Source: a bacterium (lineage in GTDB: Bacteria; Planctomycetota; Planctomycetia; Planctomycetales; Planctomycetaceae). From it: a stretch of DNA of 64,000 nt. The stretch is taken from assembly GCA_016125225.1 (NCBI GenBank), contig WGME01000003.1:434001-498000 (forward strand), written 5' to 3'. Numbering within the stretch: the stretch's first letter is position 1; the number at the start of each line of letters is the position of its first letter. A program made the translations under genes and the position numbers. The notes beneath the pieces are model-generated. The model had not been told where the DNA came from. It made no database searches and worked only from the letters and a program-made list of their open reading frames with translations. This document shows positions 1-64,000 of this stretch, in pieces.

Positions 1-1292
1 CGGATGGCGAACCAGCCCACCAGCAAAGCCCCCAAGGCTCCTCCGACTCCATGCACTCCGACCACATCAAGCGAGTCATCATATTTCAGGAAATTCTTAG
101 CTTGGACCCCCAGATAACAGATGACTCCCGCAAGCAGTCCGATGATTAAGGCTCCGCCGGGACTAACATGCCCCGCGCAGGGAGTAATGGTCACCAAGCC
201 GGCCACAATCCCGGAAGCCACACCAAGCGCGGTCGCTTTGCCCACGTAATAGTACTCTGCGACCAGCCACGATCCGGCGGCAGCGGCCCCCGCAATCGCT
301 GTAGTGGCAAAGGCAAGCACCGCTACACTGCCAGATACGGGAAGATAATCTTTACTGACCGCGATCGCGGAACCGGCATTGAACCCGAACCACCCCACCA
401 TCAGCAGTCCCGAGCCAACCAGCGTCCAACCAATGCTATGAGGGATGAAAGCCGTATGCCCGAATCCGCGGCGTTTGGGCAAAATCAGAATCAACGCCAA
501 CGCCGATACCCCCGCCAGCACATGCACGACCGTTCCACCGGCGAAGTCCATGACACCTTTCTGGAACAACCAGCCATTCACATTCCAGACCCAGTGACAC
601 ACCGGGTCATAGACAACAGTGGCCCAGATCGCCACGAACAGGCACCAGGCTTTGAATTTCACACGCTCGGCGACGGCCCCCACAATTAACGCGGGAGTGA
701 TGATGGCAAACATCATTTGGAACATGGCAAACAACAGTTCGGGCACTCCGGTTGGTTCCGCGCCAGTGGTGTCCCCGGTTGTTACGACCTTTCCATAGTA
801 TTCAGGGCTAGCCGTATCGGCGTTTGCAAAGGAGTTCAGCAGGATCAGCTCTGAATCCCAGCCGAGATAGCTGATCGCGGGATTCGGAGTACCGTCTGCG
901 TTTATTCCGCCCGAGGTACTGATGAGTGGAGGGACCGCGAACGCGAGACTGTAACCGTAGGCCACCCATTCGATGGTGACAATCGGGATACAAACCATGA
1001 CGCACATGAACATGTTGAGCAGGTTCTTGGCCCGTACCATACCGCCATAAAACAAGGCAAGTCCGGGAATCATAAAGCAGACAAAAGCGGTACTGGTCAT
1101 CAGCCAGGCTGTGGAACCGGTGTCATAAGTTCCAGCCAGATGAGCCGCGGGGGCCATGGTTTCCGTTGGAGATGCCACTGTTGGCAGAACTTCCACGCTG
1201 GGTTCGTTTTGTCCCCATGCAGAAGCCGTATCGATCGATCCCCATACCAGCATCCCAACGACCAAAGACGTGAGCGCATACGCCTTGGACAT
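1..1292 (-). CDS. amt: ammonium transporter (Amt/MEP/Rh family), 3' end cut by window
   Basis: Inner-membrane ammonium channel. Translation from the ATG at 1292 stays open for 430 codons to the window edge, so the C-terminus is missing. It begins with a signal-peptide-like helix (MSKAYALTSLVVGMLVWGS), then the Amt core with repeated hydrophobic segments. The pore twin-histidine regions are visible as DFAGGTVVHVLAG and VVGVHGVGG, and FYGGMVRAKN lies in the first core helix. A second, distinct amt copy lies directly upstream on the same strand. A strong hairpin between them suggests separate transcripts or partial read-through. Family assignment is firm; whether the protein is transporter or sensor cannot be told without the tail. 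Confidence 0.93.
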   Translation of the reverse strand, partial: MSKAYALTSLVVGMLVWGSIDTASAWGQNEPSVEVLPTVASPTETMAPAAHLAGTYDTGSTAWLMTSTAFVCFMIPGLALFYGGMVRAKNLLNMFMCVMVCIPIVTIEWVAYGYSLAFAVPPLISTSGGINADGTPNPAISYLGWDSELILLNSFANADTASPEYYGKVVTTGDTTGAEPTGVPELLFAMFQMMFAIITPALIVGAVAERVKFKAWCLFVAIWATVVYDPVCHWVWNVNGWLFQKGVMDFAGGTVVHVLAGVSALALILILPKRRGFGHTAFIPHSIGWTLVGSGLLMVGWFGFNAGSAIAVSKDYLPVSGSVAVLAFATTAIAGAAAAGSWLVAEYYYVGKATALGVASGIVAGLVTITPCAGHVSPGGALIIGLLAGVICYLGVQAKNFLKYDDSLDVVGVHGVGGALGALLVGWFAI

Positions 1293-1383
1293 TCCGTTTC
1301 GATCCTTTCCGTGAACCTCTGAGGTTCGATGAGAAGATGAGACTCCTGAATCGCCGCCGGCCACCCACCGGCATGAAAGCAGA

Positions 1384-1417
1384 AAGCTCCTGATCGCCTA
1401 TTGACGATCAGGAGCTT
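1384..1417 (-). terminator. hairpin terminator between the two amt genes
   Basis: A perfect 13-bp stem (1384-1396 with 1405-1417) encloses an 8-base loop. It lies about 60 bases past the stop codon of the upstream amt copy and about 90 bases before the start of the next. The base after the stem on the minus strand is T-rich but not a clean T run, so termination may be partial. Confidence 0.7.
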
Positions 1418-1477
1418 CTTTAAGTCTGACAGTTTCAGACGGGTAATATGACCAATTGCCCGCCGATTGTCATGTCA

Positions 1478-2926
1478 CTAGGCCACGTCGGCTCCGTAGC
1501 AGGGCATGCCGTGCTCGTGAATGTCGAGACCTTCGATTTCTTCCTGCTTCGACACGCGGAGCAGTCCGATCGCCTTGAGGATACCAAAGACCACCAGCAT
1601 TACCACGAAGCTGAAGATGGGGATGATCAGCGAACCCTTGATCTGCACGCCCAGCAACTTGTCGGCACCGAAGATACCAGTGGCGATCCCGCCCCAGACA
1701 CCGCAGACACCATGGACTGGGAAAGCACCGACCGGATCATCGATCTTGAGCTTGTCGAGAGCGACGATGGCCAGCACCACTAGCACACCGGCGATGAGAC
1801 CAATAATCAATGATTCCTGGTTAGTGACGCAATCGCAGTTGGCGGTAATACCCACGAGGCCACCGAGGATGCCGTTCAAGCACATGGTGAGATCGGGCTT
1901 ACCGAACATGACCCAGCTCAGAATCATGCCGGTCACCCCACCAGCACAGGCGGCCAGAGTGGTGTTCATGGCGATCTTGCAGAATGCGGCGGTGTTGCTG
2001 TAACCGGCGAACGCCAATTGGCTACCCGGGTTAAAGCCGTACCAGCCGACGAGCAGAATGAAGACACCGAGGGTTGCATAAGCCAAATTGTGGCCAGGAA
2101 TCGGCACCGACTTGCCTTCAGCGGTGTAACGGCCAATGCGCGGGCCAAGCAGAATGGCACCGGCCAGGCCAGCGAAACCACCACAGGCATGCACCACGAT
2201 TGAACCAGCGAAGTCATGGAAGCCTTCCGCTGCCAAGAAACCACCGCCCCATTTCCAGAAGCCACCGATCGGGTAGACCAAACCCGTGAGGACACAGGTG
2301 TAGATCAGGTAACCGGCAAACTTCAAACGGCCAGCCACAGCACCGGACACGATCGTGGCAGCGGTCGCACAGAATGCCGCCTGGAACAGGAAGTCCGCTT
2401 GGGGATGCAAAGCTCGCAGAGCACCAGCAGCGAATCCGCCATGGATATCTTCCGGCGTCTTTTCCACCGAGAAATCGGGTTGGACGTAGCCGAAATACTT
2501 CCCGGCATAATCGCCACCCGGATACATCAAAGCGTAACCAACGAAGAAGTAGAGCATCACACCCAGACAGAAGTCGATTGAATTCTTGAAGAGAATGTTG
2601 ACTGCATTCTTGGCTGAGTTCAGTCCTGCTTCAACCAACGCGAAACCGGCCTGCATGAAGATCACCAGCACGGCACAGATCACGAGGATGATGTTATCAA
2701 TTGAAAAAGAGAGCATTTCCAGGTCAGGAACGTCGTATTCCACCGGGGCTTCTTCAGCCACCACGACTTCTTCGACCATCTCGCCAGCAGGTTCCGCAGC
2801 CGCGGGGGCAGGTTCTACTGCCGCATCTTGACCCCAACTGGGTCCGGCGGCGACCGCCAGTAAACTCGCGGCAAGCACCGTCATCAGTGCCCAACGCATG
2901 CGCATAAACCCCATGCAGTCACTCAT
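1478..2926 (-). CDS. amt: ammonium transporter with secreted acidic N-terminal extension
   Basis: Ammonium channel of the Amt/MEP/Rh family, 482 residues from the ATG at 2926. That start is preceded by a GTGAGG ribosome-binding site. Upstream in-frame starts would add a non-hydrophobic leader and are less likely. A signal peptide (about residues 1-32, ending near GPSWG) is followed by about 40 residues rich in Ala, Glu and Pro. The polytopic core then shows the two pore histidines in FAGSIVVHACGG and FPVHGVCGVWGG. The tail EGLDIHEHGMPCY is typical of Amt C-termini that meet PII proteins. No glnB/glnK gene is in the window. A sigma-54 promoter candidate upstream fits nitrogen control. Confidence 0.93.
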   Translation of the reverse strand: MSDCMGFMRMRWALMTVLAASLLAVAAGPSWGQDAAVEPAPAAAEPAGEMVEEVVVAEEAPVEYDVPDLEMLSFSIDNIILVICAVLVIFMQAGFALVEAGLNSAKNAVNILFKNSIDFCLGVMLYFFVGYALMYPGGDYAGKYFGYVQPDFSVEKTPEDIHGGFAAGALRALHPQADFLFQAAFCATAATIVSGAVAGRLKFAGYLIYTCVLTGLVYPIGGFWKWGGGFLAAEGFHDFAGSIVVHACGGFAGLAGAILLGPRIGRYTAEGKSVPIPGHNLAYATLGVFILLVGWYGFNPGSQLAFAGYSNTAAFCKIAMNTTLAACAGGVTGMILSWVMFGKPDLTMCLNGILGGLVGITANCDCVTNQESLIIGLIAGVLVVLAIVALDKLKIDDPVGAFPVHGVCGVWGGIATGIFGADKLLGVQIKGSLIIPIFSFVVMLVVFGILKAIGLLRVSKQEEIEGLDIHEHGMPCYGADVA

Positions 2927-3664
2927 TGCTGTAGACCTCACTTCCCGGCCCGAATTCCGTGGCCAGGACTCCCGTGGTGAACGCTCAATTGCCACTCGAC
3001 GCCAGTCGCCGGGCAGCTCGCGGAAGTCATGAGAACGCGGCGCGACTCGCCAGCAATTCCCACCCATCGCGGAAACTCGGGGCACCGTGCCCCACCGATG
3101 TCGGAACGCAACTGGTGTGCCCCTTGCGGCATTTCACTGAACTGTGGCAGCCCTAAGTCCTTCCTCAAATTATTGTTAGCTGTGGAATCTTTTTCTTGGA
3201 AGACACTTGGACTCCCTGCACAAAGGTGTTCGTGTCTGTCTCGTGTGCACCACTGCGCGTTTTTTGCGCACTAGTGTTTTGTGCCTCGGTAATTCGACCT
3301 TGAGGATTTCTCAGTTTCGTAGCCTTGGGCAATTCGCAACGTTTGGGATGATTGCAGGTGACGCCAGGGTGCCCCTTCTCTGATCACCGTGCCTCATCCC
3401 GTATCGTTGCCAGAGTTTGATGACCTTAATCAGCACCATTCAGTTGGCTTGACTGGGAGTTTCACCCGCCCGACTTGCACGCCTGCACACTCGACCGCTT
3501 GCAGTGAGTCTCTCAGGCGGTACTATAGCCACTAATCTGCCAAAGAAATCTCTGGATCACACCGTCGTCGTCCAGCAGCTTTCGATCGGCCAATATTCCA
3601 ACTGCCGCAGGATGGGCCTATTTCGCGGCGTCCGCGACTTGTCAGTGTTCCTTGAGCGCGCCCT
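2927..3664. other. intergenic region between amt and a divergent kinase gene
   Basis: About 740 bases without a convincing gene; the short frames here lack ribosome-binding sites and recognisable domains. It holds the sigma-54 promoter candidate at 3108-3122 for the minus-strand amt gene. A short stem-loop near 3253-3269 has arms TGCGC and GCGCA around a T-rich loop. The kinase promoter must also lie here, but I see no clear sigma-70 boxes. Confidence 0.5.
3108..3122 (-). promoter_or_regulatory. candidate sigma-54 promoter for amt
   Basis: On the minus strand the sequence reads GGGCAC-ACCAG-TTGC, against the sigma-54 consensus TGGCAC-N5-TTGC. Five of six -24 bases and all four -12 bases match, and spacing is exact. 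Transcription would start near 3096, giving a leader of about 170 bases before the amt ATG at 2926. Ammonium transporter genes are classical sigma-54/NtrC targets, and the window carries three NtrC-type activators. Inference from sequence only. Confidence 0.55.
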
Positions 3665-5125
3665 ATGCCATTGCCCAACCTGCAGTCTCTGGAGCACTAC
3701 CTCATCGAAGAGCGTCTGGTCGAGCCTTTGCAGTTGCAGGAAGCGCTTCGCCAACTCGGCCGTAATCTTGACTATGCCTCGTTGGTGAAGACCCTGGAAC
3801 AGCGCACCTTTCTGACGTCGTACCAGGCGCAGAAACTGTCGAAGCACGAGACCGAAGGGTTGCGAGTCGGCCGTTATAAGTTGCTCTATCGAAACGCCTC
3901 GGGAAGTTTTGCCCGTGTCTTCCGTGGCTGCTCGGTTGATGACGGGAGCGTGGTTGCCATTAAAGTGCTGCGGCAACGGCATGCCGAAGATCCCCGGTCG
4001 GTCACGATGTTCCGACGCGAAGGAGAACTGGGTAAGCGACTCGTGCATAAGAACATCGTGCCGATCTATGAAGTCGGTTCGGATGGGGATCAGCATTACT
4101 TCACGATGGAATTTGTCGAAGGAGGAAACTTCCGCGACTTCATCAAGATTCGCAGGAAGTTCGCTGTTCCTGAAGCGACGCAGTATGTACTCGACATGGC
4201 GGAAGGCTTGGAATATGCCTTGGGGTTGGGATTAACCCACCGCGATCTGAAACTCTCGAATGTGTTGCTCAGTGCCCAGGGGGTTGCCAAGCTGGTCGAC
4301 TTCGGACTCGCGGGGCTCGATGCATCACTGGCGGCGATGGAAGCCGAAGTCGATCGAGCGATTGAATATGCCACCCTAGAGAAAGGTACTGGTGCACCGA
4401 ACAACGATCCACGGAGTGATCTCTATTTTCTCGGGGCGATCTATTTTGAGCTGCTCACGGGCAAGCCCCCCTACCCTCCGACAAAAAATCTCGATGAACG
4501 GCGGCAGTTTGGCCGTTATCGCGATGTTCCAGAGTTGAAGTCCGTCGATCCCAGCCTGCCGACGGTTATCACCGACATTGTCGACCGGTTGATGTGCATC
4601 GACCCGAATGACCGCTATCAGACGCCCACACAGTTGATCCCTGATTTGCGCCGTGCCTTAAACGGTGGTGGACCAACGCCGGACGATGCGGAATCCCCAG
4701 GAAGTGCGAAGGCTGCGGCCCCGGTTCCTACCACTGTCATCTGCATTGAGAACCGTAAGAAGCAGCAAGACGCCTTGCGGGAGTACTTCAGTAAGTATGG
4801 CTATCGCGTGCTGGTATTGACCGATCCCCTGCGGGCACTCAACCGAGTGGAATCGGAACGTATTCTCGCCTTACTGCTCATTGGCGATGCCCTCGGGGCG
4901 GAAATCAGCAGCGTGTATCAAGCGGCATTAGCCCGGTGCAAGCGTCGACAAACAGCTGTCGTACTGGCCCTCTCGCCGAAGCAGGCGGAATTGGGGGAGA
5001 AGCTGAGCCAGCCGGACTTTGCCCGCGTGCTGACCGAAGGAGTGACGCTTCGCAGCATCCGTCAAACATTCATCGATCTCACAGGGGTCACCCCCGCGCC
5101 CGCTGAAAATTCCGAACCGGCTTGA
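3665..5125 (+). CDS. Ser/Thr protein kinase with degenerate receiver-like C-terminal domain
   Basis: Hanks-type protein kinase, 486 residues, no membrane segment, so probably cytoplasmic. Residues about 1-65 form a helical N-terminal region (LIEERLVEPLQLQEALRQL). The kinase domain follows: catalytic Lys100 in VVAIKVL, HRDLKLSN at 192-199 and DFG at 212-214. The glycine-rich loop is weak (RNASGSFARVFRG). After a linker, residues about 356-475 resemble a response-regulator receiver fold. The acidic pocket is absent (IENRKK where VDDE is expected) and no clear phospho-Asp is seen, so it is probably a binding module. The start is the first ATG that keeps the helical region; no good ribosome-binding site precedes it. 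Substrate unknown. Confidence 0.88.
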   Translation: MPLPNLQSLEHYLIEERLVEPLQLQEALRQLGRNLDYASLVKTLEQRTFLTSYQAQKLSKHETEGLRVGRYKLLYRNASGSFARVFRGCSVDDGSVVAIKVLRQRHAEDPRSVTMFRREGELGKRLVHKNIVPIYEVGSDGDQHYFTMEFVEGGNFRDFIKIRRKFAVPEATQYVLDMAEGLEYALGLGLTHRDLKLSNVLLSAQGVAKLVDFGLAGLDASLAAMEAEVDRAIEYATLEKGTGAPNNDPRSDLYFLGAIYFELLTGKPPYPPTKNLDERRQFGRYRDVPELKSVDPSLPTVITDIVDRLMCIDPNDRYQTPTQLIPDLRRALNGGGPTPDDAESPGSAKAAAPVPTTVICIENRKKQQDALREYFSKYGYRVLVLTDPLRALNRVESERILALLLIGDALGAEISSVYQAALARCKRRQTAVVLALSPKQAELGEKLSQPDFARVLTEGVTLRSIRQTFIDLTGVTPAPAENSEPA

Positions 5126-5138
5126 TCGGCAACAGCAT

Positions 5139-5567
5139 CTAATCACGATGCTGGCGAGGATCGCGTGCCGCGAAATTCTGGGGATCAGCCGGGCTGCCAT
5201 GATTCCCTGAGCCGATGCTGAGCGAGCGAGATTGCACCAGTCGTGGTGACACGTAAACCGGCAACAACCGTGACCACGCGGCAGTGCCTGATGGCGTGAT
5301 GTAGTTGTTGCTCGGTTGCAGCACGTCGTGTGGCTCAAACAGATACGCCGGTCGAAACACGCGAACGGCAGGGGGAACACCATCGAACCGCAGGGGGGGC
5401 GACGGATACATCACGGCTGGTGAGGGATAAAGGACGGGCGGTGTAAGGTAATACGATGGGAGGACGTGGGTGTAGTCGTTGACGTACTCTTCAGCCGATA
5501 TGGGTGTCTCACCGGGGCAGAACCAATAGAGGCCCATCACCATCGCCAGCCGTATCAGTCTGCACAT
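5139..5567 (-). CDS. Pro/Tyr-rich exported protein of unknown function
   Basis: 142 residues, no recognised domain. The ATG at 5567 has a good GAGG ribosome-binding site about 9 bases upstream. A short hydrophobic N-terminus (MCRLIRLAMVMGLYWFC) suggests export. The following part repeats Tyr-Pro-Ser-Pro-like units (VLYPSPAVMYPSPPLRF), as in low-complexity secreted planctomycete proteins. It lies tail to tail with the kinase gene, 13 bases away. Its small size and biased composition leave some doubt that it is expressed. Confidence 0.6.
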   Translation of the reverse strand: MCRLIRLAMVMGLYWFCPGETPISAEEYVNDYTHVLPSYYLTPPVLYPSPAVMYPSPPLRFDGVPPAVRVFRPAYLFEPHDVLQPSNNYITPSGTAAWSRLLPVYVSPRLVQSRSLSIGSGNHGSPADPQNFAARDPRQHRD

Positions 5568-5729
5568 GATGCACCTCTTTCTAGCCTGCTAGCGTGTGCG
5601 AGAATTCACAGGACAGTCAGTGAGAAGTCCTTGCGATGCTGGTTCGTCGACACCACAATAGTATACAGAATCTAAGAACTCGGCATCGCGACAATCATCG
5701 GTCGCTTTGGCATTAAGAGGTTGTGTTCA

Positions 5730-6986
5730 GTGATCGTTCGGTCAACGGAAAGCCAGGCCTCCATGTTGCTTGCTCGTCTCCCATTGGCCTTACTGGGATG
5801 TGTCCTGCTATCACTCTGTGTTGCGGCAGGGTGTGGCTCCGGGGGGGGCAGCGTGCAGATCGCACCGCCGCCACCTCCGCCGGTTGCTCCCAAACCGGTC
5901 GCTGTCGCCGTGGTGGATAACAAGCGGCCCGCCGTCCAGCCTCCTGCTCCTCAGCCGCAAGGTGATGACCAACCGGCTCGACCCGCCGAGATTGTCAATC
6001 AATATCCCAATGAGCCCATCGACAATGTCTTCCTGACAGCCGGTCCTGAGGAATCAACGGTGACCGAAGCGCCGGCAGTCGCATCGCTGGACCAGTTCGT
6101 CGTCAGCTATGGAAATCCTGCGGTCGATTCCAACACGTTTCAGACGCTACCGGGGGGGCAGGTGGGAACCGAAGCCGCTGCTTCAACCATCCGCCTGCCA
6201 TCGGGCTTTCAAGCAGACCCGACCTACGGATATTCACCCGATGGCTATCCGTTACGGATTGTCTGCCTGCAGGATGGCAAGCTGATGACCTATATTCCTG
6301 CGGGCAGTGTGCGGGTCGGCAGCAATACGGGACCAGACGAAACGCGGCCGCAGTTCGTGGCCTTCCACGACCCGTTCTATATGGATCTGACGGAAGTCAC
6401 TGTCGCGCAATTTGAACTCTACCGGCAGTCCCTGCGCGATCAAAAGAAACGTGTGCCCTCGGCTCCTCTCAATGCTGGTCAACCTGCGAATTTTCCGGCT
6501 TTGGGAGTCCCCTGGGGCGATGCCAGCACCTATGTCCGCTGGGCGGGGAAAGAACTGCCGACGGAAGCCGAGTTCGAAAAGGCGGCTCGTGGAACCGATG
6601 GATTTGATCACCCATGGGGCAATGGTCGTCCTGTCTGGCCACGACCACGGACACCCGCCACGCTATCCGCAGTGGGGCAATTTCCCGGTGATGTGGGTCC
6701 CTTCGGCAATTACGATCTCGCGGGAAATGCACGCGAGTGGTTAGCCGACTGGTATTCACCACAGGCCCATCAAGAAGCCGCCCGGACAGCCATGCAGAAG
6801 ACCTTGTCAAACTGGTCTGGTCCGCGGAAAGCCGCCCAAGGCAGCCAACGCGTTATCAAAGGGAGCGGCCCCCAGTGGGAAGTCTATTACCGGTGGGGAA
6901 GCGATATGTTCGAGCGGCATCCCGATGTCGGATTTCGGGGCGTGCTGAGAATCTCGCCCGAGGCCGCAACGGCGGCAGGTTCGTGA
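5730..6986 (+). CDS. lipoprotein with formylglycine-generating-enzyme-like (FGE-sulfatase) domain
   Basis: 418 residues from the GTG at 5730, which has AAGAGG nine bases upstream; TTG 5721 and ATG 5763 are alternatives. A hydrophobic segment ends in the lipobox CVAAGC, so the protein is probably lipid-anchored. A Pro-rich linker follows (PPPPPPVAPKPVAVAV). From about residue 185 the FGE-like domain shows YIPAGSVRVGS, LTEVTVAQFELY, ELPTEAEFEKAARG, YDLAGNAREWLADWY and a final VGFRGVLR. This fold contains true formylglycine-generating enzymes but also many binding proteins. I do not see the paired catalytic cysteines of aerobic FGE, so an enzymatic role is doubtful. Confidence 0.85.
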   Translation: MIVRSTESQASMLLARLPLALLGCVLLSLCVAAGCGSGGGSVQIAPPPPPPVAPKPVAVAVVDNKRPAVQPPAPQPQGDDQPARPAEIVNQYPNEPIDNVFLTAGPEESTVTEAPAVASLDQFVVSYGNPAVDSNTFQTLPGGQVGTEAAASTIRLPSGFQADPTYGYSPDGYPLRIVCLQDGKLMTYIPAGSVRVGSNTGPDETRPQFVAFHDPFYMDLTEVTVAQFELYRQSLRDQKKRVPSAPLNAGQPANFPALGVPWGDASTYVRWAGKELPTEAEFEKAARGTDGFDHPWGNGRPVWPRPRTPATLSAVGQFPGDVGPFGNYDLAGNAREWLADWYSPQAHQEAARTAMQKTLSNWSGPRKAAQGSQRVIKGSGPQWEVYYRWGSDMFERHPDVGFRGVLRISPEAATAAGS

Positions 6987-7026
6987 GCCGCTGATCACGT
7001 TTCACCTCTTCCCCGGAACGTAGCCC

Positions 7027-7485
7027 ATGAGCGCCTCCACGTTTGATACCACGGTGGCACATCGTTGGTTTGCCATCGAGTGCAATAATGCGGCCTGGGA
7101 TCTGATCGAAGCTCCGTCACTGTCGCCAGAGGAAGAACTCCGCATGCTCGACTTGGCGCATGCCGCACACTGGCATTGGGGCCAGGTCGGAACGGCCATC
7201 AATCAACAACGGGCTTTGTGCCTGTTGTCCACGGCCTATTTGTGGGTCAGAGATCCGGCCGCCGCAGCCCGGTATGCTCGTGCGTGTCAGCAGATCACGG
7301 AATCACAACCCGACGGCCTCACGCCGTTTGATCGGGCTGCGGCGCTCGGATGCGAGTCCGCTGCTGCCCGGCGATTGAAAGATTCTGCGGCCATCACGCT
7401 GACCAGCGATTTTCAAACCCTGTGTGATACCTTGGACGACTCAGCCGAGCAGGCATTGCTCACGCAGCTTTATGGCGGACAATAG
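7027..7485 (+). CDS. small alpha-helical protein of unknown function
   Basis: 152 residues, no signal peptide or membrane segment. It is all-helical in appearance and alanine-rich, with TPR-like spacing (RALCLLSTAYLWVRDPAAAARYA). Similar short proteins carrying an HAAHWHW-like motif (residues about 45-51) occur in several bacteria and are annotated only as hypothetical; this comes from memory, not a search. It lies 40 bases after the FGE-like lipoprotein gene on the same strand, so the two may be co-transcribed. Confidence 0.72.
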   Translation: MSASTFDTTVAHRWFAIECNNAAWDLIEAPSLSPEEELRMLDLAHAAHWHWGQVGTAINQQRALCLLSTAYLWVRDPAAAARYARACQQITESQPDGLTPFDRAAALGCESAAARRLKDSAAITLTSDFQTLCDTLDDSAEQALLTQLYGGQ

Positions 7486-7506
7486 CCTCGAGTCGCAAGA
7501 CCGCTG

Positions 7507-9102
7507 TTAACGTGGTCCCGTGGATGGCTGGACTTCCACATCGACAATTCGGGCACTGGGTCGAGCCAGGTCGACCACAATCGCCTCAGCGGAGTCAACA
7601 TGGGCAACATTGCCCGCCAAGTCTCGAGCCATCACCCGCACATAGAATTGAGCCGGTGAGCCAGGCCCGACCGACCAGGCAAAGCTGCCGCCGTCATCAC
7701 GCCATCCGCTGATCGGTTCCCATGGCCCCACAGGTGAGGCGGCATAGTAGAGGGAAATGGGCTTCTGGGCGGGATGCTCTTCCGTCATCTTCCAACGGAT
7801 CTGAATCTGATTGAGTTCTGATCCGCGTCCTTGCTGAATGGGCAGCAACTCCAAACGGGGCGGGGTTTGATCCACCACCACCTGAATGGCCGCAGGTTCC
7901 CCTGGGGCTGGCGGGTCCATTCCCAGACCAGCACCGCTGCGCACGCGGACGGCAAAGCCATACTCACCATCACGAGGCACAGTCACTTCAAACGGACTTT
8001 GACGATCGGGGTCTTCACCATAACGGTACCACATGCGCCCCTGATCCTGCGTGATGAAGAGTTCGACGCCACCAACTCCGCTCGGGCCGACATCGTCGAG
8101 TTTGTATCCCAATTGGAAACGACGGGCATTCACAATACGTTGTCGCGCATTGGGTCGGAAGACTTGTGGATCAGGTTGAGGCGGGGCCGGAGTCGTGGGT
8201 GGTGACCAGCGTTCCTGAACGACGTCGGGTCGGAACTGCGGTTGATCCGAAACGAAAGGAGTGTTCGCAGGCAGGACGGGAGCGGCCGGTGGTGCCGGCT
8301 GCAGGTTCGGTCGCAATGCCGAACCTTCCGTCGTGGGAGCCGCTGTGATACGTGGCTCGATCATCGGTCCGGGGGCCGGCAATGACTGCTCGCTGAATTG
8401 ATCGTCACGCGGGCCATCGGCGATCGGTTGACGCAGTTGAGGCACGGCGGGCTTCGCGGGGCCGGTCCCTTTGGCATCGATCTCGCTGCTGGCTTCACCC
8501 GTATTACCGGCGAGGTCCGCAATCGTGCCGATCACCCGCACCCGTCCCCCCGACGGAATCGTCCAAGCGGTCATTCCCCGTGCAGAGGGAACCACGCTCA
8601 CGCGTTCCGCCGTCGTCTGCCCCGGCTGAGTGTATTCGAGCTTCAGCGAACTAATATCCAGCTGAGGATCGTTGGCGGACCACGTCAGTTGAATTTTACC
8701 TGCGGGTGTCTGCTCAAGATTGATCGCCAGAGAGGGGGGGATTGTATCGACGATCACCATGAGGCCGGGATCAAATCGCGGTCCCGGGGGATGCGATAGC
8801 CCGTTCCCATCGATGGTTCGAACAGCGAACCAGTACTCACCATCGGCGGGAGCCTGGTACTCGAACTTGCCGGATTGCGGCGTGATCGATTGAGCCAGCT
8901 CCCAGTTGCCCCCGCGATTCGCAGAGACAAAGAGCTGCAACTCGCGGGCATTGATCCGCTGCAACATCTGTTGATCGAAGCGGAAGGGAATGCGAAACCG
9001 CTGCTTATTCGTGACGACCGGTTTGACGGCCGCGTGGGCGGTCATCACTCCACTGGCAGCAATTGCCAGTAAAGCAGCGAGCACGCGCCCTCGATTGGTC
9101 AT
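7507..9102 (-). CDS. exported protein with repeated Ig/Fn3-like beta-sandwich modules
   Basis: 531 residues from the ATG at 9102, which has GGGGGGAG eight bases upstream and begins a clear signal peptide (MTNRGRVLAALLAIAASG, cleaved near AHA). Two related halves can be seen. Each contains a stretch ending in DGEYWFAVRT or DGEYGFAVRV, followed by a VVDTIPP or VVDQTPP junction and a sandwich module. A proline-rich linker (about residues 245-330) separates them. This organisation suggests an extracytoplasmic structural or binding protein. No catalytic motif seen. It is transcribed divergently from scpB. Confidence 0.8.
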   Translation of the reverse strand: MTNRGRVLAALLAIAASGVMTAHAAVKPVVTNKQRFRIPFRFDQQMLQRINARELQLFVSANRGGNWELAQSITPQSGKFEYQAPADGEYWFAVRTIDGNGLSHPPGPRFDPGLMVIVDTIPPSLAINLEQTPAGKIQLTWSANDPQLDISSLKLEYTQPGQTTAERVSVVPSARGMTAWTIPSGGRVRVIGTIADLAGNTGEASSEIDAKGTGPAKPAVPQLRQPIADGPRDDQFSEQSLPAPGPMIEPRITAAPTTEGSALRPNLQPAPPAAPVLPANTPFVSDQPQFRPDVVQERWSPPTTPAPPQPDPQVFRPNARQRIVNARRFQLGYKLDDVGPSGVGGVELFITQDQGRMWYRYGEDPDRQSPFEVTVPRDGEYGFAVRVRSGAGLGMDPPAPGEPAAIQVVVDQTPPRLELLPIQQGRGSELNQIQIRWKMTEEHPAQKPISLYYAASPVGPWEPISGWRDDGGSFAWSVGPGSPAQFYVRVMARDLAGNVAHVDSAEAIVVDLARPSARIVDVEVQPSTGPR

Positions 9103-9281
9103 CCGATTTCTCCCCCCGCATGGTTGCCCGGTCGCAAATCCTTGCAGATTTGGCACGGCGCACCGCCGCATTGGCGAGCAAACTTTCTCGATCGGTATCG
9201 GCTGTTCACCACCCGGGGCTTGAAGCAAATGTGACGCTGGCAACGATTGCACCGAGTTTACCGAGTTTTCGGATCTGCTCT

Positions 9282-9299
9282 TGACCCGAATTCGGGTCA
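9282..9299. promoter_or_regulatory. 18-bp perfect palindrome in the divergent region before scpB
   Basis: TGACCCGAATTCGGGTCA is a perfect inverted repeat without a loop. It sits between the exported-protein gene (start 9102, minus) and scpB (start 9374, plus), about 75 bases before scpB. The symmetry suits a dimeric regulator. The regulator is unknown and no second copy was noticed in the window. Confidence 0.4.
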
Positions 9300-9373
9300 G
9301 GGATACGACGGTTCGTGCAGGTGCGGTTTTTCTGCACGCGGCAGCGGTTCACCATGACAAATCGTCGTGATTG

Positions 9374-10129
9374 ATGACATCTGAACTCGAAATCCCCTCT
9401 GAGTCGGACAACGAGCCTCACTGGACGGGTGAGGAACTCGAAGCGGCCTATCTGCGCGCCCTCGATGCCCTCGAGGCCGTCGAATCGGATGTGGTAGCCA
9501 CGGCGGAAGAACTGGCGCCGGGACGATTTCAGGACGAGCCCAGCGACGTCGTGGTCGAGCCGGAATCGCCAGCGGAAGCTTTATCCGTCGATGCACAGCA
9601 GGGTGCCCAGGTGTCAGCCGAACAGGTGGTTGAAGCCTGCCTGTTTGTTGGTGGCCCGCCCCTCACGGCCGCAAAACTCACAACGGTATTACGCGGCAGT
9701 TACACCGCAGAGGACGTGGTCACGCTCATTGATCGCATCAATCAGCGGTACACCGCTCAACTTCGCCCGTATGAAATCCGCCTGGGTGATGGGGGGTATC
9801 GGCTGGCTCTCCTCGATGAACACGAGCGCATTCGCCACAAGGTTTATGGTTTGGGCCCCAAAGAAGTGCGGTTGTCGCAGGATGCCCTCGAAGTCCTCGC
9901 GTTGGTGGCCTATCATCAGCCCGTGAATGAGGCCCAACTGGACGGACTCGGCCGGCCGCAATGTGGCGCCACCTTGCGATTGCTGCTGCGGCGTGATTTG
10001 ATTGCTGTCGAGCGTTCGGAGGCTCATCCCAAAGACGTGAAGTACGTCACCACCGAACGCTTTTTGTCGTTGTTTGGTCTGGGTTCATTACGCGATCTGC
10101 CCCGGCCTGATGACCTGCTCTTCAAGTAG
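9374..10129 (+). CDS. scpB: segregation and condensation protein ScpB
   Basis: Accessory subunit of the SMC-ScpA-ScpB condensin complex, acting in chromosome segregation on the nucleoid. 251 residues from the ATG at 9374; TTG 9371 is adjacent. About 85 acidic N-terminal residues precede the paired winged-helix core. The core has VVEACLFVGGPPLTAAKL, DGGYRLALLDEH, LSQDALEVLALVAYHQPV and a final TERFLSLFGLGSLRDLP. It is longer than typical ScpB because of the acidic extension. scpA is not beside it. A histidine kinase gene starts 8 bases after the stop codon. Confidence 0.93.
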   Translation: MTSELEIPSESDNEPHWTGEELEAAYLRALDALEAVESDVVATAEELAPGRFQDEPSDVVVEPESPAEALSVDAQQGAQVSAEQVVEACLFVGGPPLTAAKLTTVLRGSYTAEDVVTLIDRINQRYTAQLRPYEIRLGDGGYRLALLDEHERIRHKVYGLGPKEVRLSQDALEVLALVAYHQPVNEAQLDGLGRPQCGATLRLLLRRDLIAVERSEAHPKDVKYVTTERFLSLFGLGSLRDLPRPDDLLFK

Positions 10130-10136
10130 ACATGCT

Positions 10137-11552
10137 ATGACCTGGCCGCTGCGACTGCAGATTCTCCTGCCCGCGGCCTGTCTGCTGGTGATCGCGGTCT
10201 GCATCAATGCCATTGCCGCTGCACTATGGGCCTCGCATCAATCTGAACTACAGATCACACAACGCCTGCAGCAGGTGGGACAGGTGCTGGCTGAGACCAG
10301 CTTTCCCCGTTCGCCACAGGTGCTCGCCCAACTGCGGCAATTGATTGATGCCGAATTCGCGGTCTGGGATGTGCCCCGCCGACAATTGCAGGTGAGCACT
10401 TTCTCAGAAACTGACGAGAACGAACTGGACGCCGTGTTGGAACAGTCCAAACTTCGCCAGATCGCAGGTGAACCGATCACCATCCGGTTGGGTGGTCAAG
10501 ACTATCAGGGCACCCGCATTGAACCCTCCCGCACGCATGGGTTGGAAGAACTCTGGATTCTTGTCCCCAAAGGGGCCGTGACTGCCGAGCGTTGGACCGC
10601 TGCCTGGCCCGCATTAATTGTGGGGGGACTGTCGCTGCTCCTAATGATTCCCATCGTTTCGCACGTCGCACGGCGGATCGGGCAACGCATTTCGACACTG
10701 CAGCGTCAGGTGGCCGCCGTTGCCGATGGTCAATATGAACCATTGGTGGATGTCGCGGATGTTGATGATGAAATCCATCGTCTCGTGGATGGTGTGAACG
10801 AAATGACCAGCCGTCTGCGGGAATTGCAGCAACGCATCGCCCATACCGAACGCACGCGCTTGCTCGGACAGTTCGCAGGCGGCGTGGCTCATCAATTACG
10901 GAACGCCGTGGCAGGGGCTCGGTTGGCGATCCAACTGCATGAGCGCCGCTGTGCCCATGCCCCGCGTGATGAAAGCCTGTCGGTGGCGTTAAAGCAACTC
11001 AATCTGACTGAACAACATTTGAAAGGCCTGTTGGCACTCGGCAGAAAGACGCCCATCAATCGAACGGAATGCGATCCTGCGGAACTCCTGCATCAGGTGG
11101 TGGAACTGATTGCCCCGATGGCCGATCACCACGGGGTCGAGCTGACGAAATCGATTCAGGGAACACCCTTGCCTGTGACAATGGATCGGGAAGCTGTCGT
11201 CTCGGCTCTGCTGAATTTGATGATCAACGGTCTCGAAGCCGCGGGCCGCAGCGGTCAGATGCGTGTCGAACTGGAAATCGGTACCACGCGCCGGCATGTC
11301 CTTTGGCGGATTGCCGATTCCGGAGCCGGTCCACCTCCCGAACTTGTTGACCACATGTTCGAGCCGTTCCAGACTTCGAAACCCCAAGGAGTGGGTTTGG
11401 GATTGGCTCAGGCCCGGCAGGTCGCCAATGATCATGGAGGGACGCTAGACTGGAAACGGGAGGAGTCCTGGACCCTTTTTGAATTGACCTTACCCTGCTT
11501 TGAGCCACACACACAAAGTCACCGCCATGTGTCGAATTCTGGTCGTCGATGA
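10137..11552 (+). CDS. membrane sensor histidine kinase (NtrB-type output)
   Basis: 471 residues from the ATG at 10137. Transmembrane helices lie at about 6-32 and 155-177 and bracket a periplasmic sensor domain of about 120 residues. HAMP-like linker follows, then the phospho-acceptor box GVAHQLRNAVAG (His252) and an HATPase domain with NLMINGLEAAG, DSGAGPPPE and GVGLGLAQARQVANDHGG. Its stop codon overlaps the start of the NtrC-type regulator gene by 26 bases, so the two almost certainly form a cognate pair. The signal is unknown. Confidence 0.92.
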   Translation: MTWPLRLQILLPAACLLVIAVCINAIAAALWASHQSELQITQRLQQVGQVLAETSFPRSPQVLAQLRQLIDAEFAVWDVPRRQLQVSTFSETDENELDAVLEQSKLRQIAGEPITIRLGGQDYQGTRIEPSRTHGLEELWILVPKGAVTAERWTAAWPALIVGGLSLLLMIPIVSHVARRIGQRISTLQRQVAAVADGQYEPLVDVADVDDEIHRLVDGVNEMTSRLRELQQRIAHTERTRLLGQFAGGVAHQLRNAVAGARLAIQLHERRCAHAPRDESLSVALKQLNLTEQHLKGLLALGRKTPINRTECDPAELLHQVVELIAPMADHHGVELTKSIQGTPLPVTMDREAVVSALLNLMINGLEAAGRSGQMRVELEIGTTRRHVLWRIADSGAGPPPELVDHMFEPFQTSKPQGVGLGLAQARQVANDHGGTLDWKREESWTLFELTLPCFEPHTQSHRHVSNSGRR

Positions 11553-12942
11553 TGAACCCTCAATTGGTTGGGGGTTGCGTGAGTATTTTCAGGATCTGCG
11601 TCACGAGGTCCACGTCACAGGGTCGGTGGAATCGGCCCTGGAAGAGACCACCGCGTTCACCCCGGAAGCGATTCTGCTGGATGTTCGCCTGCCCGGTCGC
11701 GATGGCTTATCGGCACTTCCCGATTTTCGTCAGCGGTGGGGCAATGTGCCGGTGATTGTCATGACCGCCTTTGGCGATCTGAACACCGCCGTTTCGGCCG
11801 TCCAACAGGGAGCCTTTGATTATCTGACGAAGCCTTTTGACCTGGAACAGGCAGGAGCGGCACTTGAACGGGCGTTGTTATCGCAACGACTGCTAACCGG
11901 GGCACCTGCGGTTACGGCTCCATCATCGCCGTTGCTGGGCACATCGCCCGCAATGCAGGAAGTCTTTAAAGCCATCGCCCTGGTCGCCCCCACCGATGTT
12001 TCTGTACTCATCACCGGCGAAACAGGGACCGGCAAGGAGCTGGCGGCCCAGGCAATTCACCGGCATTCGTTGCGCTCAGAGCGACCATTCGTACCAATTT
12101 GTCTCGCGGCTCTTAGCCCGAGTGTGGCGGAAAGCGAACTCTTCGGCCATGTGCGTGGTGCCTTCACGGGAGCCACAGATGACCGACCCGGATTGATCGA
12201 ACTGGCTGACGAGGGGACGCTGTTCCTGGATGAAATTGGTGACACCCCACCGGCATTGCAAGTGAAACTGCTGCGTTTTCTGGAAACGGGCCAGTACTTG
12301 CGGGTCGGCTCCGGGCAGCTTCGTTCCGCCAATGTTCGCATTGTCGCCGCGACGCATCAGCGACTCAGCGATCAAATTGCCGCCGGTGCTTTTCGTGAAG
12401 ACCTGCTGTTTCGCCTGCGGGGTTTTGAACTGCGAATGCCTCCGTTGCGCGAACGGCGGGAAGACATCAAACTGCTGGCGCAAGCTTTCTGTGCCCAAGC
12501 TCGTGCCGATCAGAAGGTGCTGGGCTGGAACGCAGAATTTGAACAGGCGCTGCTGTCGCGGCAATGGTCGGGGAATGTTCGTGAACTGCGATCGGCGGTC
12601 GAGCACGCCGTCATTCTGTCACGCAACGGCCCTCTCTTACCAATGCACTTGCCACCGGAGATGGATGAGGGGGCACGGCCTCTGACATCCAGTGATCTCG
12701 ATCTACAGCACGCCCTGCAGTCGTGGTTGGCCAATCAACTCTCTGCCAGCCATGGCCCTGTTCAGAAGACCGACTTGTACCGAGATTTTCTGCTGGCCAC
12801 AGAGCCGGTGCTCTTCTCTGCCTTGCTCGAACATTGCCGTCAAAATCGTGCCGCCGCTGCCCGCATGCTGGGTGTTGATCGCACGACACTACGGACCAAG
12901 CTCCGCATTTATGGCTTGGACGGTGAATCGAACAGGCATTGA
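11527..12942 (+). CDS. NtrC-family sigma-54-dependent response regulator
   Basis: 471 residues from the ATG at 11527, where homology to receiver domains starts (MCRILVVDDEPS). Receiver with phospho-Asp52 in LLDVRLPG. AAA+ domain with Walker A GETGTGKE (164-171) and the sigma-54 contact loop GAFTGA (211-216). C-terminal Fis-type helix-turn-helix (NRAAAARMLGVDRTTLRTKL). All motifs for opening sigma-54 promoters are intact. It is translationally coupled to the upstream kinase. Targets are unknown; sigma-54 promoter candidates in this window are at 3108, 16191 and 22982. Confidence 0.94.
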   Translation: MCRILVVDDEPSIGWGLREYFQDLRHEVHVTGSVESALEETTAFTPEAILLDVRLPGRDGLSALPDFRQRWGNVPVIVMTAFGDLNTAVSAVQQGAFDYLTKPFDLEQAGAALERALLSQRLLTGAPAVTAPSSPLLGTSPAMQEVFKAIALVAPTDVSVLITGETGTGKELAAQAIHRHSLRSERPFVPICLAALSPSVAESELFGHVRGAFTGATDDRPGLIELADEGTLFLDEIGDTPPALQVKLLRFLETGQYLRVGSGQLRSANVRIVAATHQRLSDQIAAGAFREDLLFRLRGFELRMPPLRERREDIKLLAQAFCAQARADQKVLGWNAEFEQALLSRQWSGNVRELRSAVEHAVILSRNGPLLPMHLPPEMDEGARPLTSSDLDLQHALQSWLANQLSASHGPVQKTDLYRDFLLATEPVLFSALLEHCRQNRAAAARMLGVDRTTLRTKLRIYGLDGESNRH

Positions 12943-13183
12943 ATCTCGAGGCGGCGAACGATTCGCCTGCCGACGAATCTCTCCCCAATGCTGAGAATGG
13001 TGTTGAAATCACTCTCATCCGCAAGTATCAAAGCGGCCGTATTACGGTTTTGTAATCCTGATGCACCGTAACTCTCTCGCGCAACCGGGTGGGGACACCA
13101 CGCATTTGCGTCGGAGACGGTGCGCGCCGTCAGGCCAAAGTTTCATTGAGAACGGTGGCCTTATTCTGCGAAAGGAGTTTCCT

Positions 13184-14197
13184 ATGAAACGGAAGGCATT
13201 CCGTTCCTCCGGATTCACATTGATTGAGCTTCTGGTAGTGATTGCGATCATTGCCATCCTGATTGCACTGTTGTTACCAGCAGTGCAACAAGCCCGAGAG
13301 GCCGCGCGGCGCACCCAGTGCAAAAACCATCTGAAGCAGTTAGGCCTGGCAGTACACAACTATGAATCGAACTTTACGGTGCTGCCTCCGAGCGCTTCGA
13401 TCACATTGCCCGCAAGCGGTGCCAATAATGTGTCGTGGGGAGTGCATGGCCGCATTCTCCCATTCCTTGACCAGGCCACAGTGTTCAACCGCGTGGATCT
13501 GAGTATCGCCTGGGACAATCAGCAGGTGATCAGCGGACTCAAAATTCCGGTCTATGCCTGTCCGAGTGATCCCAAGTCGGATACCTCACGCGACCCGGGG
13601 TCTGGCAAACCGATTCTGTACCCAACGACTTATGGCTTCAGCTATGGCACCTGGTTCGTCTTTGACAACGTCACCGGTGTAACGGGAGACGGGGCTTTTG
13701 CTCCCAATTCCCGATTCAAATTCGCCGACTTTATCGACGGCACTTCAAATACGTTACTGGTCGGTGAAGTCAAAGCTTGGACACCGTACCGCCGCAATGG
13801 TGGTCCACCGACCACGACAGTCCCAGCTAATCGGAGTGAAGCAGAAACCGCCATTGCAAGCGGGGGGGAATTCAAGGACACGGGTCATACGGAATGGCCC
13901 GATGGTCGCGTTCATCATACAGGCATCACAACGGTGCTGAATCCGAATTCGTATTCCGCCTGCTCAAACGGTGCAACGACCTACCAGGAGTGCGACTATA
14001 ACTCGTGGCAAGAGGGCCGGGCAGGCAGCCCCGCTCCGCCAAGCTATGCCATCATCACTTCGCGGAGTTTTCACGAAGGCGTGGTGAACTGCACCTTGGT
14101 TGATGGCTCTGTTCGGACCATCTCGGAGAACATCGATTTGCGTATCTGGCGAGGTTTAGGGACTCGCGCTGGTAGTGAATCTCTGGGAGAATTCTAA
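13184..14197 (+). CDS. DUF1559 protein with type IV prepilin-like N-terminus
   Basis: 337 residues from the ATG at 13184, preceded by a strong AAAGGAG. The N-terminus is a prepilin signal: [20 protein letters not shown], followed by [15 protein letters not shown] and [16 protein letters not shown]. The remainder is the DUF1559 (SBP_bac_10) domain, ending in a [15 protein letters not shown] segment. Such proteins are hugely expanded in planctomycetes and rare elsewhere, which is the strongest taxonomic marker in the window. They are probably processed by prepilin peptidase and exported; their function is not established. The 240 bases upstream hold no other gene. Confidence 0.95.
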
Positions 14198-14219
14198 TCC
14201 GCGAGCCCCTGCCACCTTT

Positions 14220-14558
14220 TCACGCCAGACTCTCGGTACGGGCTTCCCAGGCTGGTCGTAATGTGGGTGTGGGTTCTGTAACCGGCTTCTGTGTAGGCTT
14301 TTTCGTTTCCACAGCCGTGAAAGGTGTCTCACCGGCGTGCAGGTGATGGTGACGATTCTTACCGAGGCTGAAGAGTCCCAGAACCAGATAGAACAGGGCA
14401 ATGGCTGCCATACCCGATGCTGCCAGCGATCCTGAATAGACGTTGCCTGCGATGAGTCCAAACACGGCCGCGATCGCAGCACCAGCGGCCACACCAAAAC
14501 AAAGCCGAGCCGTGTCATTCATATGGTTGTTGACAGCCTTGTGCATTCGTTTCAACAT
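14220..14558 (-). CDS. small two-helix membrane protein of unknown function
   Basis: 112 residues from the ATG at 14558, which has TTTGGAG upstream. The N-terminal part is basic (MLKRMHKAVNNHMNDTAR). It is followed by two hydrophobic segments (about residues 18-38 and 45-65) and a His-containing tail (GKNRHHHLHAGETPF) rich in Pro and Thr. No family recognised. It lies downstream of sbtA on the same strand, with a strong terminator hairpin between them, so it probably has its own promoter. Confidence 0.65.
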   Translation of the reverse strand: MLKRMHKAVNNHMNDTARLCFGVAAGAAIAAVFGLIAGNVYSGSLAASGMAAIALFYLVLGLFSLGKNRHHHLHAGETPFTAVETKKPTQKPVTEPTPTLRPAWEARTESLA

Positions 14559-14638
14559 GTGAGCGTCTCCAAAAGTGACAGAGTGCGGGACAAATTCGTC
14601 GTCGGCAGTGACCACCAAAACTTGTGAAGAGTGCCACA

Positions 14639-14679
14639 CAGGCTGCTCATCAGGGAGATAAAACCTGATGAGCAGCCTG
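14639..14679 (-). terminator. hairpin terminator downstream of sbtA
   Basis: A perfect 16-bp stem (14639-14654 with 14664-14679) closes a 9-base loop. It begins about 50 bases after the stop codon of the SbtA-family gene on the minus strand. The following minus-strand bases are not a pure T run, so some read-through into the small membrane gene is possible. Confidence 0.65.
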
Positions 14680-14731
14680 CAAGCGAACACGCAGCGAGGG
14701 TGGGCAATCTCAGGTGTTCTGTGGCAACAGA

Positions 14732-16123
14732 CTACGCCGCCGCGTGATAAACCGGGGCCAACTTCATGATGCTTTCGGCAATCATCATGTAGAGGGGGAT
14801 GCCCAAGGTTACGTTGTAGCTGAAGGTCAACCCGAGCGACGCCGCCAAGGGTAAGGTTGGGCTAGCTTCCGGGATCGCCAGACGTTGCACCGCTGGAACC
14901 GCGATGTAGGAGGCGGCCCCGCACAGCACGGCGAACAGTACGTAAGTTCCAAGATCAAATGGCTGACCAAGGAACAAGCTGTAACAGTGAGCCACACAAA
15001 TCCCCGTGATCGCAAACAGATTCGGGGCCAACAGACCAAAGGCCACGAACTTCCAACCAGCGACACGCAGGTCTTTCAACTTGCTGCAGGCGGAAATGCC
15101 CATTTCCAGCAGGAACAGGCACAGGCAGCCCTGGAACAGCGTATTGAACAAGGCATCGCCGGCAGACGTCACTTTTTCGCCCTGCAACCGGCTGATGAAG
15201 CCGATCGCAATCCCAGCGAACAGCAGGAAAATGCCAGGGTTCAGGAAGACTTCATGCAGCAGTTCGCGATTCAGCCATGACTTCGGCTTATGCTCCAACG
15301 AGGGGTCTTCTGCAGGTGGAACACGTTGTATGGCGATGCGTTCTTCGGCCTTGTGAGCTTCTTCCTCTTCGTAGGTTTCCATGACGGGATCGCTATCGCC
15401 AGGACGGTAGTCGTCTCCACCACCGTGATGATGTCCTTGCTTTCGGGTGGTCCGAGTGGCGACTGCAGTGGCAGTCCCTGAGCCGTATTGGCTATGCACC
15501 GCCTGATGGCCGTTGTGACGGGCTGTTACCGTGACGTCATCAACGGTTTCGTCCAGTTCGCTGTGGGCCAGATGCTGCTGTTTATGATGGGCACGATAAC
15601 CCACTTCTCCGGGCATGTTGCCTTGTGCATCCATGCCATGATTCCGCATCCGCGATACCAGGAACAAAGCCACAAGGCAGCCAGGGATTTCCATCACCGC
15701 GAGCATTACCGGCATGTAGGGAGCGAAAGCCACTTGAGCGGCTGTGAGCACGCCGAGGCAGGTCACAAACGTACCAGCCGAGTCGGAACCGTAGTACCCA
15801 GCAACAGTTGCTGCATCAACTTTGCGCAAAGTCGTGAAGGCCCGCAACAACTGATAGGCCACGATGCCAATAACCAAGTTGGTCAAGAATCCGACAAACA
15901 TGAAACCCAACGCCTGGCCGTACATTTCGGGCTCAAGGCTGGCCAACTCTTCACCACCATGCCAGCCGATCGCGAGGAGCAAATAAATGGTCAGGGCCTG
16001 GTAAGCGGCCTTAGGGAACTCGATCTTTACCCCCAGCAGAGGCACCAGAAACCCAGCGTAAAAGAACAACAACAACGGCTTAAACATGTTGTGCAGGACG
16101 TTGTTCAAAAACTCGTGCAGCAT
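14732..16123 (-). CDS. sbtA: sodium-dependent bicarbonate transporter, SbtA family
   Basis: Inner-membrane protein of the SbtA/DUF897 family, known in cyanobacteria for sodium-coupled bicarbonate uptake. 463 residues from the ATG at 16123, where the family N-terminus begins (MLHEFLNNVLHNMFKPLLL). Two hydrophobic halves (about 10-158 and 288-463) are visible; YYGSDSAGTFVTCLGVL and GAASYIAVPAVQRLAIPEA match conserved segments. Between them is a hydrophilic loop of about 125 residues, unusually rich in His (KQGHHHGGGDD). It is about 90 residues longer than the cyanobacterial protein, mostly because of this loop. No adjacent sbtB-like PII gene. A sigma-54 promoter candidate lies upstream. Confidence 0.88.
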   Translation of the reverse strand: MLHEFLNNVLHNMFKPLLLFFYAGFLVPLLGVKIEFPKAAYQALTIYLLLAIGWHGGEELASLEPEMYGQALGFMFVGFLTNLVIGIVAYQLLRAFTTLRKVDAATVAGYYGSDSAGTFVTCLGVLTAAQVAFAPYMPVMLAVMEIPGCLVALFLVSRMRNHGMDAQGNMPGEVGYRAHHKQQHLAHSELDETVDDVTVTARHNGHQAVHSQYGSGTATAVATRTTRKQGHHHGGGDDYRPGDSDPVMETYEEEEAHKAEERIAIQRVPPAEDPSLEHKPKSWLNRELLHEVFLNPGIFLLFAGIAIGFISRLQGEKVTSAGDALFNTLFQGCLCLFLLEMGISACSKLKDLRVAGWKFVAFGLLAPNLFAITGICVAHCYSLFLGQPFDLGTYVLFAVLCGAASYIAVPAVQRLAIPEASPTLPLAASLGLTFSYNVTLGIPLYMMIAESIMKLAPVYHAAA

Positions 16124-16190
16124 CGGAATCTTTCTCGTCAAATGAGAGAATGGCGACGGCGTCCCAGTCGCGTGACGATTGCCGACATTT

Positions 16191-16205
16191 GCAGTCTGGG
16201 TGCCA
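16191..16205 (-). promoter_or_regulatory. candidate sigma-54 promoter for sbtA
   Basis: The minus strand reads TGGCAC-CCAGA-CTGC, followed by AAA. The -24 element is a perfect match to TGGCAC and the -12 element differs from TTGC in one base; spacing is exact. It lies about 70 bases upstream of the sbtA ATG, in the region shared with a divergent histidine kinase that precedes an NtrC-type activator. Confidence 0.6.
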
Positions 16206-16442
16206 ATCTCATACTGACGTTGTTGTAAGTTGCAGCGTGGTGCGATGTTATTTATCTCCAGCGTGCATAAGATCAGTTCTTGCCGTGACATCGGGACAGC
16301 CGAGGCTGGCAGCTTGGGATGGTTTCGTAAGGTTTCTTAAAGTTGCTGCATGGAAACTATCTGGCCACGTCTTGGGCACAATTGGCTAAAACGTAGACAC
16401 GGCGATTCATCAGGATTTCATGGTCCCTGAAGAAATCTGTCC

Positions 16443-17945
16443 ATGGAACAGAGTCCCATGCGTATCGCAGGAGCGATGATCACCATCAGTGCGCTGCTGT
16501 TCGGCTTGGGCTTCTGGGCCGCATGGAACGTACAGCGTCAGCAGGTGTTGGGCTCTGAGATGATCGCCCGTGAAGTGCACGGCATGATTGCCGCGCAGGA
16601 CCTGTATCTCGACTTGCGTGAGATCCGCAACCATTTGCAGCAGTATCTACGGACGCAAGATCAGGGCCAATTGGTTGCTGTCGACCAACTCAGCAGCCGC
16701 TTCAATGCCCGCATGCATCATATGTCTCAACTGGTTCGTACAGAACGGGAAAGCGAACAACTCGAAATCGTGAATCTGGGAATCCAGCAGTTTCTGCAGG
16801 AGTATGCGGCACTTCGTTCTCAAAGCACCTCCGATCAGAACTCCATGAATCTCGACGTTGGCAATTTGATCGATGATGTGCTTTCGCCACGCATTCTGGA
16901 CCCGGCACGAGCCTTGGTCGAACAGAATCGGCAAGTTGTCGATCGCACGAATCAAACTAACCGTCAGACCACGAACCAAACTCGTCAGGCGTTTCTACTG
17001 CTTGGCGTTTGTGGTGGGGGAGCCGGTTTGGTGTTAGGAGTGGGGATAGCTCGCCGCATCAGCCGGTCGATTGTACAACTCGATGTCACGATTCAAGGCG
17101 TTGCCGGCCATCTGTACGAAGTTCTGGGACCTGTTGAGGTCCAGCGTGTCGGTGGACTGCAGGAACTGGAAGTCGGACTCAATGAGTTGCGGGAACATAT
17201 CGCTACCCTGGTAGAGCGCCTCAGGCAACGGGAACTTGAAGTACTACGTGCCGAGCAACTCGCCGCTTTAGGTCAATTGGCTGCAGGTGTGGCACATGAA
17301 CTCCGCAACCCATTAATGCCGATGAAAATGCTCGTTCAGAAGGCGCTCAGCCGCGATGAGGACGGTCAGTTGAGCGGCCAAGCGTTGCACATCGTGGCAC
17401 AGGAAATCGGCCGATTGGAGGAGAAGATCCAGGAGTTCCTCGACTTTGCACGACCTCCCACGCTCGAAAAAGAACAGGTCGACCTGCGTGATCTGATTCA
17501 GCAGACCTGCGAACTGATAAGTTTGCGTGCCGATCGACAGAGAGTCGAATTCCGCGAGTTACTCCCCTCTGCCCCCTGCTGCTTACAGGTGGATCAAACG
17601 CAAATGCGACAGGTGGTGTTGAACCTGCTGTTGAACGCCCTCGATGCCCAGTCCGATGGCGGAGTCGTTGAAATTGAATTGAGCAAACAACTGAGCCATC
17701 CCGAAGATGAGTCCGCAGGACCACTCGTTCGCAATGTCGTGTTGTCTGTGCGAGATGAAGGCTCGGGCATCAGTGATGAGATCATGCCACGGTTGTTCGA
17801 ACCCTTCGTCAGTTCCAAGGAATCGGGGACCGGATTGGGATTATCGATCTGCCGCCGGATTGTCGAAGCTCATGGCGGACAGATCGTGGTGCGGAATCGG
17901 CCTGTGCAGGGAACCGAGTTTCTGGTCACATTGCCGATGACATAA
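16443..17945 (+). CDS. membrane sensor histidine kinase with four-helix-type periplasmic domain
   Basis: 500 residues. Transmembrane helices at about 8-29 and 183-203 enclose a helical, Gln-rich sensor region of about 150 residues that resembles four-helix-bundle chemosensor domains. HAMP/coiled-coil linker, then GVAHELRNPLMPMKM with phospho-acceptor His285, and the ATPase motifs NLLLNALDAQ, DEGSGISDE and GTGLGLSICRRIVEAHGG. The next gene, 37 bases on, is an NtrC-type regulator, evidently its partner. Divergent from sbtA, which has a sigma-54 promoter candidate in the shared region. Confidence 0.92.
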   Translation: MEQSPMRIAGAMITISALLFGLGFWAAWNVQRQQVLGSEMIAREVHGMIAAQDLYLDLREIRNHLQQYLRTQDQGQLVAVDQLSSRFNARMHHMSQLVRTERESEQLEIVNLGIQQFLQEYAALRSQSTSDQNSMNLDVGNLIDDVLSPRILDPARALVEQNRQVVDRTNQTNRQTTNQTRQAFLLLGVCGGGAGLVLGVGIARRISRSIVQLDVTIQGVAGHLYEVLGPVEVQRVGGLQELEVGLNELREHIATLVERLRQRELEVLRAEQLAALGQLAAGVAHELRNPLMPMKMLVQKALSRDEDGQLSGQALHIVAQEIGRLEEKIQEFLDFARPPTLEKEQVDLRDLIQQTCELISLRADRQRVEFRELLPSAPCCLQVDQTQMRQVVLNLLLNALDAQSDGGVVEIELSKQLSHPEDESAGPLVRNVVLSVRDEGSGISDEIMPRLFEPFVSSKESGTGLGLSICRRIVEAHGGQIVVRNRPVQGTEFLVTLPMT

Positions 17946-17982
17946 CGAGCCACGATTCAGAAATTGGCCACAGGATTGATCG

Positions 17983-19431
17983 ATGCCGCTGCTGCTGATT
18001 GTTGATGACGAGCCCAACATCGCCTTCTCGATCAAGGAATGTCTGGACTTGCCGCACTTGGAGTTCATCACAGCGTCGACGGCACGCCAGGGAATTGCGC
18101 TCACACGCGAGCAGCAACCCGATGTGGTCTTGCTGGATATTCGATTGCCCGACCTTTCAGGGCTCGATGCCTTTGAGAAAATTCGAGAATTTGATCCTCG
18201 GTTGCCCTGCATTCTGATGACCGCCTTCTCACGAACGGAAACCGCAATCGAAGCCATGCGCCGCGGTGCGTTCGACTATCTGGTTAAGCCCGTCGATGTG
18301 ATGCAGTTGCAGAACGTGGTGGCCAAGGCTTTGGAAGTCTCCCGCCTGAGCCGCAAACCAGCCGTCGTGGAAACCGACGAAAGCCTCACGCCGGCCGATC
18401 ACATCGTGGGCACATCAGCCGCGATGCATGATGTGTATAAAGCCATCGGTCGTATTGCTCCGCAGGATTCGACCGTCCTGATCCTCGGGGAAAGTGGCAC
18501 CGGCAAGGAACTGGTAGCCCGAGCCCTGTACCACTACAGCCAGCGATCCCGGATGCCTTTCCTGGCCATTAATTGTGCGGCGTTACCGGAAACGCTACTG
18601 GAAAGCGAACTCTTTGGACATGAACGTGGGGCCTTTACCGGTGCTGATCAACGCCGCATCGGGAAGTTCGAACAAGTCTCTGGCGGAACGATTTTTCTCG
18701 ATGAAATCGGTGACATGAGCCCCGCCACGCAGGCCAAAGCCTTACGGCTGCTGCAGGAACAACGGTTCGAGCGCATCGGCGGAAACATTACGATCGAAAC
18801 CGATGTCAGAATTATCGCGGCGACAAACCGCGATTTGAATGAACTAGTCGCAGAAGGGAAGTTCCGACAGGATCTGCTGTACCGCTTGAACGGCTTCACC
18901 ATTTCGATCCCCCCCTTGCGCGATCGCAGTGACGATATTCCGGTGCTGACCGACCACTTCATTCGATGCTTCAATGCCGAATTGGGCCGCAATATCACGA
19001 CGATGACCGACGAGGCCCGTCAGTTTCTGCAGAGTCATGACTGGCCCGGGAATGTTCGGGAGCTGGAAAGTGCTGTTCGGTTTGCCATGGCTCATGCCGC
19101 TGGCAATGTGATTACAGCCGATTGCCTGCCCGCCTCATGCCAGGGCGGATCGGAGCGGTCGCCATCGATGAGTGACCTTGAAGCCCTGATCCAACAGCTA
19201 CTGGCCAAGAACACCACGGGAATTTATGAACGCATTCTGCAGGAAGTCGATCGAATTGCATTAACTGCCGTGATGCGGCACACGAATTTTAATCAGGTTC
19301 AAGCCGCTCTGCTGTTAGGTCTGTCGCGGATGACGTTGCGGAGTAAGTTACGAGCCGTCGGACTACTGAGCGCGAAAACCGACACCGCAACAACCCTGGC
19401 GATAGACTCAAGCGAAGACAAAGTGGGTTAG
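17983..19431 (+). CDS. NtrC-family sigma-54-dependent response regulator
   Basis: 482 residues. Receiver domain with Asp52 (LLDIRLPDLSG), AAA+ ATPase with Walker A GESGTGKE (169-176), sigma-54 loop GAFTGA (216-221) and Walker B IFLDEIGDM. C-terminal Fis-type DNA-binding segment (NFNQVQAALLLGLSRMTLRS). Immediately follows its histidine kinase gene. It resembles the regulator at 23152-24615 more closely than the one at 11527-12942: both share GAFTGADQRRIGKFEQ. Confidence 0.94.
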   Translation: MPLLLIVDDEPNIAFSIKECLDLPHLEFITASTARQGIALTREQQPDVVLLDIRLPDLSGLDAFEKIREFDPRLPCILMTAFSRTETAIEAMRRGAFDYLVKPVDVMQLQNVVAKALEVSRLSRKPAVVETDESLTPADHIVGTSAAMHDVYKAIGRIAPQDSTVLILGESGTGKELVARALYHYSQRSRMPFLAINCAALPETLLESELFGHERGAFTGADQRRIGKFEQVSGGTIFLDEIGDMSPATQAKALRLLQEQRFERIGGNITIETDVRIIAATNRDLNELVAEGKFRQDLLYRLNGFTISIPPLRDRSDDIPVLTDHFIRCFNAELGRNITTMTDEARQFLQSHDWPGNVRELESAVRFAMAHAAGNVITADCLPASCQGGSERSPSMSDLEALIQQLLAKNTTGIYERILQEVDRIALTAVMRHTNFNQVQAALLLGLSRMTLRSKLRAVGLLSAKTDTATTLAIDSSEDKVG

Positions 19432-19440
19432 CGTTGCCTC

Positions 19441-22320
19441 TCAACTCCCGTGCTGTTTCACATAGTGATGGAGTTCACCATAGAAACGGTCGAGCAGCGA
19501 TTTCAATTCAGCGATGTGTACCGCCCGTTGATCTTCTGATTCCTCTGGGCTTTCCAGTTTGGTCGCAATAGCCACAATAGGCAGCGCCCCGAAGTTGGCC
19601 GCTAAGCCACGGATCGAGTGTGCCGCTCGAAAGGCCACTTCCGTGGCACCATCTGTCTCGACGGTCTGAAACAGGCCGGGAGCATCCTGAAGAAAGTAGC
19701 GAGCCATGTCGATCAGAAGCGCCTCATCGCCCCCCATGCGACGCAACGAACCTTCCCGATCGAGCAGGCTTTGGGGAGAAGAACTGGTCACGGTTGTTGT
19801 CTCCTGGGCTTTCCGCCTCTCTCGTGGCCGCGACTCCGATTTTGAAGGCGAGTAGGCAGACCAGGTTTCCATGCCGGGGGCTTTCCCCGCCAGCCGTTCC
19901 ACCGTACGAATGAGTTCATGAGCATCGATGGGCTTGGAGATATAGTCGTTCATTCCCGCAGCCAGGCATTTCTCCCGGTCTCCGCGCATCGCATGAGCTG
20001 TGATGGCGAGAATCGGCGTGCGTGAGCGGACCGGCAATTGGCGGATCTGTCGTGTCGCCTGCCAACCGTCCAACTGGGGCATCTGAACGTCCATCAGCAC
20101 GACATCAAAGGCCTCGCGGGCCACGGCACTGACGGCTTCTCGGCCATTTGCGACTAACGTCACGACATGCCCGCGTTTTTCCAGAATGGTTCGCACCACT
20201 TTGCGATTGGCCGGGGCGTCTTCTGCCACCAGCACGTGCAATTGTCGGCGGGCGACTCGAATCTGACTGGTTTCCGGCAAATCGGTACTTGGGCCATGCA
20301 GGGCGTCCATCAACGTGTCGAGCAGGTCCGATTGAGAAATCGGTTTTGCGAGGACTCCTGCAATTGGCAACGCCTTCAGTTCCGGTTCCAGAGATTGCCG
20401 ATCTGAGGCGGAGATCATGACAATGGCCGCCCCCCGGAGTAGACCTTCGGTTGTCGCCGAGCGGATGAGCTGCAACCCATCCATCGCGGGCATCAGGGCA
20501 TCGACCAGAATCACATCGAATTCCCGCTGCTGCCGCTGAGCTTCCCGCATTTCCTGCAACGCGGAGAGGCCATCAGCCACGACGCAGGGCTGCATCGACC
20601 AGCTACGCAGAATGTTTTCCAGAATCCGGCGGTTGGATTGATTGTCGTCGATGGCGAGTACGGTCAATCCCCGTAGATCCAGCCGCCGCTCTTGTTCGTA
20701 TTGCTCGGGCATGGCGTCGGGAGAGGCTAACGGAAAACGCAGATTCACGCGGAAAGCCGCCCCCATTCCCAATTGACTTTCGACAGTAATGTCGCCCCCC
20801 ATACGCTCCACAAGTTGACGCACGATGGCCAATCCCAACCCGGTGCCACCATGCTCTCGCGTCGGCGAACTGTCACCTTGAGTGAAAGGTTCGAAGATAT
20901 GGGTCTGCTGTTCTTCACTGATGCCGATGCCCGTGTCTTTGATGGTCAGTGTGAGTGCTACCTCACGGGCTACAGGTGTGGCGTTTGGTTCCGCCGGGGC
21001 TGCATTGGCTTGTGGTGAGACATCGACCACCACTTCACCACTCTCCGTGAACTTGACCGCGTTCCCCACCAAGTTGATGACGATCTGCCGCAATCGCCCC
21101 TGATCTCCCAACAAGGCATCGGGCAGTTCTGCCTGGGTTGAACAGGTCAGTTCCAATCCTTTTTCCGCGGCTCGCATACCGAGAATACGCATGGCCTGAT
21201 CGAGCGTGTTACGCAGGCTGAACGGAGCAGCTTCGAGTTCAATGCGTCCGGCCTCAATGCGGGAAAAGTCGAGTAGATCGTTCAAGAGATACAACAGGGT
21301 CCGCGCGGCTTCGACAGAGGTTTCCAGGTAATCGCGGACAGCCCCCGGCAGTTCTTCATCCAAGGCGAGTTCCGTCATGCCAAGAATGGCGTTCATGGGA
21401 GTACGAAGTTCATGGCTGACGTTCGCCAGAAATTCTCCACGGGCACGGTTCGCACGCTCAGCCGCCTCTTTCGCCTGCTCCATGGCATTCGCGGCCTGCT
21501 TTTGAATCGTCAGGTCCATGACAAAGCAGATCACTTTGTCATCTTCGGGGAATGACGCTCCGCCGAGCCAGATCGGAACCCGACGACCGCTCGCGGTCAC
21601 ATACTCTTTTTCGACTGCTTCGAAACGATGAGTCCGGTGCAGTTCATCAATCAAACGCAAATCGAGCGCTGCGAATTCCGGGGGCGTCAGATCTTTCCAG
21701 TTCACGCGCCCCGCGAGCAGATCACTCTGTGTCAATTCGACCATCTCAAGAAAGGCCGTGTTGGCATCGATGATGCGGCCATCGAGTTGGCAGACAATGA
21801 CACCCACTACATTCGCATCGACAAGCCGACGGAACATGGCATCGCGTGCTGTGAGTTGCAACTGCGCACGATTGAGATCGGCGGCTCGTTCAGTCGCGAT
21901 GCGCCGGGCAACAAACGCTTCGTCTGCGCGCCGTTGTGCCAGCAACCGGTTCTGATTCAGGCGTTCGGCCAGCAAGCAGATGAGTCCACCTTCCGCCAGG
22001 AATATTGATAACTGGATGTAGGCATCGATTCCTGAAACCCAGATGGTGTTATGGGGTGCCAGATAAAACCAGTTCACCAGCAACGTCGAGAGTACGGTCG
22101 AAACCAGACCGCCTTTCCAGCCCCCATACCATGCACTAACCATGATCGCCGCAGGGAAGATCAGGAACGGACTCTGCTCCTGGCTGACCCACTGGTCGGT
22201 CACCGCTTTAAGCAGGAAAGCCAAGAGCACGGAAATGACCGCAAAGATCTGCGCACTCACATCGGACGTGAAATACCGAGAGAGTGGAAATCTCGCGATC
22301 AAATCCGTGAGTAACCTCAT
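19441..22320 (-). CDS. hybrid sensor histidine kinase: DUF4118-like membrane domain, PAS, kinase, two receivers, HPt
   Basis: 959 residues from the ATG at 22320; an in-frame ATG at 22374 would add 18 residues, and neither has a strong ribosome-binding site. A KdpD-type DUF4118 membrane region of about four helices (20-115) contains FPAAIMVSAWYGGWKGG. PAS domain at about 150-265, then the kinase box NVSHELRTPMNAILGM with His303 and an HATPase with GTGLGLAIVRQLVERMGG. Two receivers follow (Asp607 in ILVDALMPAMDG, Asp744 in VLMDVQMPQLDG), then an HPt domain with His901 in AAHSIRGLAANFG. A full internal phosphorelay is encoded. It ends 9 bases from the convergent NtrC-type gene. Confidence 0.92.
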   Translation of the reverse strand: MRLLTDLIARFPLSRYFTSDVSAQIFAVISVLLAFLLKAVTDQWVSQEQSPFLIFPAAIMVSAWYGGWKGGLVSTVLSTLLVNWFYLAPHNTIWVSGIDAYIQLSIFLAEGGLICLLAERLNQNRLLAQRRADEAFVARRIATERAADLNRAQLQLTARDAMFRRLVDANVVGVIVCQLDGRIIDANTAFLEMVELTQSDLLAGRVNWKDLTPPEFAALDLRLIDELHRTHRFEAVEKEYVTASGRRVPIWLGGASFPEDDKVICFVMDLTIQKQAANAMEQAKEAAERANRARGEFLANVSHELRTPMNAILGMTELALDEELPGAVRDYLETSVEAARTLLYLLNDLLDFSRIEAGRIELEAAPFSLRNTLDQAMRILGMRAAEKGLELTCSTQAELPDALLGDQGRLRQIVINLVGNAVKFTESGEVVVDVSPQANAAPAEPNATPVAREVALTLTIKDTGIGISEEQQTHIFEPFTQGDSSPTREHGGTGLGLAIVRQLVERMGGDITVESQLGMGAAFRVNLRFPLASPDAMPEQYEQERRLDLRGLTVLAIDDNQSNRRILENILRSWSMQPCVVADGLSALQEMREAQRQQREFDVILVDALMPAMDGLQLIRSATTEGLLRGAAIVMISASDRQSLEPELKALPIAGVLAKPISQSDLLDTLMDALHGPSTDLPETSQIRVARRQLHVLVAEDAPANRKVVRTILEKRGHVVTLVANGREAVSAVAREAFDVVLMDVQMPQLDGWQATRQIRQLPVRSRTPILAITAHAMRGDREKCLAAGMNDYISKPIDAHELIRTVERLAGKAPGMETWSAYSPSKSESRPRERRKAQETTTVTSSSPQSLLDREGSLRRMGGDEALLIDMARYFLQDAPGLFQTVETDGATEVAFRAAHSIRGLAANFGALPIVAIATKLESPEESEDQRAVHIAELKSLLDRFYGELHHYVKQHGS

Positions 22321-22394
22321 TGTTACCGTTTCAGAGCGTCGGGAATCTGGCGATTTGGGCCTCGGTAGAGGCATGAACCAGCAGGAACAATCCC

Positions 22395-22676
22395 TTATTC
22401 CGCAGGGGTCTGCTCGGAGCGATCAAGCGGTGGATCGGTTACAGGCAGGTTATGGTCCGCATCGGTATGAGAATCAAGGGACTCTTCGACTTTGCGCTCC
22501 ACTTTGTGGACCACTTCTTGGACTTTCTGAGCCATTTCGCGACTGTCACGTACCACGACCTGACGGTTGATGCCCGCAGTGACCTGCTGACTGTCGCTCT
22601 TAAAAAACAGCCACCCCTTTTCGGCGGCCAAGGCCACACACAGTACGATCGCAAGCGTGAATACAAAGGCTTTCAT
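22395..22676 (-). CDS. small membrane-anchored protein of unknown function
   Basis: 93 residues. The ATG at 22676 has a near-perfect AAGGAG seven bases upstream. One N-terminal hydrophobic helix (KAFVFTLAIVLCVALAA) acts as anchor or signal. A charged helical segment (REMAQKVQEVVHKVERKVEE), likely coiled coil, and an acidic tail follow. No family recognised. It lies 76 bases after the DUF3309 gene and 74 bases before the hybrid kinase gene, all on the minus strand, so it probably belongs to one operon with them. Confidence 0.72.
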   Translation of the reverse strand: MKAFVFTLAIVLCVALAAEKGWLFFKSDSQQVTAGINRQVVVRDSREMAQKVQEVVHKVERKVEESLDSHTDADHNLPVTDPPLDRSEQTPAE

Positions 22677-22752
22677 GTTCGTTCTCCTTCAGAGTTCTGC
22701 CGCACCGCTATTCAGCTCTGGCTGACGAACTCGTGACATCCCGTGTATCATC

Positions 22753-22902
22753 TCAAAACAACAGGACCAGCAGTAATAGAATCAATAAGACTGTGCCCAA
22801 GCCACCGGATGGGCCATACCCCCAACCTCGTGAATAAGGCCAGGCTGGCAGTGATCCCAGAACCAGCATCAGCAACAGAATCAGCAGCAGCAATTCCATC
22901 AT
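22753..22902 (-). CDS. DUF3309-family small membrane protein
   Basis: A 49-residue gene. Translation gives two hydrophobic stretches, MMELLLLILLLMLVLGSLP and GTVLLILLLLVLLF, around the signature WPYSRGWGYGPSGGLG. That motif is diagnostic for the DUF3309 family of tiny bacterial membrane proteins of unknown role. AAGGA precedes the double ATG (22902 and 22899). A sigma-54 promoter candidate lies about 80 bases upstream, and the two following genes on the strand are a 93-residue membrane protein and a hybrid kinase. Confidence 0.85.
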   Translation of the reverse strand: MMELLLLILLLMLVLGSLPAWPYSRGWGYGPSGGLGTVLLILLLLVLLF

Positions 22903-22981
22903 CTCATCCTTTCCGCACTGCCGTCCGTGGCCTCATGACTGCGTTCCCTCGTGCTCAAAGCTGACAATATGCGGGAGAAAC

Positions 22982-22996
22982 GCAGCTTGCGTGCCA
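22982..22996 (-). promoter_or_regulatory. candidate sigma-54 promoter for the DUF3309/hybrid-kinase operon
   Basis: The minus strand reads TTTGGCACG-CAAG-CTGCG. All seven bases of TGGCACG match, spacing is exact, and the -12 element CTGC has one mismatch to TTGC. Transcription would start near 22970, giving a leader of about 70 bases before the DUF3309 ATG. This is the best sigma-54 match I found; an NtrC-type activator gene lies directly upstream on the same strand. Confidence 0.65.
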
Positions 22997-23151
22997 AAGA
23001 CGACAGCGAGGGTGAAAGAATCGCATTCGTAACCGCAACCCATTTAAAGCAATTGGGTTACGGCCACCAGTGATGGCAAGGATTTCAACGCAGCGTCGGA
23101 TGGGAGACCGCGGCGGGCTCAGAGTGGTCGGCGAACGAACAGACGCAGCTG

Positions 23152-24615
23152 TCAGTCGATCCGGACGTCCCGATCAACGGTGATGCCAAAGGCTGCGATG
23201 CGATCACGGACTTTCCCGCGCGTAATGCCGAGGATTTCCGCAGCACGACTTTGATTGCCTTGCGTTTCGCGCAGCACCCGGGTCAGCAGGAACCGCTCCA
23301 TCACTTCCAGGGCCTCGGCGTATAAGTCGGTACTGTTCTGCTTCAACCGCCGATCGATGAACTGCCCCAGATCACTATCAGGGAGACCTTGCGAATCCCC
23401 GGACGATGTGGCATCGCTGCTCGATGAACCATCCGTCGTTCCCTTCCGAACCTCGGCGGGCAGGAAGTCAGGAACGATCACTGTTCCTGTCGTGTGCAGA
23501 ATCGCGTTCCGCACCACGCTCTGCAATTCGCGAATGTTTCCTGGCCAACTGTAACTGGTCAGCAGTTCCAGCGCAGTCGGAGAAATTCCCTCCAGATCCG
23601 GGCGATTCAATTCCATCGCGAACCGAGAGGTGAAGCGTTGTAACAGCGGAGGAATATCTCCCGGCCGTTCGCGCAGCGGCGGAAGACGCACGGTGATGGT
23701 ATTCAGGCGATACAGCAAGTCTTCGCGAAACTCGCCGTCTTCCACCATTTGTTCCAAGGGACGATGAGTGGCCGCCACGATGCGGACGTTAGTTGATAAG
23801 GTCGTGTTACCCCCCACACGTTCAAATTTCTGATCCTGCAGTAACCGCAGAACTTTGCCTTGAACCAGCAGCGACATGTCGCCGATTTCATCGAGGAACA
23901 ACGTCCCCCCGTTGCACTGCTCGAACTTGCCGATGCGACGCTGATCGGCCCCAGTAAACGCTCCCTTTTCGTGACCGAAGAGTTCGCTTTCCAGCAGATT
24001 ATCGGGTATGGCGGCGCAGTTGATGGCCATGAAACATTCATTGGCTCGGCGACTGTGCTGATAGATAGCTCTCGCCACCAGTTCTTTGCCAGAACCGCTT
24101 TCCCCACGAATGAGCACCGTCACATCTTGTGCGGCAACGCGGCCTATGGTTTTGTAGACTTCCAGCATGGCCGGGCTGCTGCCGACGAACGAGTCTCCCG
24201 GTCCTTCCTGCGTCCCGCGTGTGGGAATGGCCACCGGCACACTCATGAGCCGGCGTGTTTCCGCAGCCCTGGCCACCAAGTCGTTGAGTTGTCCAAGATC
24301 TAGCGGTTTTCGCAGATAGTCAAACGCGCCGAGCTGCATGGCCTCAATCGCGGTGTCGCTTTCAGCATCCGCCGTAACAAAGATCACGGGCAGCTTGCGG
24401 TCCAAGGCGCGGATTTGAGCAAACAACTCCAGCCCGGAGATATCGGGCAGGCGAATATCGAGCAGAACTACATCGGGACGTTCTGAACCCACGAGCGCCA
24501 AGCCGGTGGCACCATCGGAAGCCGTGATCACGTTGAGCTGAACTTTTTCCAACGAGCGGGTGACCAGGTGATGCACACTGCGATCGTCGTCGATGACTAA
24601 AACCGTTGTCGACAA
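23152..24615 (-). CDS. NtrC-family sigma-54-dependent response regulator
   Basis: 487 residues. Receiver with Asp53 (VLLDIRLPDISG), AAA+ domain with Walker A GESGSGKE (171-178), GAFTGA (218-223), Walker B LFLDEIGDM and a C-terminal Fis-type helix-turn-helix (QGNQSRAAEILGITRGKVRD). It has no kinase gene in immediate tandem. The hybrid kinase at 19441-22320, two small genes downstream on the same strand, is the nearest candidate donor through its HPt domain. The 250 bases after its stop carry the sigma-54 promoter candidate for the DUF3309 gene. Confidence 0.94.
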   Translation of the reverse strand: MSTTVLVIDDDRSVHHLVTRSLEKVQLNVITASDGATGLALVGSERPDVVLLDIRLPDISGLELFAQIRALDRKLPVIFVTADAESDTAIEAMQLGAFDYLRKPLDLGQLNDLVARAAETRRLMSVPVAIPTRGTQEGPGDSFVGSSPAMLEVYKTIGRVAAQDVTVLIRGESGSGKELVARAIYQHSRRANECFMAINCAAIPDNLLESELFGHEKGAFTGADQRRIGKFEQCNGGTLFLDEIGDMSLLVQGKVLRLLQDQKFERVGGNTTLSTNVRIVAATHRPLEQMVEDGEFREDLLYRLNTITVRLPPLRERPGDIPPLLQRFTSRFAMELNRPDLEGISPTALELLTSYSWPGNIRELQSVVRNAILHTTGTVIVPDFLPAEVRKGTTDGSSSSDATSSGDSQGLPDSDLGQFIDRRLKQNSTDLYAEALEVMERFLLTRVLRETQGNQSRAAEILGITRGKVRDRIAAFGITVDRDVRID

Positions 24616-24927
24616 GGGCGAAACTCCGAAGTTTGGCGGTACCCACTTTGGGCCAGACTATCAGGGTAGCACTCCCTTCTCGGAGCACAAGGGAGGAGGG
24701 CCGCGATTCCCCGGATGCCTTGCACAGGTCTGAACACGTTGCCCCGGCGGCTCGCATGCCGTTCGGTCGGTCACAGTCGTGGCAACCGGAATGACAAGCC
24801 CCACGGAGGCAAGACACTTCCGCAATCCTCTGAATCTTTGCCAGACGTAGGATTTTCCGCGTGAGAATTCCGCCACCGTGTCGCCCAGACGTGCAGTGAT
24901 CCCGGAATTTCGTGCGGAGCCCTGACC
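24616..24927. other. divergent intergenic region
   Basis: About 310 bases between an NtrC-type gene (minus) and a polytopic membrane protein gene (plus). I see no gene, no good sigma-54 site and no strong palindrome. Promoters for both genes should lie here. Confidence 0.4.
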
Positions 24928-27489
24928 ATGCCCGAACCATGGACCTGCCCTTGCGGCTATGTTGCTGCCGGAGAAGCGGCCGAAACTGTCCCCGAGACTT
25001 GCCCGGTTTGCGGTCGACCAGTTGCGACAGTCGAACCGGAAGCGATTCCTGAAGATAACTTCGACGCTGCGACACAAGACACCCATTCAGCGGCTCCCCT
25101 CTGGCTGCGGTTAATTCTAGATCCGCGGACGATTCAACGCCTGTTGTTCGGAGGGGGCGGACTTTCGATTCTCGGTTTGCTGGCCTGGTTGATCAGCCTG
25201 GGTGTGTTCGATGATCCCCGTATTGTTGCCGTGGCGATGGGATTGGGGAACGCCGCCATACTGCTGACGGGATTCGCCGTCACACTGCGAACCCGGCATC
25301 AACTCGCGGGACGGGCCATGACGTTCCTGGCGTGTGTCTTGGCCCCATTAAACCTCTGGTTTTACGATGCTCAGGGCCTGATGACGGTGGATGGCCATTT
25401 GTGGGTCGCGAGTGTCGTCTGCTGCCTGATCTATCTGCTCACCATTTCGCTCTTAAAAGATCCGCTCTATCTATTCGCCATCGAGGCCGGCGTCACGCTG
25501 ACCGTGCTGCTCTGCCTGGGAACCTGGCAACGACATACCGACAGCGTGTGGATCTGTACCGCGTTGACCATTCTGGCGGCACTGTCGATCCATCTCGAAC
25601 GCGCGTTTCCGCCTGAGCACACCTTGTATAACCGGCGACGATTTGGCTTACCCATTTTCTTTTCGGGACAAGCTCAACTGGTGGCTGCGATGGGGGGCTT
25701 GCTTGGTTTGCAACTGGCTCACTGGTTCCAGGTTCCGTTTGTGCGGGTGCTATGGACAGAGAGTGCGATTGCCACCACGCCGATCATCGCCGGGTCATTA
25801 TGGCTGGCGGCCGCGTACTTGTGGCTCTATTCCGATTTTGTGGTCCGCCGCCTGGGTCTCTACAGCGAACTCGCCGTGCTTGCCATCGTGATGGCAGAAA
25901 TCACCTGGCTCGAACAGCGGCTGACCAACAATGGCGTGATGGTCACCATGGCGGTAACGGTTCTGGCGGTACGCTGGTTCATGCGGAACAAGGCACAGCC
26001 TTCGCGCGTGTGGCAACCGTTTTCGCAAATCGCTGGCTGTCTGTTAGCACTGGTGCCGGTCGCTTTGGCGGTTCAGCAATACCTCAGCCTCTCTGCCACC
26101 ACGGTGACTGCTTCGCTCGCAATCATGAATGTGACAGCCACCGCGGCGGTCATGCTCGCGACCTGTGGATCTGCCGGGCTGATGAAAGGCATCGGCCGTA
26201 CCCTGTTGATCTCCGCCGCGGCCTGCACGGGTTGGATTGTCGGCGTGCAAGTCTGCGAACTCATCGGTTTGCTGGGCTTACTAATCTCTGCTCCTGTGTT
26301 GTGTGCGGTGCCCCTCATTCTGGCGATCATCGCTCAACGTCAACAAGCGAGCGGGCTCTGGGAAGGAATGATCACCGGGGCACACGCCTGGGTCATCAGC
26401 GGATTGGTCTTGAGTCTGGCAACCCACGATCCGGCCGGACATCCGTCGAACCTGCTCTTCACGGCTCCTCAAACCTGGCAAGCCTGGCTGGCAGCCCTGG
26501 CGTTGATCGAACTGACAGTCTTTTCCGCTCTCTGTGCCCGCCAGCAAAAAACGGTTTCCGAGATCCTCTGGGGCATCACCGGTCTCTGGGGTTTGTTAGC
26601 CACGTGGAAAGTGGTCTCGCTGATCAATCTCGAAAATGTCTGGTATGCCCCGGTTCTGGCAGCGATTGGCGTCGCATTGAGTCTCGTCGGACACTGGCAA
26701 AGTCACCGGACCAGTCAGCAACCAGAATTGCCCGTTAATAGTTGGAGCAACCTGGGCGATCTGATTCTGGTGATCGCCGAACTTTCGGCCTTCCTGCGAG
26801 GTGCGTTCCGCCTGGCCGGGGCTGTTTCACTGACCGGGCACGCTCCTTTGGTGGCTATCATTTTGACCACGTTGCTGGCCGCGATCGGTTCGCAGGCGGC
26901 CTGGTCCTCGGCGGCTCGACGCTGGCATATCGTGGCGACGGTCCTGCTGACACTCATGTCGGTTGCAGCAGCGATGCGATTTCTCTCTCTGGCCGACTAT
27001 CAGAAATGGGAACTGGCCGCCGCGATTCTGGGTGCCTGGCTGATCATTCTGGGTTACATCGGCCGCTTGCAGGAAGCCAGTAAGGTCCGCGACGCCGGTG
27101 TGAGTGCGGCGTTGTGGTGTGGCAGCATTGTGGCTACGTTGCCCGTATTATGCTTTGTGCTGGGAGATCGCTGGTTCTCGGGGCACAGTATCCAGTTCGA
27201 CGAAGTGCTGCTGGTCACGATATCGTTGATGCTGCTGGCCAGTGGCTGCCTGTTGCAGGTGCGGTCCACGACGTTGCTGGGTGGGTTCGGTCTGGCGTTG
27301 TACCTGATCACCCTGTTCGCACATCTGGCTTATCAGCCGCAAATCGCCATCGGAGTCTATCTTGCCATCGGAGGCGGACTGATCTTCCTGGCCGGTTTGA
27401 TGCTGAGCATCTATCGCGACCGATTTCTGGCCCTCCCCGGCAAGATCGCTCAACGCGAAGGGGTTTTCCAGATTATCGACTGGCGATAA
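24928..27489 (+). CDS. large polytopic membrane protein with N-terminal zinc ribbon
   Basis: 853 residues. The N-terminus is a small zinc-ribbon-like unit: WTCPCGYVAAGEAAE then TCPVCGRP, giving two CPxC/CPxxC pairs within 35 residues. After an acidic linker, nearly the whole protein is hydrophobic, with probably 20 or more transmembrane helices from about residue 65 to 840. No transport or enzyme motif was recognised. The rubredoxin- or ribbon-like cap could bind zinc or another metal. A strong terminator follows the gene. Function unknown. Confidence 0.82.
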   Translation: MPEPWTCPCGYVAAGEAAETVPETCPVCGRPVATVEPEAIPEDNFDAATQDTHSAAPLWLRLILDPRTIQRLLFGGGGLSILGLLAWLISLGVFDDPRIVAVAMGLGNAAILLTGFAVTLRTRHQLAGRAMTFLACVLAPLNLWFYDAQGLMTVDGHLWVASVVCCLIYLLTISLLKDPLYLFAIEAGVTLTVLLCLGTWQRHTDSVWICTALTILAALSIHLERAFPPEHTLYNRRRFGLPIFFSGQAQLVAAMGGLLGLQLAHWFQVPFVRVLWTESAIATTPIIAGSLWLAAAYLWLYSDFVVRRLGLYSELAVLAIVMAEITWLEQRLTNNGVMVTMAVTVLAVRWFMRNKAQPSRVWQPFSQIAGCLLALVPVALAVQQYLSLSATTVTASLAIMNVTATAAVMLATCGSAGLMKGIGRTLLISAAACTGWIVGVQVCELIGLLGLLISAPVLCAVPLILAIIAQRQQASGLWEGMITGAHAWVISGLVLSLATHDPAGHPSNLLFTAPQTWQAWLAALALIELTVFSALCARQQKTVSEILWGITGLWGLLATWKVVSLINLENVWYAPVLAAIGVALSLVGHWQSHRTSQQPELPVNSWSNLGDLILVIAELSAFLRGAFRLAGAVSLTGHAPLVAIILTTLLAAIGSQAAWSSAARRWHIVATVLLTLMSVAAAMRFLSLADYQKWELAAAILGAWLIILGYIGRLQEASKVRDAGVSAALWCGSIVATLPVLCFVLGDRWFSGHSIQFDEVLLVTISLMLLASGCLLQVRSTTLLGGFGLALYLITLFAHLAYQPQIAIGVYLAIGGGLIFLAGLMLSIYRDRFLALPGKIAQREGVFQIIDWR

Positions 27490-27520
27490 CTCGACAAGAA
27501 TCCTCGCTGCCTTTCCATTT

Positions 27521-27552
27521 AGCCCCCGGTTCTCTGAACCGGGGGCTTTTTT
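27521..27552 (+). terminator. rho-independent terminator
   Basis: AGCCCCCGGTTC pairs perfectly with GAACCGGGGGCT over 12 bp (27521-27532 with 27536-27547) around a 3-base loop. A run of five or more T follows on the plus strand. It ends the polytopic membrane gene and abuts the stop codon of the convergent thioredoxin-like gene. Confidence 0.9.
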
Positions 27553-28271
27553 CAATTCGCAACCACCTTCTCAATCACCGGCAGCACATCCATTTCGTAG
27601 GTGAACTCGCCGTTGTCGTTGGTCTGGTTATCGAACTTGGAAACCAGCGTCCCTTCGCGGTCGTAGACAAAGACAGCCGGAATCGAATCGATTTTCAAGG
27701 AGACATACAGCTCATCAGCCGGTTCAGTACACATCACGTTGACGATCTTGGCGTCTTTGTCGTTCAGCACCTTCAACACACGGTCACGGTAATACTCCGG
27801 CGTCTTCTTACGGACCCCGGCGTAATCGCTGTTCAGCCCAATGCAGACCATCTGGTCGCCATACTTTTCCTGCAACGCGACGAGATTCGGGAACTCCCGC
27901 AGACAGGGTTCGCACGCCGTCGACCAGACATCGACCACGACCACCTTACCCTTGAACGACGCGATCAGTTCCTGCGTCTCAGCCCAGGTCTGCATCTGCA
28001 ATGTCACCTCTTTCCGCCAGTCTGGAGGCTCAGCGGTCGCAGCCGTGACGATTTCCGCGTTGGCTGGTTCACTCGACTCAGAACCCGTGTCTTCAGCGAC
28101 GGTTTCCGTGGCGGCTTCGTTCGTTGCGGTGACAGTCTCTGGCTCGGATGCGTGTTCAGCCGCCGTATCGGCCGATGTCGTACTCGAATTTCCCGGAGTT
28201 TGCATTGTCGGCTGGCAGCCATTGAGTCCCCAGAGGCTGACTGACAACGCACAGGCCCATAACGATCGCAT
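27552..28271 (-). CDS. TlpA/ResA-like thioredoxin-fold lipoprotein
   Basis: 239 residues. Lipoprotein signal with lipobox LNGC at about residues 16-19, then a low-complexity Ala/Glu/Thr linker to about residue 85. Thioredoxin-fold domain with redox motif CEPC in VVVVDVWSTACEPCLREFP, and a cis-proline region IDSIPAVFVYDREG. It likely reduces or handles thiols, or acts as a maturation factor, outside the cytoplasmic membrane. Substrate unknown. Convergent with the polytopic membrane gene. Confidence 0.88.
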   Translation of the reverse strand: MRSLWACALSVSLWGLNGCQPTMQTPGNSSTTSADTAAEHASEPETVTATNEAATETVAEDTGSESSEPANAEIVTAATAEPPDWRKEVTLQMQTWAETQELIASFKGKVVVVDVWSTACEPCLREFPNLVALQEKYGDQMVCIGLNSDYAGVRKKTPEYYRDRVLKVLNDKDAKIVNVMCTEPADELYVSLKIDSIPAVFVYDREGTLVSKFDNQTNDNGEFTYEMDVLPVIEKVVAN

Positions 28272-28514
28272 AAACAGATCCTGCTTGGATAAAGCCGGTC
28301 CAGACCCGCACGGACCCGACCGAACTTACGAATTCGAAAATTGTCCTTCATTTGACAGGCAGACGCAATCGGCAGGACCAAACCCACTCGCTGGGATGGA
28401 GGCTCAGCGTCGCTTGCGGTACAACGTGAGGTTTCGGGAGCCGGGTTGTCGTAACCTGATAGCCTGTCCCGACGAAAGAGACTGTTGTGTAGTTTTTGTT
28501 CAGGTGGTGCCGCC

Positions 28515-31500
28515 GTGACCGTGCAACTTCCCGAGAGTAATCCCCATTTTCCGACGATGGAACAACGCGTACTGCAGTTCTGGCAGGAGTCGCGCGCGTT
28601 CGACAAGCTCCGTGAACTGCGGAAAGACGCCCCGGTCTTTCGCTTCGTCGACGGCCCCATCACGGCGAATAACCCGATGGGGGTGCATCACGCCTGGGGC
28701 CGCACGCTCAAGGATGTCGTCCTGCGTTACAAGGCGATGACCGGGCACTCGGCCAAATATCAGAACGGGTTTGACTGTCAGGGCTTGTGGCTGGAAGTTG
28801 AAGTCGAGAAGTCGCTCGGTTTTCACGGTAAAGATTCCATCGAGCAATACGGCCTCGATAAATTCTCCGATGCCTGCCTCGCGCGGGTCAACCAGTTCGC
28901 TTCGGTCATCTCCGAACAATCGGTCCGCCTCGGTCAGTGGATGGACTGGGAGCATTCGTACTTCACGCACACCGATGAGAACATCCGCTCGATCTGGCAC
29001 TTCCTCGAAAAGTGTCACGAACGCAAACTGATCTACACCCGCGGACTGCCGATGCCCTGGTGCCCACGCTGCAGCACTAGCATCTCGGAACACGAGATGG
29101 CCGGCTCATTCCGCGACCTCACGCACACCTCGGTCTACATTAAGGGGGCCTTGAAAGACGGGCGGCAGATGCTGTTCTGGACGACGACTCCATGGACGTT
29201 GTGCGCCAACATCGCCGCCGCCGTGAATCCCGATCTCACGTATTGTGACGTCCAGTTGCCCGGCAGCGACGAAGTTCTCGTCCTCGGCGAACAAGCCCTG
29301 CCCAAGCTGAAGGCCAAGGCGAACATCCTCCGTAAGTATCCCGGCTCGGAACTCGTCGGCCTCGAATTCCAGACCTTCTTCCACGATGTTCCCCGCCAAG
29401 CCGATATCCCCCATCGCGTGTTGCCGTGGAAAGAAGTCGCCGCCGAGGAAGGGACCGGCATCGTCCATATCGCGCCGGGTTGTGGGCGTGAAGACTATGA
29501 CCTCGGCCAGGAACACGGCATCCCCGCGATTGTGCCAATCGATGCGCACGGCGAAATCGGAGAAGGCTTCGGCCCGCTATCCGGTCAAGATGCCAGCACT
29601 GTGGCGCCGCTGGTCATCGAAGAACTGACGAAGCGCGGGCGGCTGTTCCGTGCGGAACCCTACGAGCACAGTTACCCCGTCTGCTGGCGGTGCAAGCATG
29701 AACTCCTCTTCCGTCTGGTTGATGAGTGGTTCATCAACTGTCAGGAACTGCGGCCGCAGCTCATCGAAGCCACCCGCTCGGTCAACTGGACGCCCAGCTA
29801 CATGGGCAAGCGGATGGAAGACTGGCTCAACAACATGGGCGACTGGTGCATCTCCCGGAAACGGTACTGGGGCCTGCCGTTGCCGTTCTATCCGTGCAAA
29901 AAGTGCAACCATCTGAACGTCGTCGGTTCGGTCGATGAACTCCGCCAACTGGCCATCCAATCCGAACTGATCGATGCCCTGCCGAGTCTGCATCGGCCGT
30001 GGATCGATGACATCGAAATCCGTTGCGGGAAATGCTCGGAAGCCGTTCGCCGCGTGAAAGAGGTCGGCGATTGCTGGCTCGATGCTGGCATCGTCCCCTA
30101 TTCCACGCTCGGTTACTTCGAAGACCGTGCCGACTGGGAACGCCGCTTCCCCGCCGAGTGGGTCTGCGAAATGCGCGAGCAGGTGCGGCTGTGGTTCTAC
30201 TCGATGCTGGTGATGGGCGTGACCATCAGCGGCCGGGCGCCTTATGAAAACGTGCTGGCCTATGAACGCGTTGTCTCAGAAGATGGCGCCATGTTCTCGA
30301 AGACCGGGTTCATGATCCGCTTCGATGAAGCCGTCGAGAAGATGGGGGCCGACCCCATGCGGTACCTCTACTGCCAGCAACCCGTCGCCTCGGAACTGCG
30401 GTTTGGTTATGCCGCCGGGGACGCCTGCCGCCGCAAGCTCGATGACCTGTGGAACATCTACACGTTCTATTGCACTTATGCGGCGATCGATAACCCGGAT
30501 GTCACGACACCGCCGTCCGCGGACTGCCTGCATGTGACCGACCGCTGGCTCCTCGCACGAACCGAACAGATGCTGGCCAAAACCACGGCGGCTTATGACG
30601 GCTACGACACACCGAGCGTGATCAACGAAGTCGAAAAGTATCTCGATGACGTATCGACATGGTATGTCCGCATCAATCGCCGTCGCTTCTGGAAAGAAGG
30701 GGGCTCGACCGATAAGCAGGCCTGCTACGCCACGTTGTTCCATTGCATCAAAACCGCGACCACGGTGCTGGCGCCCATCACGCCTTTCGTTACCGAAACC
30801 ATCTGGCAGAACCTGATCCGTGGTCTCGATCCGTCAGCCCCGGAATCGGTTCATCATGCCACCTGGCCGACCGCACATCCCGAATGGCAGGACGAAGCCT
30901 TGCTCGAACGGACGGCGAAGGTCCGCGAAGTGACCAGCCTCGCACTCAATCTGCGGAACCAGTCGGGCCTGCGGGTGCGGCAACCGTTGCTGTCGCTGCT
31001 GGTGGTCGGTTCGGAAGCCGATCGCGTTGCTGTGGCCGAACAAGCGGCGATCATTCAGTCGGAACTGAACGTCAAAGGGATCAAGCTGCTGGAGTCGGCC
31101 GACAGTCTCACACAACCCCGTTTGATCCTCATGCGGAAAAACGCCGGGGCGGTGTTGCGTGGCGATGTGCCGAAGGTTTCGAAATTGCTCGAACAAATTC
31201 CCGCCGAGGTAATGACTACGCTGGTGGCTCAACAAGCTGCGGGGCAACCGGTCGAACTGCCCGATTATCCTAGTGGTTTGCCCGCTGACATTTTCCTCAC
31301 CGAACAGGTGGCGAAACCGCATCTCAAGGTGACGACCGCGGGCACATTAACCGTGGCCCTCGACATCACTGTGACCGATGAACTGCGCCGTGAAGGCTTG
31401 GCCCGCGATCTGGTACGAAACCTGCAAGTCCTGCGGAAAGACGCCGGATTCGAAGTCAGCCAGCGGGTCGAGCTGTGGCTGGTGACCGATCACGCCGACC

Positions 31501-31658
31501 TGCAACAAATGCTGTCCGAACACGGCAGCACCGTGCAAGCCGAAGTGCTCGCCACCGCGTTGCATACCACGGCGATTCCTGGCAATGTCACGAAGTCCAC
31601 AACGGTCGAATTCGAAGGCGGCACGATCACCGCCGCCGTCAGGCCTGTTAACGGGTAG
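28515..31658 (+). CDS. ileS: isoleucyl-tRNA synthetase (class I, IleRS-type) with unusual signature motifs
   Basis: 1047 residues from the GTG at 28515, with AGGTGG upstream; TTG at 28485 is an alternative. Class I aminoacyl-tRNA synthetase of the Ile/Val/Leu group; order and length fit IleRS: Rossmann domain, editing insert (LFWTTTPWTLCANIAAAV), zinc-ribbon pairs CPRC and CWRC, anticodon-binding domain and C-terminal domain. Key motifs deviate. HIGH is HAWG (59-62), the usual GWDxHGLP segment is GFDCQGLW (85-92), and the KMSKS loop is AMFSKTG (592-598). The second KMSKS lysine (Lys596) is kept. It may be the only IleRS or a divergent paralogue; one window cannot tell. Charges isoleucine onto tRNA-Ile in the cytoplasm if canonical. 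Confidence 0.85.
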   Translation: MTVQLPESNPHFPTMEQRVLQFWQESRAFDKLRELRKDAPVFRFVDGPITANNPMGVHHAWGRTLKDVVLRYKAMTGHSAKYQNGFDCQGLWLEVEVEKSLGFHGKDSIEQYGLDKFSDACLARVNQFASVISEQSVRLGQWMDWEHSYFTHTDENIRSIWHFLEKCHERKLIYTRGLPMPWCPRCSTSISEHEMAGSFRDLTHTSVYIKGALKDGRQMLFWTTTPWTLCANIAAAVNPDLTYCDVQLPGSDEVLVLGEQALPKLKAKANILRKYPGSELVGLEFQTFFHDVPRQADIPHRVLPWKEVAAEEGTGIVHIAPGCGREDYDLGQEHGIPAIVPIDAHGEIGEGFGPLSGQDASTVAPLVIEELTKRGRLFRAEPYEHSYPVCWRCKHELLFRLVDEWFINCQELRPQLIEATRSVNWTPSYMGKRMEDWLNNMGDWCISRKRYWGLPLPFYPCKKCNHLNVVGSVDELRQLAIQSELIDALPSLHRPWIDDIEIRCGKCSEAVRRVKEVGDCWLDAGIVPYSTLGYFEDRADWERRFPAEWVCEMREQVRLWFYSMLVMGVTISGRAPYENVLAYERVVSEDGAMFSKTGFMIRFDEAVEKMGADPMRYLYCQQPVASELRFGYAAGDACRRKLDDLWNIYTFYCTYAAIDNPDVTTPPSADCLHVTDRWLLARTEQMLAKTTAAYDGYDTPSVINEVEKYLDDVSTWYVRINRRRFWKEGGSTDKQACYATLFHCIKTATTVLAPITPFVTETIWQNLIRGLDPSAPESVHHATWPTAHPEWQDEALLERTAKVREVTSLALNLRNQSGLRVRQPLLSLLVVGSEADRVAVAEQAAIIQSELNVKGIKLLESADSLTQPRLILMRKNAGAVLRGDVPKVSKLLEQIPAEVMTTLVAQQAAGQPVELPDYPSGLPADIFLTEQVAKPHLKVTTAGTLTVALDITVTDELRREGLARDLVRNLQVLRKDAGFEVSQRVELWLVTDHADLQQMLSEHGSTVQAEVLATALHTTAIPGNVTKSTTVEFEGGTITAAVRPVNG

Positions 31659-31734
31659 GGTCCGCTGTGCGGACCATGATTTGACGACCGCACCATAATT
31701 TGATGGCCGCGCTCCACGGTCCACACAGTGGACC
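31659..31734. repeat. pair of related small palindromes after ileS
   Basis: GGTCCGC-TGT-GCGGACC (31659-31675) and GGTCCAC-ACA-GTGGACC (31718-31734) are both 7-bp stems with 3-base loops. They differ by one base pair and by having complementary loops, so they lie in opposite orientation about 42 bases apart. This is the arrangement of paired REP elements. The first starts right at the ileS stop codon. Confidence 0.6.
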
Positions 31735-31934
31735 CGACTTGCTAAGCGGAATTTGTGTTGTCGCGAAAGTCGTAAGCCTTGACATGCGCTACACTTACCG
31801 TGAGCAGATGACACAATGATTGCCTTTTTGGAATGTCAGTTGTAAAATCTGGCTATTGGATTAGAGCGTCTTCGTCGTCTCCTTTGACACCTGTCAGCAT
31901 TCATTCGCAGTCACTTCCCGTAGCTGGAAGCAAT

Positions 31935-32816
31935 ATGTGGCGGATTGGTGTATCTCTAGGCTTGGTTCAGGCCATCTTTTTGTTTACTTGGCCGAGAATA
32001 ATCGTACTGAATCCTTATATTCTCCCGGTCAGTAATGATGTTTTAGCAATTATCACGATTGCAGTGGCTATTGTATCGGTACGTGGCCTACTTGAGGATA
32101 TGTACATCGAACACCTAGCAGCACCACTTCGGTTAGCAGTGTTTGGAGGGCTTGCGTTTGTAGTTTCGCTTGACATCTCTTTCTTGGTCACTCCATCTTT
32201 TCCTCCAGGCCTTTTGCGATCGGCAGGTGGCGGTGAAGAGCCCAAGCCGTGGGATCCTGAATGGGATGTGCAGTTTGAAACTAGTCAAAAGTTCTTTGAT
32301 TCACTCGGTCCAACAGGTTTCTGGCAATTCATTTCCAGTCTTGGGGTTCTCGGGGGTGGCATCGGCTTGGCATCTCACGTTTTTTGGTCGCTCATGAACA
32401 ACAAACCAATAACGCAAATTCACCATGGTGATAACATTAGCATAGGGAGAGTTAAAGTGTCGGGAGATACTTACAACCTACATGGGCAAAATACTGGTGT
32501 TGGCCGCAATGCGAAGGTATCGGGCAATATCTTTCAGCAGATGTGGGAGAACAGCAAATCGGAATTCGACATGAACAAGTTGATAGCAGAGCTGAAGGAG
32601 TTACGCGTCGCGATGAAGCAGGAAGCCAGCGATTTACAACACGACATTGCCATAGCGGAGGTCGCAAAAGCTGAAACTGCGGGTACAATGGGTGATGGTG
32701 CTGCAATGTTAAGGCATCTAAATGCAGCTGGCTCTTGGTCACGTCAAATCGCAGAAAGAATAGGAGTGACGGTGGCAGCTAAGGCTATCCAAAACGCGAT
32801 TGGAATACCGGGATAG
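31935..32816 (+). CDS. AT-rich membrane protein with C-terminal helical module, probably horizontally acquired
   Basis: 293 residues from the ATG at 31935 (GGAAG just upstream). An in-frame ATG at 31833 would add 34 Ser-rich residues without hydrophobicity. Three to four transmembrane helices lie before residue about 160 (WRIGVSLGLVQAIFLFTWP, DVLAIITIAVAIVSVRGLL). A turn-rich stretch, VSGDTYNLHGQNTGVGRN, leads to a C-terminal helical module (LIAELKELRVAMKQEASD ... AAGSWSRQIAERIGVTVA). I recall this sort of module ending many otherwise unrelated bacterial accessory proteins, but cannot verify it. Base and codon use is visibly richer in A and T than in all neighbours, suggesting transfer. Function unknown. 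Confidence 0.75.
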   Translation: MWRIGVSLGLVQAIFLFTWPRIIVLNPYILPVSNDVLAIITIAVAIVSVRGLLEDMYIEHLAAPLRLAVFGGLAFVVSLDISFLVTPSFPPGLLRSAGGGEEPKPWDPEWDVQFETSQKFFDSLGPTGFWQFISSLGVLGGGIGLASHVFWSLMNNKPITQIHHGDNISIGRVKVSGDTYNLHGQNTGVGRNAKVSGNIFQQMWENSKSEFDMNKLIAELKELRVAMKQEASDLQHDIAIAEVAKAETAGTMGDGAAMLRHLNAAGSWSRQIAERIGVTVAAKAIQNAIGIPG

Positions 32817-32902
32817 TTCGCCTCCACTAAACTGATGGTTAGGATTGACCAACGGAGCCCCAGGGATTTGACATCTAGGCACGTCCATCATGAGCCGGGT
32901 GC

Positions 32903-32925
32903 CACTGCTGGCTTGTCCAGCAGTG
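32903..32925. repeat. REP-like palindrome
   Basis: CACTGCTGG (32903-32911) and CCAGCAGTG (32917-32925) form a perfect 9-bp stem with a CTTGT loop. It lies about 30 bases before a transposase-like fragment, in a cluster of palindromes between 32900 and 33380. Confidence 0.6.
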
Positions 32926-32952
32926 CTCTCACCGTCTACCATGCGACGTCTC

Positions 32953-33054
32953 ATGTCGGGACATCGAAAGCGGATCAAGCACTTTCACGAGCCGGGCCAT
33001 CTGCACGAACTCACGTTTTTGTGTTATCGCGGGTGGCCCCGGTTGACTGTACTC
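32953..33054 (+). pseudogene. fragment resembling the N-terminus of a REP-associated (RAYT/IS200-like) transposase
   Basis: The plus-strand frame reads MSGHRKRIKHFHEPGHLHEL followed by TFLCYRGWPRLT. This matches the N-terminal pattern of Y1 (IS200-like) transposases of the RAYT group (RRIKHYHEPGDLHELTF-type), recalled from family knowledge. After about 34 residues the similarity stops and the catalytic His-hydrophobic-His and Tyr motifs are absent. It is a decayed remnant among REP-like palindromes, which RAYT enzymes are thought to mobilise. Confidence 0.6.
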
Positions 33055-33130
33055 AGTCTACCGGGGCGGCGAAAGCCGCTAGAGGTTTCCAAAAATCATA
33101 GCGGCCAAATCACCTCTGGTCACTCCGTGA

Positions 33131-33159
33131 CACCAGTGGGCTCTGCGAGCGAACTGGTG
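33131..33159. repeat. REP-like nested palindrome
   Basis: CACCAGT (33131-33137) pairs with ACTGGTG (33153-33159). Inside the loop GCTC (33140-33143) pairs with GAGC (33147-33150), giving a bulged hairpin. Part of the palindrome cluster next to the transposase fragment. Confidence 0.45.
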
Positions 33160-33275
33160 CTGCTCTGCTATTCATCACACGCTCGACTACGTCTCGCGGC
33201 TAACAATGATTTCCTTTTTGCGACTTTTGTGCCTCTTTGTGGCCGAATGTTTTTGATGAATGCGCTCTTGAAAGG

Positions 33276-33300
33276 CCCGCCACTCGGCGGTGGCGGCTTT
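33276..33300. repeat. dispersed palindromic repeat, copy 1
   Basis: A 25-base element, CCCGCCACTCGGCGGTGGCG followed by GCTTT. It differs from the element at 60428-60452 in a single base. It contains CCGCCA...TGGCGG and can fold into a GC-rich hairpin. It lies in an intergenic region downstream of the transposase fragment. Confidence 0.6.
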
Positions 33301-33350
33301 ACATTTCGTATAAGCAGTGTTCCCATTTCGTTTCGCGGCGAACAGAACGA

Positions 33351-33380
33351 AGGCTGGGTTACATTGCGCTAACCCAGCCT
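33351..33380. repeat. REP-like palindrome with 11-bp stem
   Basis: AGGCTGGGTTA (33351-33361) pairs perfectly with TAACCCAGCCT (33370-33380) around an 8-base loop. It ends about 50 bases before the convergent exported-protein gene. It could also act as a terminator, though no T run follows. Confidence 0.55.
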
Positions 33381-33433
33381 GCAAAACCTTATGGTGGCTC
33401 GTCCGATATCCGTTGGCATCGATGACCCGACGG

Positions 33434-33817
33434 TTATTCGGGCGTCATCGTCTCGGTTCCGACTCCTGGCACGCCCTTGGTGTGCCATTTGCCGATGATC
33501 TTGCCGCGGGGTTTGACCTCGTAGATGGCCTTCCCCTCCCGGTCTGCGACGGCACCCTGATATTCGACGGTCAGTGTATCGCCAACCAGTTTGCCGAAGC
33601 CCACCGTTGTCCGCTTGCCGATCTTCCAGACGATCTCGACGGTCGGGCCTTTTTTATGGGTGATCTCAGCCGTTCCGCTGAACTCATTCCCCGCCGGATT
33701 CTTCCCCGTGACGGTGTACTTCCCCGCCAAGGCCTTGGCCTCGACGGCGAAGACCGATGCGGACCCCAGCACAAGAACTGTCACGACAATGGCCTGCAAA
33801 CGCGATAGTTGCTTCAT
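33434..33817 (-). CDS. small exported beta-rich protein of unknown function
   Basis: 127 residues from the ATG at 33817, preceded by AGGTGGG. Clear signal peptide (KQLSRLQAIVVTVLVLGSAS, cleaved near VFA). The mature part is beta-rich and short: YTVTGKNPAGNEFSGTAEI, then WKIGKRTTVGFGKLVGDTL and YEVKPRGKIIGKWHTKG. The pattern resembles small lipocalin-like or fibronectin-like exported proteins common in planctomycetes, which have no known function. Confidence 0.78.
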   Translation of the reverse strand: MKQLSRLQAIVVTVLVLGSASVFAVEAKALAGKYTVTGKNPAGNEFSGTAEITHKKGPTVEIVWKIGKRTTVGFGKLVGDTLTVEYQGAVADREGKAIYEVKPRGKIIGKWHTKGVPGVGTETMTPE

Positions 33818-34041
33818 GAGACCCACCTGCCCTCTCTGTTGCCAATTCTTCAGTCCGCGGCCCACAGACACGCCTCTGGAGCACGACTGGCAAGAAGCGT
33901 ATCAGAGCGGATACGGATTTTCACTCATCAATGGACAAGGTAGTGGGAGTGTTTCGTCAGGAAGTCTCTGCGACGATGGAGACCCAATCAGCGGGGCTTA
34001 CGCCCCTCGCTTGCTTTGAATGTCCGTCGCGCAGTGATCGG

Positions 34042-34770
34042 TTATTTGCCGCTGAGTTTCTTGCCGAGTTGGTTGATCATGTCGCCGCATTCTTTGCGTG
34101 CCGTGTTGAAGCCGGCGACCGTCACATCGGACTGTTTCAGGTAGTTCAGCACGATGGCTTCGGCTCGGGCGATTTCGTCGCAGACTTCGGGGACTTCGGT
34201 CGCGATCTCGGTCGGAATCGTGGTCACGCCATTCAAGTCGCCGTGCAGCAGATCGCCGGGGAAGATGGTGAGGCCGCCGACGGTGACCGGCGTGTTGATC
34301 GCGAGGATATGGCAGTACCCGTGAGCCGCGATGGCACCATTGGTGAAGGTCGGAAACCCGAGGCCATCGACCTGGGCGAGATCGCGGCCGGTGCCGGAGG
34401 TGATGAGGCCCGCCGCCCCGAAGCGTTGATAGGTCGAGCACATCACTTCGCCGAATGTGGCGGACGCACAGGGTTCATCGAGGTCCTGAAAGACAATCAC
34501 CGGCGGTCCGGGGATGGATGCGAAGGCATCGAGCTGAGCCCCGATGCTGCCATAGGCATCGCCCGAGCGCGGGGCACACATGCTGCGGAAGGTGGACGTG
34601 AGGGCGTAACCGACCATCGGCGGCAGTTGCGGCGACATCGCCTTGATCGACTGGTTCATGTACCCCATATTCCGCGGCCGCAGCCCCCACAATTCAACGG
34701 CATTGCAGATGGTGGGCGAATCGTACTTGGCAAGAGCAGCCAGTTGGGCAGCAGTCAACGGAGCAGTCAT
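34042..34770 (-). CDS. RraA-family protein (HMG/CHA aldolase-like)
   Basis: 242 residues. Belongs to the RraA/4-hydroxy-4-methyl-2-oxoglutarate aldolase superfamily, often annotated dimethylmenaquinone methyltransferase-like. The conserved [20 protein letters not shown] is followed by TGRDLAQV, with the Arg-Asp pair used for substrate and metal binding. Further matches are GFPTFTNG and [12 protein letters not shown]. Cytoplasmic. The substrate cannot be deduced; family members cleave pyruvate-containing aldols or bind RNase E. No catabolic partner genes adjoin it. Confidence 0.85.
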
Positions 34771-34897
34771 GGCGGGCCTTTGGTGGTGGGGTTAAGGAAC
34801 GTCGTTGATTATGAGTATACGGGGAGTTGACGTACGGATGAAGGAGAGCAGAAAGCAAAAAGCGGAAGGCCTGAGGTCTTGTCGGCTGGCTTTACGC

Positions 34898-36241
34898 TTA
34901 CTGCTTTCCGCTTTCCGCTGTGCCCCAATACCCGCCCCGTGTGTGATCGAACTGCAATTCGCGGCCACGGATGGTGTCGTCGAGGCGACCGTCGGCGAAG
35001 ACGGTTTGACCGTTGACGATGGTGCGGACCGGCCAACCGGTAAGGGTCACGCCATCCCACGGCGACCAACCGCATTTCGTCGCCTGCTCGGCATTGCGGA
35101 CGGTATGCTCCTTGTTCAAATCCACCAGCACGAGGTCGGCGAAGTAGCCCTCGGCAACGCGTCCACGATCAACGATATCCCACACGCGGGCGGGGGCATC
35201 GCACATCCAGTGCACGACTTGCTCCAGCGTACAACGGCCTTGGTTCATGCTGTCGAGCATCAGCGGCAGCGAGTTCTCAACGGCCGGCAATCCTGACGGT
35301 GACTTCGGATACGGCTGATCTTTTTCGGCAAGCGTGTGCGGAGCATGATCCGTCGCGATGACCTGAATCAGACCCTCATTCAGGGCTTTCCACAGACCGG
35401 CGTTGTCTGCGGCCGTTTTGATGCTGGGGTTCATCTGCACCAGCGATTTCAAGCGGGCGTAATCGTTGATATTGAACAGCAGATGATGCGGACAGGCCTC
35501 GGCGGTGATGAGGCCGTGATGATCCCGCAGGAACTCCGTTTCTGCAGCCGTCGAGACATGCAGTACATGAAAACGGTGGTGGTATTTCATCGCGAGACCG
35601 ATCGCCCGCCGGGTTGCAATGACGGCGGCTTCTTCGTTGCGGATGCGGGAATGATCGGCGTAGTCACTGCCACCGTTGAGAGCGGTGGTGTTGGCACGCA
35701 CCGTCGCTTCGTCTTCACAGTGAGCACAGATCGGCAGTGTCGTCTCTGCGAAGATGCGTTCGAGCGCGGCTTGCTCATCGACGAGCAGATCACCCGTGCT
35801 GGAGCCGATGAAAATCTTGATGCCAGGCGTACGGGTCGCCTGCTGCAACTCAGCGACATTGTCGGGCGTGGCACCGATGTAGAAGCCATAGTTTACGAGG
35901 CATTTTCCGGACGCGAGATCGAGTTTTTCAGCGAGCCGCTGCACGGTGGTCGTGGTCGGTTTGGTATTTGGCATCTCCAGAAAGCTGGTGACGCCTCCCT
36001 TGGCACAGGCGCGGGTGGCGGTCCGCAAGTCTTCCTTGTGCGTGAGACCCGGTTCGCGGAAATGAACCTGATCGTCAATCACACCGGGAATGAGATGCAG
36101 GCCGGTGGCGTCGATGGTGTCATCGGCTGACGCCGTTCGCGGTGGATCAACCGCGAGGATGCGATCATCTGCGATCAGCACATCGACCTGGGCAAGTCCG
36201 GTCGGCAAGACACACGTGGCGCCGTGAATGCGGGTTTTCAT
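34898..36241 (-). CDS. pyrC: dihydroorotase (class I, PyrC-like)
   Basis: 447 residues, amidohydrolase that closes carbamoyl-aspartate to dihydroorotate in pyrimidine synthesis. The signature [19 protein letters not shown] (His60, Arg62) replaces the common HxH by Gln-Val-His, a variant known in Bacteroidetes-type enzymes. The second metal motifs are visible in [19 protein letters not shown] and [14 protein letters not shown]. Length is normal. No other pyr genes adjoin. It is 57 bases downstream of a Nudix hydrolase gene, with a dispersed palindrome between them. Confidence 0.92.
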
Positions 36242-36268
36242 CGTTGGGAATCGTTGAGTGAAAGGGAA

Positions 36269-36290
36269 CCCGGGGATGGCGATCCCTGGG
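36269..36290. repeat. dispersed palindrome, family shared with 49651-49672
   Basis: CCCGGGGAT (36269-36277) pairs with ATCCCTGGG (36282-36290) around GGCG, 9 bp with one G.T. The 22 bases match CCCAGGGATAGCGATCCCTG GG at 49651-49672 except at two positions. Located in the short gap between the Nudix and pyrC genes. Confidence 0.55.
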
Positions 36291-36298
36291 CTTGAAGG

Positions 36299-36730
36299 TC
36301 AAAACAGATTGTGTTCGCGGAAGTAGATTTCGAGTTTTGCGAGCAGCGGATCAATCGTGTACTTCTGGATCTTGTGCGGCGGCTTCCACGGCAACCATTG
36401 ATAGCCGACATGCTCGGTCAACTGGATTTCATGATGATTGAGCAACCAGCCGAGATACACGATGAGCGTCTTCTCCACACGCCCCGGACCGAAACGAGCT
36501 TCGAACGGGTAATAGACTTCCGAGTATTCAAAGTCGTTCACCAGTTCGACCGACTCGGCGGGGATGCCGGTCTCTTCCCACATTTCGCGCAGCGCACATT
36601 CGCGGTCGGTTTCACCCGCTTCGAGATGCCCCTTGGGCAAATCGAGCCGATGCCGATGCTTCATCACCAGAAACTCAGGCCGCGGCTCCTTACGGAACAC
36701 GAGCACGCCACACGCTTTGACTTTTTGCAT
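36299..36730 (-). CDS. Nudix hydrolase, Ap4A-hydrolase-like
   Basis: 143 residues, cytoplasmic. Complete Nudix box: GHLEAGETDRECALREMWEE followed by TGI, with the catalytic Glu pair. The N-terminus KACGVLVFRKEPRPEFLVMK and the C-terminal YQWLPWKPPHKI resemble bis(5'-nucleosyl)-tetraphosphatases, which cleave Ap4A. The exact substrate is inferred only from this likeness. Transcribed just upstream of pyrC on the same strand. Confidence 0.9.
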   Translation of the reverse strand: MQKVKACGVLVFRKEPRPEFLVMKHRHRLDLPKGHLEAGETDRECALREMWEETGIPAESVELVNDFEYSEVYYPFEARFGPGRVEKTLIVYLGWLLNHHEIQLTEHVGYQWLPWKPPHKIQKYTIDPLLAKLEIYFREHNLF

Positions 36731-36828
36731 GATAACTCAGGGAGAGAAGTCTCAGAGTGACAGAGTGCCAAAGTTCAAACGGGCACAACTCTGACACTCT
36801 GTGACCGTGGAACTCTGACACTTCTTTT

Positions 36829-38223
36829 CTATTTCGGTGCAAACTTGGTGACGCGATTCACAACGGTTTGCACGCCGTTGGTGACGCGGTCTTCGATATC
36901 ATCGCACCACCGCTCTGCCGGGTGCCCGTAAACATACATACTGCTCTGGCCTTCATAGCCCCCTTCGAGCAGCACTCGCTTGGAAGGGATGTAGGCCATC
37001 ACATCGTTGGCATACGCGGTGACCCAGGTGTCGTCGCCATGGATGGCTTTGAGCTTCAGGGCGTAATCGACCACGACTTCGCCGCCGAGTGCCACCCAGA
37101 TCAAATCATCACCCAGTCGCCAGGCTTGCGTCGGGTAACCGTAACCCCAGCGCAGACCGCCGGGACTCTGGCGGAGTTTGAGATTGCGAGCCGCCCAGCG
37201 CTGCTGATAATTCGCGGGACCCTTGGCCATTTCCGTCAGGCGCTCAATCGAGGGTGGATCTCCATATTCCAGCGAGACCATGTCGATTTCGGTGTAGAGC
37301 TTGGACACCACCGGAGTCATGGGTTCTTTCAAAACCGCATCGACCGAGTCGGCAAGTTGATTGCCATAGCCTTGGGCCAGTTCCACGGTCCGTCGCGGCA
37401 AGGGGTTCTGATCGCCACCGCAGCCCATGACAAATAAGGCGGCGGCACCGGGATGCCGTTCTTCTAAAGCGTACTGGGCAAAGCCAGCGTAGTCGCCGCA
37501 CCATTGCTGAAAACTCAGCACGGTATTGTGACAGGCATAGGCAAAGACGACGGCGGCGAGTTGCCCCTCGCGTTCGATCTTCAGAACCGGCACCGTATGA
37601 TCAACCGGCCCCATCAGCAGGTTCTTCTCTCGCAGCATGGGGACATCGGGCTCGCGGTTGGTGCGGCGATTCACCGCAAATTCGCAATTCCCCACTCCGC
37701 GTGAGACGGTCGCCGGTTTCAAATCATCGAGCGCCTGGCCAATGGTCGTGACGATGGTTTCCACCAACCACGCCGAGTATTCCTCGATAATCGGGATCTG
37801 GGCCTCATCGAGCGGGTAGGTGTCGTACAAGGCGTTTTTCAGCACCGGACCGCAGTGGGTGTGCGAGGCGTTGAGCATGATCTGATCGCGTGTCAGGCCG
37901 AACTTTTTGACACCGGCGACAACGTCTTCATACACTGGCTTCGACATACCGAGTGTATCGGAAGACAGGATCACCGCCTTATGCCCATTGTCGGCTTCGA
38001 GGGCGACCACGCGAATCCACAAATCGTGATAGGTGCTTTCCGCCGGAGCGGTGCGCGAGCCGTAACCCGCCATCCACATCGGTTTCTGCGGCGTGATCTT
38101 CGCACGGGCGATACCAGCCTTCCAGGCGAGGGAATCGGCGGCCAACACTTGCGGGTTTGCACCCGTCAGGTCTGCCAGAATGAGCCAGCCGCATAACAGC
38201 AGGGGCAACCGGGTCTGCAACAT
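36829..38223 (-). CDS. exported neutral/alkaline-ceramidase-like protein
   Basis: 464 residues from the ATG at 38223, with GGAAGGGAAAG upstream and a signal peptide (MLQTRLPLLLCGWLILADLT). Mature protein begins with WKAGIARAKITPQKPMWMAG, typical of the neutral ceramidase N-terminal family. Conserved metal-site regions are NASHTHCGPV, FAYACHNTVLS and FVMGCGGDQNP. Family enzymes hydrolyse amides such as ceramide, but planctomycete paralogues are numerous and mostly untested, so substrate is uncertain. An imperfect inverted repeat at about 36755-36805 after the stop may serve as terminator. Confidence 0.87.
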   Translation of the reverse strand: MLQTRLPLLLCGWLILADLTGANPQVLAADSLAWKAGIARAKITPQKPMWMAGYGSRTAPAESTYHDLWIRVVALEADNGHKAVILSSDTLGMSKPVYEDVVAGVKKFGLTRDQIMLNASHTHCGPVLKNALYDTYPLDEAQIPIIEEYSAWLVETIVTTIGQALDDLKPATVSRGVGNCEFAVNRRTNREPDVPMLREKNLLMGPVDHTVPVLKIEREGQLAAVVFAYACHNTVLSFQQWCGDYAGFAQYALEERHPGAAALFVMGCGGDQNPLPRRTVELAQGYGNQLADSVDAVLKEPMTPVVSKLYTEIDMVSLEYGDPPSIERLTEMAKGPANYQQRWAARNLKLRQSPGGLRWGYGYPTQAWRLGDDLIWVALGGEVVVDYALKLKAIHGDDTWVTAYANDVMAYIPSKRVLLEGGYEGQSSMYVYGHPAERWCDDIEDRVTNGVQTVVNRVTKFAPK

Positions 38224-38411
38224 GTTCTTTCCCTTCCAATGGCCAAGAGCCGTGGCTCGTGCGCGTCTCTGTTGTAACGCAACCCATCGCATTTGGCACG
38301 CGCACACCACGACAAGAACTGGAACTCTGCTGTTGCTGTAGCGAAACCGTGGGAAATCACGCACAATTCGGACGAAGTTCGAGGCAGAAACGCGGACAAC
38401 GGACTCACAGC

Positions 38412-39740
38412 ATGGATCGCGCGGCGCAGCAATCACCAACCAGACCAGAAGAGACCCGCCCGACGTTGTTACGTGACCCCAGTTTCTGGGGGCTGATCGC
38501 CACGCAGTTTCTCGGGGCGTTTAATGACAACTTGTTCAAGCAGCTCGTGCTGCTGGTCAGCGTGAAGATGGCCTTGGTCAATCGGGCCGAGAACCTGCAG
38601 GGCATCGCGATGTTCGCGTTCGCCAGCCCGTTCGTGCTGCTCTCGGGCGTGTGCGGCATTCTTGCCGATCGGCATAGCAAGCAGCGAATCATCGTCCTGA
38701 GCAAAGTGCTCGAAATCGTAGCGATGGGTCTCGGCGTAGCGGCGTTTCTGAGTGGTTCGCTGACCGTGCTGATGATCGTGCTCGCGCTGATGGGAGCCCA
38801 GAGTGCGTTCTTTGGTCCGGCGAAGTATGGCATCTTGCCGGAATTGTTTCGACCGGAAGATTTGCCGCGCGCGAATGGTCTGATGCTGATGACGACCTTC
38901 ATTTCGATAATTCTCGGCGTCGCGATTGCTGGGCAATTGATGACCTGGCTCGCCGGGGATCTCTGGCTGGCATCGCTGGCCTGTGTGATCACAGCGGTTA
39001 TCGGAACATTGACTGCGATCCCCATTCGCAAGACGCCGGTGGCTCATCCGGGACTCGCGATCACGCTGGGCTCGTGGTTCATCTCGCCAGAGACAAGGAA
39101 TGTGGTGCGCCAGCAACGGACGCTGTTATCGGTGCTGATCGTGACTTCGGTCTTCTGGTGTGTCGGCGGGGTTTATCAGCAGGGGGTGAACGACCTCGGG
39201 ATCCTGCAGTTGAAGATTGACGAAGCCGCGACGGGGTTGCTCGGCGCATGCGCGGCGATTGGAATCGCCCTGGGATGTGTCACCGCGGGCAAGTTATCTC
39301 AAGGCCGGTTTGAAGCCCGGCTGGTGCGTGCCGGGTTGTGGGGCATGCTGCTGTCGCTGATCGTGCTGGCATTACCGGGACCATTGCAGGGGCAAACACT
39401 GCTCGGCGTTTACGGTGCCGGGATGATGCTGGTCGTGCTCGGGGCGTCGGCAGGATTGTTCGCCGTGCCGCTCACGGTCTACCTGCAGGCGATGGCTCCG
39501 GCGGATCAGAAGGGACAAATCATCGGTGTGATGAACTTCTGCAACTGGATCGGCATTGTCCTGAGCGGCATTCTGCATCTCATGGCGAATGGCATCTTAA
39601 CCGGTATGAACTGGCCACCGAATCTGGTATTTCTGGTTGGCACGCTGCTACTCATCCCTGTGGTGATTTGGTACCACCCTCAGAGTCAGGCCCTGGGGAT
39701 GGACGCTGAGGCGGCCACGTTCCCGACGGAAGAGCTGTAA
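38412..39740 (+). CDS. MFS transporter, LplT-like (lysophospholipid transporter family)
   Basis: 442 residues from the ATG at 38412, the start closest to the conserved region. Twelve hydrophobic segments. The signature ATQFLGAFNDNLFKQLVLL and FGPAKYGILPELFRPEDLPR matches the LplT branch of the major facilitator superfamily, which flips lysophospholipids inward for reacylation. No acyltransferase or acyl-ACP synthetase is fused or adjacent, so the substrate is inferred. Its stop codon overlaps the next start (TAATG), giving translational coupling to the ATP-grasp gene. Confidence 0.87.
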   Translation: MDRAAQQSPTRPEETRPTLLRDPSFWGLIATQFLGAFNDNLFKQLVLLVSVKMALVNRAENLQGIAMFAFASPFVLLSGVCGILADRHSKQRIIVLSKVLEIVAMGLGVAAFLSGSLTVLMIVLALMGAQSAFFGPAKYGILPELFRPEDLPRANGLMLMTTFISIILGVAIAGQLMTWLAGDLWLASLACVITAVIGTLTAIPIRKTPVAHPGLAITLGSWFISPETRNVVRQQRTLLSVLIVTSVFWCVGGVYQQGVNDLGILQLKIDEAATGLLGACAAIGIALGCVTAGKLSQGRFEARLVRAGLWGMLLSLIVLALPGPLQGQTLLGVYGAGMMLVVLGASAGLFAVPLTVYLQAMAPADQKGQIIGVMNFCNWIGIVLSGILHLMANGILTGMNWPPNLVFLVGTLLLIPVVIWYHPQSQALGMDAEAATFPTEEL

Positions 39741-40882
39741 TGCTTCCGGCTGCCGGGGATGATCCACGACCACACATGCTCATCGTGGGTTGCAGCACCC
39801 GCGCCGCGGCCTGGTCGGCGGTGCGGGGGGGTTATCGTCCCGTGTGTGCCGATCAGTTCGGCGATCTCGATCTGCACGCCGTTGCAGAAGTTATTCCGGT
39901 CACGAATTATCCGGAGAGCTTGCCTGACGATCTTCAGCATGTGCAAGCCGATTGGTGGATGTACACCGGTGCGATGGAGAACCATCCCGGGGTGCTTCGT
40001 CTATTGGAAACGATGACACAACTCGGCCGATTGTTCGGCACACCGTCGGCGTCTCTGGCGGTCCTGCGCGATCCGTGGTTCGTGCAACAGATCGCGAAGG
40101 AAGCGGGATTGCCCGCCATCGAATGCCGGACAACTCATCCCACAGATGCGGGTGCCTCACGCTGGTTATTGAAGCCTCGCATGAGTGGCGGCGGCATCGG
40201 AATTCGTTGGGCAAACGCCAACGATCATGATAACAAGGGCAACACTGTCTACTGGCAGCCATTTGTCTCCGGCCCTGTGGGTTCTGCCGTCTTTCGAGTT
40301 CATGATGACACGATTGAACTTCTAGGTATCACACGCCAGCAGAGTGGGCTGAGGGAAACGGGTTGCATGGAACCCTTTGGATATGTCGGCAACATTGGTC
40401 CGTGGCCTCTCAACCCGCGTGATCTCGAAGGCCTGTTGTCCGCTGGGCGAGCCTTGCAGCGAACCGTTTCACTGCGGGGTGTCTGGGGCATCGATTTTGT
40501 TCTGACGGAAGCCGGGCCCTGCCTGCTCGAAATCAATCCGCGTTATACCGCATCAATGGAACTGCTCGAGTGGGCGTATCAAATTCCGTGTCTCGCGACG
40601 GAATTTCAGTCGCCGCAAATCACCGTCAATCCGCAACGACAATTCGGCAAGCGGATTCTCTATGCCCGGCAGCGAACTCTGGCTCCTGATTTTTCATGTG
40701 GGATTCCGCGGGGTTCCACATGGTCGCCTCCATTTTTCGCGGACTTGCCGCATCCAGGGAGTGTGATCGAAGCCGGGCAACCGTTGTGTACGGTTTTTGC
40801 CACCGGACACTCGGCCGATGAGGTCGAACGGAAACTGCAGCGGCGGATTCAACGTGTTTCTGGCTGGTTTCAGCAACTGTAA
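39740..40882 (+). CDS. ATP-grasp family ligase-like protein
   Basis: 380 residues. N-terminal nucleotide-binding-like segment (MLIVGCSTRAAAWSAVRGGY), then an ATP-grasp core with WLLKPRMSGGGIGIRWA (ATP-binding lysine region) and the metal-binding IDFVLTEAGPCLLEINPRYT. Such enzymes join a carboxylate to an amine or thiol using ATP. A similar ATP-grasp protein occurs with the archaeal-like tetrahydromethanopterin C1 genes of planctomycetes; I cannot confirm that link, and no C1 genes are in the window. Translationally coupled to the MFS gene. Confidence 0.82.
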   Translation: MLPAAGDDPRPHMLIVGCSTRAAAWSAVRGGYRPVCADQFGDLDLHAVAEVIPVTNYPESLPDDLQHVQADWWMYTGAMENHPGVLRLLETMTQLGRLFGTPSASLAVLRDPWFVQQIAKEAGLPAIECRTTHPTDAGASRWLLKPRMSGGGIGIRWANANDHDNKGNTVYWQPFVSGPVGSAVFRVHDDTIELLGITRQQSGLRETGCMEPFGYVGNIGPWPLNPRDLEGLLSAGRALQRTVSLRGVWGIDFVLTEAGPCLLEINPRYTASMELLEWAYQIPCLATEFQSPQITVNPQRQFGKRILYARQRTLAPDFSCGIPRGSTWSPPFFADLPHPGSVIEAGQPLCTVFATGHSADEVERKLQRRIQRVSGWFQQL

Positions 40883-41099
40883 ATCGCTCCGAATTACGCC
40901 GGGACGTGTCTCCGGACTGTTGCGAAGTGGCATCGCAACAGACTTGCCAAAATCGGGTCTTCCTGACTTACACGAGATTTTCGAGCCATTCGCTGCGGAA
41001 CCGTTCTTGATCGTTGCCAGACTGTGGGCTAAGATCAACCGGCCCCGATGGGATTGTCCCACTGGAATTTTTCACACCAAAACTCTGGAATTCTTGGAG

Positions 41100-42455
41100 A
41101 TGTCGCGCGCGACAGATGTGCGGATTAAATTCGCCGCCTGCACTGTGGAACCGTTGGCCTATCGGGCACCTCTGAAATTCGGCGGACGCGTTCTCGACAA
41201 GTCTTTTCTGATCAATTGTACGCTAACCGTGGAATCGCGCGACGGCAAGTTGCATGCGACCGGGTTTGGCAGCATGCCGGTGGGCAATATCTGGGCCTGG
41301 CCGTCGTCCACGCTTACCAGCGATCAGACCGAGACGGCTATGAAGGCCTTTGCCGAGGAAGTCATCGAACTCGGCAGCGTCTGCACCGAATACGGCCATC
41401 CGATCGATCTCAGCTATCATCTGTCGGCCGAATATCAGCACACCGCAAAAACGCTGTGTCAACGCATGAAGCTGGCAGAATCGATGCCGGAGTTGGCTCA
41501 GCTGGTGGCCGCCAGTCCCTTTGATGCCGCCCTGCACGATGCCTATGGTCGTCTGCATCAGGCGAACAGTTACGACACGCTGACCTCGAAATTCATGAAC
41601 TACGATCTATCCGAGTACCTGGACGAGCAGTTCAAAGGGGAATATCTCGATCAATACACGCTCCGCCAACCGAAAGCGAGGATGCCGCTGTATCACCTCG
41701 TCGGTGCGCTCGACCCGCTGACTGCGGCGGATATCACCAAGAAGATCAACGACGGACTGCCAGAGACACTGGGTGAATGGATTGAATACAACGGCCTCAC
41801 TCACATGAAAATCAAGCTCTCGGGCGAAGACTTTGCCTGGGACCTGGCCCGAGTTTTGGCGATCGACGCCGTCGCGACGGAAACCCAGGCGAAGCGGGGT
41901 TGTGCGACCTGGTTTTACTCGCTCGACTTCAACGAGAAGTGTGCCAACGTCGAATATGTGGTCGAGTTTCTCTCGAAAATCCAGGAACAGAATCCGCAGG
42001 CCTTTGACCGTGTGCAGTATGTCGAACAACCCACGCACCGCGATTTGAAGGCCCATCCTGAAAACAAGATGCACAAAGCCGCGGCAATTAAGCCCGTGGT
42101 CATTGATGAATCGCTGGTGGACTACGATGCCTTGCTGCTCAGTCGCGAGCAGGGTTACACCGGGGTCGCACTGAAAGCCTGCAAAGGCCAGACAGAATCG
42201 TTGTTACTGGCGGCCGCCGCGGAAAAATTCGGCCTGTTCCTCTGCGTGCAGGATCTCACCTGCCCAGGATATTCGTTCCTGCACTCTGCCAGCTTGGCGG
42301 CACGTATTCCCGGTATCGCGGCGATTGAAGGCAATGGCCGGCAGTATTGCCCCGGACCGAATAAAGCGTTTTCCAAGCGGTTCCCCGGCATGTTCGACAT
42401 CAAAGACGGCACCGTGGAAACCGGTCTGCTCAACGGTCCCGGTTTAGGATTCTGA
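41100..42455 (+). CDS. mandelate racemase/muconate lactonizing (enolase) superfamily protein
   Basis: 451 residues from the ATG at 41100; the GGAG is directly adjacent to it, so the start is not certain. The enolase-superfamily pattern is present: an N-terminal capping domain, then a barrel with MKIKLSGEDFAWDLARV, YSLDFNEKC, VQYVEQPTHRDL and KPVVIDESLVDYD, giving the Asp-Glu-Glu metal ligands. The general base GVALKACKG (Lys) lies near residue 360. Reaction and substrate unknown; these enzymes abstract an alpha-proton of a carboxylate. The 217 bases before it hold a small hairpin (40919-40939) and no gene. Confidence 0.85.
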   Translation: MSRATDVRIKFAACTVEPLAYRAPLKFGGRVLDKSFLINCTLTVESRDGKLHATGFGSMPVGNIWAWPSSTLTSDQTETAMKAFAEEVIELGSVCTEYGHPIDLSYHLSAEYQHTAKTLCQRMKLAESMPELAQLVAASPFDAALHDAYGRLHQANSYDTLTSKFMNYDLSEYLDEQFKGEYLDQYTLRQPKARMPLYHLVGALDPLTAADITKKINDGLPETLGEWIEYNGLTHMKIKLSGEDFAWDLARVLAIDAVATETQAKRGCATWFYSLDFNEKCANVEYVVEFLSKIQEQNPQAFDRVQYVEQPTHRDLKAHPENKMHKAAAIKPVVIDESLVDYDALLLSREQGYTGVALKACKGQTESLLLAAAAEKFGLFLCVQDLTCPGYSFLHSASLAARIPGIAAIEGNGRQYCPGPNKAFSKRFPGMFDIKDGTVETGLLNGPGLGF

Positions 42456-42462
42456 GAGACGA

Positions 42463-44295
42463 CTACTCGTCAGACTCCACCGGATGCAGTTCCTGAACCA
42501 TCTCTTCAGGTAGCAGCAGGCTCAATACCTGCTGCCCCGATTTGGGCGTTGGTGCATTGTCCGTTGTCACAATCGAGAGCTTCTTGCCGTCGAGAATGAT
42601 CAACGGAAACGCTCGACCGGAATAGTGGGCCTGATACGCGGCATAATCGAAGGTGTCCGATAGCGGTGTCACCTTGATCATGGCTCCCCGGTCAAAAGCC
42701 AGGCGAATGACATCGTAGGTCAACCGCTTGTCAAAAAGCGTTCGCCCGATGAGTCGATGCTCCCAAGTCGCGGCAAAGCGATCGGAAACTTCGTGATCCT
42801 TGGGAAGCTGATAGACCTTGTCGCGGCCGAAGACTTCCCGGAAACGCGCCACGGCCAGCGTATTGATTTCATCATTCGATGTGGCTGCGAGAAATCGTCC
42901 CAGGCCGCCGAAATCAATCTCGGTCGTCACAAGCTCGGAGAGGATGTTCGCGAAATGGGCAGGCAATCCGAGATCGCGCGATTTCCGGATGTGATGGTAC
43001 TGCGTATCGACCAGCACGACGGTAAAGCCCGCCTTTTTCAATTCCGCAGCAATGCCACGTGTTAAACGAGTGGCACCAGCAATCAGTAAGCCCTGGGCAT
43101 TGGGATTGGAAAGTCCCAGTCGACGCGCGACCCAACTGGCCGTTAGTCCATAAATGGTGACGGTCATGAAGATCACGAGAAACGTCGCGGGAGCAATCGC
43201 TGCTCCTTCTTCCCCCATACGCCAGGCGAAGACCGACGAGACCGCGGCGGCGACGATGCCCCGTGGTGCCAGCCACGCCAGAAACAGCCGCTCGGCAGTT
43301 TTCAGCTTGCTACCCAGGGTGGCAAACCAAACCGATATTGGCCGAACAACGGTGATCATCACCATTGCAAAGGCCGGACCACGCCAGGTCAAACTCGCCA
43401 GAGAAGAAAGAGGCACCCGGGCTGACAGCACGATAAACAGCACCGAAATCAGCAAGACGGTCAGACTTTCCTTGAACTCCAGCATGCGGTGAATATCGAT
43501 AAACGACTGGTTCGCCAGAATGACCCCCATGACCGTTACGGCGAGCAGCCCCGCTTCGGAATGCCAGGCATCGGCGCAGGCAAACGCCCCCACAACGAAC
43601 ATCAATGTCATGGCGTTCTGCAGATAGTCGGGAATCCAGAAGAGCTTGATCATCAGCACCAGCAAGGCCGCAGCAATGCCTCCCACCACGACGCCAATCA
43701 CTGAAACCTTCGTAAGCCCGATCAGGATGGTGATGGTCGCGGAACCAAGTTCCGCCTGATGCTGAAGCTGCACCGCTTCAAAGACCAGCAGGGTTAATGT
43801 CGCACCAATCGGGTCTATGACAATGCCTTCCCACTTGGCAATGACCCCCACCCGCCCGGTCGGGCGAATGTCCCGCAGCAAGGGACCAATTACTGTCGGC
43901 CCCGTCACGGTGAGTACCGCTCCCAGCACCAATGCCACACCCGGAGAAAGTCCCAGCAGCAGATACCCAAAAGAGGCCGCTGCAAACCAGGTAATCACTA
44001 CGCCAATCGTCAGCAAGCCCAGCAACGAACGCCAGCAATCGCGGAGTTCAGAGAACTTCAGATTCAACCCGCCTTCAAATAAGATCAGGCCCACCGACAG
44101 GGAAACCATGGGGGTGAGCAGGTCCCCGAAAATCACATCGGGTTGTAGAAATCCGGTCAAAGAGCCGGCGGTGCAACCAACGGCCAACAGGAGCAGAATC
44201 GCCGGAATTCGAATTCGCCAGGCCAGCCATTGCGTGCCCACGCCCAGCACGAGAATGCCTGCCAAGATCGCGATCAGTTTTTCCGACGATTCCAT
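42463..44295 (-). CDS. cation/proton antiporter (CPA family) with TrkA-type regulatory domains
   Basis: 610 residues. The first about 400 residues contain 12-13 transmembrane helices; GLILFEGGLNLKFSEL and GAVLTVTGPTVIGPLL are hallmarks of the CPA1/NhaP-like sodium/proton exchangers, and WEGIVIDPIGATLTLL carries the transport Asp. The cytoplasmic tail has a TrkA-N-like nucleotide-binding region (GLLIAGATRLTRGIAAELKK) and probably a TrkA-C end. It likely exchanges Na+ or K+ for H+ under nucleotide control. It lies 12 bases downstream of an M50 protease gene. Confidence 0.9.
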   Translation of the reverse strand: MESSEKLIAILAGILVLGVGTQWLAWRIRIPAILLLLAVGCTAGSLTGFLQPDVIFGDLLTPMVSLSVGLILFEGGLNLKFSELRDCWRSLLGLLTIGVVITWFAAASFGYLLLGLSPGVALVLGAVLTVTGPTVIGPLLRDIRPTGRVGVIAKWEGIVIDPIGATLTLLVFEAVQLQHQAELGSATITILIGLTKVSVIGVVVGGIAAALLVLMIKLFWIPDYLQNAMTLMFVVGAFACADAWHSEAGLLAVTVMGVILANQSFIDIHRMLEFKESLTVLLISVLFIVLSARVPLSSLASLTWRGPAFAMVMITVVRPISVWFATLGSKLKTAERLFLAWLAPRGIVAAAVSSVFAWRMGEEGAAIAPATFLVIFMTVTIYGLTASWVARRLGLSNPNAQGLLIAGATRLTRGIAAELKKAGFTVVLVDTQYHHIRKSRDLGLPAHFANILSELVTTEIDFGGLGRFLAATSNDEINTLAVARFREVFGRDKVYQLPKDHEVSDRFAATWEHRLIGRTLFDKRLTYDVIRLAFDRGAMIKVTPLSDTFDYAAYQAHYSGRAFPLIILDGKKLSIVTTDNAPTPKSGQQVLSLLLPEEMVQELHPVESDE

Positions 44296-44307
44296 AGGCG
44301 TCTTCCC

Positions 44308-44988
44308 CTACCATCGCCGAGACTGAAGTTCCTGCAAACTGCTGACGGTGAGGATCAAAAACAGAATCGCAGCACCTTGCATGCCCAACTGAAACATTCC
44401 AGCAGTGGTCAAGGCTCCCACCCCGACGCCGACTTTCAAGGCCACGCCACGGGCATCCCGCAATCCAAACAACTGCAGAATCGCTTCGAGGGCTTGCCCG
44501 CCATCCAGGGGCATGACCGGCAACAGATTGATCAGTGACCAACCGCAGTTGATATAGACCATGGAAAAACAGACCATTTGCAGGTACTGATGCGTTTTGT
44601 CCGACCATGTTGGTGGGATGAACGCCATCCCAAATACCAGAATGACGAACCATACCAGCCCCATCATGAACTGCGGAATCGGCCCGCCGAGCGTAATCAT
44701 CAGCGACTTCCACGGCGTATGATCGCGACCGGGGAAATAGGCGGCATAACCGCCGAAGTGATGCAGCACAATGTGCGGATCGTACCCCAATGCAGCAGCA
44801 GTCAACGCATGCCCGAGTTCATGAAACAGAATCGATACGAAGACGCACATCACCCAGAGAAATACGAGGTCGAGCCGCTCGGGACTCCACCCCATGAGTG
44901 CCGCCATCAGCCAGAACGTTGGAATCACGCGCACCGGAATCCGGAACAGATGCATCTGCAGATCGAACGGCGTACCTTCAGCAAACAT
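44308..44988 (-). CDS. site-2-protease-like membrane metalloprotease (M50 family)
   Basis: 226 residues with about six hydrophobic segments. The zinc site HELGH (56-60) lies in a membrane helix, and the third ligand is in NLLPVMPLDGGQAL (Asp162). This compact form lacks PDZ and CBS domains and matches the small rhomboid-like S2P group. It may cleave membrane-bound substrates, such as anti-sigma factors, but its partners are unknown. Probably co-transcribed with the antiporter. The retron RNA lies upstream in opposite orientation. Confidence 0.9.
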   Translation of the reverse strand: MFAEGTPFDLQMHLFRIPVRVIPTFWLMAALMGWSPERLDLVFLWVMCVFVSILFHELGHALTAAALGYDPHIVLHHFGGYAAYFPGRDHTPWKSLMITLGGPIPQFMMGLVWFVILVFGMAFIPPTWSDKTHQYLQMVCFSMVYINCGWSLINLLPVMPLDGGQALEAILQLFGLRDARGVALKVGVGVGALTTAGMFQLGMQGAAILFLILTVSSLQELQSRRW

Positions 44989-45100
44989 GCCCCATCCTTG
45001 TTAGAACGAGCCATGACTGTAATCGCGATACGGTACGGTGTCGAATGTATGGGCATGGATTCAATAGCAGTGCAGACCGAACCTGACTACAATCCCATTT

Positions 45101-45272
45101 GCGGTCTGTGGGACGCACAAGACCAGTGGCCTGTCTGCAATATGGCATTGCCACGCTGCGGGGTACCCCCGTGGTCGCAGAGTATTCCCATTTCACAGGG
45201 TTACGAACCGCATTCGTGGTCACCACGAATGCGGTTCGTCGCGAGTCGACAGTTGGGCGTCCCACGGACCGC
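45101..45272 (+). ncRNA. predicted retron msr-msd RNA
   Basis: Predicted by structure only. The outer arms a1 (GCGGTCTGTGGGACGC, 45101-45116) and a2 (GCGTCCCACGGACCGC, 45257-45272) pair at all 16 positions with one G.U, and three more pairs follow beyond one mismatch. Inside, a short-hairpin region (about 45126-45180, including GTGGC/GCCAC and CTGCG/CGCAG) suits msr. A perfect 17-bp hairpin with a TCA loop (45203-45219 with 45223-45239) suits the msd stem. The element ends 44 bases before the RT start codon, as expected for a retron. The branching guanosine cannot be placed with confidence; G45121 in CAAGACC just after a1 is one candidate. Confidence 0.78.
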
Positions 45273-45316
45273 GTTTGTTTTACACTGTTCGTTGTTCGAA
45301 GTCGCCAGGTACAGGG

Positions 45317-46612
45317 ATGGATCAACGCTGGCTGGGGATACTGATCGTCGTTGCGGCCTGGATTGTTGTCCGCACGTTGTTCGGCAAACGCCGAACGCAA
45401 CCTCGGTCATCCCGGTCAATCCACAAGGAGCGTTACGAACAGCAGCGTGTCCGTCCTGCCATTCGCGAGAAGCGCCCGCTGATAGTTGGCCGCAACAAAA
45501 GCCCACTTCTAGCGGTCGCATCACCCCCTCATTCCTTCGCTCATCGTGGCTTAAAACCAGGCACTTGGTACGATCTTTCGCAAGATGGCCGGAACGACGA
45601 ACTGGTCCGTCGTGGCTTGCCGGTCTTTCAGACGCCTGATGAACTCGCCGCATGGTTGAACGTCCCCGTCAACCGGCTGGCATGGCTGGCGTATCGTTGC
45701 ACGCGTGGCAACCTGCCCGGTGTGTCGCAGTCGCACTACGTCTACACCTGGAAGCCGAAACGAACTTACGGTTACCGATTGATTGAGAGTCCCAAGGCGA
45801 GTCTGAAAACCGTCCAGCGGCAGATCCTCACAGAGATTCTGGACCACTTGCTTGTCTCGGAAGCGGCACATGGGTTTCGCAAAGAACATTCGATCCTCAC
45901 CAACGCTCAACTCCATGTGAATGCTGCCGTCGTGGTCAAGTTCGACCTGAGCGACTTCTATCTCACGGTCCGCTCGGGTCGCATTACCAACCTCTTGCGG
46001 CGGGTCGGCTATTCCCGTGAAGTCGCCATCTGGCTGACACGGTTAACCACATCCACCATCCCCGGGAACTTGCCGCCACCACCGACCAATCCCATCGTGA
46101 TGTGGAACTATCGGCAACGTCATCTGCCACAGGGGGCACCCTCTTCGCCCGCGCTGGCGAACCTCGTCGCCTATCGACTCGATCAGCGATTGCTCGGCCT
46201 CGCCAAGTCCTTCGGCGCGAACTACACACGCTACGCTGATGACCTCACGTTTTCCGGCGATGAGTCGTTCGCTGCCGCTTTGCGGGCCTTCATTCCCTTG
46301 GTGGAAGCGATCATTCGCAGAGAGCGGTTCCAGTCGAACAACGCGAAGCGGCAGATTCTCCGACGGCATCAACGGCAGATCGTCGCAGGTGTCGTCGTGA
46401 ATGAGAAACCGAACTTCTGTCGCAAGGATTTCGATCGTCTCAAAGCGATCCTGCATCGTTGCGTGACACAGGGACCAGCAGCACAGAATCGCGATCAAAT
46501 CGAAGACTTTGCCGCCCATTTACGCGGCCGCATCGCCCATGTCCGGCAACTCAACCCGCAACGAGCCTTGAAGTTAGAATCGCTCTTCCAACGGATCGAC
46601 TGGCGGCGATAA
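45317..46612 (+). CDS. ret: retron reverse transcriptase with N-terminal membrane segment
   Basis: 431 residues from the ATG at 45317 (AGGTACAGGG upstream). Residues 6-22 (LGILIVVAAWIVVRTLF) form a hydrophobic helix followed by a basic stretch, so the enzyme may be membrane-anchored. RT motifs: GYRLIESPKASLKTVQRQIL, AHGFRKEHSILTNAQLHV with retron-type NAxxH (196-200), VVKFDLSDF (207-214), LPQGAPSSPALANL, and YTRYADDLTFSGD with catalytic YADD (306-309). The retron VTG motif appears as VAG (356-358) in IVAGVVVNEKPNF. A retron RT copies part of its own msr-msd RNA into a branched RNA-DNA hybrid; known retrons are anti-phage systems. The paired RNA lies directly upstream. Confidence 0.93.
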   Translation: MDQRWLGILIVVAAWIVVRTLFGKRRTQPRSSRSIHKERYEQQRVRPAIREKRPLIVGRNKSPLLAVASPPHSFAHRGLKPGTWYDLSQDGRNDELVRRGLPVFQTPDELAAWLNVPVNRLAWLAYRCTRGNLPGVSQSHYVYTWKPKRTYGYRLIESPKASLKTVQRQILTEILDHLLVSEAAHGFRKEHSILTNAQLHVNAAVVVKFDLSDFYLTVRSGRITNLLRRVGYSREVAIWLTRLTTSTIPGNLPPPPTNPIVMWNYRQRHLPQGAPSSPALANLVAYRLDQRLLGLAKSFGANYTRYADDLTFSGDESFAAALRAFIPLVEAIIRRERFQSNNAKRQILRRHQRQIVAGVVVNEKPNFCRKDFDRLKAILHRCVTQGPAAQNRDQIEDFAAHLRGRIAHVRQLNPQRALKLESLFQRIDWRR

Positions 46613-46671
46613 TGTAGTGAACCCGCCGTCGCCTCGTTACGTTCTATGTGAGAGACGACACGGAGACCACT

Positions 46672-46697
46672 GCCCCCGGTTGCGAGCAACCAGGGGC
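46672..46697. terminator. hairpin between the RT gene and the next membrane gene
   Basis: GCCCCCGGTTG (46672-46682) pairs with CAACCAGGGGC (46687-46697) over 11 positions with one mismatch and a CGAG loop. No T run follows on either strand, so it may slow rather than end transcription between the RT gene and the gene at 46723. Confidence 0.4.
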
Positions 46698-46722
46698 TAA
46701 GTGAGCAAGGAACAGATTTCGC

Positions 46723-47475
46723 GTGCTGGAAATCCTGCATTTCCTGATGCCATGGAAGCTGCTGGCGTTACTGCTGAAGCCGCTGGTACGTATCGTTCTG
46801 GGAGTGGTTGCCGTTCCGCTGAGTAAGCTATTTCTGCATCGAGTGGTGCGGTTGCAGGAACTCGATCAGGAACTGGAACGCGACTTGACATCCTGGATTC
46901 GGGGTTCGTTCCTGCTGCTGATCGCAACGGCCAACATGGAGGGCACGTTCTTTAAATGGGTGCCGATCGAATGGCGGGCCGAGCACGTGTTCATCATCGG
47001 CATGCGATTGATGCTGGCCATCGGTGTGATTGAAGGGATGCCCGACCAGGCGTTGTTCGCCATCATTCATCCTGGTCCGCCAAAGTTCCACATGCAATGG
47101 CGTGCCCCGTGGCAATCGTTTAAGGCATACCTGCCATCCTTGTTCAAGGGCCTCGTCTGTCAGCATCTCAACCGTTCATCGCCGGTGCTTGCCATCCTCA
47201 CGGTCTTCTTCGCGGGAACAACCGGTTGGGTTTGTTACGGACTGGCCATCACCAATTACCTGATCATCGGCCTGGTCTCGTCACGCGATCGCGCCATTGA
47301 TGTGCTGCGGAAATTCGACAAGGCTGTCGCTGAACGCCGTCACGATCTGAAAGAGGAATTGCACACGGAATCGGAACTCTCGCCCGAACAGCGCGTGCAA
47401 GCCCTTGATCAACCGGAATCGTTTGCGAACCTTACTGACCTGACGGAAGCGGCGGCGTCATCTGCAGAACCTTAA
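46723..47475 (+). CDS. membrane protein of unknown function downstream of the retron
   Basis: 250 residues from the GTG at 46723, with AAGGAAC upstream. Hydrophobic segments lie at about 5-40, 60-80, 90-108 and 150-185. The soluble C-terminal region (about 195-250) is acidic (ERRHDLKEELHTESELSPEQ). No family recognised. It lies 110 bases after the retron RT on the same strand, so it might be an effector, since some retrons use membrane proteins. It could equally be an unrelated conserved gene. Its last 44 bases overlap the 3' end of the convergent prolyl oligopeptidase gene. Confidence 0.75.
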   Translation: MLEILHFLMPWKLLALLLKPLVRIVLGVVAVPLSKLFLHRVVRLQELDQELERDLTSWIRGSFLLLIATANMEGTFFKWVPIEWRAEHVFIIGMRLMLAIGVIEGMPDQALFAIIHPGPPKFHMQWRAPWQSFKAYLPSLFKGLVCQHLNRSSPVLAILTVFFAGTTGWVCYGLAITNYLIIGLVSSRDRAIDVLRKFDKAVAERRHDLKEELHTESELSPEQRVQALDQPESFANLTDLTEAAASSAEP

Positions 47476-49579
47476 CCAGAAACGCCATCTGATCGGCCGT
47501 CTCTTCGATAATCTTCGCCGTCGGTTTGCCCGATCCATGACCGGCCCGCGTTTCAATGCGGATGAGCACGGGATTTGGTCCGACGTGGTTGGCCTGCAAG
47601 CGGGCCGCAAATTTGAAGCTGTGGCCCGGCACCACGCGGTCATCGGTATCAGCAGTGGTCACCAATGTCGCGGGATAAGACGTGCCCGGCTTCAAATTGT
47701 GATAGGGCGAATAGGCATGCAACGCGGCAAACTCTTCGGCATTGTTGTCGGCCGAGCCGTAATCATCGACCCAGAAGCGGCCAGCGGTGAAACGATGGAA
47801 CCGTAGCATGTCCATCACACCGACGGCCGGTAATGCCGCGGCATACAGATCCGGCCGTTGTGTGATACACGCCCCCACCAGCAATCCGCCGTTGCTGCCC
47901 CCCTGAATCGCGAGCTTCTTCGAGGATGTGTATTTCTCCGCGATCAGCCATTCCGCACAGGCGATGAAGTCGTCGAAGACGTTCTGCTTGTTGAGCTTGG
48001 TCCCGGCCCGATGCCAGTCTTCGCCGTACTCACCACCACCGCGCAGATTGGCAACGGCATAGACACCGCCAAGTTCGAGCCACAACACACGTGACACGCT
48101 GAAGCCCGGCGTTAACGGGATGTTGAACCCACCGTATCCATAGAGCAACGTCGGCTGCTGGCCGTTAAGTTCCAAACCTTTTTTATAGGTCAGAAACATC
48201 GGCACCTTGGTGCCATCCTGGCTGGCGACGAAGACCTGCTTCGTCTCGTAATCTTCGGGCCGCATATCAACGTTCGCCCGCCGCAGCAGCGTGCTTTCGC
48301 CAGTCTGCAGATCGTAACGATAGATGCTCGGCGGTGTGGCGAAGCTGGAGTAGCTATAAAACGTTTCGGTGGCGTCACGTTTCCCTCCAAATCCACTAGC
48401 GGAACCAAGCCCTTCGAACTGCACATCACGGAGGAACTCGCCCGCCGTATTGACGACACGCACCTGCGTGACGGCATCTTTGAGATAGGTCGTGAAAAAC
48501 TGATCACCCAGCAGGTGAACTTCATCGAGCACCTCGGATCGCGTGGCGATCACTTCCCGCCAATGTTCGGGGGCAGGTTGCTCAATGTTGATCGCGACGA
48601 CACGCTTTTTCGGGGCTTCGCGATCGGTCTTGAAGTAGAAGACTCCGTCATCGTTGCCGATGAACGAATACTCGTGATCAAAGTTGCCCACGAGATGCGT
48701 TGCCGGGGCCAGCAGGTCCGACACCGATTTGTAATAGACGCGGTACTTATCGTCGGTCCCCACCCAGGTGGTGATCACAACGTACACCCCATCTTCAGTC
48801 ACTTCCGCCTGATATCCCCATTCCGGATGGTCGGGCTGCTCGAACAACAAATGATCTGCACTTTGCGGCGTGCCAAGCTTGTGCAGATAGACCTTCTGGT
48901 TGAGATTCAGGCTTTGAAATGCGGCATCGGCTGCCGGCTCGGGATAACGGGCATAGATGAAGCCGCTACCGTCTTTGAGCCAGGTTGGCGTGTTGAACTT
49001 GATCCAATGGAGTTCATCGGCGAGATGCTCCTTCGTCTCGACGTTCAGCACCTTCCAGGTTCGCCAATCAGAACCGGCATCCTGCACACCATAAATGAGG
49101 TACTTACCATCGTCGCTGAAGGCCGTCCCCGATAACGCCACCGTGCCATCTTTCGACCAGGCATTCGGATCAATCAGCACCTGTGGTTCGGCGGTCAACG
49201 TCTCCTGCGTATAGAGCACGAACTGATTCTGCAGACCGTTGTTCTTGTAGAAGACATACCGCGGTCCCTGTTTCGAAGGGGCCGAGAACTTCTCATAATT
49301 CCACAGCTTCGTCAGCCGTTGTTCGAGTGCCTGCCGCTCGGGGATGTCCTTGAGATAGGCGAATGTTACTTCGTTCTGGGCGGCGACCCATGCGGCAACA
49401 TCGGGATTGGTGCGAACATCGTCTTCCAGCCACCGATAGGGATCGGCAACTTTGGTACCGTGATAATCATCGACCTGTTCAACGGTTTTGGTAGCGGGGT
49501 AGCTCACATCAGCTCCTGTAACCACGGCGGTGAACAGAATCGAGGCCCATAATCCGTTCCAGGCATCCACACGCCGCAT
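47432..49579 (-). CDS. prolyl oligopeptidase (S9A family), probably exported
   Basis: 715 residues from the ATG at 49579, which starts a signal-like segment (WNGLWASILFTAVVTGADV). The seven-bladed propeller region opens with DDYHGTKVADPYRWLEDD, an S9A hallmark. The catalytic domain contains the Ser in QGGSNGGLLVG, Asp in TTADTDDRVVP and His in RAGHGSGKP. It cuts short peptides after proline, here probably in the periplasm. A strong dispersed palindrome lies upstream in the divergent region. Confidence 0.94.
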   Translation of the reverse strand: MRRVDAWNGLWASILFTAVVTGADVSYPATKTVEQVDDYHGTKVADPYRWLEDDVRTNPDVAAWVAAQNEVTFAYLKDIPERQALEQRLTKLWNYEKFSAPSKQGPRYVFYKNNGLQNQFVLYTQETLTAEPQVLIDPNAWSKDGTVALSGTAFSDDGKYLIYGVQDAGSDWRTWKVLNVETKEHLADELHWIKFNTPTWLKDGSGFIYARYPEPAADAAFQSLNLNQKVYLHKLGTPQSADHLLFEQPDHPEWGYQAEVTEDGVYVVITTWVGTDDKYRVYYKSVSDLLAPATHLVGNFDHEYSFIGNDDGVFYFKTDREAPKKRVVAINIEQPAPEHWREVIATRSEVLDEVHLLGDQFFTTYLKDAVTQVRVVNTAGEFLRDVQFEGLGSASGFGGKRDATETFYSYSSFATPPSIYRYDLQTGESTLLRRANVDMRPEDYETKQVFVASQDGTKVPMFLTYKKGLELNGQQPTLLYGYGGFNIPLTPGFSVSRVLWLELGGVYAVANLRGGGEYGEDWHRAGTKLNKQNVFDDFIACAEWLIAEKYTSSKKLAIQGGSNGGLLVGACITQRPDLYAAALPAVGVMDMLRFHRFTAGRFWVDDYGSADNNAEEFAALHAYSPYHNLKPGTSYPATLVTTADTDDRVVPGHSFKFAARLQANHVGPNPVLIRIETRAGHGSGKPTAKIIEETADQMAFLVKVLQMTPPLPSGQ

Positions 49580-49646
49580 GGTTTGTCTTTCATTGGTGTT
49601 CGATGAATGTGACATTCGAGTTGATCGCGACAACAACACGCTTGGT

Positions 49647-49676
49647 GACGCCCAGGGATAGCGATCCCTGGGCGTC
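49647..49676. repeat. dispersed palindrome with 13-bp stem
   Basis: GACGCCCAGGGAT (49647-49659) pairs perfectly with ATCCCTGGGCGTC (49664-49676) around AGCG. Its 22-base centre matches the element at 36269-36290 at 20 positions. It lies between divergent genes, where a terminator has no obvious use, so a REP-like repeat is the simplest reading. Confidence 0.6.
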
Positions 49677-49779
49677 TTGATCAACCGGAAACGCAATCAA
49701 TCTGTTCATGGTTCGACATCATCGCTCTTGTTACGATGATGGCGTTATTGTGGTCACTTGCACGGGGAATGGAAAGCTC

Positions 49780-50493
49780 ATGAGTTTGCTGCAGGGATGC
49801 ACACATGATCCGGAGACACTGCTTAGCCGGTTGGGTGAGAAGGTGCTGGTTACCGATTTCGATGGCACGATGACCGCCGTCGATTTCTTCGATGTGGTCC
49901 TGAACCATGTCCCGACCGAGACCATGCCCAATTATTGGGGGCAATGCGTCGCTGGGGAGTTGACCCATGTCGCCGCGCTCAATGGCATCTTTCAGCACGC
50001 CCCGCGCGATCTCACCACGCTCGCTCACTGGATTCCCGAGACGCAGCTCGATCCCGAGACGCCACACGCTATCAACACACTGAAGTCGCACGGTTGGAGC
50101 GTGCTGGTCGTTTCGGCCGGCAGTATCTGGTACATCGAACAGATTCTTTCCGCGGTGATCGACGACATTGAAATCATCGCCAACCCCGGCGGTTATGATG
50201 CCGAGACGGGTTTATGGATGGGTTGGCCACCAAGCGAGTTGCCGTGGTATCACGCCCACTTCGGCATCGACAAAGCCCGGATTCTGCGGTGGTTGATGGA
50301 TACGGGGAAGACCGTAGCTTTCGCGGGTGATGGACGGCCCGATCTGGCAGCCGCCTGCGTCGATGGGGTGGCGCAGAACTTTGCAAAAAGTTGGCTGGCT
50401 TCCCAACTCTCTGAGGCGCATCTGTCGTACATTCCCTTTGAACGCTGGTCCGAGATTGCTCGCCACTTGGCAGCGACCGACAGAACTCGTTAG
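49780..50493 (+). CDS. HAD-superfamily phosphatase (MtnX/phosphoserine-phosphatase-like)
   Basis: 237 residues from the ATG at 49780, with GGAAAG upstream. HAD motif I is VTDFDGTMT with the nucleophile Asp, motif II is VLVVSAGS, and motif IV is VAFAGDGRPDLAAA. The cap insertion and sequence between motifs resemble the HAD-IB group that includes MtnX of methionine salvage and phosphoserine phosphatase. No mtn or ser genes are nearby, so the substrate is open. Confidence 0.83.
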   Translation: MSLLQGCTHDPETLLSRLGEKVLVTDFDGTMTAVDFFDVVLNHVPTETMPNYWGQCVAGELTHVAALNGIFQHAPRDLTTLAHWIPETQLDPETPHAINTLKSHGWSVLVVSAGSIWYIEQILSAVIDDIEIIANPGGYDAETGLWMGWPPSELPWYHAHFGIDKARILRWLMDTGKTVAFAGDGRPDLAAACVDGVAQNFAKSWLASQLSEAHLSYIPFERWSEIARHLAATDRTR

Positions 50494-50584
50494 CCTATAA
50501 CTGACAACTGTCTCAATTTTTCTCAGCACATCGATCGTTGTTGCGGCCACTACAGACCGAGTGCCCGGCCAGGGATGCAGGAAT

Positions 50585-51301
50585 ATGTCCGAAAAACTCA
50601 AGGTCTATGGTTGTCTGTTGCTCCTGATTGTGGGGTGCGATACCAACTCCGGCCCGCCGGCCAGTGGTCCTTCCGCCACCGAAGGGTACGGTGGTTATGG
50701 CGGATACGGGGGGTATGGTGATTATGGTTATGTCGATCCGGCTCAAGTCGAATTCAAAGATCAGGTAATAAATCAGCCCGCGCCCATGACGCCACTGCTG
50801 GATCTGGTCTTAACGACGGTCGAAGGTGAGCCACGGACCTTGCGGGAATTGCAATCGGACCAGAATCTTATTGTGGTGGTGACACGCGGATTCTCCGGTG
50901 CAATCTGCCCGTACTGTTCCACGCAAACATCCCGGTTGATTGCGAATTTCAAAGAGATTCAGGCCCGCCATGCCGCGGTCGTGGTCATTCACCCGTTGCA
51001 GCAGGAAACGGATCGCCCACGTGCTCCGGAATTCCTCGCCCGTGTGAACGAGATCAACTCGCAACCGAAAGAAACCACTACGCCGTTTCCCTTCGTGCTG
51101 GATGTGGGACTGAAGGCGGTCGATGCCCTCGCCATTCGTAAAGATTTGTCGAAACCCGCCACCTATATTCTGGATCGAACAGGGACGGTACGGTTTGCTT
51201 ATGTGGGTGAAACACTGGCTGATCGCCCTTCGATCAAGGCAATCTTGCAGCAACTGGACGCCATTAACGCGGAAGTCTCTGCGACAACTTCGGCGGAGTA
51301 A
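50585..51301 (+). CDS. thioredoxin-fold (AhpC/Redoxin-like) lipoprotein
   Basis: 238 residues from the ATG at 50585 (AGGA upstream). Lipobox LIVGC at about residues 14-18, then a striking Gly-Tyr repeat (GYGGYGGYGGYGDYGY, about residues 35-50). The peroxiredoxin/redoxin-like domain follows, with redox motif CPYC in FSGAICPYCSTQTSRLI and the C-terminal ATYILDRTGTVRFAYVG. It probably acts in thiol or peroxide chemistry at the membrane surface. Followed 36 bases later by a Ser/Thr kinase gene. Confidence 0.85.
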   Translation: MSEKLKVYGCLLLLIVGCDTNSGPPASGPSATEGYGGYGGYGGYGDYGYVDPAQVEFKDQVINQPAPMTPLLDLVLTTVEGEPRTLRELQSDQNLIVVVTRGFSGAICPYCSTQTSRLIANFKEIQARHAAVVVIHPLQQETDRPRAPEFLARVNEINSQPKETTTPFPFVLDVGLKAVDALAIRKDLSKPATYILDRTGTVRFAYVGETLADRPSIKAILQQLDAINAEVSATTSAE

Positions 51302-51337
51302 CTCTGGTCGACGCGGTTCTCTGGCACGTTGCACACC

Positions 51338-53185
51338 ATGAGTGACTTGAATCCATCAGCCAGCCAGGAAGCGACCGACTCGGCGATCGTTGATCCGTTT
51401 CTGGATGCGGCCACACGCGCCGGATTTATCGCTCCGGAAAAGGCCCTGCAGTTACAGACCGAAGCCTTCGGCCTGGGGATGACGACGTCACGGGCCGCCT
51501 TGAATCAAGGCGTGATGAACGCCGATCAGGTCGATGTCGTCGAATCGCTCCTCAATCCCAAAGAACTCGTGGCCGGCTACGAAATTGTTTCGTTGCTGGG
51601 CCAGGGGGGCATGGGTGTCGTCTATCGCGCCCGGCAACTCGCCTTCGATCGCGATGTTGCCTTGAAGATGATTCGTGTCGGGCAGGCCAAGCCATCCACG
51701 CTGGCACGCTTTGAACATGAAGCCAAAACGATCGGCCGCTTCTCGCATCCGCATATCGTTACGGCATTCGATTTTGGGCGCACGGAAGGCCGTTTGTATC
51801 TGGCGATGGAATACCTCAAGGGGCAGGATGCCGATCAATTTCTCAAGCGACAAGGCCCATTGCCGGAGTCGATCGCCTGGGGTTTAGTCCGCCAGACCGC
51901 GATTGGTTTAACGTATGCGGCAGAGCAGGGAGTGGCCCACCGTGACATCAAACCAGCAAACCTGCTGCTGATTGATCCACCACAGGGGATGTCGTTTGCT
52001 GCTGGATTGCCCTTTGTCAAAATCGCCGACTTCGGCTTGGCATTGCTCACCGAAGGTCTCGATGATCACACGCGGCTCACGATGGAGAATACCACCGTGG
52101 GAAGTCCGCCCTACATGGCTCCGGAACAACTCAACGGGCGGGGGATTGATCATCGGGCCGACATCTATGCTCTGGGGGCTACGGCGTATCATCTCTTATG
52201 CGGCCAGCCTCCCTTTCAGGGCTTGCCCCTCGCCCAACTCTTAACTCAGAAACTGCACGGCGAGCCCACACCGCTGCGGCAGTTGCGTCCCGATCTTTCC
52301 GAGGCCAGCTATCGCGCCGTGGAAAGTCTAATGCAGCGTGATGTCGCACGGCGCACGCCCGACTATGCCCAAGTCATTGCAGTGTGTGATGAGATCCTCG
52401 GTCTCCAGTCGACCGCGCTGGCATCAACACCACCCGCCTCTGAGACGGTGTCTCTCCCGTCGCTACGTACCGTCAGCCTGCCGCGATCGCGTTGGCCTTA
52501 CGTGATCGCGTCTGGTCTTCTATTGCTAATGTTATGCCTGACGTCGGTATTCCTGTTCATTCCACGAACACCATCCAAGGCGGCCGGGTTGCGTAATTGG
52601 GTACCAACCGGTTGGGCCACCCATTGCTTTGATGGTCGCTCGTTGAAGGATTGGAAAACGATTCGTGGCTTCTGGCTGCCCGGTCAGAACGACGGTGAAG
52701 GCGGCCTGGTGCTCGCTGGACGGGGTGTCACTTCACATCGACTGAGCCGGGACGATGGCAAGCCCCTCTCCGGTTTTCGCCTGCTGGCCTTGGGGCAACT
52801 GCATCAGGCCGATGTCCTCGAAATCCAGTTCCCCGCTCACCAGTCGCCAGAGCTAGCCGGCATTTGCCAGTTGACTCCCACTCAGATTTGCTGGGGCCTG
52901 CGGCGTGCCGCGACCGGTCCCCTGGATGAAGTCATCGCCGAACGCTCGCTCACCGCACCAGCCAGCACTTTCCACGAATTTCGCTTTGAATGGCAGGGGG
53001 GCGAATGGCTGGTCTATTTCGATGGTGAGCTGCTGGCCGCTCAGCACATCGCAACGTGGACTTCGCAGGAATTTCGCCTGGCAGCCGAAAGCTCGCAGTC
53101 CAGTGAAGACGCCGCGGCCTGGTTCAGCGATGTGGTTCTCGAAGAACTCGGCCCGCCACGTGGCAATCGGCCGCCAACTCCCTAA
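51338..53185 (+). CDS. transmembrane Ser/Thr protein kinase with sandwich-type external domain
   Basis: 615 residues from the ATG at 51338. Kinase domain at about 81-350: glycine loop LLGQGGMGVVYRA, Lys110, HRDIKPANLL starting at His201, DFG with Asp231 and GSPPYMAPEQL. A single transmembrane helix (about 386-408) leads to an external domain of about 200 residues. That domain starts GWATHCFDGRSLKDWKTIRG and ends AAWFSDVVLEEL, resembling the DUF1080/LamG-like sandwich (3-keto-disaccharide hydrolase family). It could sense a carbohydrate or other ligand outside the cell. Substrates unknown. Confidence 0.9.
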   Translation: MSDLNPSASQEATDSAIVDPFLDAATRAGFIAPEKALQLQTEAFGLGMTTSRAALNQGVMNADQVDVVESLLNPKELVAGYEIVSLLGQGGMGVVYRARQLAFDRDVALKMIRVGQAKPSTLARFEHEAKTIGRFSHPHIVTAFDFGRTEGRLYLAMEYLKGQDADQFLKRQGPLPESIAWGLVRQTAIGLTYAAEQGVAHRDIKPANLLLIDPPQGMSFAAGLPFVKIADFGLALLTEGLDDHTRLTMENTTVGSPPYMAPEQLNGRGIDHRADIYALGATAYHLLCGQPPFQGLPLAQLLTQKLHGEPTPLRQLRPDLSEASYRAVESLMQRDVARRTPDYAQVIAVCDEILGLQSTALASTPPASETVSLPSLRTVSLPRSRWPYVIASGLLLLMLCLTSVFLFIPRTPSKAAGLRNWVPTGWATHCFDGRSLKDWKTIRGFWLPGQNDGEGGLVLAGRGVTSHRLSRDDGKPLSGFRLLALGQLHQADVLEIQFPAHQSPELAGICQLTPTQICWGLRRAATGPLDEVIAERSLTAPASTFHEFRFEWQGGEWLVYFDGELLAAQHIATWTSQEFRLAAESSQSSEDAAAWFSDVVLEELGPPRGNRPPTP

Positions 53186-53238
53186 AATAGGCCAGCCGCT
53201 CATGGCCCAAAAATTCGCAGCCAGCAGGATGAGACGAT

Positions 53239-53844
53239 ATGGATAAGCCCGCTGTGACCTCAGTGCCTCTCGCTCCCGTCATCCAACAACGGTGGAGCCC
53301 GGTGGCGTTTTCTTCCAAGCCGATTCCACAGACAACACTGGCTGCCCTGTTTGAAGCGGCCCGCTGGGCACCATCATCGTACAACGAGCAACCGTGGGTC
53401 TTCTGCGTGGCGACGCAAGACCAGCCGACCGAATTTCAAGCCCTGCTCGGTTGCCTCATGGAAGCCAATCAGCAATGGGCCAAACATGCCTATTGCCTGG
53501 TCCTTTCCTGTGCCCAGTTGAGTTATGCCCGCAACAACAGCCGGAACCGCCATGCCGGTCACGACGTGGGTCTGGCCACGCAGAACCTGCTGTTGCAGGC
53601 GACCGCCGAAGGCTTGGTATGCCATCCCATGGGAGGCTTCGACATCGGCAAGACGCGGACGGCGTTATCGATCCCCGAGACACACGAGCCGATGGCCGCG
53701 ATTGCAATCGGCTACCCGGCCGAAGATCTGAAGTCGTTCAGTGACGATTTGCAGCAACGCGAACTGGGTGCCCGCGTCCGCAAACCGCTGACCGACATGG
53801 TCTTCACCGGCACGTGGGGCAAATATGCCGGGCCGTTTGCGTAA
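53239..53844 (+). CDS. nitroreductase-family flavoprotein
   Basis: 201 residues, cytoplasmic, FMN-dependent reductase family. Conserved segments are RWSPVAFSSKPIP, AARWAPSSYNEQPWVF (FMN-binding Arg and Ser region), DVGLATQNLLLQATAEGL and HPMGGFDIGKTR. The C-terminus AIAIGYPAEDL is also typical. Physiological substrate unknown; members reduce nitro compounds, quinones or flavins. The gene starts 54 bases after the kinase gene. Confidence 0.92.
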   Translation: MDKPAVTSVPLAPVIQQRWSPVAFSSKPIPQTTLAALFEAARWAPSSYNEQPWVFCVATQDQPTEFQALLGCLMEANQQWAKHAYCLVLSCAQLSYARNNSRNRHAGHDVGLATQNLLLQATAEGLVCHPMGGFDIGKTRTALSIPETHEPMAAIAIGYPAEDLKSFSDDLQQRELGARVRKPLTDMVFTGTWGKYAGPFA

Positions 53845-53876
53845 ACAAATATCGGATTTTCACAGGAATGGATTTC

Positions 53877-54938
53877 ATGCTCGCCGACTCTTCACTCGCT
53901 TTCCTGCAACAGCTTCTCAATGCCCCCAGTCCGTCGGGATATGAACGCCCGGTACAGAATGTGGTCCGCGACTTTGCCGGCAGCTTCGCCGATGAAATCG
54001 AGACCGACTGGCATGGCAATGTCTTCGCGACCGTCAACCCCGGCGGCTCGCCGCGGATCATGCTCGCCGGGCATTGCGACCAGATTGGTCTGCTCGTCAA
54101 ACATATCGACGACCGCGGCTTTTTGTGGGTGCAGGCTATCGGCGGTTGGGACCCGATGGTCTTGCTCGGGCAATCGGTGCAGGTGTGGAGTAAGTCGGGA
54201 CCATTGCCGGGTGTTATGGCGCGCAAGCCCATTCACCTGCTCACTGCCGATGAACGCAAAGTGGTCCCCGAGATCAAGAACCTCTGGGTCGATATCGGTG
54301 TGCAGAACGGCGACGAAGCCCGCGAACTCGTTACCATCGGCGACCCCATTACCGTCACGCTCGGTTATCGCGAGATCCGTAATGGTCTGGCTTGTGCGCC
54401 TGCGATGGATAACAAAGTCGGCGTCTGGACGGTGATGACCGCTGCTCAACGCGTTGCCGAACGAAATCCCCAAGCCGCCGTGATTGCCGTCTCCACGGTG
54501 CAGGAAGAGATCGGTTTACGCGGGGTGCAAACCAGTGCCTTCCGCGTGAAACCGCAACTCGGCATCGTGGTTGATGTCACTCATGCGACCGATTGCCCGA
54601 CCATCGATGAAAACCAGTTCGGCCGTATCAAACTCGGGCGTGGTCCAGTGCTGTATCGTGGGCCGAATGTGAACCCCGTTGTTCTCGAAACTTTGCAGAA
54701 AGAAGCCCAATTCGCGGAGATTCTGACGCAGCTCAACGGCATCGCCACTCCGGCCAGTAATGATGCCGCTCAGCTACAACTCTCGCGTGACGGAGTTGCG
54801 GTGGGGTTGGTCTGTATTCCCAATCGCTACATGCACAGCCCCGTCGAGATGGTCTCGCTGTCCGATCTCGATCATGCCGCCGAGTTGATCGCCCGCTTCT
54901 GTGCGACGGTCGGCCCTGATTCCAACTTCACTCCTTGA
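53877..54938 (+). CDS. M42-family metallopeptidase (glutamyl aminopeptidase type)
   Basis: 353 residues from the ATG at 53877, which sits nine bases after AGGA; ATG 53868 is too close to it. Metal and catalytic residues appear in order: MLAGHCDQIG, APAMDNKVGVW, VSTVQEEIGLRG, VVDVTHATD and YMHSPVEMVSL. These enzymes form tetrahedral dodecamers in the cytoplasm and remove N-terminal residues from peptides; some were long annotated as endoglucanases. Its 3' end overlaps the convergent GyrI-like gene by 11 bases. Confidence 0.92.
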   Translation: MLADSSLAFLQQLLNAPSPSGYERPVQNVVRDFAGSFADEIETDWHGNVFATVNPGGSPRIMLAGHCDQIGLLVKHIDDRGFLWVQAIGGWDPMVLLGQSVQVWSKSGPLPGVMARKPIHLLTADERKVVPEIKNLWVDIGVQNGDEARELVTIGDPITVTLGYREIRNGLACAPAMDNKVGVWTVMTAAQRVAERNPQAAVIAVSTVQEEIGLRGVQTSAFRVKPQLGIVVDVTHATDCPTIDENQFGRIKLGRGPVLYRGPNVNPVVLETLQKEAQFAEILTQLNGIATPASNDAAQLQLSRDGVAVGLVCIPNRYMHSPVEMVSLSDLDHAAELIARFCATVGPDSNFTP

Positions 54939-55422
54939 GCGGAATGCAGATGTCAGTCAGCCATTCCTCTGGCGGCAGCTCCGAACAATCGTTGAGATAG
55001 ACTTCATACGGTGGGGCATCAGCCTGTTCATATCCGCTATTGGGCAACCACACGCCGAATAACCAGCGATACGCCTCGCCCAATTGACTGTAATGCCCCT
55101 GATGAGTCAGCACGGCATGCAGTCCGCCGAGCAGCGTTTGCAGTTGCACTTCGCCCGACGGTTGAACATCGGCAGGAATCGTGATGGCCACATCGGCCCG
55201 TTGCTGATCTCCCGGTGTCACTTCCGGGTCATCGTAATAGACACCAATACTGAGGGTGTCGTCTCGCCACATCTGATTCTGTGTAGCCCATTGAGCGATG
55301 CGACCAAATGCCGGGCCGAGGGTTTCCGGGCAATACTTTCCGACCACGCGCAGGCAGGCCAAACGGTATGTCGGTTGTAGTTGCAGGCGGACATCGCTGG
55401 TCTCGTAAGGGGCGGTTGCCAT
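54928..55422 (-). CDS. GyrI-like small-molecule-binding protein, detached from an AraC domain
   Basis: 164 residues with the GyrI-like (effector-binding) fold: LQPTYRLACLRVVGKYCPET, DVAITIPADVQPSGEV, HQGHYSQLGEAYRWLF and a C-terminal PPYEVYLND. Such domains bind hydrophobic small molecules and often form the C-terminal half of AraC-type regulators. An excellent AGGAG lies six bases before the ATG at 55422. Just upstream, in the same frame but beyond a stop codon, is the end of an AraC helix-turn-helix, so this gene appears to be the surviving half of a broken regulator. Confidence 0.85.
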   Translation of the reverse strand: MATAPYETSDVRLQLQPTYRLACLRVVGKYCPETLGPAFGRIAQWATQNQMWRDDTLSIGVYYDDPEVTPGDQQRADVAITIPADVQPSGEVQLQTLLGGLHAVLTHQGHYSQLGEAYRWLFGVWLPNSGYEQADAPPYEVYLNDCSELPPEEWLTDICIPLKE

Positions 55423-55431
55423 GAGATTCTC

Positions 55432-55524
55432 CTAAATAGCCGTTGGGACTTTTTCGAGGGTCTGATACTCGGCCGGAGTCACGCCGAACATGCGGGTAAT
55501 GGCCCGCGTGTAGGTTTCATGCGA
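55432..55524 (-). pseudogene. remnant of an AraC-type DNA-binding domain
   Basis: The minus-strand frame reads SHETYTRAITRMFGVTPAEY before a TAG stop at 55434. This is the last helix of an AraC HTH (compare the family pattern SxxxFxRxFKRxFGxTPxxYR). The first helix-turn-helix and any start are missing. The fragment is in the same frame as the following GyrI-like gene, separated by the stop and three codons. It looks like a truncated AraC-GyrI fusion. Confidence 0.68.
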
Positions 55525-55673
55525 TCCATTTCCATCGCCGCTTGATCGTTCTTGCGAGCTGTCCAGTATCCCGAAAAAAAATCCTTCAATGTGCGATGGC
55601 TGGAGATTCTGACACAGACGTATGATGTCCGGCAATCTGTGGTGGCTCGAACAATCTGTTATCAGGATGGAAA

Positions 55674-57365
55674 ATGAAGGCCGGTTGTTACCTCTCGCTT
55701 GCCCTGCTCACCGGTATCATTCTCGGCTATCATGCTCTGCTCCAGAAGTATCTCGATCCGCCCGAACTCTGGTGGGCATCTGGGATCATGGGGCTGTTGA
55801 TCTGGTTCTGCATCGGGTCGGTCTGGAATGGACTTGCGCTCGGCAGTACCATCCGCGCGCTGGTCAACGCGAAAGATGGTATGGCCCCGCACGATGGCAC
55901 GCTCTCGGCGATTGAAGGCCACATCCACCCCTATGGCGAACCCATCATTGCACCGTTGTCTGAAGAACAGTGTGTGATCTACGAATACGAGATCAAGCGG
56001 ACGACAAGTTCGGATGGTCATACGCGCGACGTGGTCGACTTCTCGGGGATGGGCATGGCCCCGTGCGAAATCCGCTCCGAACATCAGACGATCGCACTTT
56101 ATGGCTTTCCCGAAATCGACGAATTCCCCGAGGAAACGTCTGGGCTTGGTTGGCAGACGCGAGCCAAAAAGCTGGTTCGCACAACCGACTGGGAAGACTA
56201 CTCCGGCCTCAAGATGATTCATGGTTTTTCGCAGTTGATGGGCGCGCTGACCTCCAGCAACGAAGAAATCCACAAAGACTTCCGCATGGTTGGTCCCGAT
56301 CCGTGCCATTGGCTGGAACTTCCCGATGATGATCCCGAAGTGATAGCCGAGCGTCGCAAACGCGATGACTATCAGCCACGATTGAGTGAACGTCGTATTC
56401 GAGTCGGGCAGAAGGTGCTGGCGATCGGCAAGTACAACGCGGAAACCGAATCGTTCAGCACGACCACGGGGACTGTCTTTCAACGGCCGCGATTACTCCG
56501 GAGTTCTCTCAGTGAAGCACTCACCAAAGCCCGCAGTTCACGCCGCAGTCTTCTCATCGGGGGTTTGCTGGCGTTCCTGATCTTTCATGGCATCGCGATG
56601 GGGGTGTTCTGGATTTACTTCCATTCCGAAGAGACGCAAACGAAGTTTCGCCAGCAATTGGAGGCTGCTGTCAAAGACGGGAATCTCGAACGTCTGGCGG
56701 TCTTGCATGACCGTGGTATTGATCTCAATCTGAAAATCGATACCGATGAGAATCGTCTGCTGCATATCGTCAAAACGGCCGAGGTCGCACGGTTTCTGCT
56801 GGAACATGGGGCCGAGGTGGATGCAACGAACAAGTACGATGAAACCCCTTTGATGTTCGCTGCAAAAGCAGATCTGTTGGATGTGGTTAATGTCTTGATC
56901 GATGCTCACGCAGATCTCAATCGAGAGCGGACCGGCGACAGGGCAACGGCGTTGAATCTGGCCGATGATCTTTTTCGCCAGGAGATTGCCGAACGACTTC
57001 GGGCAGCCGGAGCGAATGACACCGTTGTGACGGCGAAAAATGGCGAACTCATGACCGAAGATCATCCCGCCTTTGAGACGTGCCGGAAGTATACCCAGGC
57101 GATTTATTCGCAAGATCTGGAACTGCTGAGAAGGCAGTATGTTCTCGCACAGCAGGATGGGTTCACAGCCCCGGATTGGGACGTCTGGCGGAGCACGCGT
57201 CCGGAGATGCCACAACTTACCGAGGGCTATGCGAATGATGCCACCGCGACATTAACGATGCATGGTGTGACTGCGGCAGGTTTCGAAGCCAAGTGGGTGA
57301 TGCAATTGCGACATGAGCCAGACGGTATCTGGCGGATCGAACGCGAAAACTGGCTCACGCAGTGA
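55674..57365 (+). CDS. membrane protein with GIDE-like region and ankyrin-type repeats
   Basis: 563 residues. Two N-terminal transmembrane helices (about 5-24 and 34-55) are followed by a soluble domain with IEGHIHPYGEPIIAPLSEEQ and CVIYEYEIKR, resembling the GIDE domain of mitochondrial ligase MUL1 and its bacterial relatives. A third helix (about 290-312) leads to ankyrin-like repeats at about 325-440 (LLEHGAEVDATNKYDETPLM, LIDAHADLNRERTGDRATAL). The C-terminal about 110 residues may be a separate NTF2-like domain. No RING domain is present. Function unknown; it may organise proteins at the membrane. Confidence 0.82.
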   Translation: MKAGCYLSLALLTGIILGYHALLQKYLDPPELWWASGIMGLLIWFCIGSVWNGLALGSTIRALVNAKDGMAPHDGTLSAIEGHIHPYGEPIIAPLSEEQCVIYEYEIKRTTSSDGHTRDVVDFSGMGMAPCEIRSEHQTIALYGFPEIDEFPEETSGLGWQTRAKKLVRTTDWEDYSGLKMIHGFSQLMGALTSSNEEIHKDFRMVGPDPCHWLELPDDDPEVIAERRKRDDYQPRLSERRIRVGQKVLAIGKYNAETESFSTTTGTVFQRPRLLRSSLSEALTKARSSRRSLLIGGLLAFLIFHGIAMGVFWIYFHSEETQTKFRQQLEAAVKDGNLERLAVLHDRGIDLNLKIDTDENRLLHIVKTAEVARFLLEHGAEVDATNKYDETPLMFAAKADLLDVVNVLIDAHADLNRERTGDRATALNLADDLFRQEIAERLRAAGANDTVVTAKNGELMTEDHPAFETCRKYTQAIYSQDLELLRRQYVLAQQDGFTAPDWDVWRSTRPEMPQLTEGYANDATATLTMHGVTAAGFEAKWVMQLRHEPDGIWRIERENWLTQ

Positions 57366-57386
57366 AACTGATCGGTGAGGAATGAG

Positions 57387-57422
57387 AACAGCCCTCGATC
57401 ATCAGATTGATCGAGGGCTGTT
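57387..57422. terminator. bidirectional hairpin terminator
   Basis: A perfect 15-bp stem (57387-57401 with 57408-57422) closes a 6-base loop. It lies between two convergent genes, 22 bases after the stop at 57365 and 30 bases from the stop at 57452, with T-rich bases after it on both strands. Confidence 0.8.
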
Positions 57423-57451
57423 CTTAATCTTGATGAAACCGCTGAGGAGAA

Positions 57452-58273
57452 CTATTCCGTAGCGGGGCGTTGGCCACGACCACCGGGGCCGCCTTGTCCA
57501 CGTCCGCCGGGACCACCCTGGCCGAACTGGGGAGCCGGGAACGCGAACTTCTTGCCGAGCATTGATTCCCATTTGGTCTTTTGTTCGGGGGTCAGCACGG
57601 CGAGCATGTCGGCTTCCATCTTGGCTTGACGTTCACGCATTTCGGCCATCATGGCTTGGAAGTCGGGACGTTCGCCGCCTTCGCCACGCGGCGGGCGAGC
57701 GCCGTCCGCACCGGGTTGTCCACCAGGTCCGCCGGGACCACGTCCACCCGGACCACGACCGCCCATTTGAGGACGCAGTTCCGTGAGCTTATCTTTTTGT
57801 TCCTGCGTCAAAGCCAGCTTATCGGCAACTTCCGGACGCGAAAGGGCCATCACACCGGCCCGTTGCAATCGCAGTTCTTCATACCGGGCGAACTGCTTTT
57901 CATCGAGAATCGCCTTGACGGCTTCTTCGGCCTGCTTCTGGCGTTCTTCGCCTTGCTTCCGCATCTCTTCGAAGCGCTTGGTGCGTTCTTCTTCGCTGAG
58001 ATCGCGGAAGCTGGCAAAATCAGGCCGCTGACCGCCACCCTGGCGGAGGTCGGCCATCATGTCGTCGACCAAGGCCTTCTGATCGTCGGTGATGGAAAGT
58101 TCCTTCTGAACTTCCGGCATGTTCAGGATCATGAATTCGCCGCCGCCACGGCCGCCACCGAATCCAAAGCCCCCACCGGGACCGCCACGACCACCACCGG
58201 GCTGTGCCGAGACGGTACCCACGGCCGAGGTCAAAATCATCCCCGCCAAAACTGCCCACGTTAACGACCGCAT
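57452..58273 (-). CDS. exported Spy/CpxP-like LTxxQ protein, Gly-rich
   Basis: 273 residues from the ATG at 58273 (GGAG upstream) with signal peptide (MRSLTWAVLAGMILTSAVGT). Three short helical repeats carry LTxxQ-like motifs: LSITDDQKALVDDMM, LALTQEQKDKLTELR and LAVLTPEQKTKWESMLG. They are separated by Gly/Arg/Pro-rich low-complexity runs. The charged helix EEMRKQGEERQKQAEEAVKA is probably coiled coil. Spy and CpxP are periplasmic chaperones or stress sensors. The planctomycete versions are longer and untested. Confidence 0.82.
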   Translation of the reverse strand: MRSLTWAVLAGMILTSAVGTVSAQPGGGRGGPGGGFGFGGGRGGGEFMILNMPEVQKELSITDDQKALVDDMMADLRQGGGQRPDFASFRDLSEEERTKRFEEMRKQGEERQKQAEEAVKAILDEKQFARYEELRLQRAGVMALSRPEVADKLALTQEQKDKLTELRPQMGGRGPGGRGPGGPGGQPGADGARPPRGEGGERPDFQAMMAEMRERQAKMEADMLAVLTPEQKTKWESMLGKKFAFPAPQFGQGGPGGRGQGGPGGRGQRPATE

Positions 58274-58483
58274 ATTGGTCTCCACTCGATGTGACTTCTG
58301 CTGAATCATGCGATTTCCGTGAGATATCCGTCAGCCAGTCGGAGATTCACGTCCCCTCACAACGGGGGAACACGGAGATTAAACCCGGTGTGGTCACACA
58401 AGTTCCGCACGGGAAAAAGAAAAGTCGCCCAAAGACCGGTGCCTCTGGACGACTCGATGTTCAAATCCCCGTCATTGGTAGAC

Positions 58484-59581
58484 TCAGGGCAGTGCGACCG
58501 TTTTCAGGGTGAGCACGCCACCATCCCCCTGCATGATGACCACAGCCCGGTCGTCCGTCAGCTTGTCGAGCTGAATGGTCCCGTCGAGCGAGGCAATCGT
58601 CTCATACGGTTGACCCGCCGTGCCGCCGCCGGTCACCGCTTCGGTCAGTCCCGCGTTCTTTTCGATGTCTGCGGTGCTGATCTTCATCACGCCCCGCTTG
58701 CTATTGGCGAGGAGCAGATAATCTTTGCTGTCCTGCTTGTAGACAATCATGTCCAGCGGCTGGTTCATGTTGCCCAGTTCGGCCACCGTGGTCCCTTTGA
58801 CCTTCTCGCCCGCCTGAATGTCATTCAGGTCGAACCGAACCAGCGGGGTGCAGACGAAACCCGCAAGCAGGCTGGCTTTGCCGTCGATCATCATCGGCAC
58901 GAAGGTGCGAATCGGGGCGTAATCTTCGACCTTGTTGTGAGCGGCGTGGTAGATTTCCAGGCTGCTGCCGTTGTTCACTGCCTCGAACGGGAATGTGAGT
59001 GCCCGGACATTGGAGGGCGAACTGGCGCTGCTCAACCCCGAGACGATGACCTGGCCGTCAACGAAGGCGAGATCAGTGATCGTGCTGCCGCGGTTATTGC
59101 GAGCCCGGCGGCCTTCCCCGGTCACTTTGTCTTCCGGAGCATTCGGGAGTTTCGCCACCGACATCGGTACGTCTTTCAGCGAAACCGCGTGGCTGCTACC
59201 ATCGGCCTGAATACGTACGATCCCCGGCTTGCCGCCGGAAGTGACCGAGAGATAGACATTCCCGCTCGCGGGATTCACAGTCAGATCGTTGATCTGGACT
59301 TCTTCATCGTTACCCAACGCCTGCTTGACGCTGGAAGCGAGATTGGCGACATCGAGTTCGATGGCACGCGGGTCGCCTTTGCTGTCCCCGGTATCGATCG
59401 CCACAATCTGGGCGGCTTTGTTGTCGCCGATCAGCAGCAGTCCTTCCGGTCCGAAGGCCAATGGCCCGGCCGATTGCAGTTCCGGTGTTCCCTTGGGCAA
59501 TTTGTAGATATCGACCGCAAAGGCCGATGCCGCCGAAGTAGCAACCACAGCGGCGGTCAACAGAGTGGTCAGAGACCGCAT
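58484..59581 (-). CDS. exported beta-propeller protein of unknown function
   Basis: 365 residues from the ATG at 59581 (AGGAGTC upstream), signal peptide cleaved near AFA. Repeated blades of the type GPLAFGPEGLLLIGDNKAAQ, QINDLTVNPASGNVYLSV and STITDLAFVDGQVIVSG suggest an NHL/YncE-like propeller. No catalytic residues recognised. Such proteins often bind ligands outside the cytoplasm. The 210 bases between it and the LTxxQ gene contain no gene. Confidence 0.82.
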   Translation of the reverse strand: MRSLTTLLTAAVVATSAASAFAVDIYKLPKGTPELQSAGPLAFGPEGLLLIGDNKAAQIVAIDTGDSKGDPRAIELDVANLASSVKQALGNDEEVQINDLTVNPASGNVYLSVTSGGKPGIVRIQADGSSHAVSLKDVPMSVAKLPNAPEDKVTGEGRRARNNRGSTITDLAFVDGQVIVSGLSSASSPSNVRALTFPFEAVNNGSSLEIYHAAHNKVEDYAPIRTFVPMMIDGKASLLAGFVCTPLVRFDLNDIQAGEKVKGTTVAELGNMNQPLDMIVYKQDSKDYLLLANSKRGVMKISTADIEKNAGLTEAVTGGGTAGQPYETIASLDGTIQLDKLTDDRAVVIMQGDGGVLTLKTVALP

Positions 59582-59733
59582 AAAGAGACTCCTGAATTGT
59601 GTCAGGCCCAATTGTCAAACAAACCCCTGTCGGTTGATGCTAGCGACTCCTACCGGAAAGTCCAGCAGGAAATTTCTTCGGGAAAGAGGACGCGAAGATT
59701 TCTGCTGGGGGAGCCGCGACTGCTCTCCGGACC

Positions 59734-60369
59734 TCAGCGAGGGCCCAGATCGCAGCCATATTCCTGTGCGATCCGATGTGCGGCGGCATTATTGACGTAG
59801 TGCTGATAGGTGCGACGCATGCGGTCCTGCTGCGACGGAGTCAGTTCGCGGATCTGGCGAGCCGGGCAACCTGCCCACAATGTTCCGGCAGGGACATGGG
59901 TGCCTTCCATCACCACGGCTCCCGCGGCAATGAGTGCTCCCTTGCCAATGATGCACCGCGATAGCACCGTGGCGGAAATCGCAATCAACGCTTCGTCTTC
60001 GATGACCGACGCATGCACCATGGCGCGATGCCCCAGCGTTACGCGGTCGCCGATCAGGCAGGGATAGCCAGGGTCGACATGCAGCACCGATCCGTCCTGA
60101 ATGTTGGATTCGACTCCAATGTCGATCCATTCATGATCCCCGCGAATCACGCAGCCATACCAGACGGAACTGCCGGCCTGCAGTCGCACGCGACCATAGA
60201 CTACAGCCCCCGGGGCGATCCAGGCGGTCGGGTCAATCAACGGCGTGGTTCGCAACGCCTGCCAGTCACAATGCGCGTCGGGATAGGGGACGGGTGGTTC
60301 CGGATGTTCCGGCGGCGTTCGCCACTGCGGCTGCGGTCGTTGAAACGGCGAAGGAGTGGCATCTGACAT
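59734..60369 (-). CDS. gamma-carbonic-anhydrase-family left-handed beta-helix protein
   Basis: 211 residues from the ATG at 60369 (AGGCGGAA upstream). Hexapeptide repeats form a left-handed beta-helix (IAPGAVVYGRVRLQAGSSVW). The three zinc histidines of the gamma-class carbonic anhydrase family are in place: GSVLHVDPG and VTLGHRAMVHAS. Many family members (YrdA, PaaY) have weak or no carbonic anhydrase activity. Together with SbtA it could serve bicarbonate handling, but the genes are 44 kb apart. N-terminal 40 residues are Pro-rich and variable. Confidence 0.87.
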   Translation of the reverse strand: MSDATPSPFQRPQPQWRTPPEHPEPPVPYPDAHCDWQALRTTPLIDPTAWIAPGAVVYGRVRLQAGSSVWYGCVIRGDHEWIDIGVESNIQDGSVLHVDPGYPCLIGDRVTLGHRAMVHASVIEDEALIAISATVLSRCIIGKGALIAAGAVVMEGTHVPAGTLWAGCPARQIRELTPSQQDRMRRTYQHYVNNAAAHRIAQEYGCDLGPR

Positions 60370-60427
60370 TTTCCGCCTGCACTTCCTGAGAACGATGTCC
60401 TGAGTTGGGGCGTGCCAAGGTTCAATT

Positions 60428-60452
60428 CCCGCCACACGGCGGTGGCGGCTTT
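60428..60452. repeat. dispersed palindromic repeat, copy 2
   Basis: CCCGCCACACGGCGGTGGCG followed by GCTTT differs from the element at 33276-33300 in one base of 25. It lies in the divergent region between the carbonic-anhydrase-like gene and rnpA. Confidence 0.6.
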
Positions 60453-60490
60453 GGTGCGATCCGGCCGTTCGATCCGCGCATCAACTCGCC

Positions 60491-60508
60491 GCAGATGGTA
60501 CCATCTGC
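60491..60508. promoter_or_regulatory. 18-bp perfect palindrome six bases before the rnpA start
   Basis: GCAGATGGTACCATCTGC is a perfect loopless palindrome covering the position where a ribosome-binding site should be; none is visible. It could be an operator, or a hairpin in the mRNA that limits rnpA translation. Confidence 0.45.
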
Positions 60509-60513
60509 ACATC

Positions 60514-60915
60514 ATGTCCGAAGACACGACGACATCCAAACCACAGCGGCAAGGATTTCCGAAATCGAGCCGGTTGCTCACGCGGGCCGACTTCGAGCCG
60601 GTCTACCGTTTCCGCTGCAAAGCGGGGGATGGAACACTGCTGGTGTTCGCCTTGCCAAATCACCGTACCAGCACCCGCATCGGCCTGAGTGTCTCGAAGA
60701 AACTCGGCAATGCCGTGGTCCGGAATCGCTTAAAACGCCTGTTGCGGGAAGCCTTCCGGTTAACGCAGTTTGACTTACCCACCGGGCTCGATCTTGTGCT
60801 GATCCCGACGGCTGTCGATAAGGCTTCGCTGGTCAGTTACCAGCAGTCCCTGAAGCGGCTCTCTTGGAAACTCGATCGACGGCTGCAGACCCCGCCTCCG
60901 GAGCCGGCGACATGA
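60514..60915 (+). CDS. rnpA: ribonuclease P protein component
   Basis: 133 residues from the ATG at 60514. Protein subunit of RNase P, which trims tRNA 5' ends. The signature is complete: [34 protein letters not shown] and LLREAFR. The usual upstream gene rpmH is absent; instead there is a divergent gene and an 18-bp palindrome. Its TGA overlaps the yidD ATG, indicating coupled translation. Confidence 0.94.
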
Positions 60916-61148
60916 TCGTGATCCGCTGGTTCCGGCAGATGGCAGCACGCGGCGTGATCCTCGGCGTGCGCGGTTACCAATTGATGATTCGGCCGTGGCT
61001 GGGTCAGAACTGCCGCTTCATTCCTAGTTGCAGCGAGTACATGATCGAAGCCGTCGAGAAATACGGCCCGCTGCGTGGCGTGTGGAAAGGCCTGTGCCGC
61101 ATCGGCCGTTGCCACCCCCTGCACCCCGGCGGTTATGACCCACCGTGA
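60912..61148 (+). CDS. yidD: membrane protein insertion efficiency factor YidD
   Basis: 78 residues, starting within the rnpA stop (ATGA overlap). Conserved core is [20 protein letters not shown], then [19 protein letters not shown] and a final [12 protein letters not shown]. YidD aids insertion of membrane proteins by YidC. yidC does not follow; an ATPase gene lies 130 bases downstream. Confidence 0.94.
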
Positions 61149-61152
61149 CGAA

Positions 61153-61225
61153 AGGGCTGAGTGCTCAGGGCTAAGAGCCAAGGGCTCCAAGGCAGGCAGC
61201 ATGTCATTTTCTGACACTGAGCCCT
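61153..61225. repeat. imperfect inverted repeat after yidD
   Basis: AGGGCTGAGTG (61153-61163) and CACTGAGCCCT (61215-61225) pair at 10 of 11 positions, with further short GGCT/AGCC repeats between. It could end the rnpA-yidD transcript. No T run is seen. Confidence 0.35.
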
Positions 61226-61278
61226 AAACTCTAAATCCTGAGCCATTTCCCCCTCTCTCTACACGATCCACGAACATC

Positions 61279-63702
61279 ATGACCGACTACGAAAAGCTTG
61301 GCGTCTTCTACCTCGGCCGCGAGTACAACCTCGAACAACGGCAGTTGCAGGATGATCTGCTGCTGTACGACGCCAAGGATCTCTGCACGCATGCGGTTTG
61401 TGTGGGGATGACTGGTAGTGGTAAGACGGGGCTGTGTCTCGATCTGCTCGAAGAAGCCGCGATCGATGGCATCCCGGCGCTGTGCATCGATCCCAAAGGG
61501 GACCTGGGCAACCTGATGCTCACGTTCCCCGAGCTGAAGCCCGGCGATTTTCGCCCGTGGATTGATCCGGCCGATGCCACGCGGAAGGGCATGACACCCG
61601 ACGAATTTGCCACCCAGACAGCGAAGAGTTGGAAAACGGGACTCGCGGAATGGCAGCAGTCACCGGAGCGGATTCAACGCTTCCGTGATGCCGCCGATGT
61701 GGCAATCTACACCCCGGGTGGGACGGCCGGATTGCCCATCACCGTGTTGCGTTCGTTCACGGCACCGGATGAAACCCTGCGGCGCGATCCCCAAGCCTTG
61801 CATGACCGCATCTCGGCCGCGGTGTCAGGATTGCTGGCGTTGATGGGGATCAATGCCGACCCGCTGATGAGCCGTGAACACATCTTGCTCTCGAACCTCT
61901 TCAACACCTGCTGGAAAGAGGGCAAGGATCTCGACCTGGGAACACTCATTCGGAATGTGCAGTCTCCGCCGTTTGATCGTCTCGGTGTGCTCGATCTCGA
62001 AAGTTTCTTCCCGGCGACTGAACGGTTTCAGTTCGCCATGCAGCTCAACAATCTGCTGGCCTCTCCCGGCTTCGCGGTCTGGCGGGAAGGGGAACCGCTC
62101 GATATTCAGAAGCTGCTCTACACACCGGAGGGTAAGCCGCGGATTGCGATTCTCTCGATCGCCCATCTGTCGGACCCCGAGCGGATGTTCTTTGTAACGA
62201 TCTTGCTCAATGAAGTGCTGGCCTGGATGCGACGGCAGCCGGGCACATCGAGCCTGCGGGCCTTGTTATACATGGATGAAGTCTTCGGCTTTTTCCCGCC
62301 GACGGCGAACCCGCCGAGCAAAACGCCGATGCTCACGCTCCTCAAACAAGCGCGGGCCTTCGGTCTCGGTGTGGTGTTGGCGACACAGAACCCCGTCGAC
62401 CTGGATTACAAAGGCCTCTCAAACTGTGGGACCTGGTTCATCGGCCGTCTGCAGACCGAGCGGGATAAGCTGCGATTGCTTGATGGTTTGGAAGGTGCCT
62501 CGGCGACCACCGGTGCCAACTTCGACCGGGCGGCGATGGAACGTATCATGTCGGCCCTCGGCAGCCGCGTTTTCCTGATGAACAACGTGCATGATGATCA
62601 CCCCACGGTCTTCCAGACGCGCTGGGCGTTGTCTTACCTGCGGGGACCATTATCTCGCGAACATATCGAACAACTGATGGCTGGTCGCAAGGCCTTGGCT
62701 CCCGTGGCAAGTTCTGCGTCGTCGGGAACCTCATCAAGTTCAGGGGAACTGGGGACGCACCCCATACTGCCGCCTGATATCACCGAACAGTTTTTGCAGC
62801 GGCGGGCGTCGTTATTGGGAGATGCCAAGCTGTCGTATCGACCGGGGTTGTATGCGACAGCCCGCGTTCATTTTGAGAACCGCACTACGGGTGTCGATGA
62901 ATCGCACGACTTTGCCTTCCTGATCGAGCAGGTCACGGAGGTCTCCGCCACGATCTGGGACCTGGCCAAAACAGCGGATCTCGAACTCGACTTCACCGAC
63001 CGCCCGGAAGAGTCCGCCGGATTTGGTTCGCTCCCTTCCGACTTATCCAAGCCGAAGACGTACAACGAACTTTCCAACGCGTTGAAGGACCATCTGTATC
63101 GAACGGAACGGCTACGGCTGTTGAAGTGCAAGTCGCTGAAGCAGACCTCGAACCCGAACGAAGAAGAGGGCACTTTCCGCGTGCGTTTGGGGCAACTGCT
63201 GAAAGAACAACGCGACCTGCAGGTCGAAAAGTTGAAAGCGAAGTATGCCCCGAAGCTCGCGGCCCTGCAGGAACGCATTCGTAAGGCGGAACAACGCAAA
63301 GAGAAGGAACAATCGCAGGCGACGTCTCAAACGTTTCAAGTAGCTGTGCAGTTTGGCACTTCGATTTTAGGGGCGATGTTCGGCCGCAAACTGGCGAGTG
63401 CCTCAAACCTCTCGCGAGCGTCCAGCACCATTCGCTCTGCTAATCGAACCTTGGAACAACGGCAGGATGTTGCCCAGGCGCAAGAGAACATCGAAGCCCT
63501 GCAGCAGCAATTTGCGGACATGAATGCCGAGTTTGAAGCGGAGGCTCTCAAGGTCCAGTCGTGCTCTGCCGCGGAGGACCTGGAGTTCGACGAAGTGCTG
63601 GTGCGACCGAAGAAGTCGGATATTTCCATCACGAAGATCGCCCTCGTCTGGACGCCGTGGATCGTAGACAAAACGGGCATGGCGACCGCAGGTTGGGAAT
63701 GA
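61279..63702 (+). CDS. HerA/DUF87-like ATPase with coiled-coil C-terminus
   Basis: 807 residues, no membrane segment. P-loop ATPase of the HerA/FtsK-like group: Walker A GMTGSGKT (43-50), PALCIDPKGDLGNL, Walker B ALLYMDEVFGFFPP (Asp333, Glu334) and sensor region VVLATQNPVDLDYKGLSNC. The C-terminal third has a probable coiled coil (about 625-680, QLLKEQRDLQVEKLKAKYAP) and a short hydrophobic stretch. Such proteins are predicted DNA pumps or helicases; cellular role unknown. Its stop overlaps the tilS start, implying coupled translation. Confidence 0.87.
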   Translation: MTDYEKLGVFYLGREYNLEQRQLQDDLLLYDAKDLCTHAVCVGMTGSGKTGLCLDLLEEAAIDGIPALCIDPKGDLGNLMLTFPELKPGDFRPWIDPADATRKGMTPDEFATQTAKSWKTGLAEWQQSPERIQRFRDAADVAIYTPGGTAGLPITVLRSFTAPDETLRRDPQALHDRISAAVSGLLALMGINADPLMSREHILLSNLFNTCWKEGKDLDLGTLIRNVQSPPFDRLGVLDLESFFPATERFQFAMQLNNLLASPGFAVWREGEPLDIQKLLYTPEGKPRIAILSIAHLSDPERMFFVTILLNEVLAWMRRQPGTSSLRALLYMDEVFGFFPPTANPPSKTPMLTLLKQARAFGLGVVLATQNPVDLDYKGLSNCGTWFIGRLQTERDKLRLLDGLEGASATTGANFDRAAMERIMSALGSRVFLMNNVHDDHPTVFQTRWALSYLRGPLSREHIEQLMAGRKALAPVASSASSGTSSSSGELGTHPILPPDITEQFLQRRASLLGDAKLSYRPGLYATARVHFENRTTGVDESHDFAFLIEQVTEVSATIWDLAKTADLELDFTDRPEESAGFGSLPSDLSKPKTYNELSNALKDHLYRTERLRLLKCKSLKQTSNPNEEEGTFRVRLGQLLKEQRDLQVEKLKAKYAPKLAALQERIRKAEQRKEKEQSQATSQTFQVAVQFGTSILGAMFGRKLASASNLSRASSTIRSANRTLEQRQDVAQAQENIEALQQQFADMNAEFEAEALKVQSCSAAEDLEFDEVLVRPKKSDISITKIALVWTPWIVDKTGMATAGWE

Positions 63703-64000
63703 ACGCCGCCACTCACTTTCGTTCGCAATTGCAGGCCGGGTTGCAACGCACCGGTGCCGAGCAGGCACGGATTCTTGTTGCGGTCTCGGGGGGGCCGGAC
63801 AGCGTCGCTTTGTTACGCGGATTGCTCGACCTGCGAGACGACTGTGGTCTGCAATTGATCGTCACCCATTTCAATCACCGCTTCCGGGGCGAAGACTCCG
63901 AACAGGACGCCCGCTTTGTGGCGGCACTCGCGGAGCAAAATCAACTGCCATGCATCCAGGGGCAGGCGGACCATGCGGCGACGGTGGTGCGGGAAGAATC
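63699..64000 (+). CDS. tilS: tRNA(Ile)-lysidine synthase TilS, N-terminal part
   Basis: First 100 codons of a gene cut by the window end. The PP-loop ATP-pyrophosphatase motif SGGPDSVALLRGL is followed by LQLIVTHFNHRFRGEDSEQD, the TilS signature. The enzyme converts cytidine 34 of tRNA-Ile2 to lysidine so that AUA is read as isoleucine. The ATG overlaps the TGA of the preceding ATPase gene. Confidence 0.93.
   Translation, partial: MNAATHFRSQLQAGLQRTGAEQARILVAVSGGPDSVALLRGLLDLRDDCGLQLIVTHFNHRFRGEDSEQDARFVAALAEQNQLPCIQGQADHAATVVREE

Follow-up and report, generated by a model that had tools for sequence, protein, structure and literature searches.

A candidate sigma-54 promoter and a divergent NtrC-type pair at the sbtA gene of a planctomycete

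Introduction

The locus considered here raises the question of whether a bicarbonate-type transporter gene in a planctomycete is transcribed by sigma-54 RNA polymerase and, if so, whether the kinase/NtrC pair that faces it supplies the activator and reads the supply of inorganic carbon. The control of bicarbonate uptake is known from LysR-type regulators in autotrophs, and to our knowledge the control of cyanobacterial SbtA is not of the sigma-54 kind. A sequence-only reading of the window (the whole stretch of 64,000 nucleotides analysed, from a planctomycete genome of 6.35 Mb) had pointed to a sigma-54 promoter candidate in front of sbtA and had proposed an inorganic-carbon or pH-related signal for the neighboring pair; its observation is confirmed in what follows, and the main parts of its interpretation find support.

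A sigma-54-type element upstream of sbtA

The sbtA gene (14732..16123, minus strand) encodes a 463-residue member of the Na+-dependent bicarbonate transporter superfamily (Sbt_1; PF05982, 331.5 bits). Its start at 16123 follows from alignment with orthologues, the frame up to 16291 being an open-frame extension, and a ribosome-binding-like GAGAAAG can be read before the start codon at 16130..16136 (minus). Farther upstream lies the putative -24/-12 element TTGGCACCCAGACTGCA (16190..16206, minus), recognized by its matrix match and by its conservation before orthologous sbtA genes, whose GG and GC doublets stand 10 bases apart, the canonical gap, and which departs from TGGCACN5TTGC by one mismatch. 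Its core, TGGCACCCAGACTGC (minus strand, 16205-16191), is the candidate originally singled out, and the 70 bases then given as its distance to sbtA were right, 67 bases separating the extended element from the aligned ATG. Sigma-54 transcripts begin about 11-12 bases past the -12 GC, and this promoter geometry would place the sbtA transcription start at 16179..16180 (minus). A search of 16100-16460 gave no sigma-70-like promoter, and the genome holds a single PF04552 match for rpoN (213.7 bits). The accompanying remark that cyanobacteria lack sigma-54 fits a PF04552 control in which 4 of 14 genomes match, Synechococcus elongatus not among them.

How much weight can the letters of the element bear? 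At 16.1 bits it is the top position on both strands of the window, as judged by a 17-position matrix of general sigma-54 promoters that was not trained on planctomycetes; the origin of the matrix matters less because a search without any sigma-54 prior, given below, finds the same element. Within the 64-kb window, TGGCACN5TTGC with at most two mismatches has 85 matches vs 81 expected, and YTGGCACN5YTGCW with at most one mismatch has 3 vs 2.4 expected, the sbtA element being the only exact match of the three. Across the whole genome TGGCACN5YTGC occurs at 51 sites, most of them inside ORFs, and the reversed-pattern control also yields 51; the sbtA element ranks 17th, and the genome-wide scan suggested earlier thus does not make it stand out. 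Motif counting, with no excess in the window or the genome, was rejected as proof. The element's sequence alone is not beyond chance, and its conservation before orthologous sbtA genes is.

Other sigma-54-like elements came to light in the same genome. The second strong one in the window, TTGGCACGCAAGCTGCG (15.0 bits; 22981-22997, minus), lies between a third NtrC-type gene (23152-24615, minus) and a small, hydrophobic ORF whose start is near 22900 and which we take to resemble DUF3309. Elsewhere (L221, G000:C12:84754-87768), CTGGCACGCGATCTGCA (18.2 bits) stands 105 bases before a dnaK-like gene, in keeping with the enrichment of chaperones that a recent survey reports for Planctomycetia (PMC12316311).

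Conservation of the element across sbtA loci

SbtA of the window's type occurs in 33 of the 170 genomes of the window's family and, in a sample of 397 genomes of the class, in 72; the named near relatives of the window's sbtA are Schlesneria assemblies and Pan216. We fetched 100 regions, most of them around sbtA, and examined 101 loci including the window, of which 83 have an N-terminal sbtA match and were counted; the other 18 had no N-terminal match that exceeded 48% identity and were left out. Wider sampling for sbtA loci to be used as a held-out set gave no additional sbtA in the 170 family genomes. An element was counted as present if it reached at least 10 bits within 200 bases upstream of sbtA. 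By this definition 23 of 41 family loci are positive, or 17 of 33 once similar upstreams are grouped. The control, other genes from the hand-chosen loci with the Sbt and SulP clusters left out, yields 14 of 254; Fisher's test gives P 1.3e-10 when the family is compared with it and 5.4e-7 when all 83 loci are. Conservation before orthologous sbtA genes was what the sequence-only reading had staked its promoter on beforehand, and in the window's family the promoter withstood that test. The opposite strand of the family upstreams has the element in 0 of 41, and outside the family it occurs in 3 of 42 sbtA loci. A first split of the loci, 35 and 48 by open-frame length, had given 19/35, and 40 hand-chosen loci (33 clusters) in which the aligned start looked real had given 20/33 representatives; since this choice was made after the first split had been seen, the count was repeated on all 83 loci.

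The position of the element is likewise steady: of the 23 family positives, 21 have it at -83 to -134 relative to the start, and L039 and L040 have it 174-176 bases before the start. In the prior-free search, which compared 90,112 gapped trinucleotide pairs between the 33 representatives and 716 control upstreams, the top four pairs all describe this same element (GCA-N7-TGC, TGG-N9-TGC, GGC-N8-TGC and CAC-N6-TGC; best log10 P -7.9). A chance resemblance, with sbtA on an ordinary promoter, would agree with the equal genome-wide counts of sites and reversed controls and with the near-expected counts in the window, but the steady position and the recovery of the element by a search free of priors make it very improbable. 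The sbtA promoter is very probably of the sigma-54 type.

The planctomycete sbtA loci L181 and L182, from named contigs, and the non-planctomycete loci L184-L186 have no element. L184 and L185 are Mycolicibacter and Mycobacterium contigs whose SbtA is 55-56% identical to planctomycete SbtA, and lateral transfer is possible there.

The divergent kinase/NtrC pair

Divergently from sbtA, as had been noted, run the genes for a 500-residue sensor histidine kinase (16443..17945, plus) with a predicted helical periplasmic sensor domain, HisKA and HATPase_c, and for a 482-residue NtrC-type response regulator (17983..19431, plus) with receiver, sigma-54 AAA+ and Fis-type HTH domains (PF00072, PF00158, PF02954). 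The regulator carries GAFTGA at residue 216, and both this motif and the HTH helix are conserved. The regulator's domains and the linkage of the genes, like the promoter element and its conservation, are read directly from the DNA.

Such a pair adjoins sbtA in eight loci. It is divergent in seven (the window, L042, L045, L049, L114, L115 and L117), and in the eighth, L113, sbtA sits between the kinase and a partial NtrC gene. Seven of these eight sbtA genes have the element, the divergent L042 having no good one (5.2 bits). In L129, from the Pan216 region, the genes for SbtA, kinase and regulator follow one another in tandem, and the element there scores 11.7 bits. Beyond the family just three loci bear an element, L114, L117 and L129, and they are the three in which sbtA adjoins both a kinase and an NtrC gene; L118, with an NtrC homologue about 1 kb off and no kinase, has no element (4.6 bits).

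Within the family, 18 of the 35 loci without an adjacent pair still carry the element, and therefore adjacency is not required, the activator at those loci being distant or a different one. The same count can be turned into an argument that sbtA is sigma-54 dependent in the window too but answers to another NtrC-type protein, the divergent pair being a neighbor by chance, and the window does encode three such regulators, the other two at 11500-12942 and 23152-24615. Against this, adjacency recurs in several families and with three transporter types, and element and pair go together outside the window's family, which leaves a different activator for the window's sbtA improbable. Activation of sbtA by the adjacent pair is, on this pattern of linkage, the probable arrangement.

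Several features of the neighborhood deserve mention in their own right. The window has another kinase/NtrC-type pair (10074-12942, plus), which precedes a prepilin-like gene (13061-14197), presumably of DUF1559. At L115, the kinase has a sigma-54-like element of its own, CTGGCATTCAGATTGCA (15.8 bits), 72 bases before the ORF start at 7177, and both divergent promoters there may be of the sigma-54 type. An OmpR-type two-component system, so assigned by PF00486 in L066, occupies the divergent side of sbtA in L066, L124, L138, L143, L151, L156, L159, L160 and L161; none of the eight scorable loci has the element, nor is there one within 400 bases, and the OmpR-type system in place of the NtrC pair looks like an apparent regulator swap.

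A candidate activator site

Between the divergent genes lie three phased repeats, TGGCCA (16362-16367), TGGGCA (16373-16378) and TGGCTA (16383-16388), to which no strand is assigned. They precede the expected sbtA transcript start by about 180-210 bases and the kinase start by 55-80, and could also serve autoregulation; the sites of NtrC-type regulators commonly lie about 100-200 bases before the promoter. Among all 64 palindromic hexamers, TGGCCA is the commonest in 11 intergenic regions beside the pair, with nine copies in 5.3 kb (1.69 per kb; 0/1000 shuffles), compared with 0.39 per kb in controls and 1.28 per kb upstream of other sbtA genes (26 representatives), a pattern noticed after the fact in Gibbs output. 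L045 and L048 have three copies 13 and 11 bases apart within differing surroundings. On a three-copy score the window reaches 16 of 18, and a score of at least 14 is found in 7 of 37 regions (L045, L048, the window, L042, L113, L114 and L117, six of them pair-adjacent) vs 5 of 232 control regions; of five pair-adjacent loci that had played no part in setting the spacing, three score at least 14. Searches for a binding site by exact dyads and by palindromic Gibbs sampling gave nothing beyond shuffles. The repeats are a candidate regulator site with some support, less than the promoter has.

Homologous pairs beside other transporters

Is the arrangement peculiar to sbtA? Among the best 30 kinase matches in the class, 11 have SbtA or SulP within 1.5 kb (7 with SbtA, 5 with SulP and one with both), all of them among the first 16, and L275 alone of 18 further kinase loci adjoins a SulP gene. 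Two more of the best 30, L109 and L110 (extended as L259 and L260), have the kinase/NtrC pair directly after a gene for a 764-residue SulP permease that carries a C-terminal carbonic anhydrase domain, as judged by reading the sequence and by a tblastn match (L259 2694-4985 and L260 2729-5020, both minus); both have AGGGCATGGAGTTTGCT (12.2 bits) at -227. Where SulP adjoins a pair, candidate elements are found in L169 (TTGGCATGGCGATCGCA, 14.8 bits) and L171 (TTGGCACGTCGCGTGCC, 11.6 bits), weaker ones in L170 (9.1 bits) and in L188 (7.5-8.6 bits; genome G422, with SulP divergent from the pair), and none in L113. SulP relatives away from a pair score 14.1 (L190), 10.7 (L193) and 10.1 bits (L205); those of L189, L191, L192 and L038-L043 stay below 9 bits, and more distant SulP genes reach at most 9.5. 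An NCBIfam scan of L176 (plus strand, X at stops) gave no match.

Genes of carbon chemistry accompany sbtA itself in some relatives. A beta-carbonic anhydrase (PF00484) and an SbtB-like P-II protein (PF00543) are added in L052 and L121 and, outside the family, in L159 and L161; in L052 and L121 the carbonic anhydrase gene lies between sbtA and the sbtB-like gene, and both loci have the element. Carbon-linked kinases cluster in the kinase tree (6 changes vs 11.5 when shuffled, 0/500, with L109 and L110 unlabelled); their grouping as a single clade was rejected by the AU test. The recurrence of homologous pairs beside other bicarbonate-type importers looks like a small inorganic-carbon regulon and not a one-off.

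Substrate and signal

The only PDB relative of the window's SbtA is SbtA itself (7cye, E 1.6e-21). The part of PMC8352866 that bears on the ligand describes docked bicarbonate in contact with Ser114, Tyr140, Ser324 and Ser327. These align in the window with Ser115, Leu141, Ser405 and Ala408, residues that vary little within the subfamily, and two of the four ligands are thus replaced (Tyr140 by Leu and Ser327 by Ala), the alanine being present in 93 of 93 matched loci. No sbtB-like gene stands beside the window's sbtA; an sbtB-like cluster is present in 24 of 101 gene-called loci, and the genome's own three P-II genes are grouped together, away from sbtA. The only RuBisCO-type match in the genome is a RuBisCO-like protein, and autotrophy is therefore unlikely; the imported carbon may serve carboxylations of a heterotrophic metabolism, or pH balance. 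This protein (L258 533..2227, minus; 564 residues) has a C-terminal stretch that looks cupin-like by eye.

The SulP proteins of L038 and L169 match the BicA model first and third (BicA being, we presume, the protein of PDB 6ki1) and score 161.2 and 137.4 bits, below the NF050096 cut-off of 880, and the BicA, DauA and general sulphate-permease models score alike, all below their cut-offs.

What the kinase might read can be approached through its N-terminus, a predicted helical bundle (mean pLDDT 76.9) whose model resembles four-helix periplasmic sensor domains. Foldseek with this model gave no match at E <= 0.001; the best rows are helical-bundle sensors, among them the nitrate receptor McpN and NarQ, although helical bundles score well generally. 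NarQ binds nitrate, and direct sensing of bicarbonate by the kinase is a hypothesis along such lines. The segment around EVHGMIAAQDLY and MREIR is common to most carbon-linked kinases and less so in others. Arginines of the sensor helices were rejected as a carbon-specific trait, such residues occurring in unlinked kinases too.

The most serious alternative accepts the sigma-54 promoter and changes the cue: alkaline pH, sodium, or envelope or general nutrient stress would drive transporters that serve pH or anion homeostasis. The two altered ligand positions in the SbtA subfamily, the similar, sub-threshold fit of SulP to several permease models, and a sole RuBisCO-type protein with an extra C-terminal stretch in a probable non-autotroph all lean this way; the links to carbonic anhydrase, to SbtB-like P-II and to the SulP-carbonic anhydrase fusion point instead to HCO3-/CO2, and we consider such a different cue unlikely, if less so than a different activator. 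The presence of homologous pairs beside SulP permeases and the fusion makes it more likely that the pair responds to a signal tied to inorganic carbon or pH; for inorganic carbon in particular, we would put the chances at about even.

A proposed circuit and its relation to known systems

Taken together, the best explanation of the locus as a whole, and in our judgment a likely one, is that a two-component regulator of the NtrC family activates bicarbonate uptake through sigma-54. The membrane kinase would read the inorganic-carbon supply (low bicarbonate or CO2, or a matching pH) through its helical-bundle periplasmic domain and phosphorylate the NtrC-type regulator, which would bind the TGGCCA-like repeats; with the intervening DNA looped, its GAFTGA-bearing AAA+ domain would open the promoter at 16190-16206 for sigma-54 RNA polymerase, and SbtA would then import bicarbonate. 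The phosphotransfer, the signal, the direction of control and the substrate are steps that we infer.

The circuit shares with NtrB/NtrC and ZraS/ZraR a kinase, a receiver-AAA+-Fis regulator, distant (here candidate) binding sites and a -24/-12 promoter. It differs from both in its target, a bicarbonate-type transporter instead of nitrogen or metal genes. Unlike NtrC proper, the regulator scores 480.5 bits, below the TIGR01818 ntrC cut-off of 558.6, and unlike AtoS and ZraS, the kinase falls far below the cut-offs of their models. As in the cyanobacterial SbtA-SbtB system, the transporter belongs to Sbt_1, keeps the equivalents of Ser114 and Ser324, and has an sbtB-like P-II gene near it in many relatives; unlike there, the equivalents of Tyr140 and Ser327 are replaced and the window's sbtA has no SbtB beside it. 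In Acidithiobacillus ferrooxidans, according to the relevant part of PMC6458275, the sulP/can2 genes pair a SulP permease with a carbonic anhydrase and their transcripts drop as CO2 rises; the same text discusses carbon genes under CbbR-type (LysR) control (PMC6458275). That association of SulP with carbonic anhydrase is shared here, whereas the NtrC-type pair, the sigma-54-like elements and the fusion of the two proteins (L259 and L260) are not.

Studholme and Dixon reportedly treated the enhancer-binding proteins of Pirellula, and COG3329 and COG0659 are, as we understand them, SbtA and SulP. A 2025 survey of sigma-54 regulons by matrix scan, Planctomycetia included, lists MscS, chaperones, UspA, CsrA and regulators, and its main text, as far as accessible, makes no mention of bicarbonate, carbonic anhydrase, inorganic carbon, COG3329 or COG0659 (PMC12316311). 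In the literature searched, with most subscription journals outside its scope, we found no report of sigma-54 control of SbtA and no paper joining the NtrC family, sigma54 and a bicarbonate transporter; the accessible text of PMC2607301 treats SbtA and NtrC separately, and that of PMC5328954 and PMC2754498 has no bearing on sigma-54 control of SbtA. The known parts are thus those of a two-component sigma-54 circuit, and what is new, with no report found, is the bicarbonate-transporter target class.

Conclusion

A broader proposal, tentative and somewhat short of an even bet, is that planctomycetes possess a dedicated inorganic-carbon regulon in which related kinase/NtrC pairs, whose helical-bundle sensor would detect bicarbonate or CO2 itself in the way that NarQ detects nitrate, drive SbtA, SulP and the SulP-carbonic anhydrase fusion through sigma-54, without apparent CO2 fixation by RuBisCO. 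If true, it would be the first case of sigma-54 control of bicarbonate uptake and of a two-component bicarbonate sensor. A sigma-54/NtrC circuit of this kind, in bacteria that seem to be heterotrophs, would bring carbon under the best-studied nitrogen-type switch; it would give planctomycetes a response to carbon supply together with a candidate two-component sensor of bicarbonate or CO2, and it suggests what one group of this phylum's NtrC-type pairs may do.

Follow-up and report, generated by a model that had tools for sequence, protein, structure and literature searches.

The window, a stretch of 64,000 nucleotides contained in a 6.35-Mb planctomycete genome, comprises between positions 45101 and 46612 a reverse transcriptase (RT) gene preceded by an msr-msd RNA gene, both on the plus strand, which a preliminary description had read as a complete-looking retron. 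This reading is borne out by the RT sequence, its predicted structure, the anatomy of the RNA, the gene order, covariation and the one-to-one co-occurrence of both components: the locus is a retron by every testable criterion, and it is near certain that it represents a genuine one, composed of RT and msr-msd, the production of msDNA being inferred. The retron is flanked by (i) a divergent M50-type peptidase gene (44308-44988, minus strand; Pfam PF02163), not counted in the system, and (ii) the gene of a 250-aa protein (46723-47475, plus strand), a conserved downstream neighbour.

Architecture of the reverse transcriptase and its RNA

The RT gene (45317-46612, plus strand) starts with an ATG codon and encodes a retron reverse transcriptase of 431 aa matching Pfam RVT_1. 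The NAxxH and YADD motifs, already recognised in the preliminary description, are located at N196-A-Q-L-H200 and residues 306-309, respectively, whereas a third motif, at residues 356-358, reads VAG in the window and VTG in the majority of orthologues. Residues A197, H200, D210, Y306, A307, D308, D309 and G358 are identical in 62/62 RT orthologues, N196 is kept in 61 of the 62 sequences, and the third motif conforms to V-T/A/C-G. Among the PADLOC profiles, on whose names the retron type assignment is based, RT_other (E 2.3e-123, 411 bits) and RT_outgroup (2e-117, 391 bits) match best, covering residues 54-430, followed by RT_XIII (1.6e-101). The solved structures nearest in sequence are retron RTs, Ec86 first, and a model computed with AlphaFold2 on 62 orthologues (mean pLDDT 90.6) superimposes through residues 89-431 onto the Ec86 RT with a Z score of 28.5 (3.3 A over 302 residues, 30% identity). 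Retron RTs take all of the first 14 places among the structure matches of the model (Z 21-28), compared with Z 18 for DRT2.

The RNA gene extends from 45101 to 45272 and ends 44 nt before the RT gene, in agreement with the order and spacing first described, RNA first and RT 44 bases later. The 16-position pairing proposed for its ends holds: the a1 arm (GCGGTCTGTGGGACGC, 45101-45116) and the a2 arm (45257-45272, followed by a T-rich stretch) form 15 Watson-Crick pairs and one G.U, and the helix is lengthened by CAA 45118-45120 facing TTG 45253-45255. The enclosed region comprises, all on the plus strand, (i) a conserved CAAG motif after a1, of which G45121 is the candidate priming (branch) residue; (ii) a conserved msr hairpin, CTGCGGGG-TAC-CCCCGTGG, at 45156-45174; and (iii) the msd hairpin at 45203-45239, confirmed as a perfect 17-bp stem (45203-45219/45223-45239) with the loop TCA and forming the central part of the sequence predicted to be copied into RT-DNA (about 45181-45252). 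The AAG after a1 is invariant or nearly so in 49 sequences, A25 and G26 of the RNA being invariant, and the priming role of the G is inferred from known retrons (PMC6868368). Folding of 45095-45280 yields a minimum free energy of -101.7 kcal/mol, whereas shuffled sequences average -66.5 +/- 4.2 (z = -8.3; 0/200). Seven nucleotides 5' of a1, a -10-like hexamer, TACAAT (45088-45093, plus strand), provides a 5/6 match where orthologues have TAnnnT.

A scan of the window against Rfam gave no match at gathering thresholds, and the msr-msd RNA falls in no Rfam family. The Pseudomonas sRNA family P37 appears below threshold at 45201-45259 on the minus strand (30.3 bits versus a gathering threshold of 50), a match owed mostly to the msd hairpin and judged a hairpin look-alike; a sub-threshold match to the Rfam family VA was taken in the same way.

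Compared with Ec86 (Eco1), of type II-A, the planctomycete retron displays a common RT fold, the NAxxH, YADD and VTG-type motifs, the a1/a2 pairing and an msd hairpin; nevertheless, Ec86 has a linked effector, solved together with it (7v9x), whereas the planctomycete RT has none and carries an N-terminal membrane segment. Despite the RT_XIII profile match, the retron does not qualify as type XIII, given the higher scores of RT_other and RT_outgroup, RT profiles without a defined effector, and the absence at the planctomycete locus of the accessory genes seen in the more distant relatives L046-L080. In these relatives, two recurrent genes lie mostly upstream of the RT, encoding proteins of ~546 aa (19 loci) and ~521 aa (11 loci), in line with what a type XIII-like system should have.

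Covariation, predicted transcription and displacement of the RNA

The alignment A1, made from 49 orthologues on which the covariance model R1 was also built, discloses a consensus of three helices: a1/a2 (19 pairs), the msr hairpin CUGCGGGG-NNN-CCCCGCGG and the base of the msd hairpin. Across these orthologues 94.4% of the consensus cells are paired, a share that falls to 40-47% once the partners are shifted relative to each other. Nineteen pairs are changed on both sides, including 11/19 aligned pairs of a1/a2, 3 of the 8 pairs of the msr hairpin (98.5% of cells paired) and all five scored basal pairs of the msd stem, with a covariation score of 0.366 versus 0.158 in shuffled alignments (0/500). 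The preliminary description would have been refuted by a lack of covariation in the a1/a2 arms or the msd stem among homologues; covariation is found in the arms and at the base of the msd stem. The covariance search that it suggested likewise supports the RNA: R1 finds it in 93/94 family genomes with an RT orthologue, and in the window genome its sole place is the RNA described here (92 bits).

Since the 49 orthologues were chosen for complementarity between a1 and a2 around a core of 7 nt, the a1/a2 pair counts are partly circular. This circularity is answered by (i) a fixed stem-picking procedure, successful in 41/50 orthologue upstream regions versus 2/2500 Markov-shuffled regions; (ii) the matches of R1 to ten non-training orthologues, which score 102-123 bits and each sit just upstream of the RT; and (iii) the two inner helices, for which no selection was made. 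A single locus among 150 genomes, L156 (G036:C274:3928-4086 and 4247-4405), displays two tandem RNA copies upstream of one RT.

A promoter-like element, TTGA[CT]-N15-19-TAnnnT, occurs in a narrow range 5' of a1 in 24/48 orthologues, compared with 0.2% of shuffles; in the window itself, a clear -35 is absent before the -10-like hexamer. The 12 nt past a2 are 54% T in the 49 orthologues. Because of this element, sigma-70-like in many orthologues, and the T-run behind a1/a2, the RNA resembles a small transcription unit of its own, one that may act in trans.

The RNA lies next to the RT in the window and in nearly all orthologues, but the two are apart in genus g4, represented by three metagenome-assembled genomes (G003, G059 and G085, all those sampled), in which no R1 match is found upstream of the RT. 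Each of them contains one strong RNA match away from the RT (94-99 bits), located between sulfotransferase-like and transporter-like genes, named from reading their translations. The displaced RNA keeps the promoter-like element, a1/a2, CAAG, the msr hairpin and the T-run, and its msd hairpin is altered in sequence with the pairing retained. Although these genomes are metagenome assemblies, the RT and RNA loci both preserve their neighbours from one assembly to another. At the level of genome sequence, genus g4 carries a naturally split retron, with the RNA at a conserved locus other than that of the RT. The split suggests that the RNA can serve the RT in trans in nature.

Membrane segment, distribution and inheritance

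The first 21 residues of the window RT (45317-45379, plus strand) constitute a transmembrane-type helix, with a mean hydropathy of 2.12 over 19 residues and a helix at residues 4-21 in the model. Among 69 core RT N-termini, 48 begin with MG, the usual forms being MGLFxFLxxLLFG and MGFFSWLxxxFGW; the pattern persists in the majority of the remainder (e.g., MKRLLEFLRWLLGG and MSLFDNILRWFG). Start codons were picked by rule, so that some of the starts may be misplaced. Hydrophobic residues occupy positions 3, 4, 6, 7, 10 and 11 in 86-100% of 56 such N-termini, and the mean identity to the commonest residue reaches 56% at residues 2-13 versus 20% in the following linker. The amphipathic helix is replaced by a transmembrane helix in the window, in its congener G025 (L082) and in G022 (L041), from one other genus, with mean hydropathies of 2.1, 1.9 and 2.6, respectively. 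The occurrence of two solutions, amphipathic and transmembrane, to one need points to membrane attachment, and the RT N-terminus is likely to act as a membrane tether, as judged from sequence patterns alone; hydrophobic N-termini can do things other than anchor. The verrucomicrobial RTs L057 (MGFFSRLIHRFL...) and L080 (MLGFLKRLF...) also display a short, amphipathic-looking N-terminal helix, perhaps a second membrane attachment.

The distribution of the retron was established in 150 genomes of the planctomycete family, with cut-offs of E < 1e-100 for the RT and > 50 bits for the RNA. The RT is present in 94/150 genomes (our own table count) and is accompanied by the RNA in all except G104, whose RT match begins at query residue 135. 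RT and RNA together occur in about 63% of the family genomes and in 41/58 genera, nearly always in one copy, and no strong RNA match without at least an RT fragment was found among the 150 genomes. Roughly one in three family genomes has no such RT, which is therefore not essential. Beyond the family, a phylum-wide sample yielded weak matches only, of at most 41 bits. A second, patchy group of RTs, of about 41-48% identity, partly displays weak R1 matches upstream and another N-terminal domain. In the distant RTs L161-L165 and several of L020-L045, a conserved helical N-terminal domain of ~85 residues takes the place of the membrane helix, and weak matches to the RNA model lie just upstream of some of them.

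Comparison of RT and rpoB trees for 50 genomes indicates that 17 of 26 RT splits with support >=0.9 are shared and 6 are in conflict, and the tree distances correlate with r = 0.69, compared with at most 0.14 in 999 permutations. As read from these trees, the retron has been inherited mostly vertically, and the six conflicting splits indicate that some transfer has occurred. The RT of L144 (G029:C179) groups with another genus, away from its rpoB place, which suggests transfer; the genus-mates of G029, namely G071 and G091, contain distant RTs only. Collections of phages and plasmids contained no full-length RT, only partial matches of 46.6% identity at best.

The lack of a linked effector and the possible function of the retron

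A recurrent effector gene is absent within about 6 kb of the RT in the 41 flanked loci. The only widely recurring neighbours in these loci are the M50-type peptidase, adjoining the RT in 18/41, and the downstream 250-aa protein, adjoining it in 20/41. The latter has no Pfam, NCBIfam or PADLOC match and is ruled out as effector: it is found in 130/150 genomes irrespective of the RT, many of them without this RT, and thus represents conserved synteny. Nor did the RT model reveal an effector domain, in a fold search whose match list was filled by RTs and in which the N-terminal 88 residues were not queried separately. The genes from 36.8 to 53.8 kb of the window look metabolic or housekeeping, and the only PADLOC match among ten neighbours scanned is a protein kinase, of a family that matches many generic kinase profiles. 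With housekeeping neighbours and only partial matches in phages and plasmids, a defence-island or mobile-element setting is not met at this locus.

The interpretation that we consider probable, in the absence of RNA, RT-DNA, localisation or phenotype data, is that of a domesticated, mostly vertically inherited chromosomal retron of the planctomycete family, with the RT-msDNA probably held at the membrane and without a linked effector. By inference from retron membership, the RNA would fold through a1/a2, and the RT would bind the folded RNA, prime on the 2'-OH of G45121 after a1 and copy the msd hairpin into RT-DNA. The RNA is inferred to act in trans, having its own promoter-like element and T-run in most species, and the RT-msDNA complex would probably be held at the membrane by the N-terminal helix, amphipathic or transmembrane, which a flexible linker joins to the rest of the RT. 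More speculatively, the membrane-held msDNA may have a sensing or regulatory role, in which the N-terminal helix might itself deliver the response. msDNA synthesis, membrane tethering and action in trans are all inferences. A more specific proposal, in which the retron is domesticated and free of an effector gene in most family genera, with (i) a membrane-tethered RT-msDNA, (ii) an independent trans-acting RNA, split in one genus, and (iii) a function, cellular or linked to the membrane, that lies outside classical tripartite defence, remains tentative and falls somewhat short of even confidence.

The strongest competing explanation is an ordinary anti-phage retron, in which an unlinked effector is kept inactive by the RT-msDNA and freed on infection, the conserved locus being merely the seat of the RT. 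All functionally solved retrons work in this manner (PMC12548924), and the g4 split demonstrates that the parts of the planctomycete retron can be unlinked; an unlinked effector elsewhere in the genome cannot be excluded. Against this stand the lack of an effector beside the RT in all 41 loci (0/41), the mostly vertical inheritance and the absence of a defence island, so that an anti-phage role is not shown, protection against phages being untested, and we regard this explanation as unlikely without discarding it. Less plausible still, and in our view rather improbable, is that the N-terminal helix is itself the effector of a one-protein toxin, its tip restrained by the RT-msDNA and disturbing the membrane when the msDNA is attacked. 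The short cationic amphipathic helix is strongly conserved and followed by a variable linker, and its pattern is similar to that of membrane-active antimicrobial peptides, a resemblance that offers no more than a lead. Retrons whose single gene includes a fused effector also exist, such as Ec67 with Toprim and type XII with TIR, according to PADLOC model names; the replacement by a plain transmembrane helix across three lineages nevertheless fits an anchor better. That the RT belongs to a defence system other than a retron (DRT/UG-like) and uses a different type of template RNA is hardly credible: DRT systems too have upstream ncRNAs, yet the structural ranking of retron RTs over DRT2, the conserved NAxxH and VTG/VAG motifs and the presence of a1/a2, CAAG and the msd hairpin all oppose it. 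A defensive role, by way of either an unlinked effector or the N-terminal helix, and a cellular role all stay possible.

The domesticated, mostly vertically inherited retron favoured here stands, by analogy, closest to the vertically inherited retrons of myxobacteria and farthest from the tripartite retrons of defence. The myxobacterial Mx162, Sa163 and Mx65 (Retron-Mxa1, -Sau1 and -Mxa2) are widespread in their lineage, with msDNA in 27/28 strains, and are judged vertically inherited, and their RTs have an extended N-terminus of unknown function (PMC6868368). The planctomycete retron is similarly family-wide, mostly vertical and endowed with an extended RT N-terminus; it differs in phylum and in the branch motif, CAGC/GAGC in myxobacteria versus AAGC/AAGA/AAGT in planctomycetes. 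The resemblance is a likeness of habit and not a shown kinship, no comparison with the Mx162 sequence having been made. A literature search for planctomycete retrons, trans-encoded retron RNAs or membrane-anchored retron RTs found none in titles and abstracts, subscription papers being mostly uncovered.

Current opinion treats retrons as mobile cassettes, made up of RT, RNA and effector, that act against phages. In planctomycetes, RT and RNA have stayed associated through mostly vertical descent in some 41 genera; an effector gene is absent, and the membrane segment is conserved. The planctomycete retron brings back a question first posed by its myxobacterial counterparts, namely what role a retron present throughout a lineage plays in the cell that carries it, and this question is testable in culturable planctomycetes.
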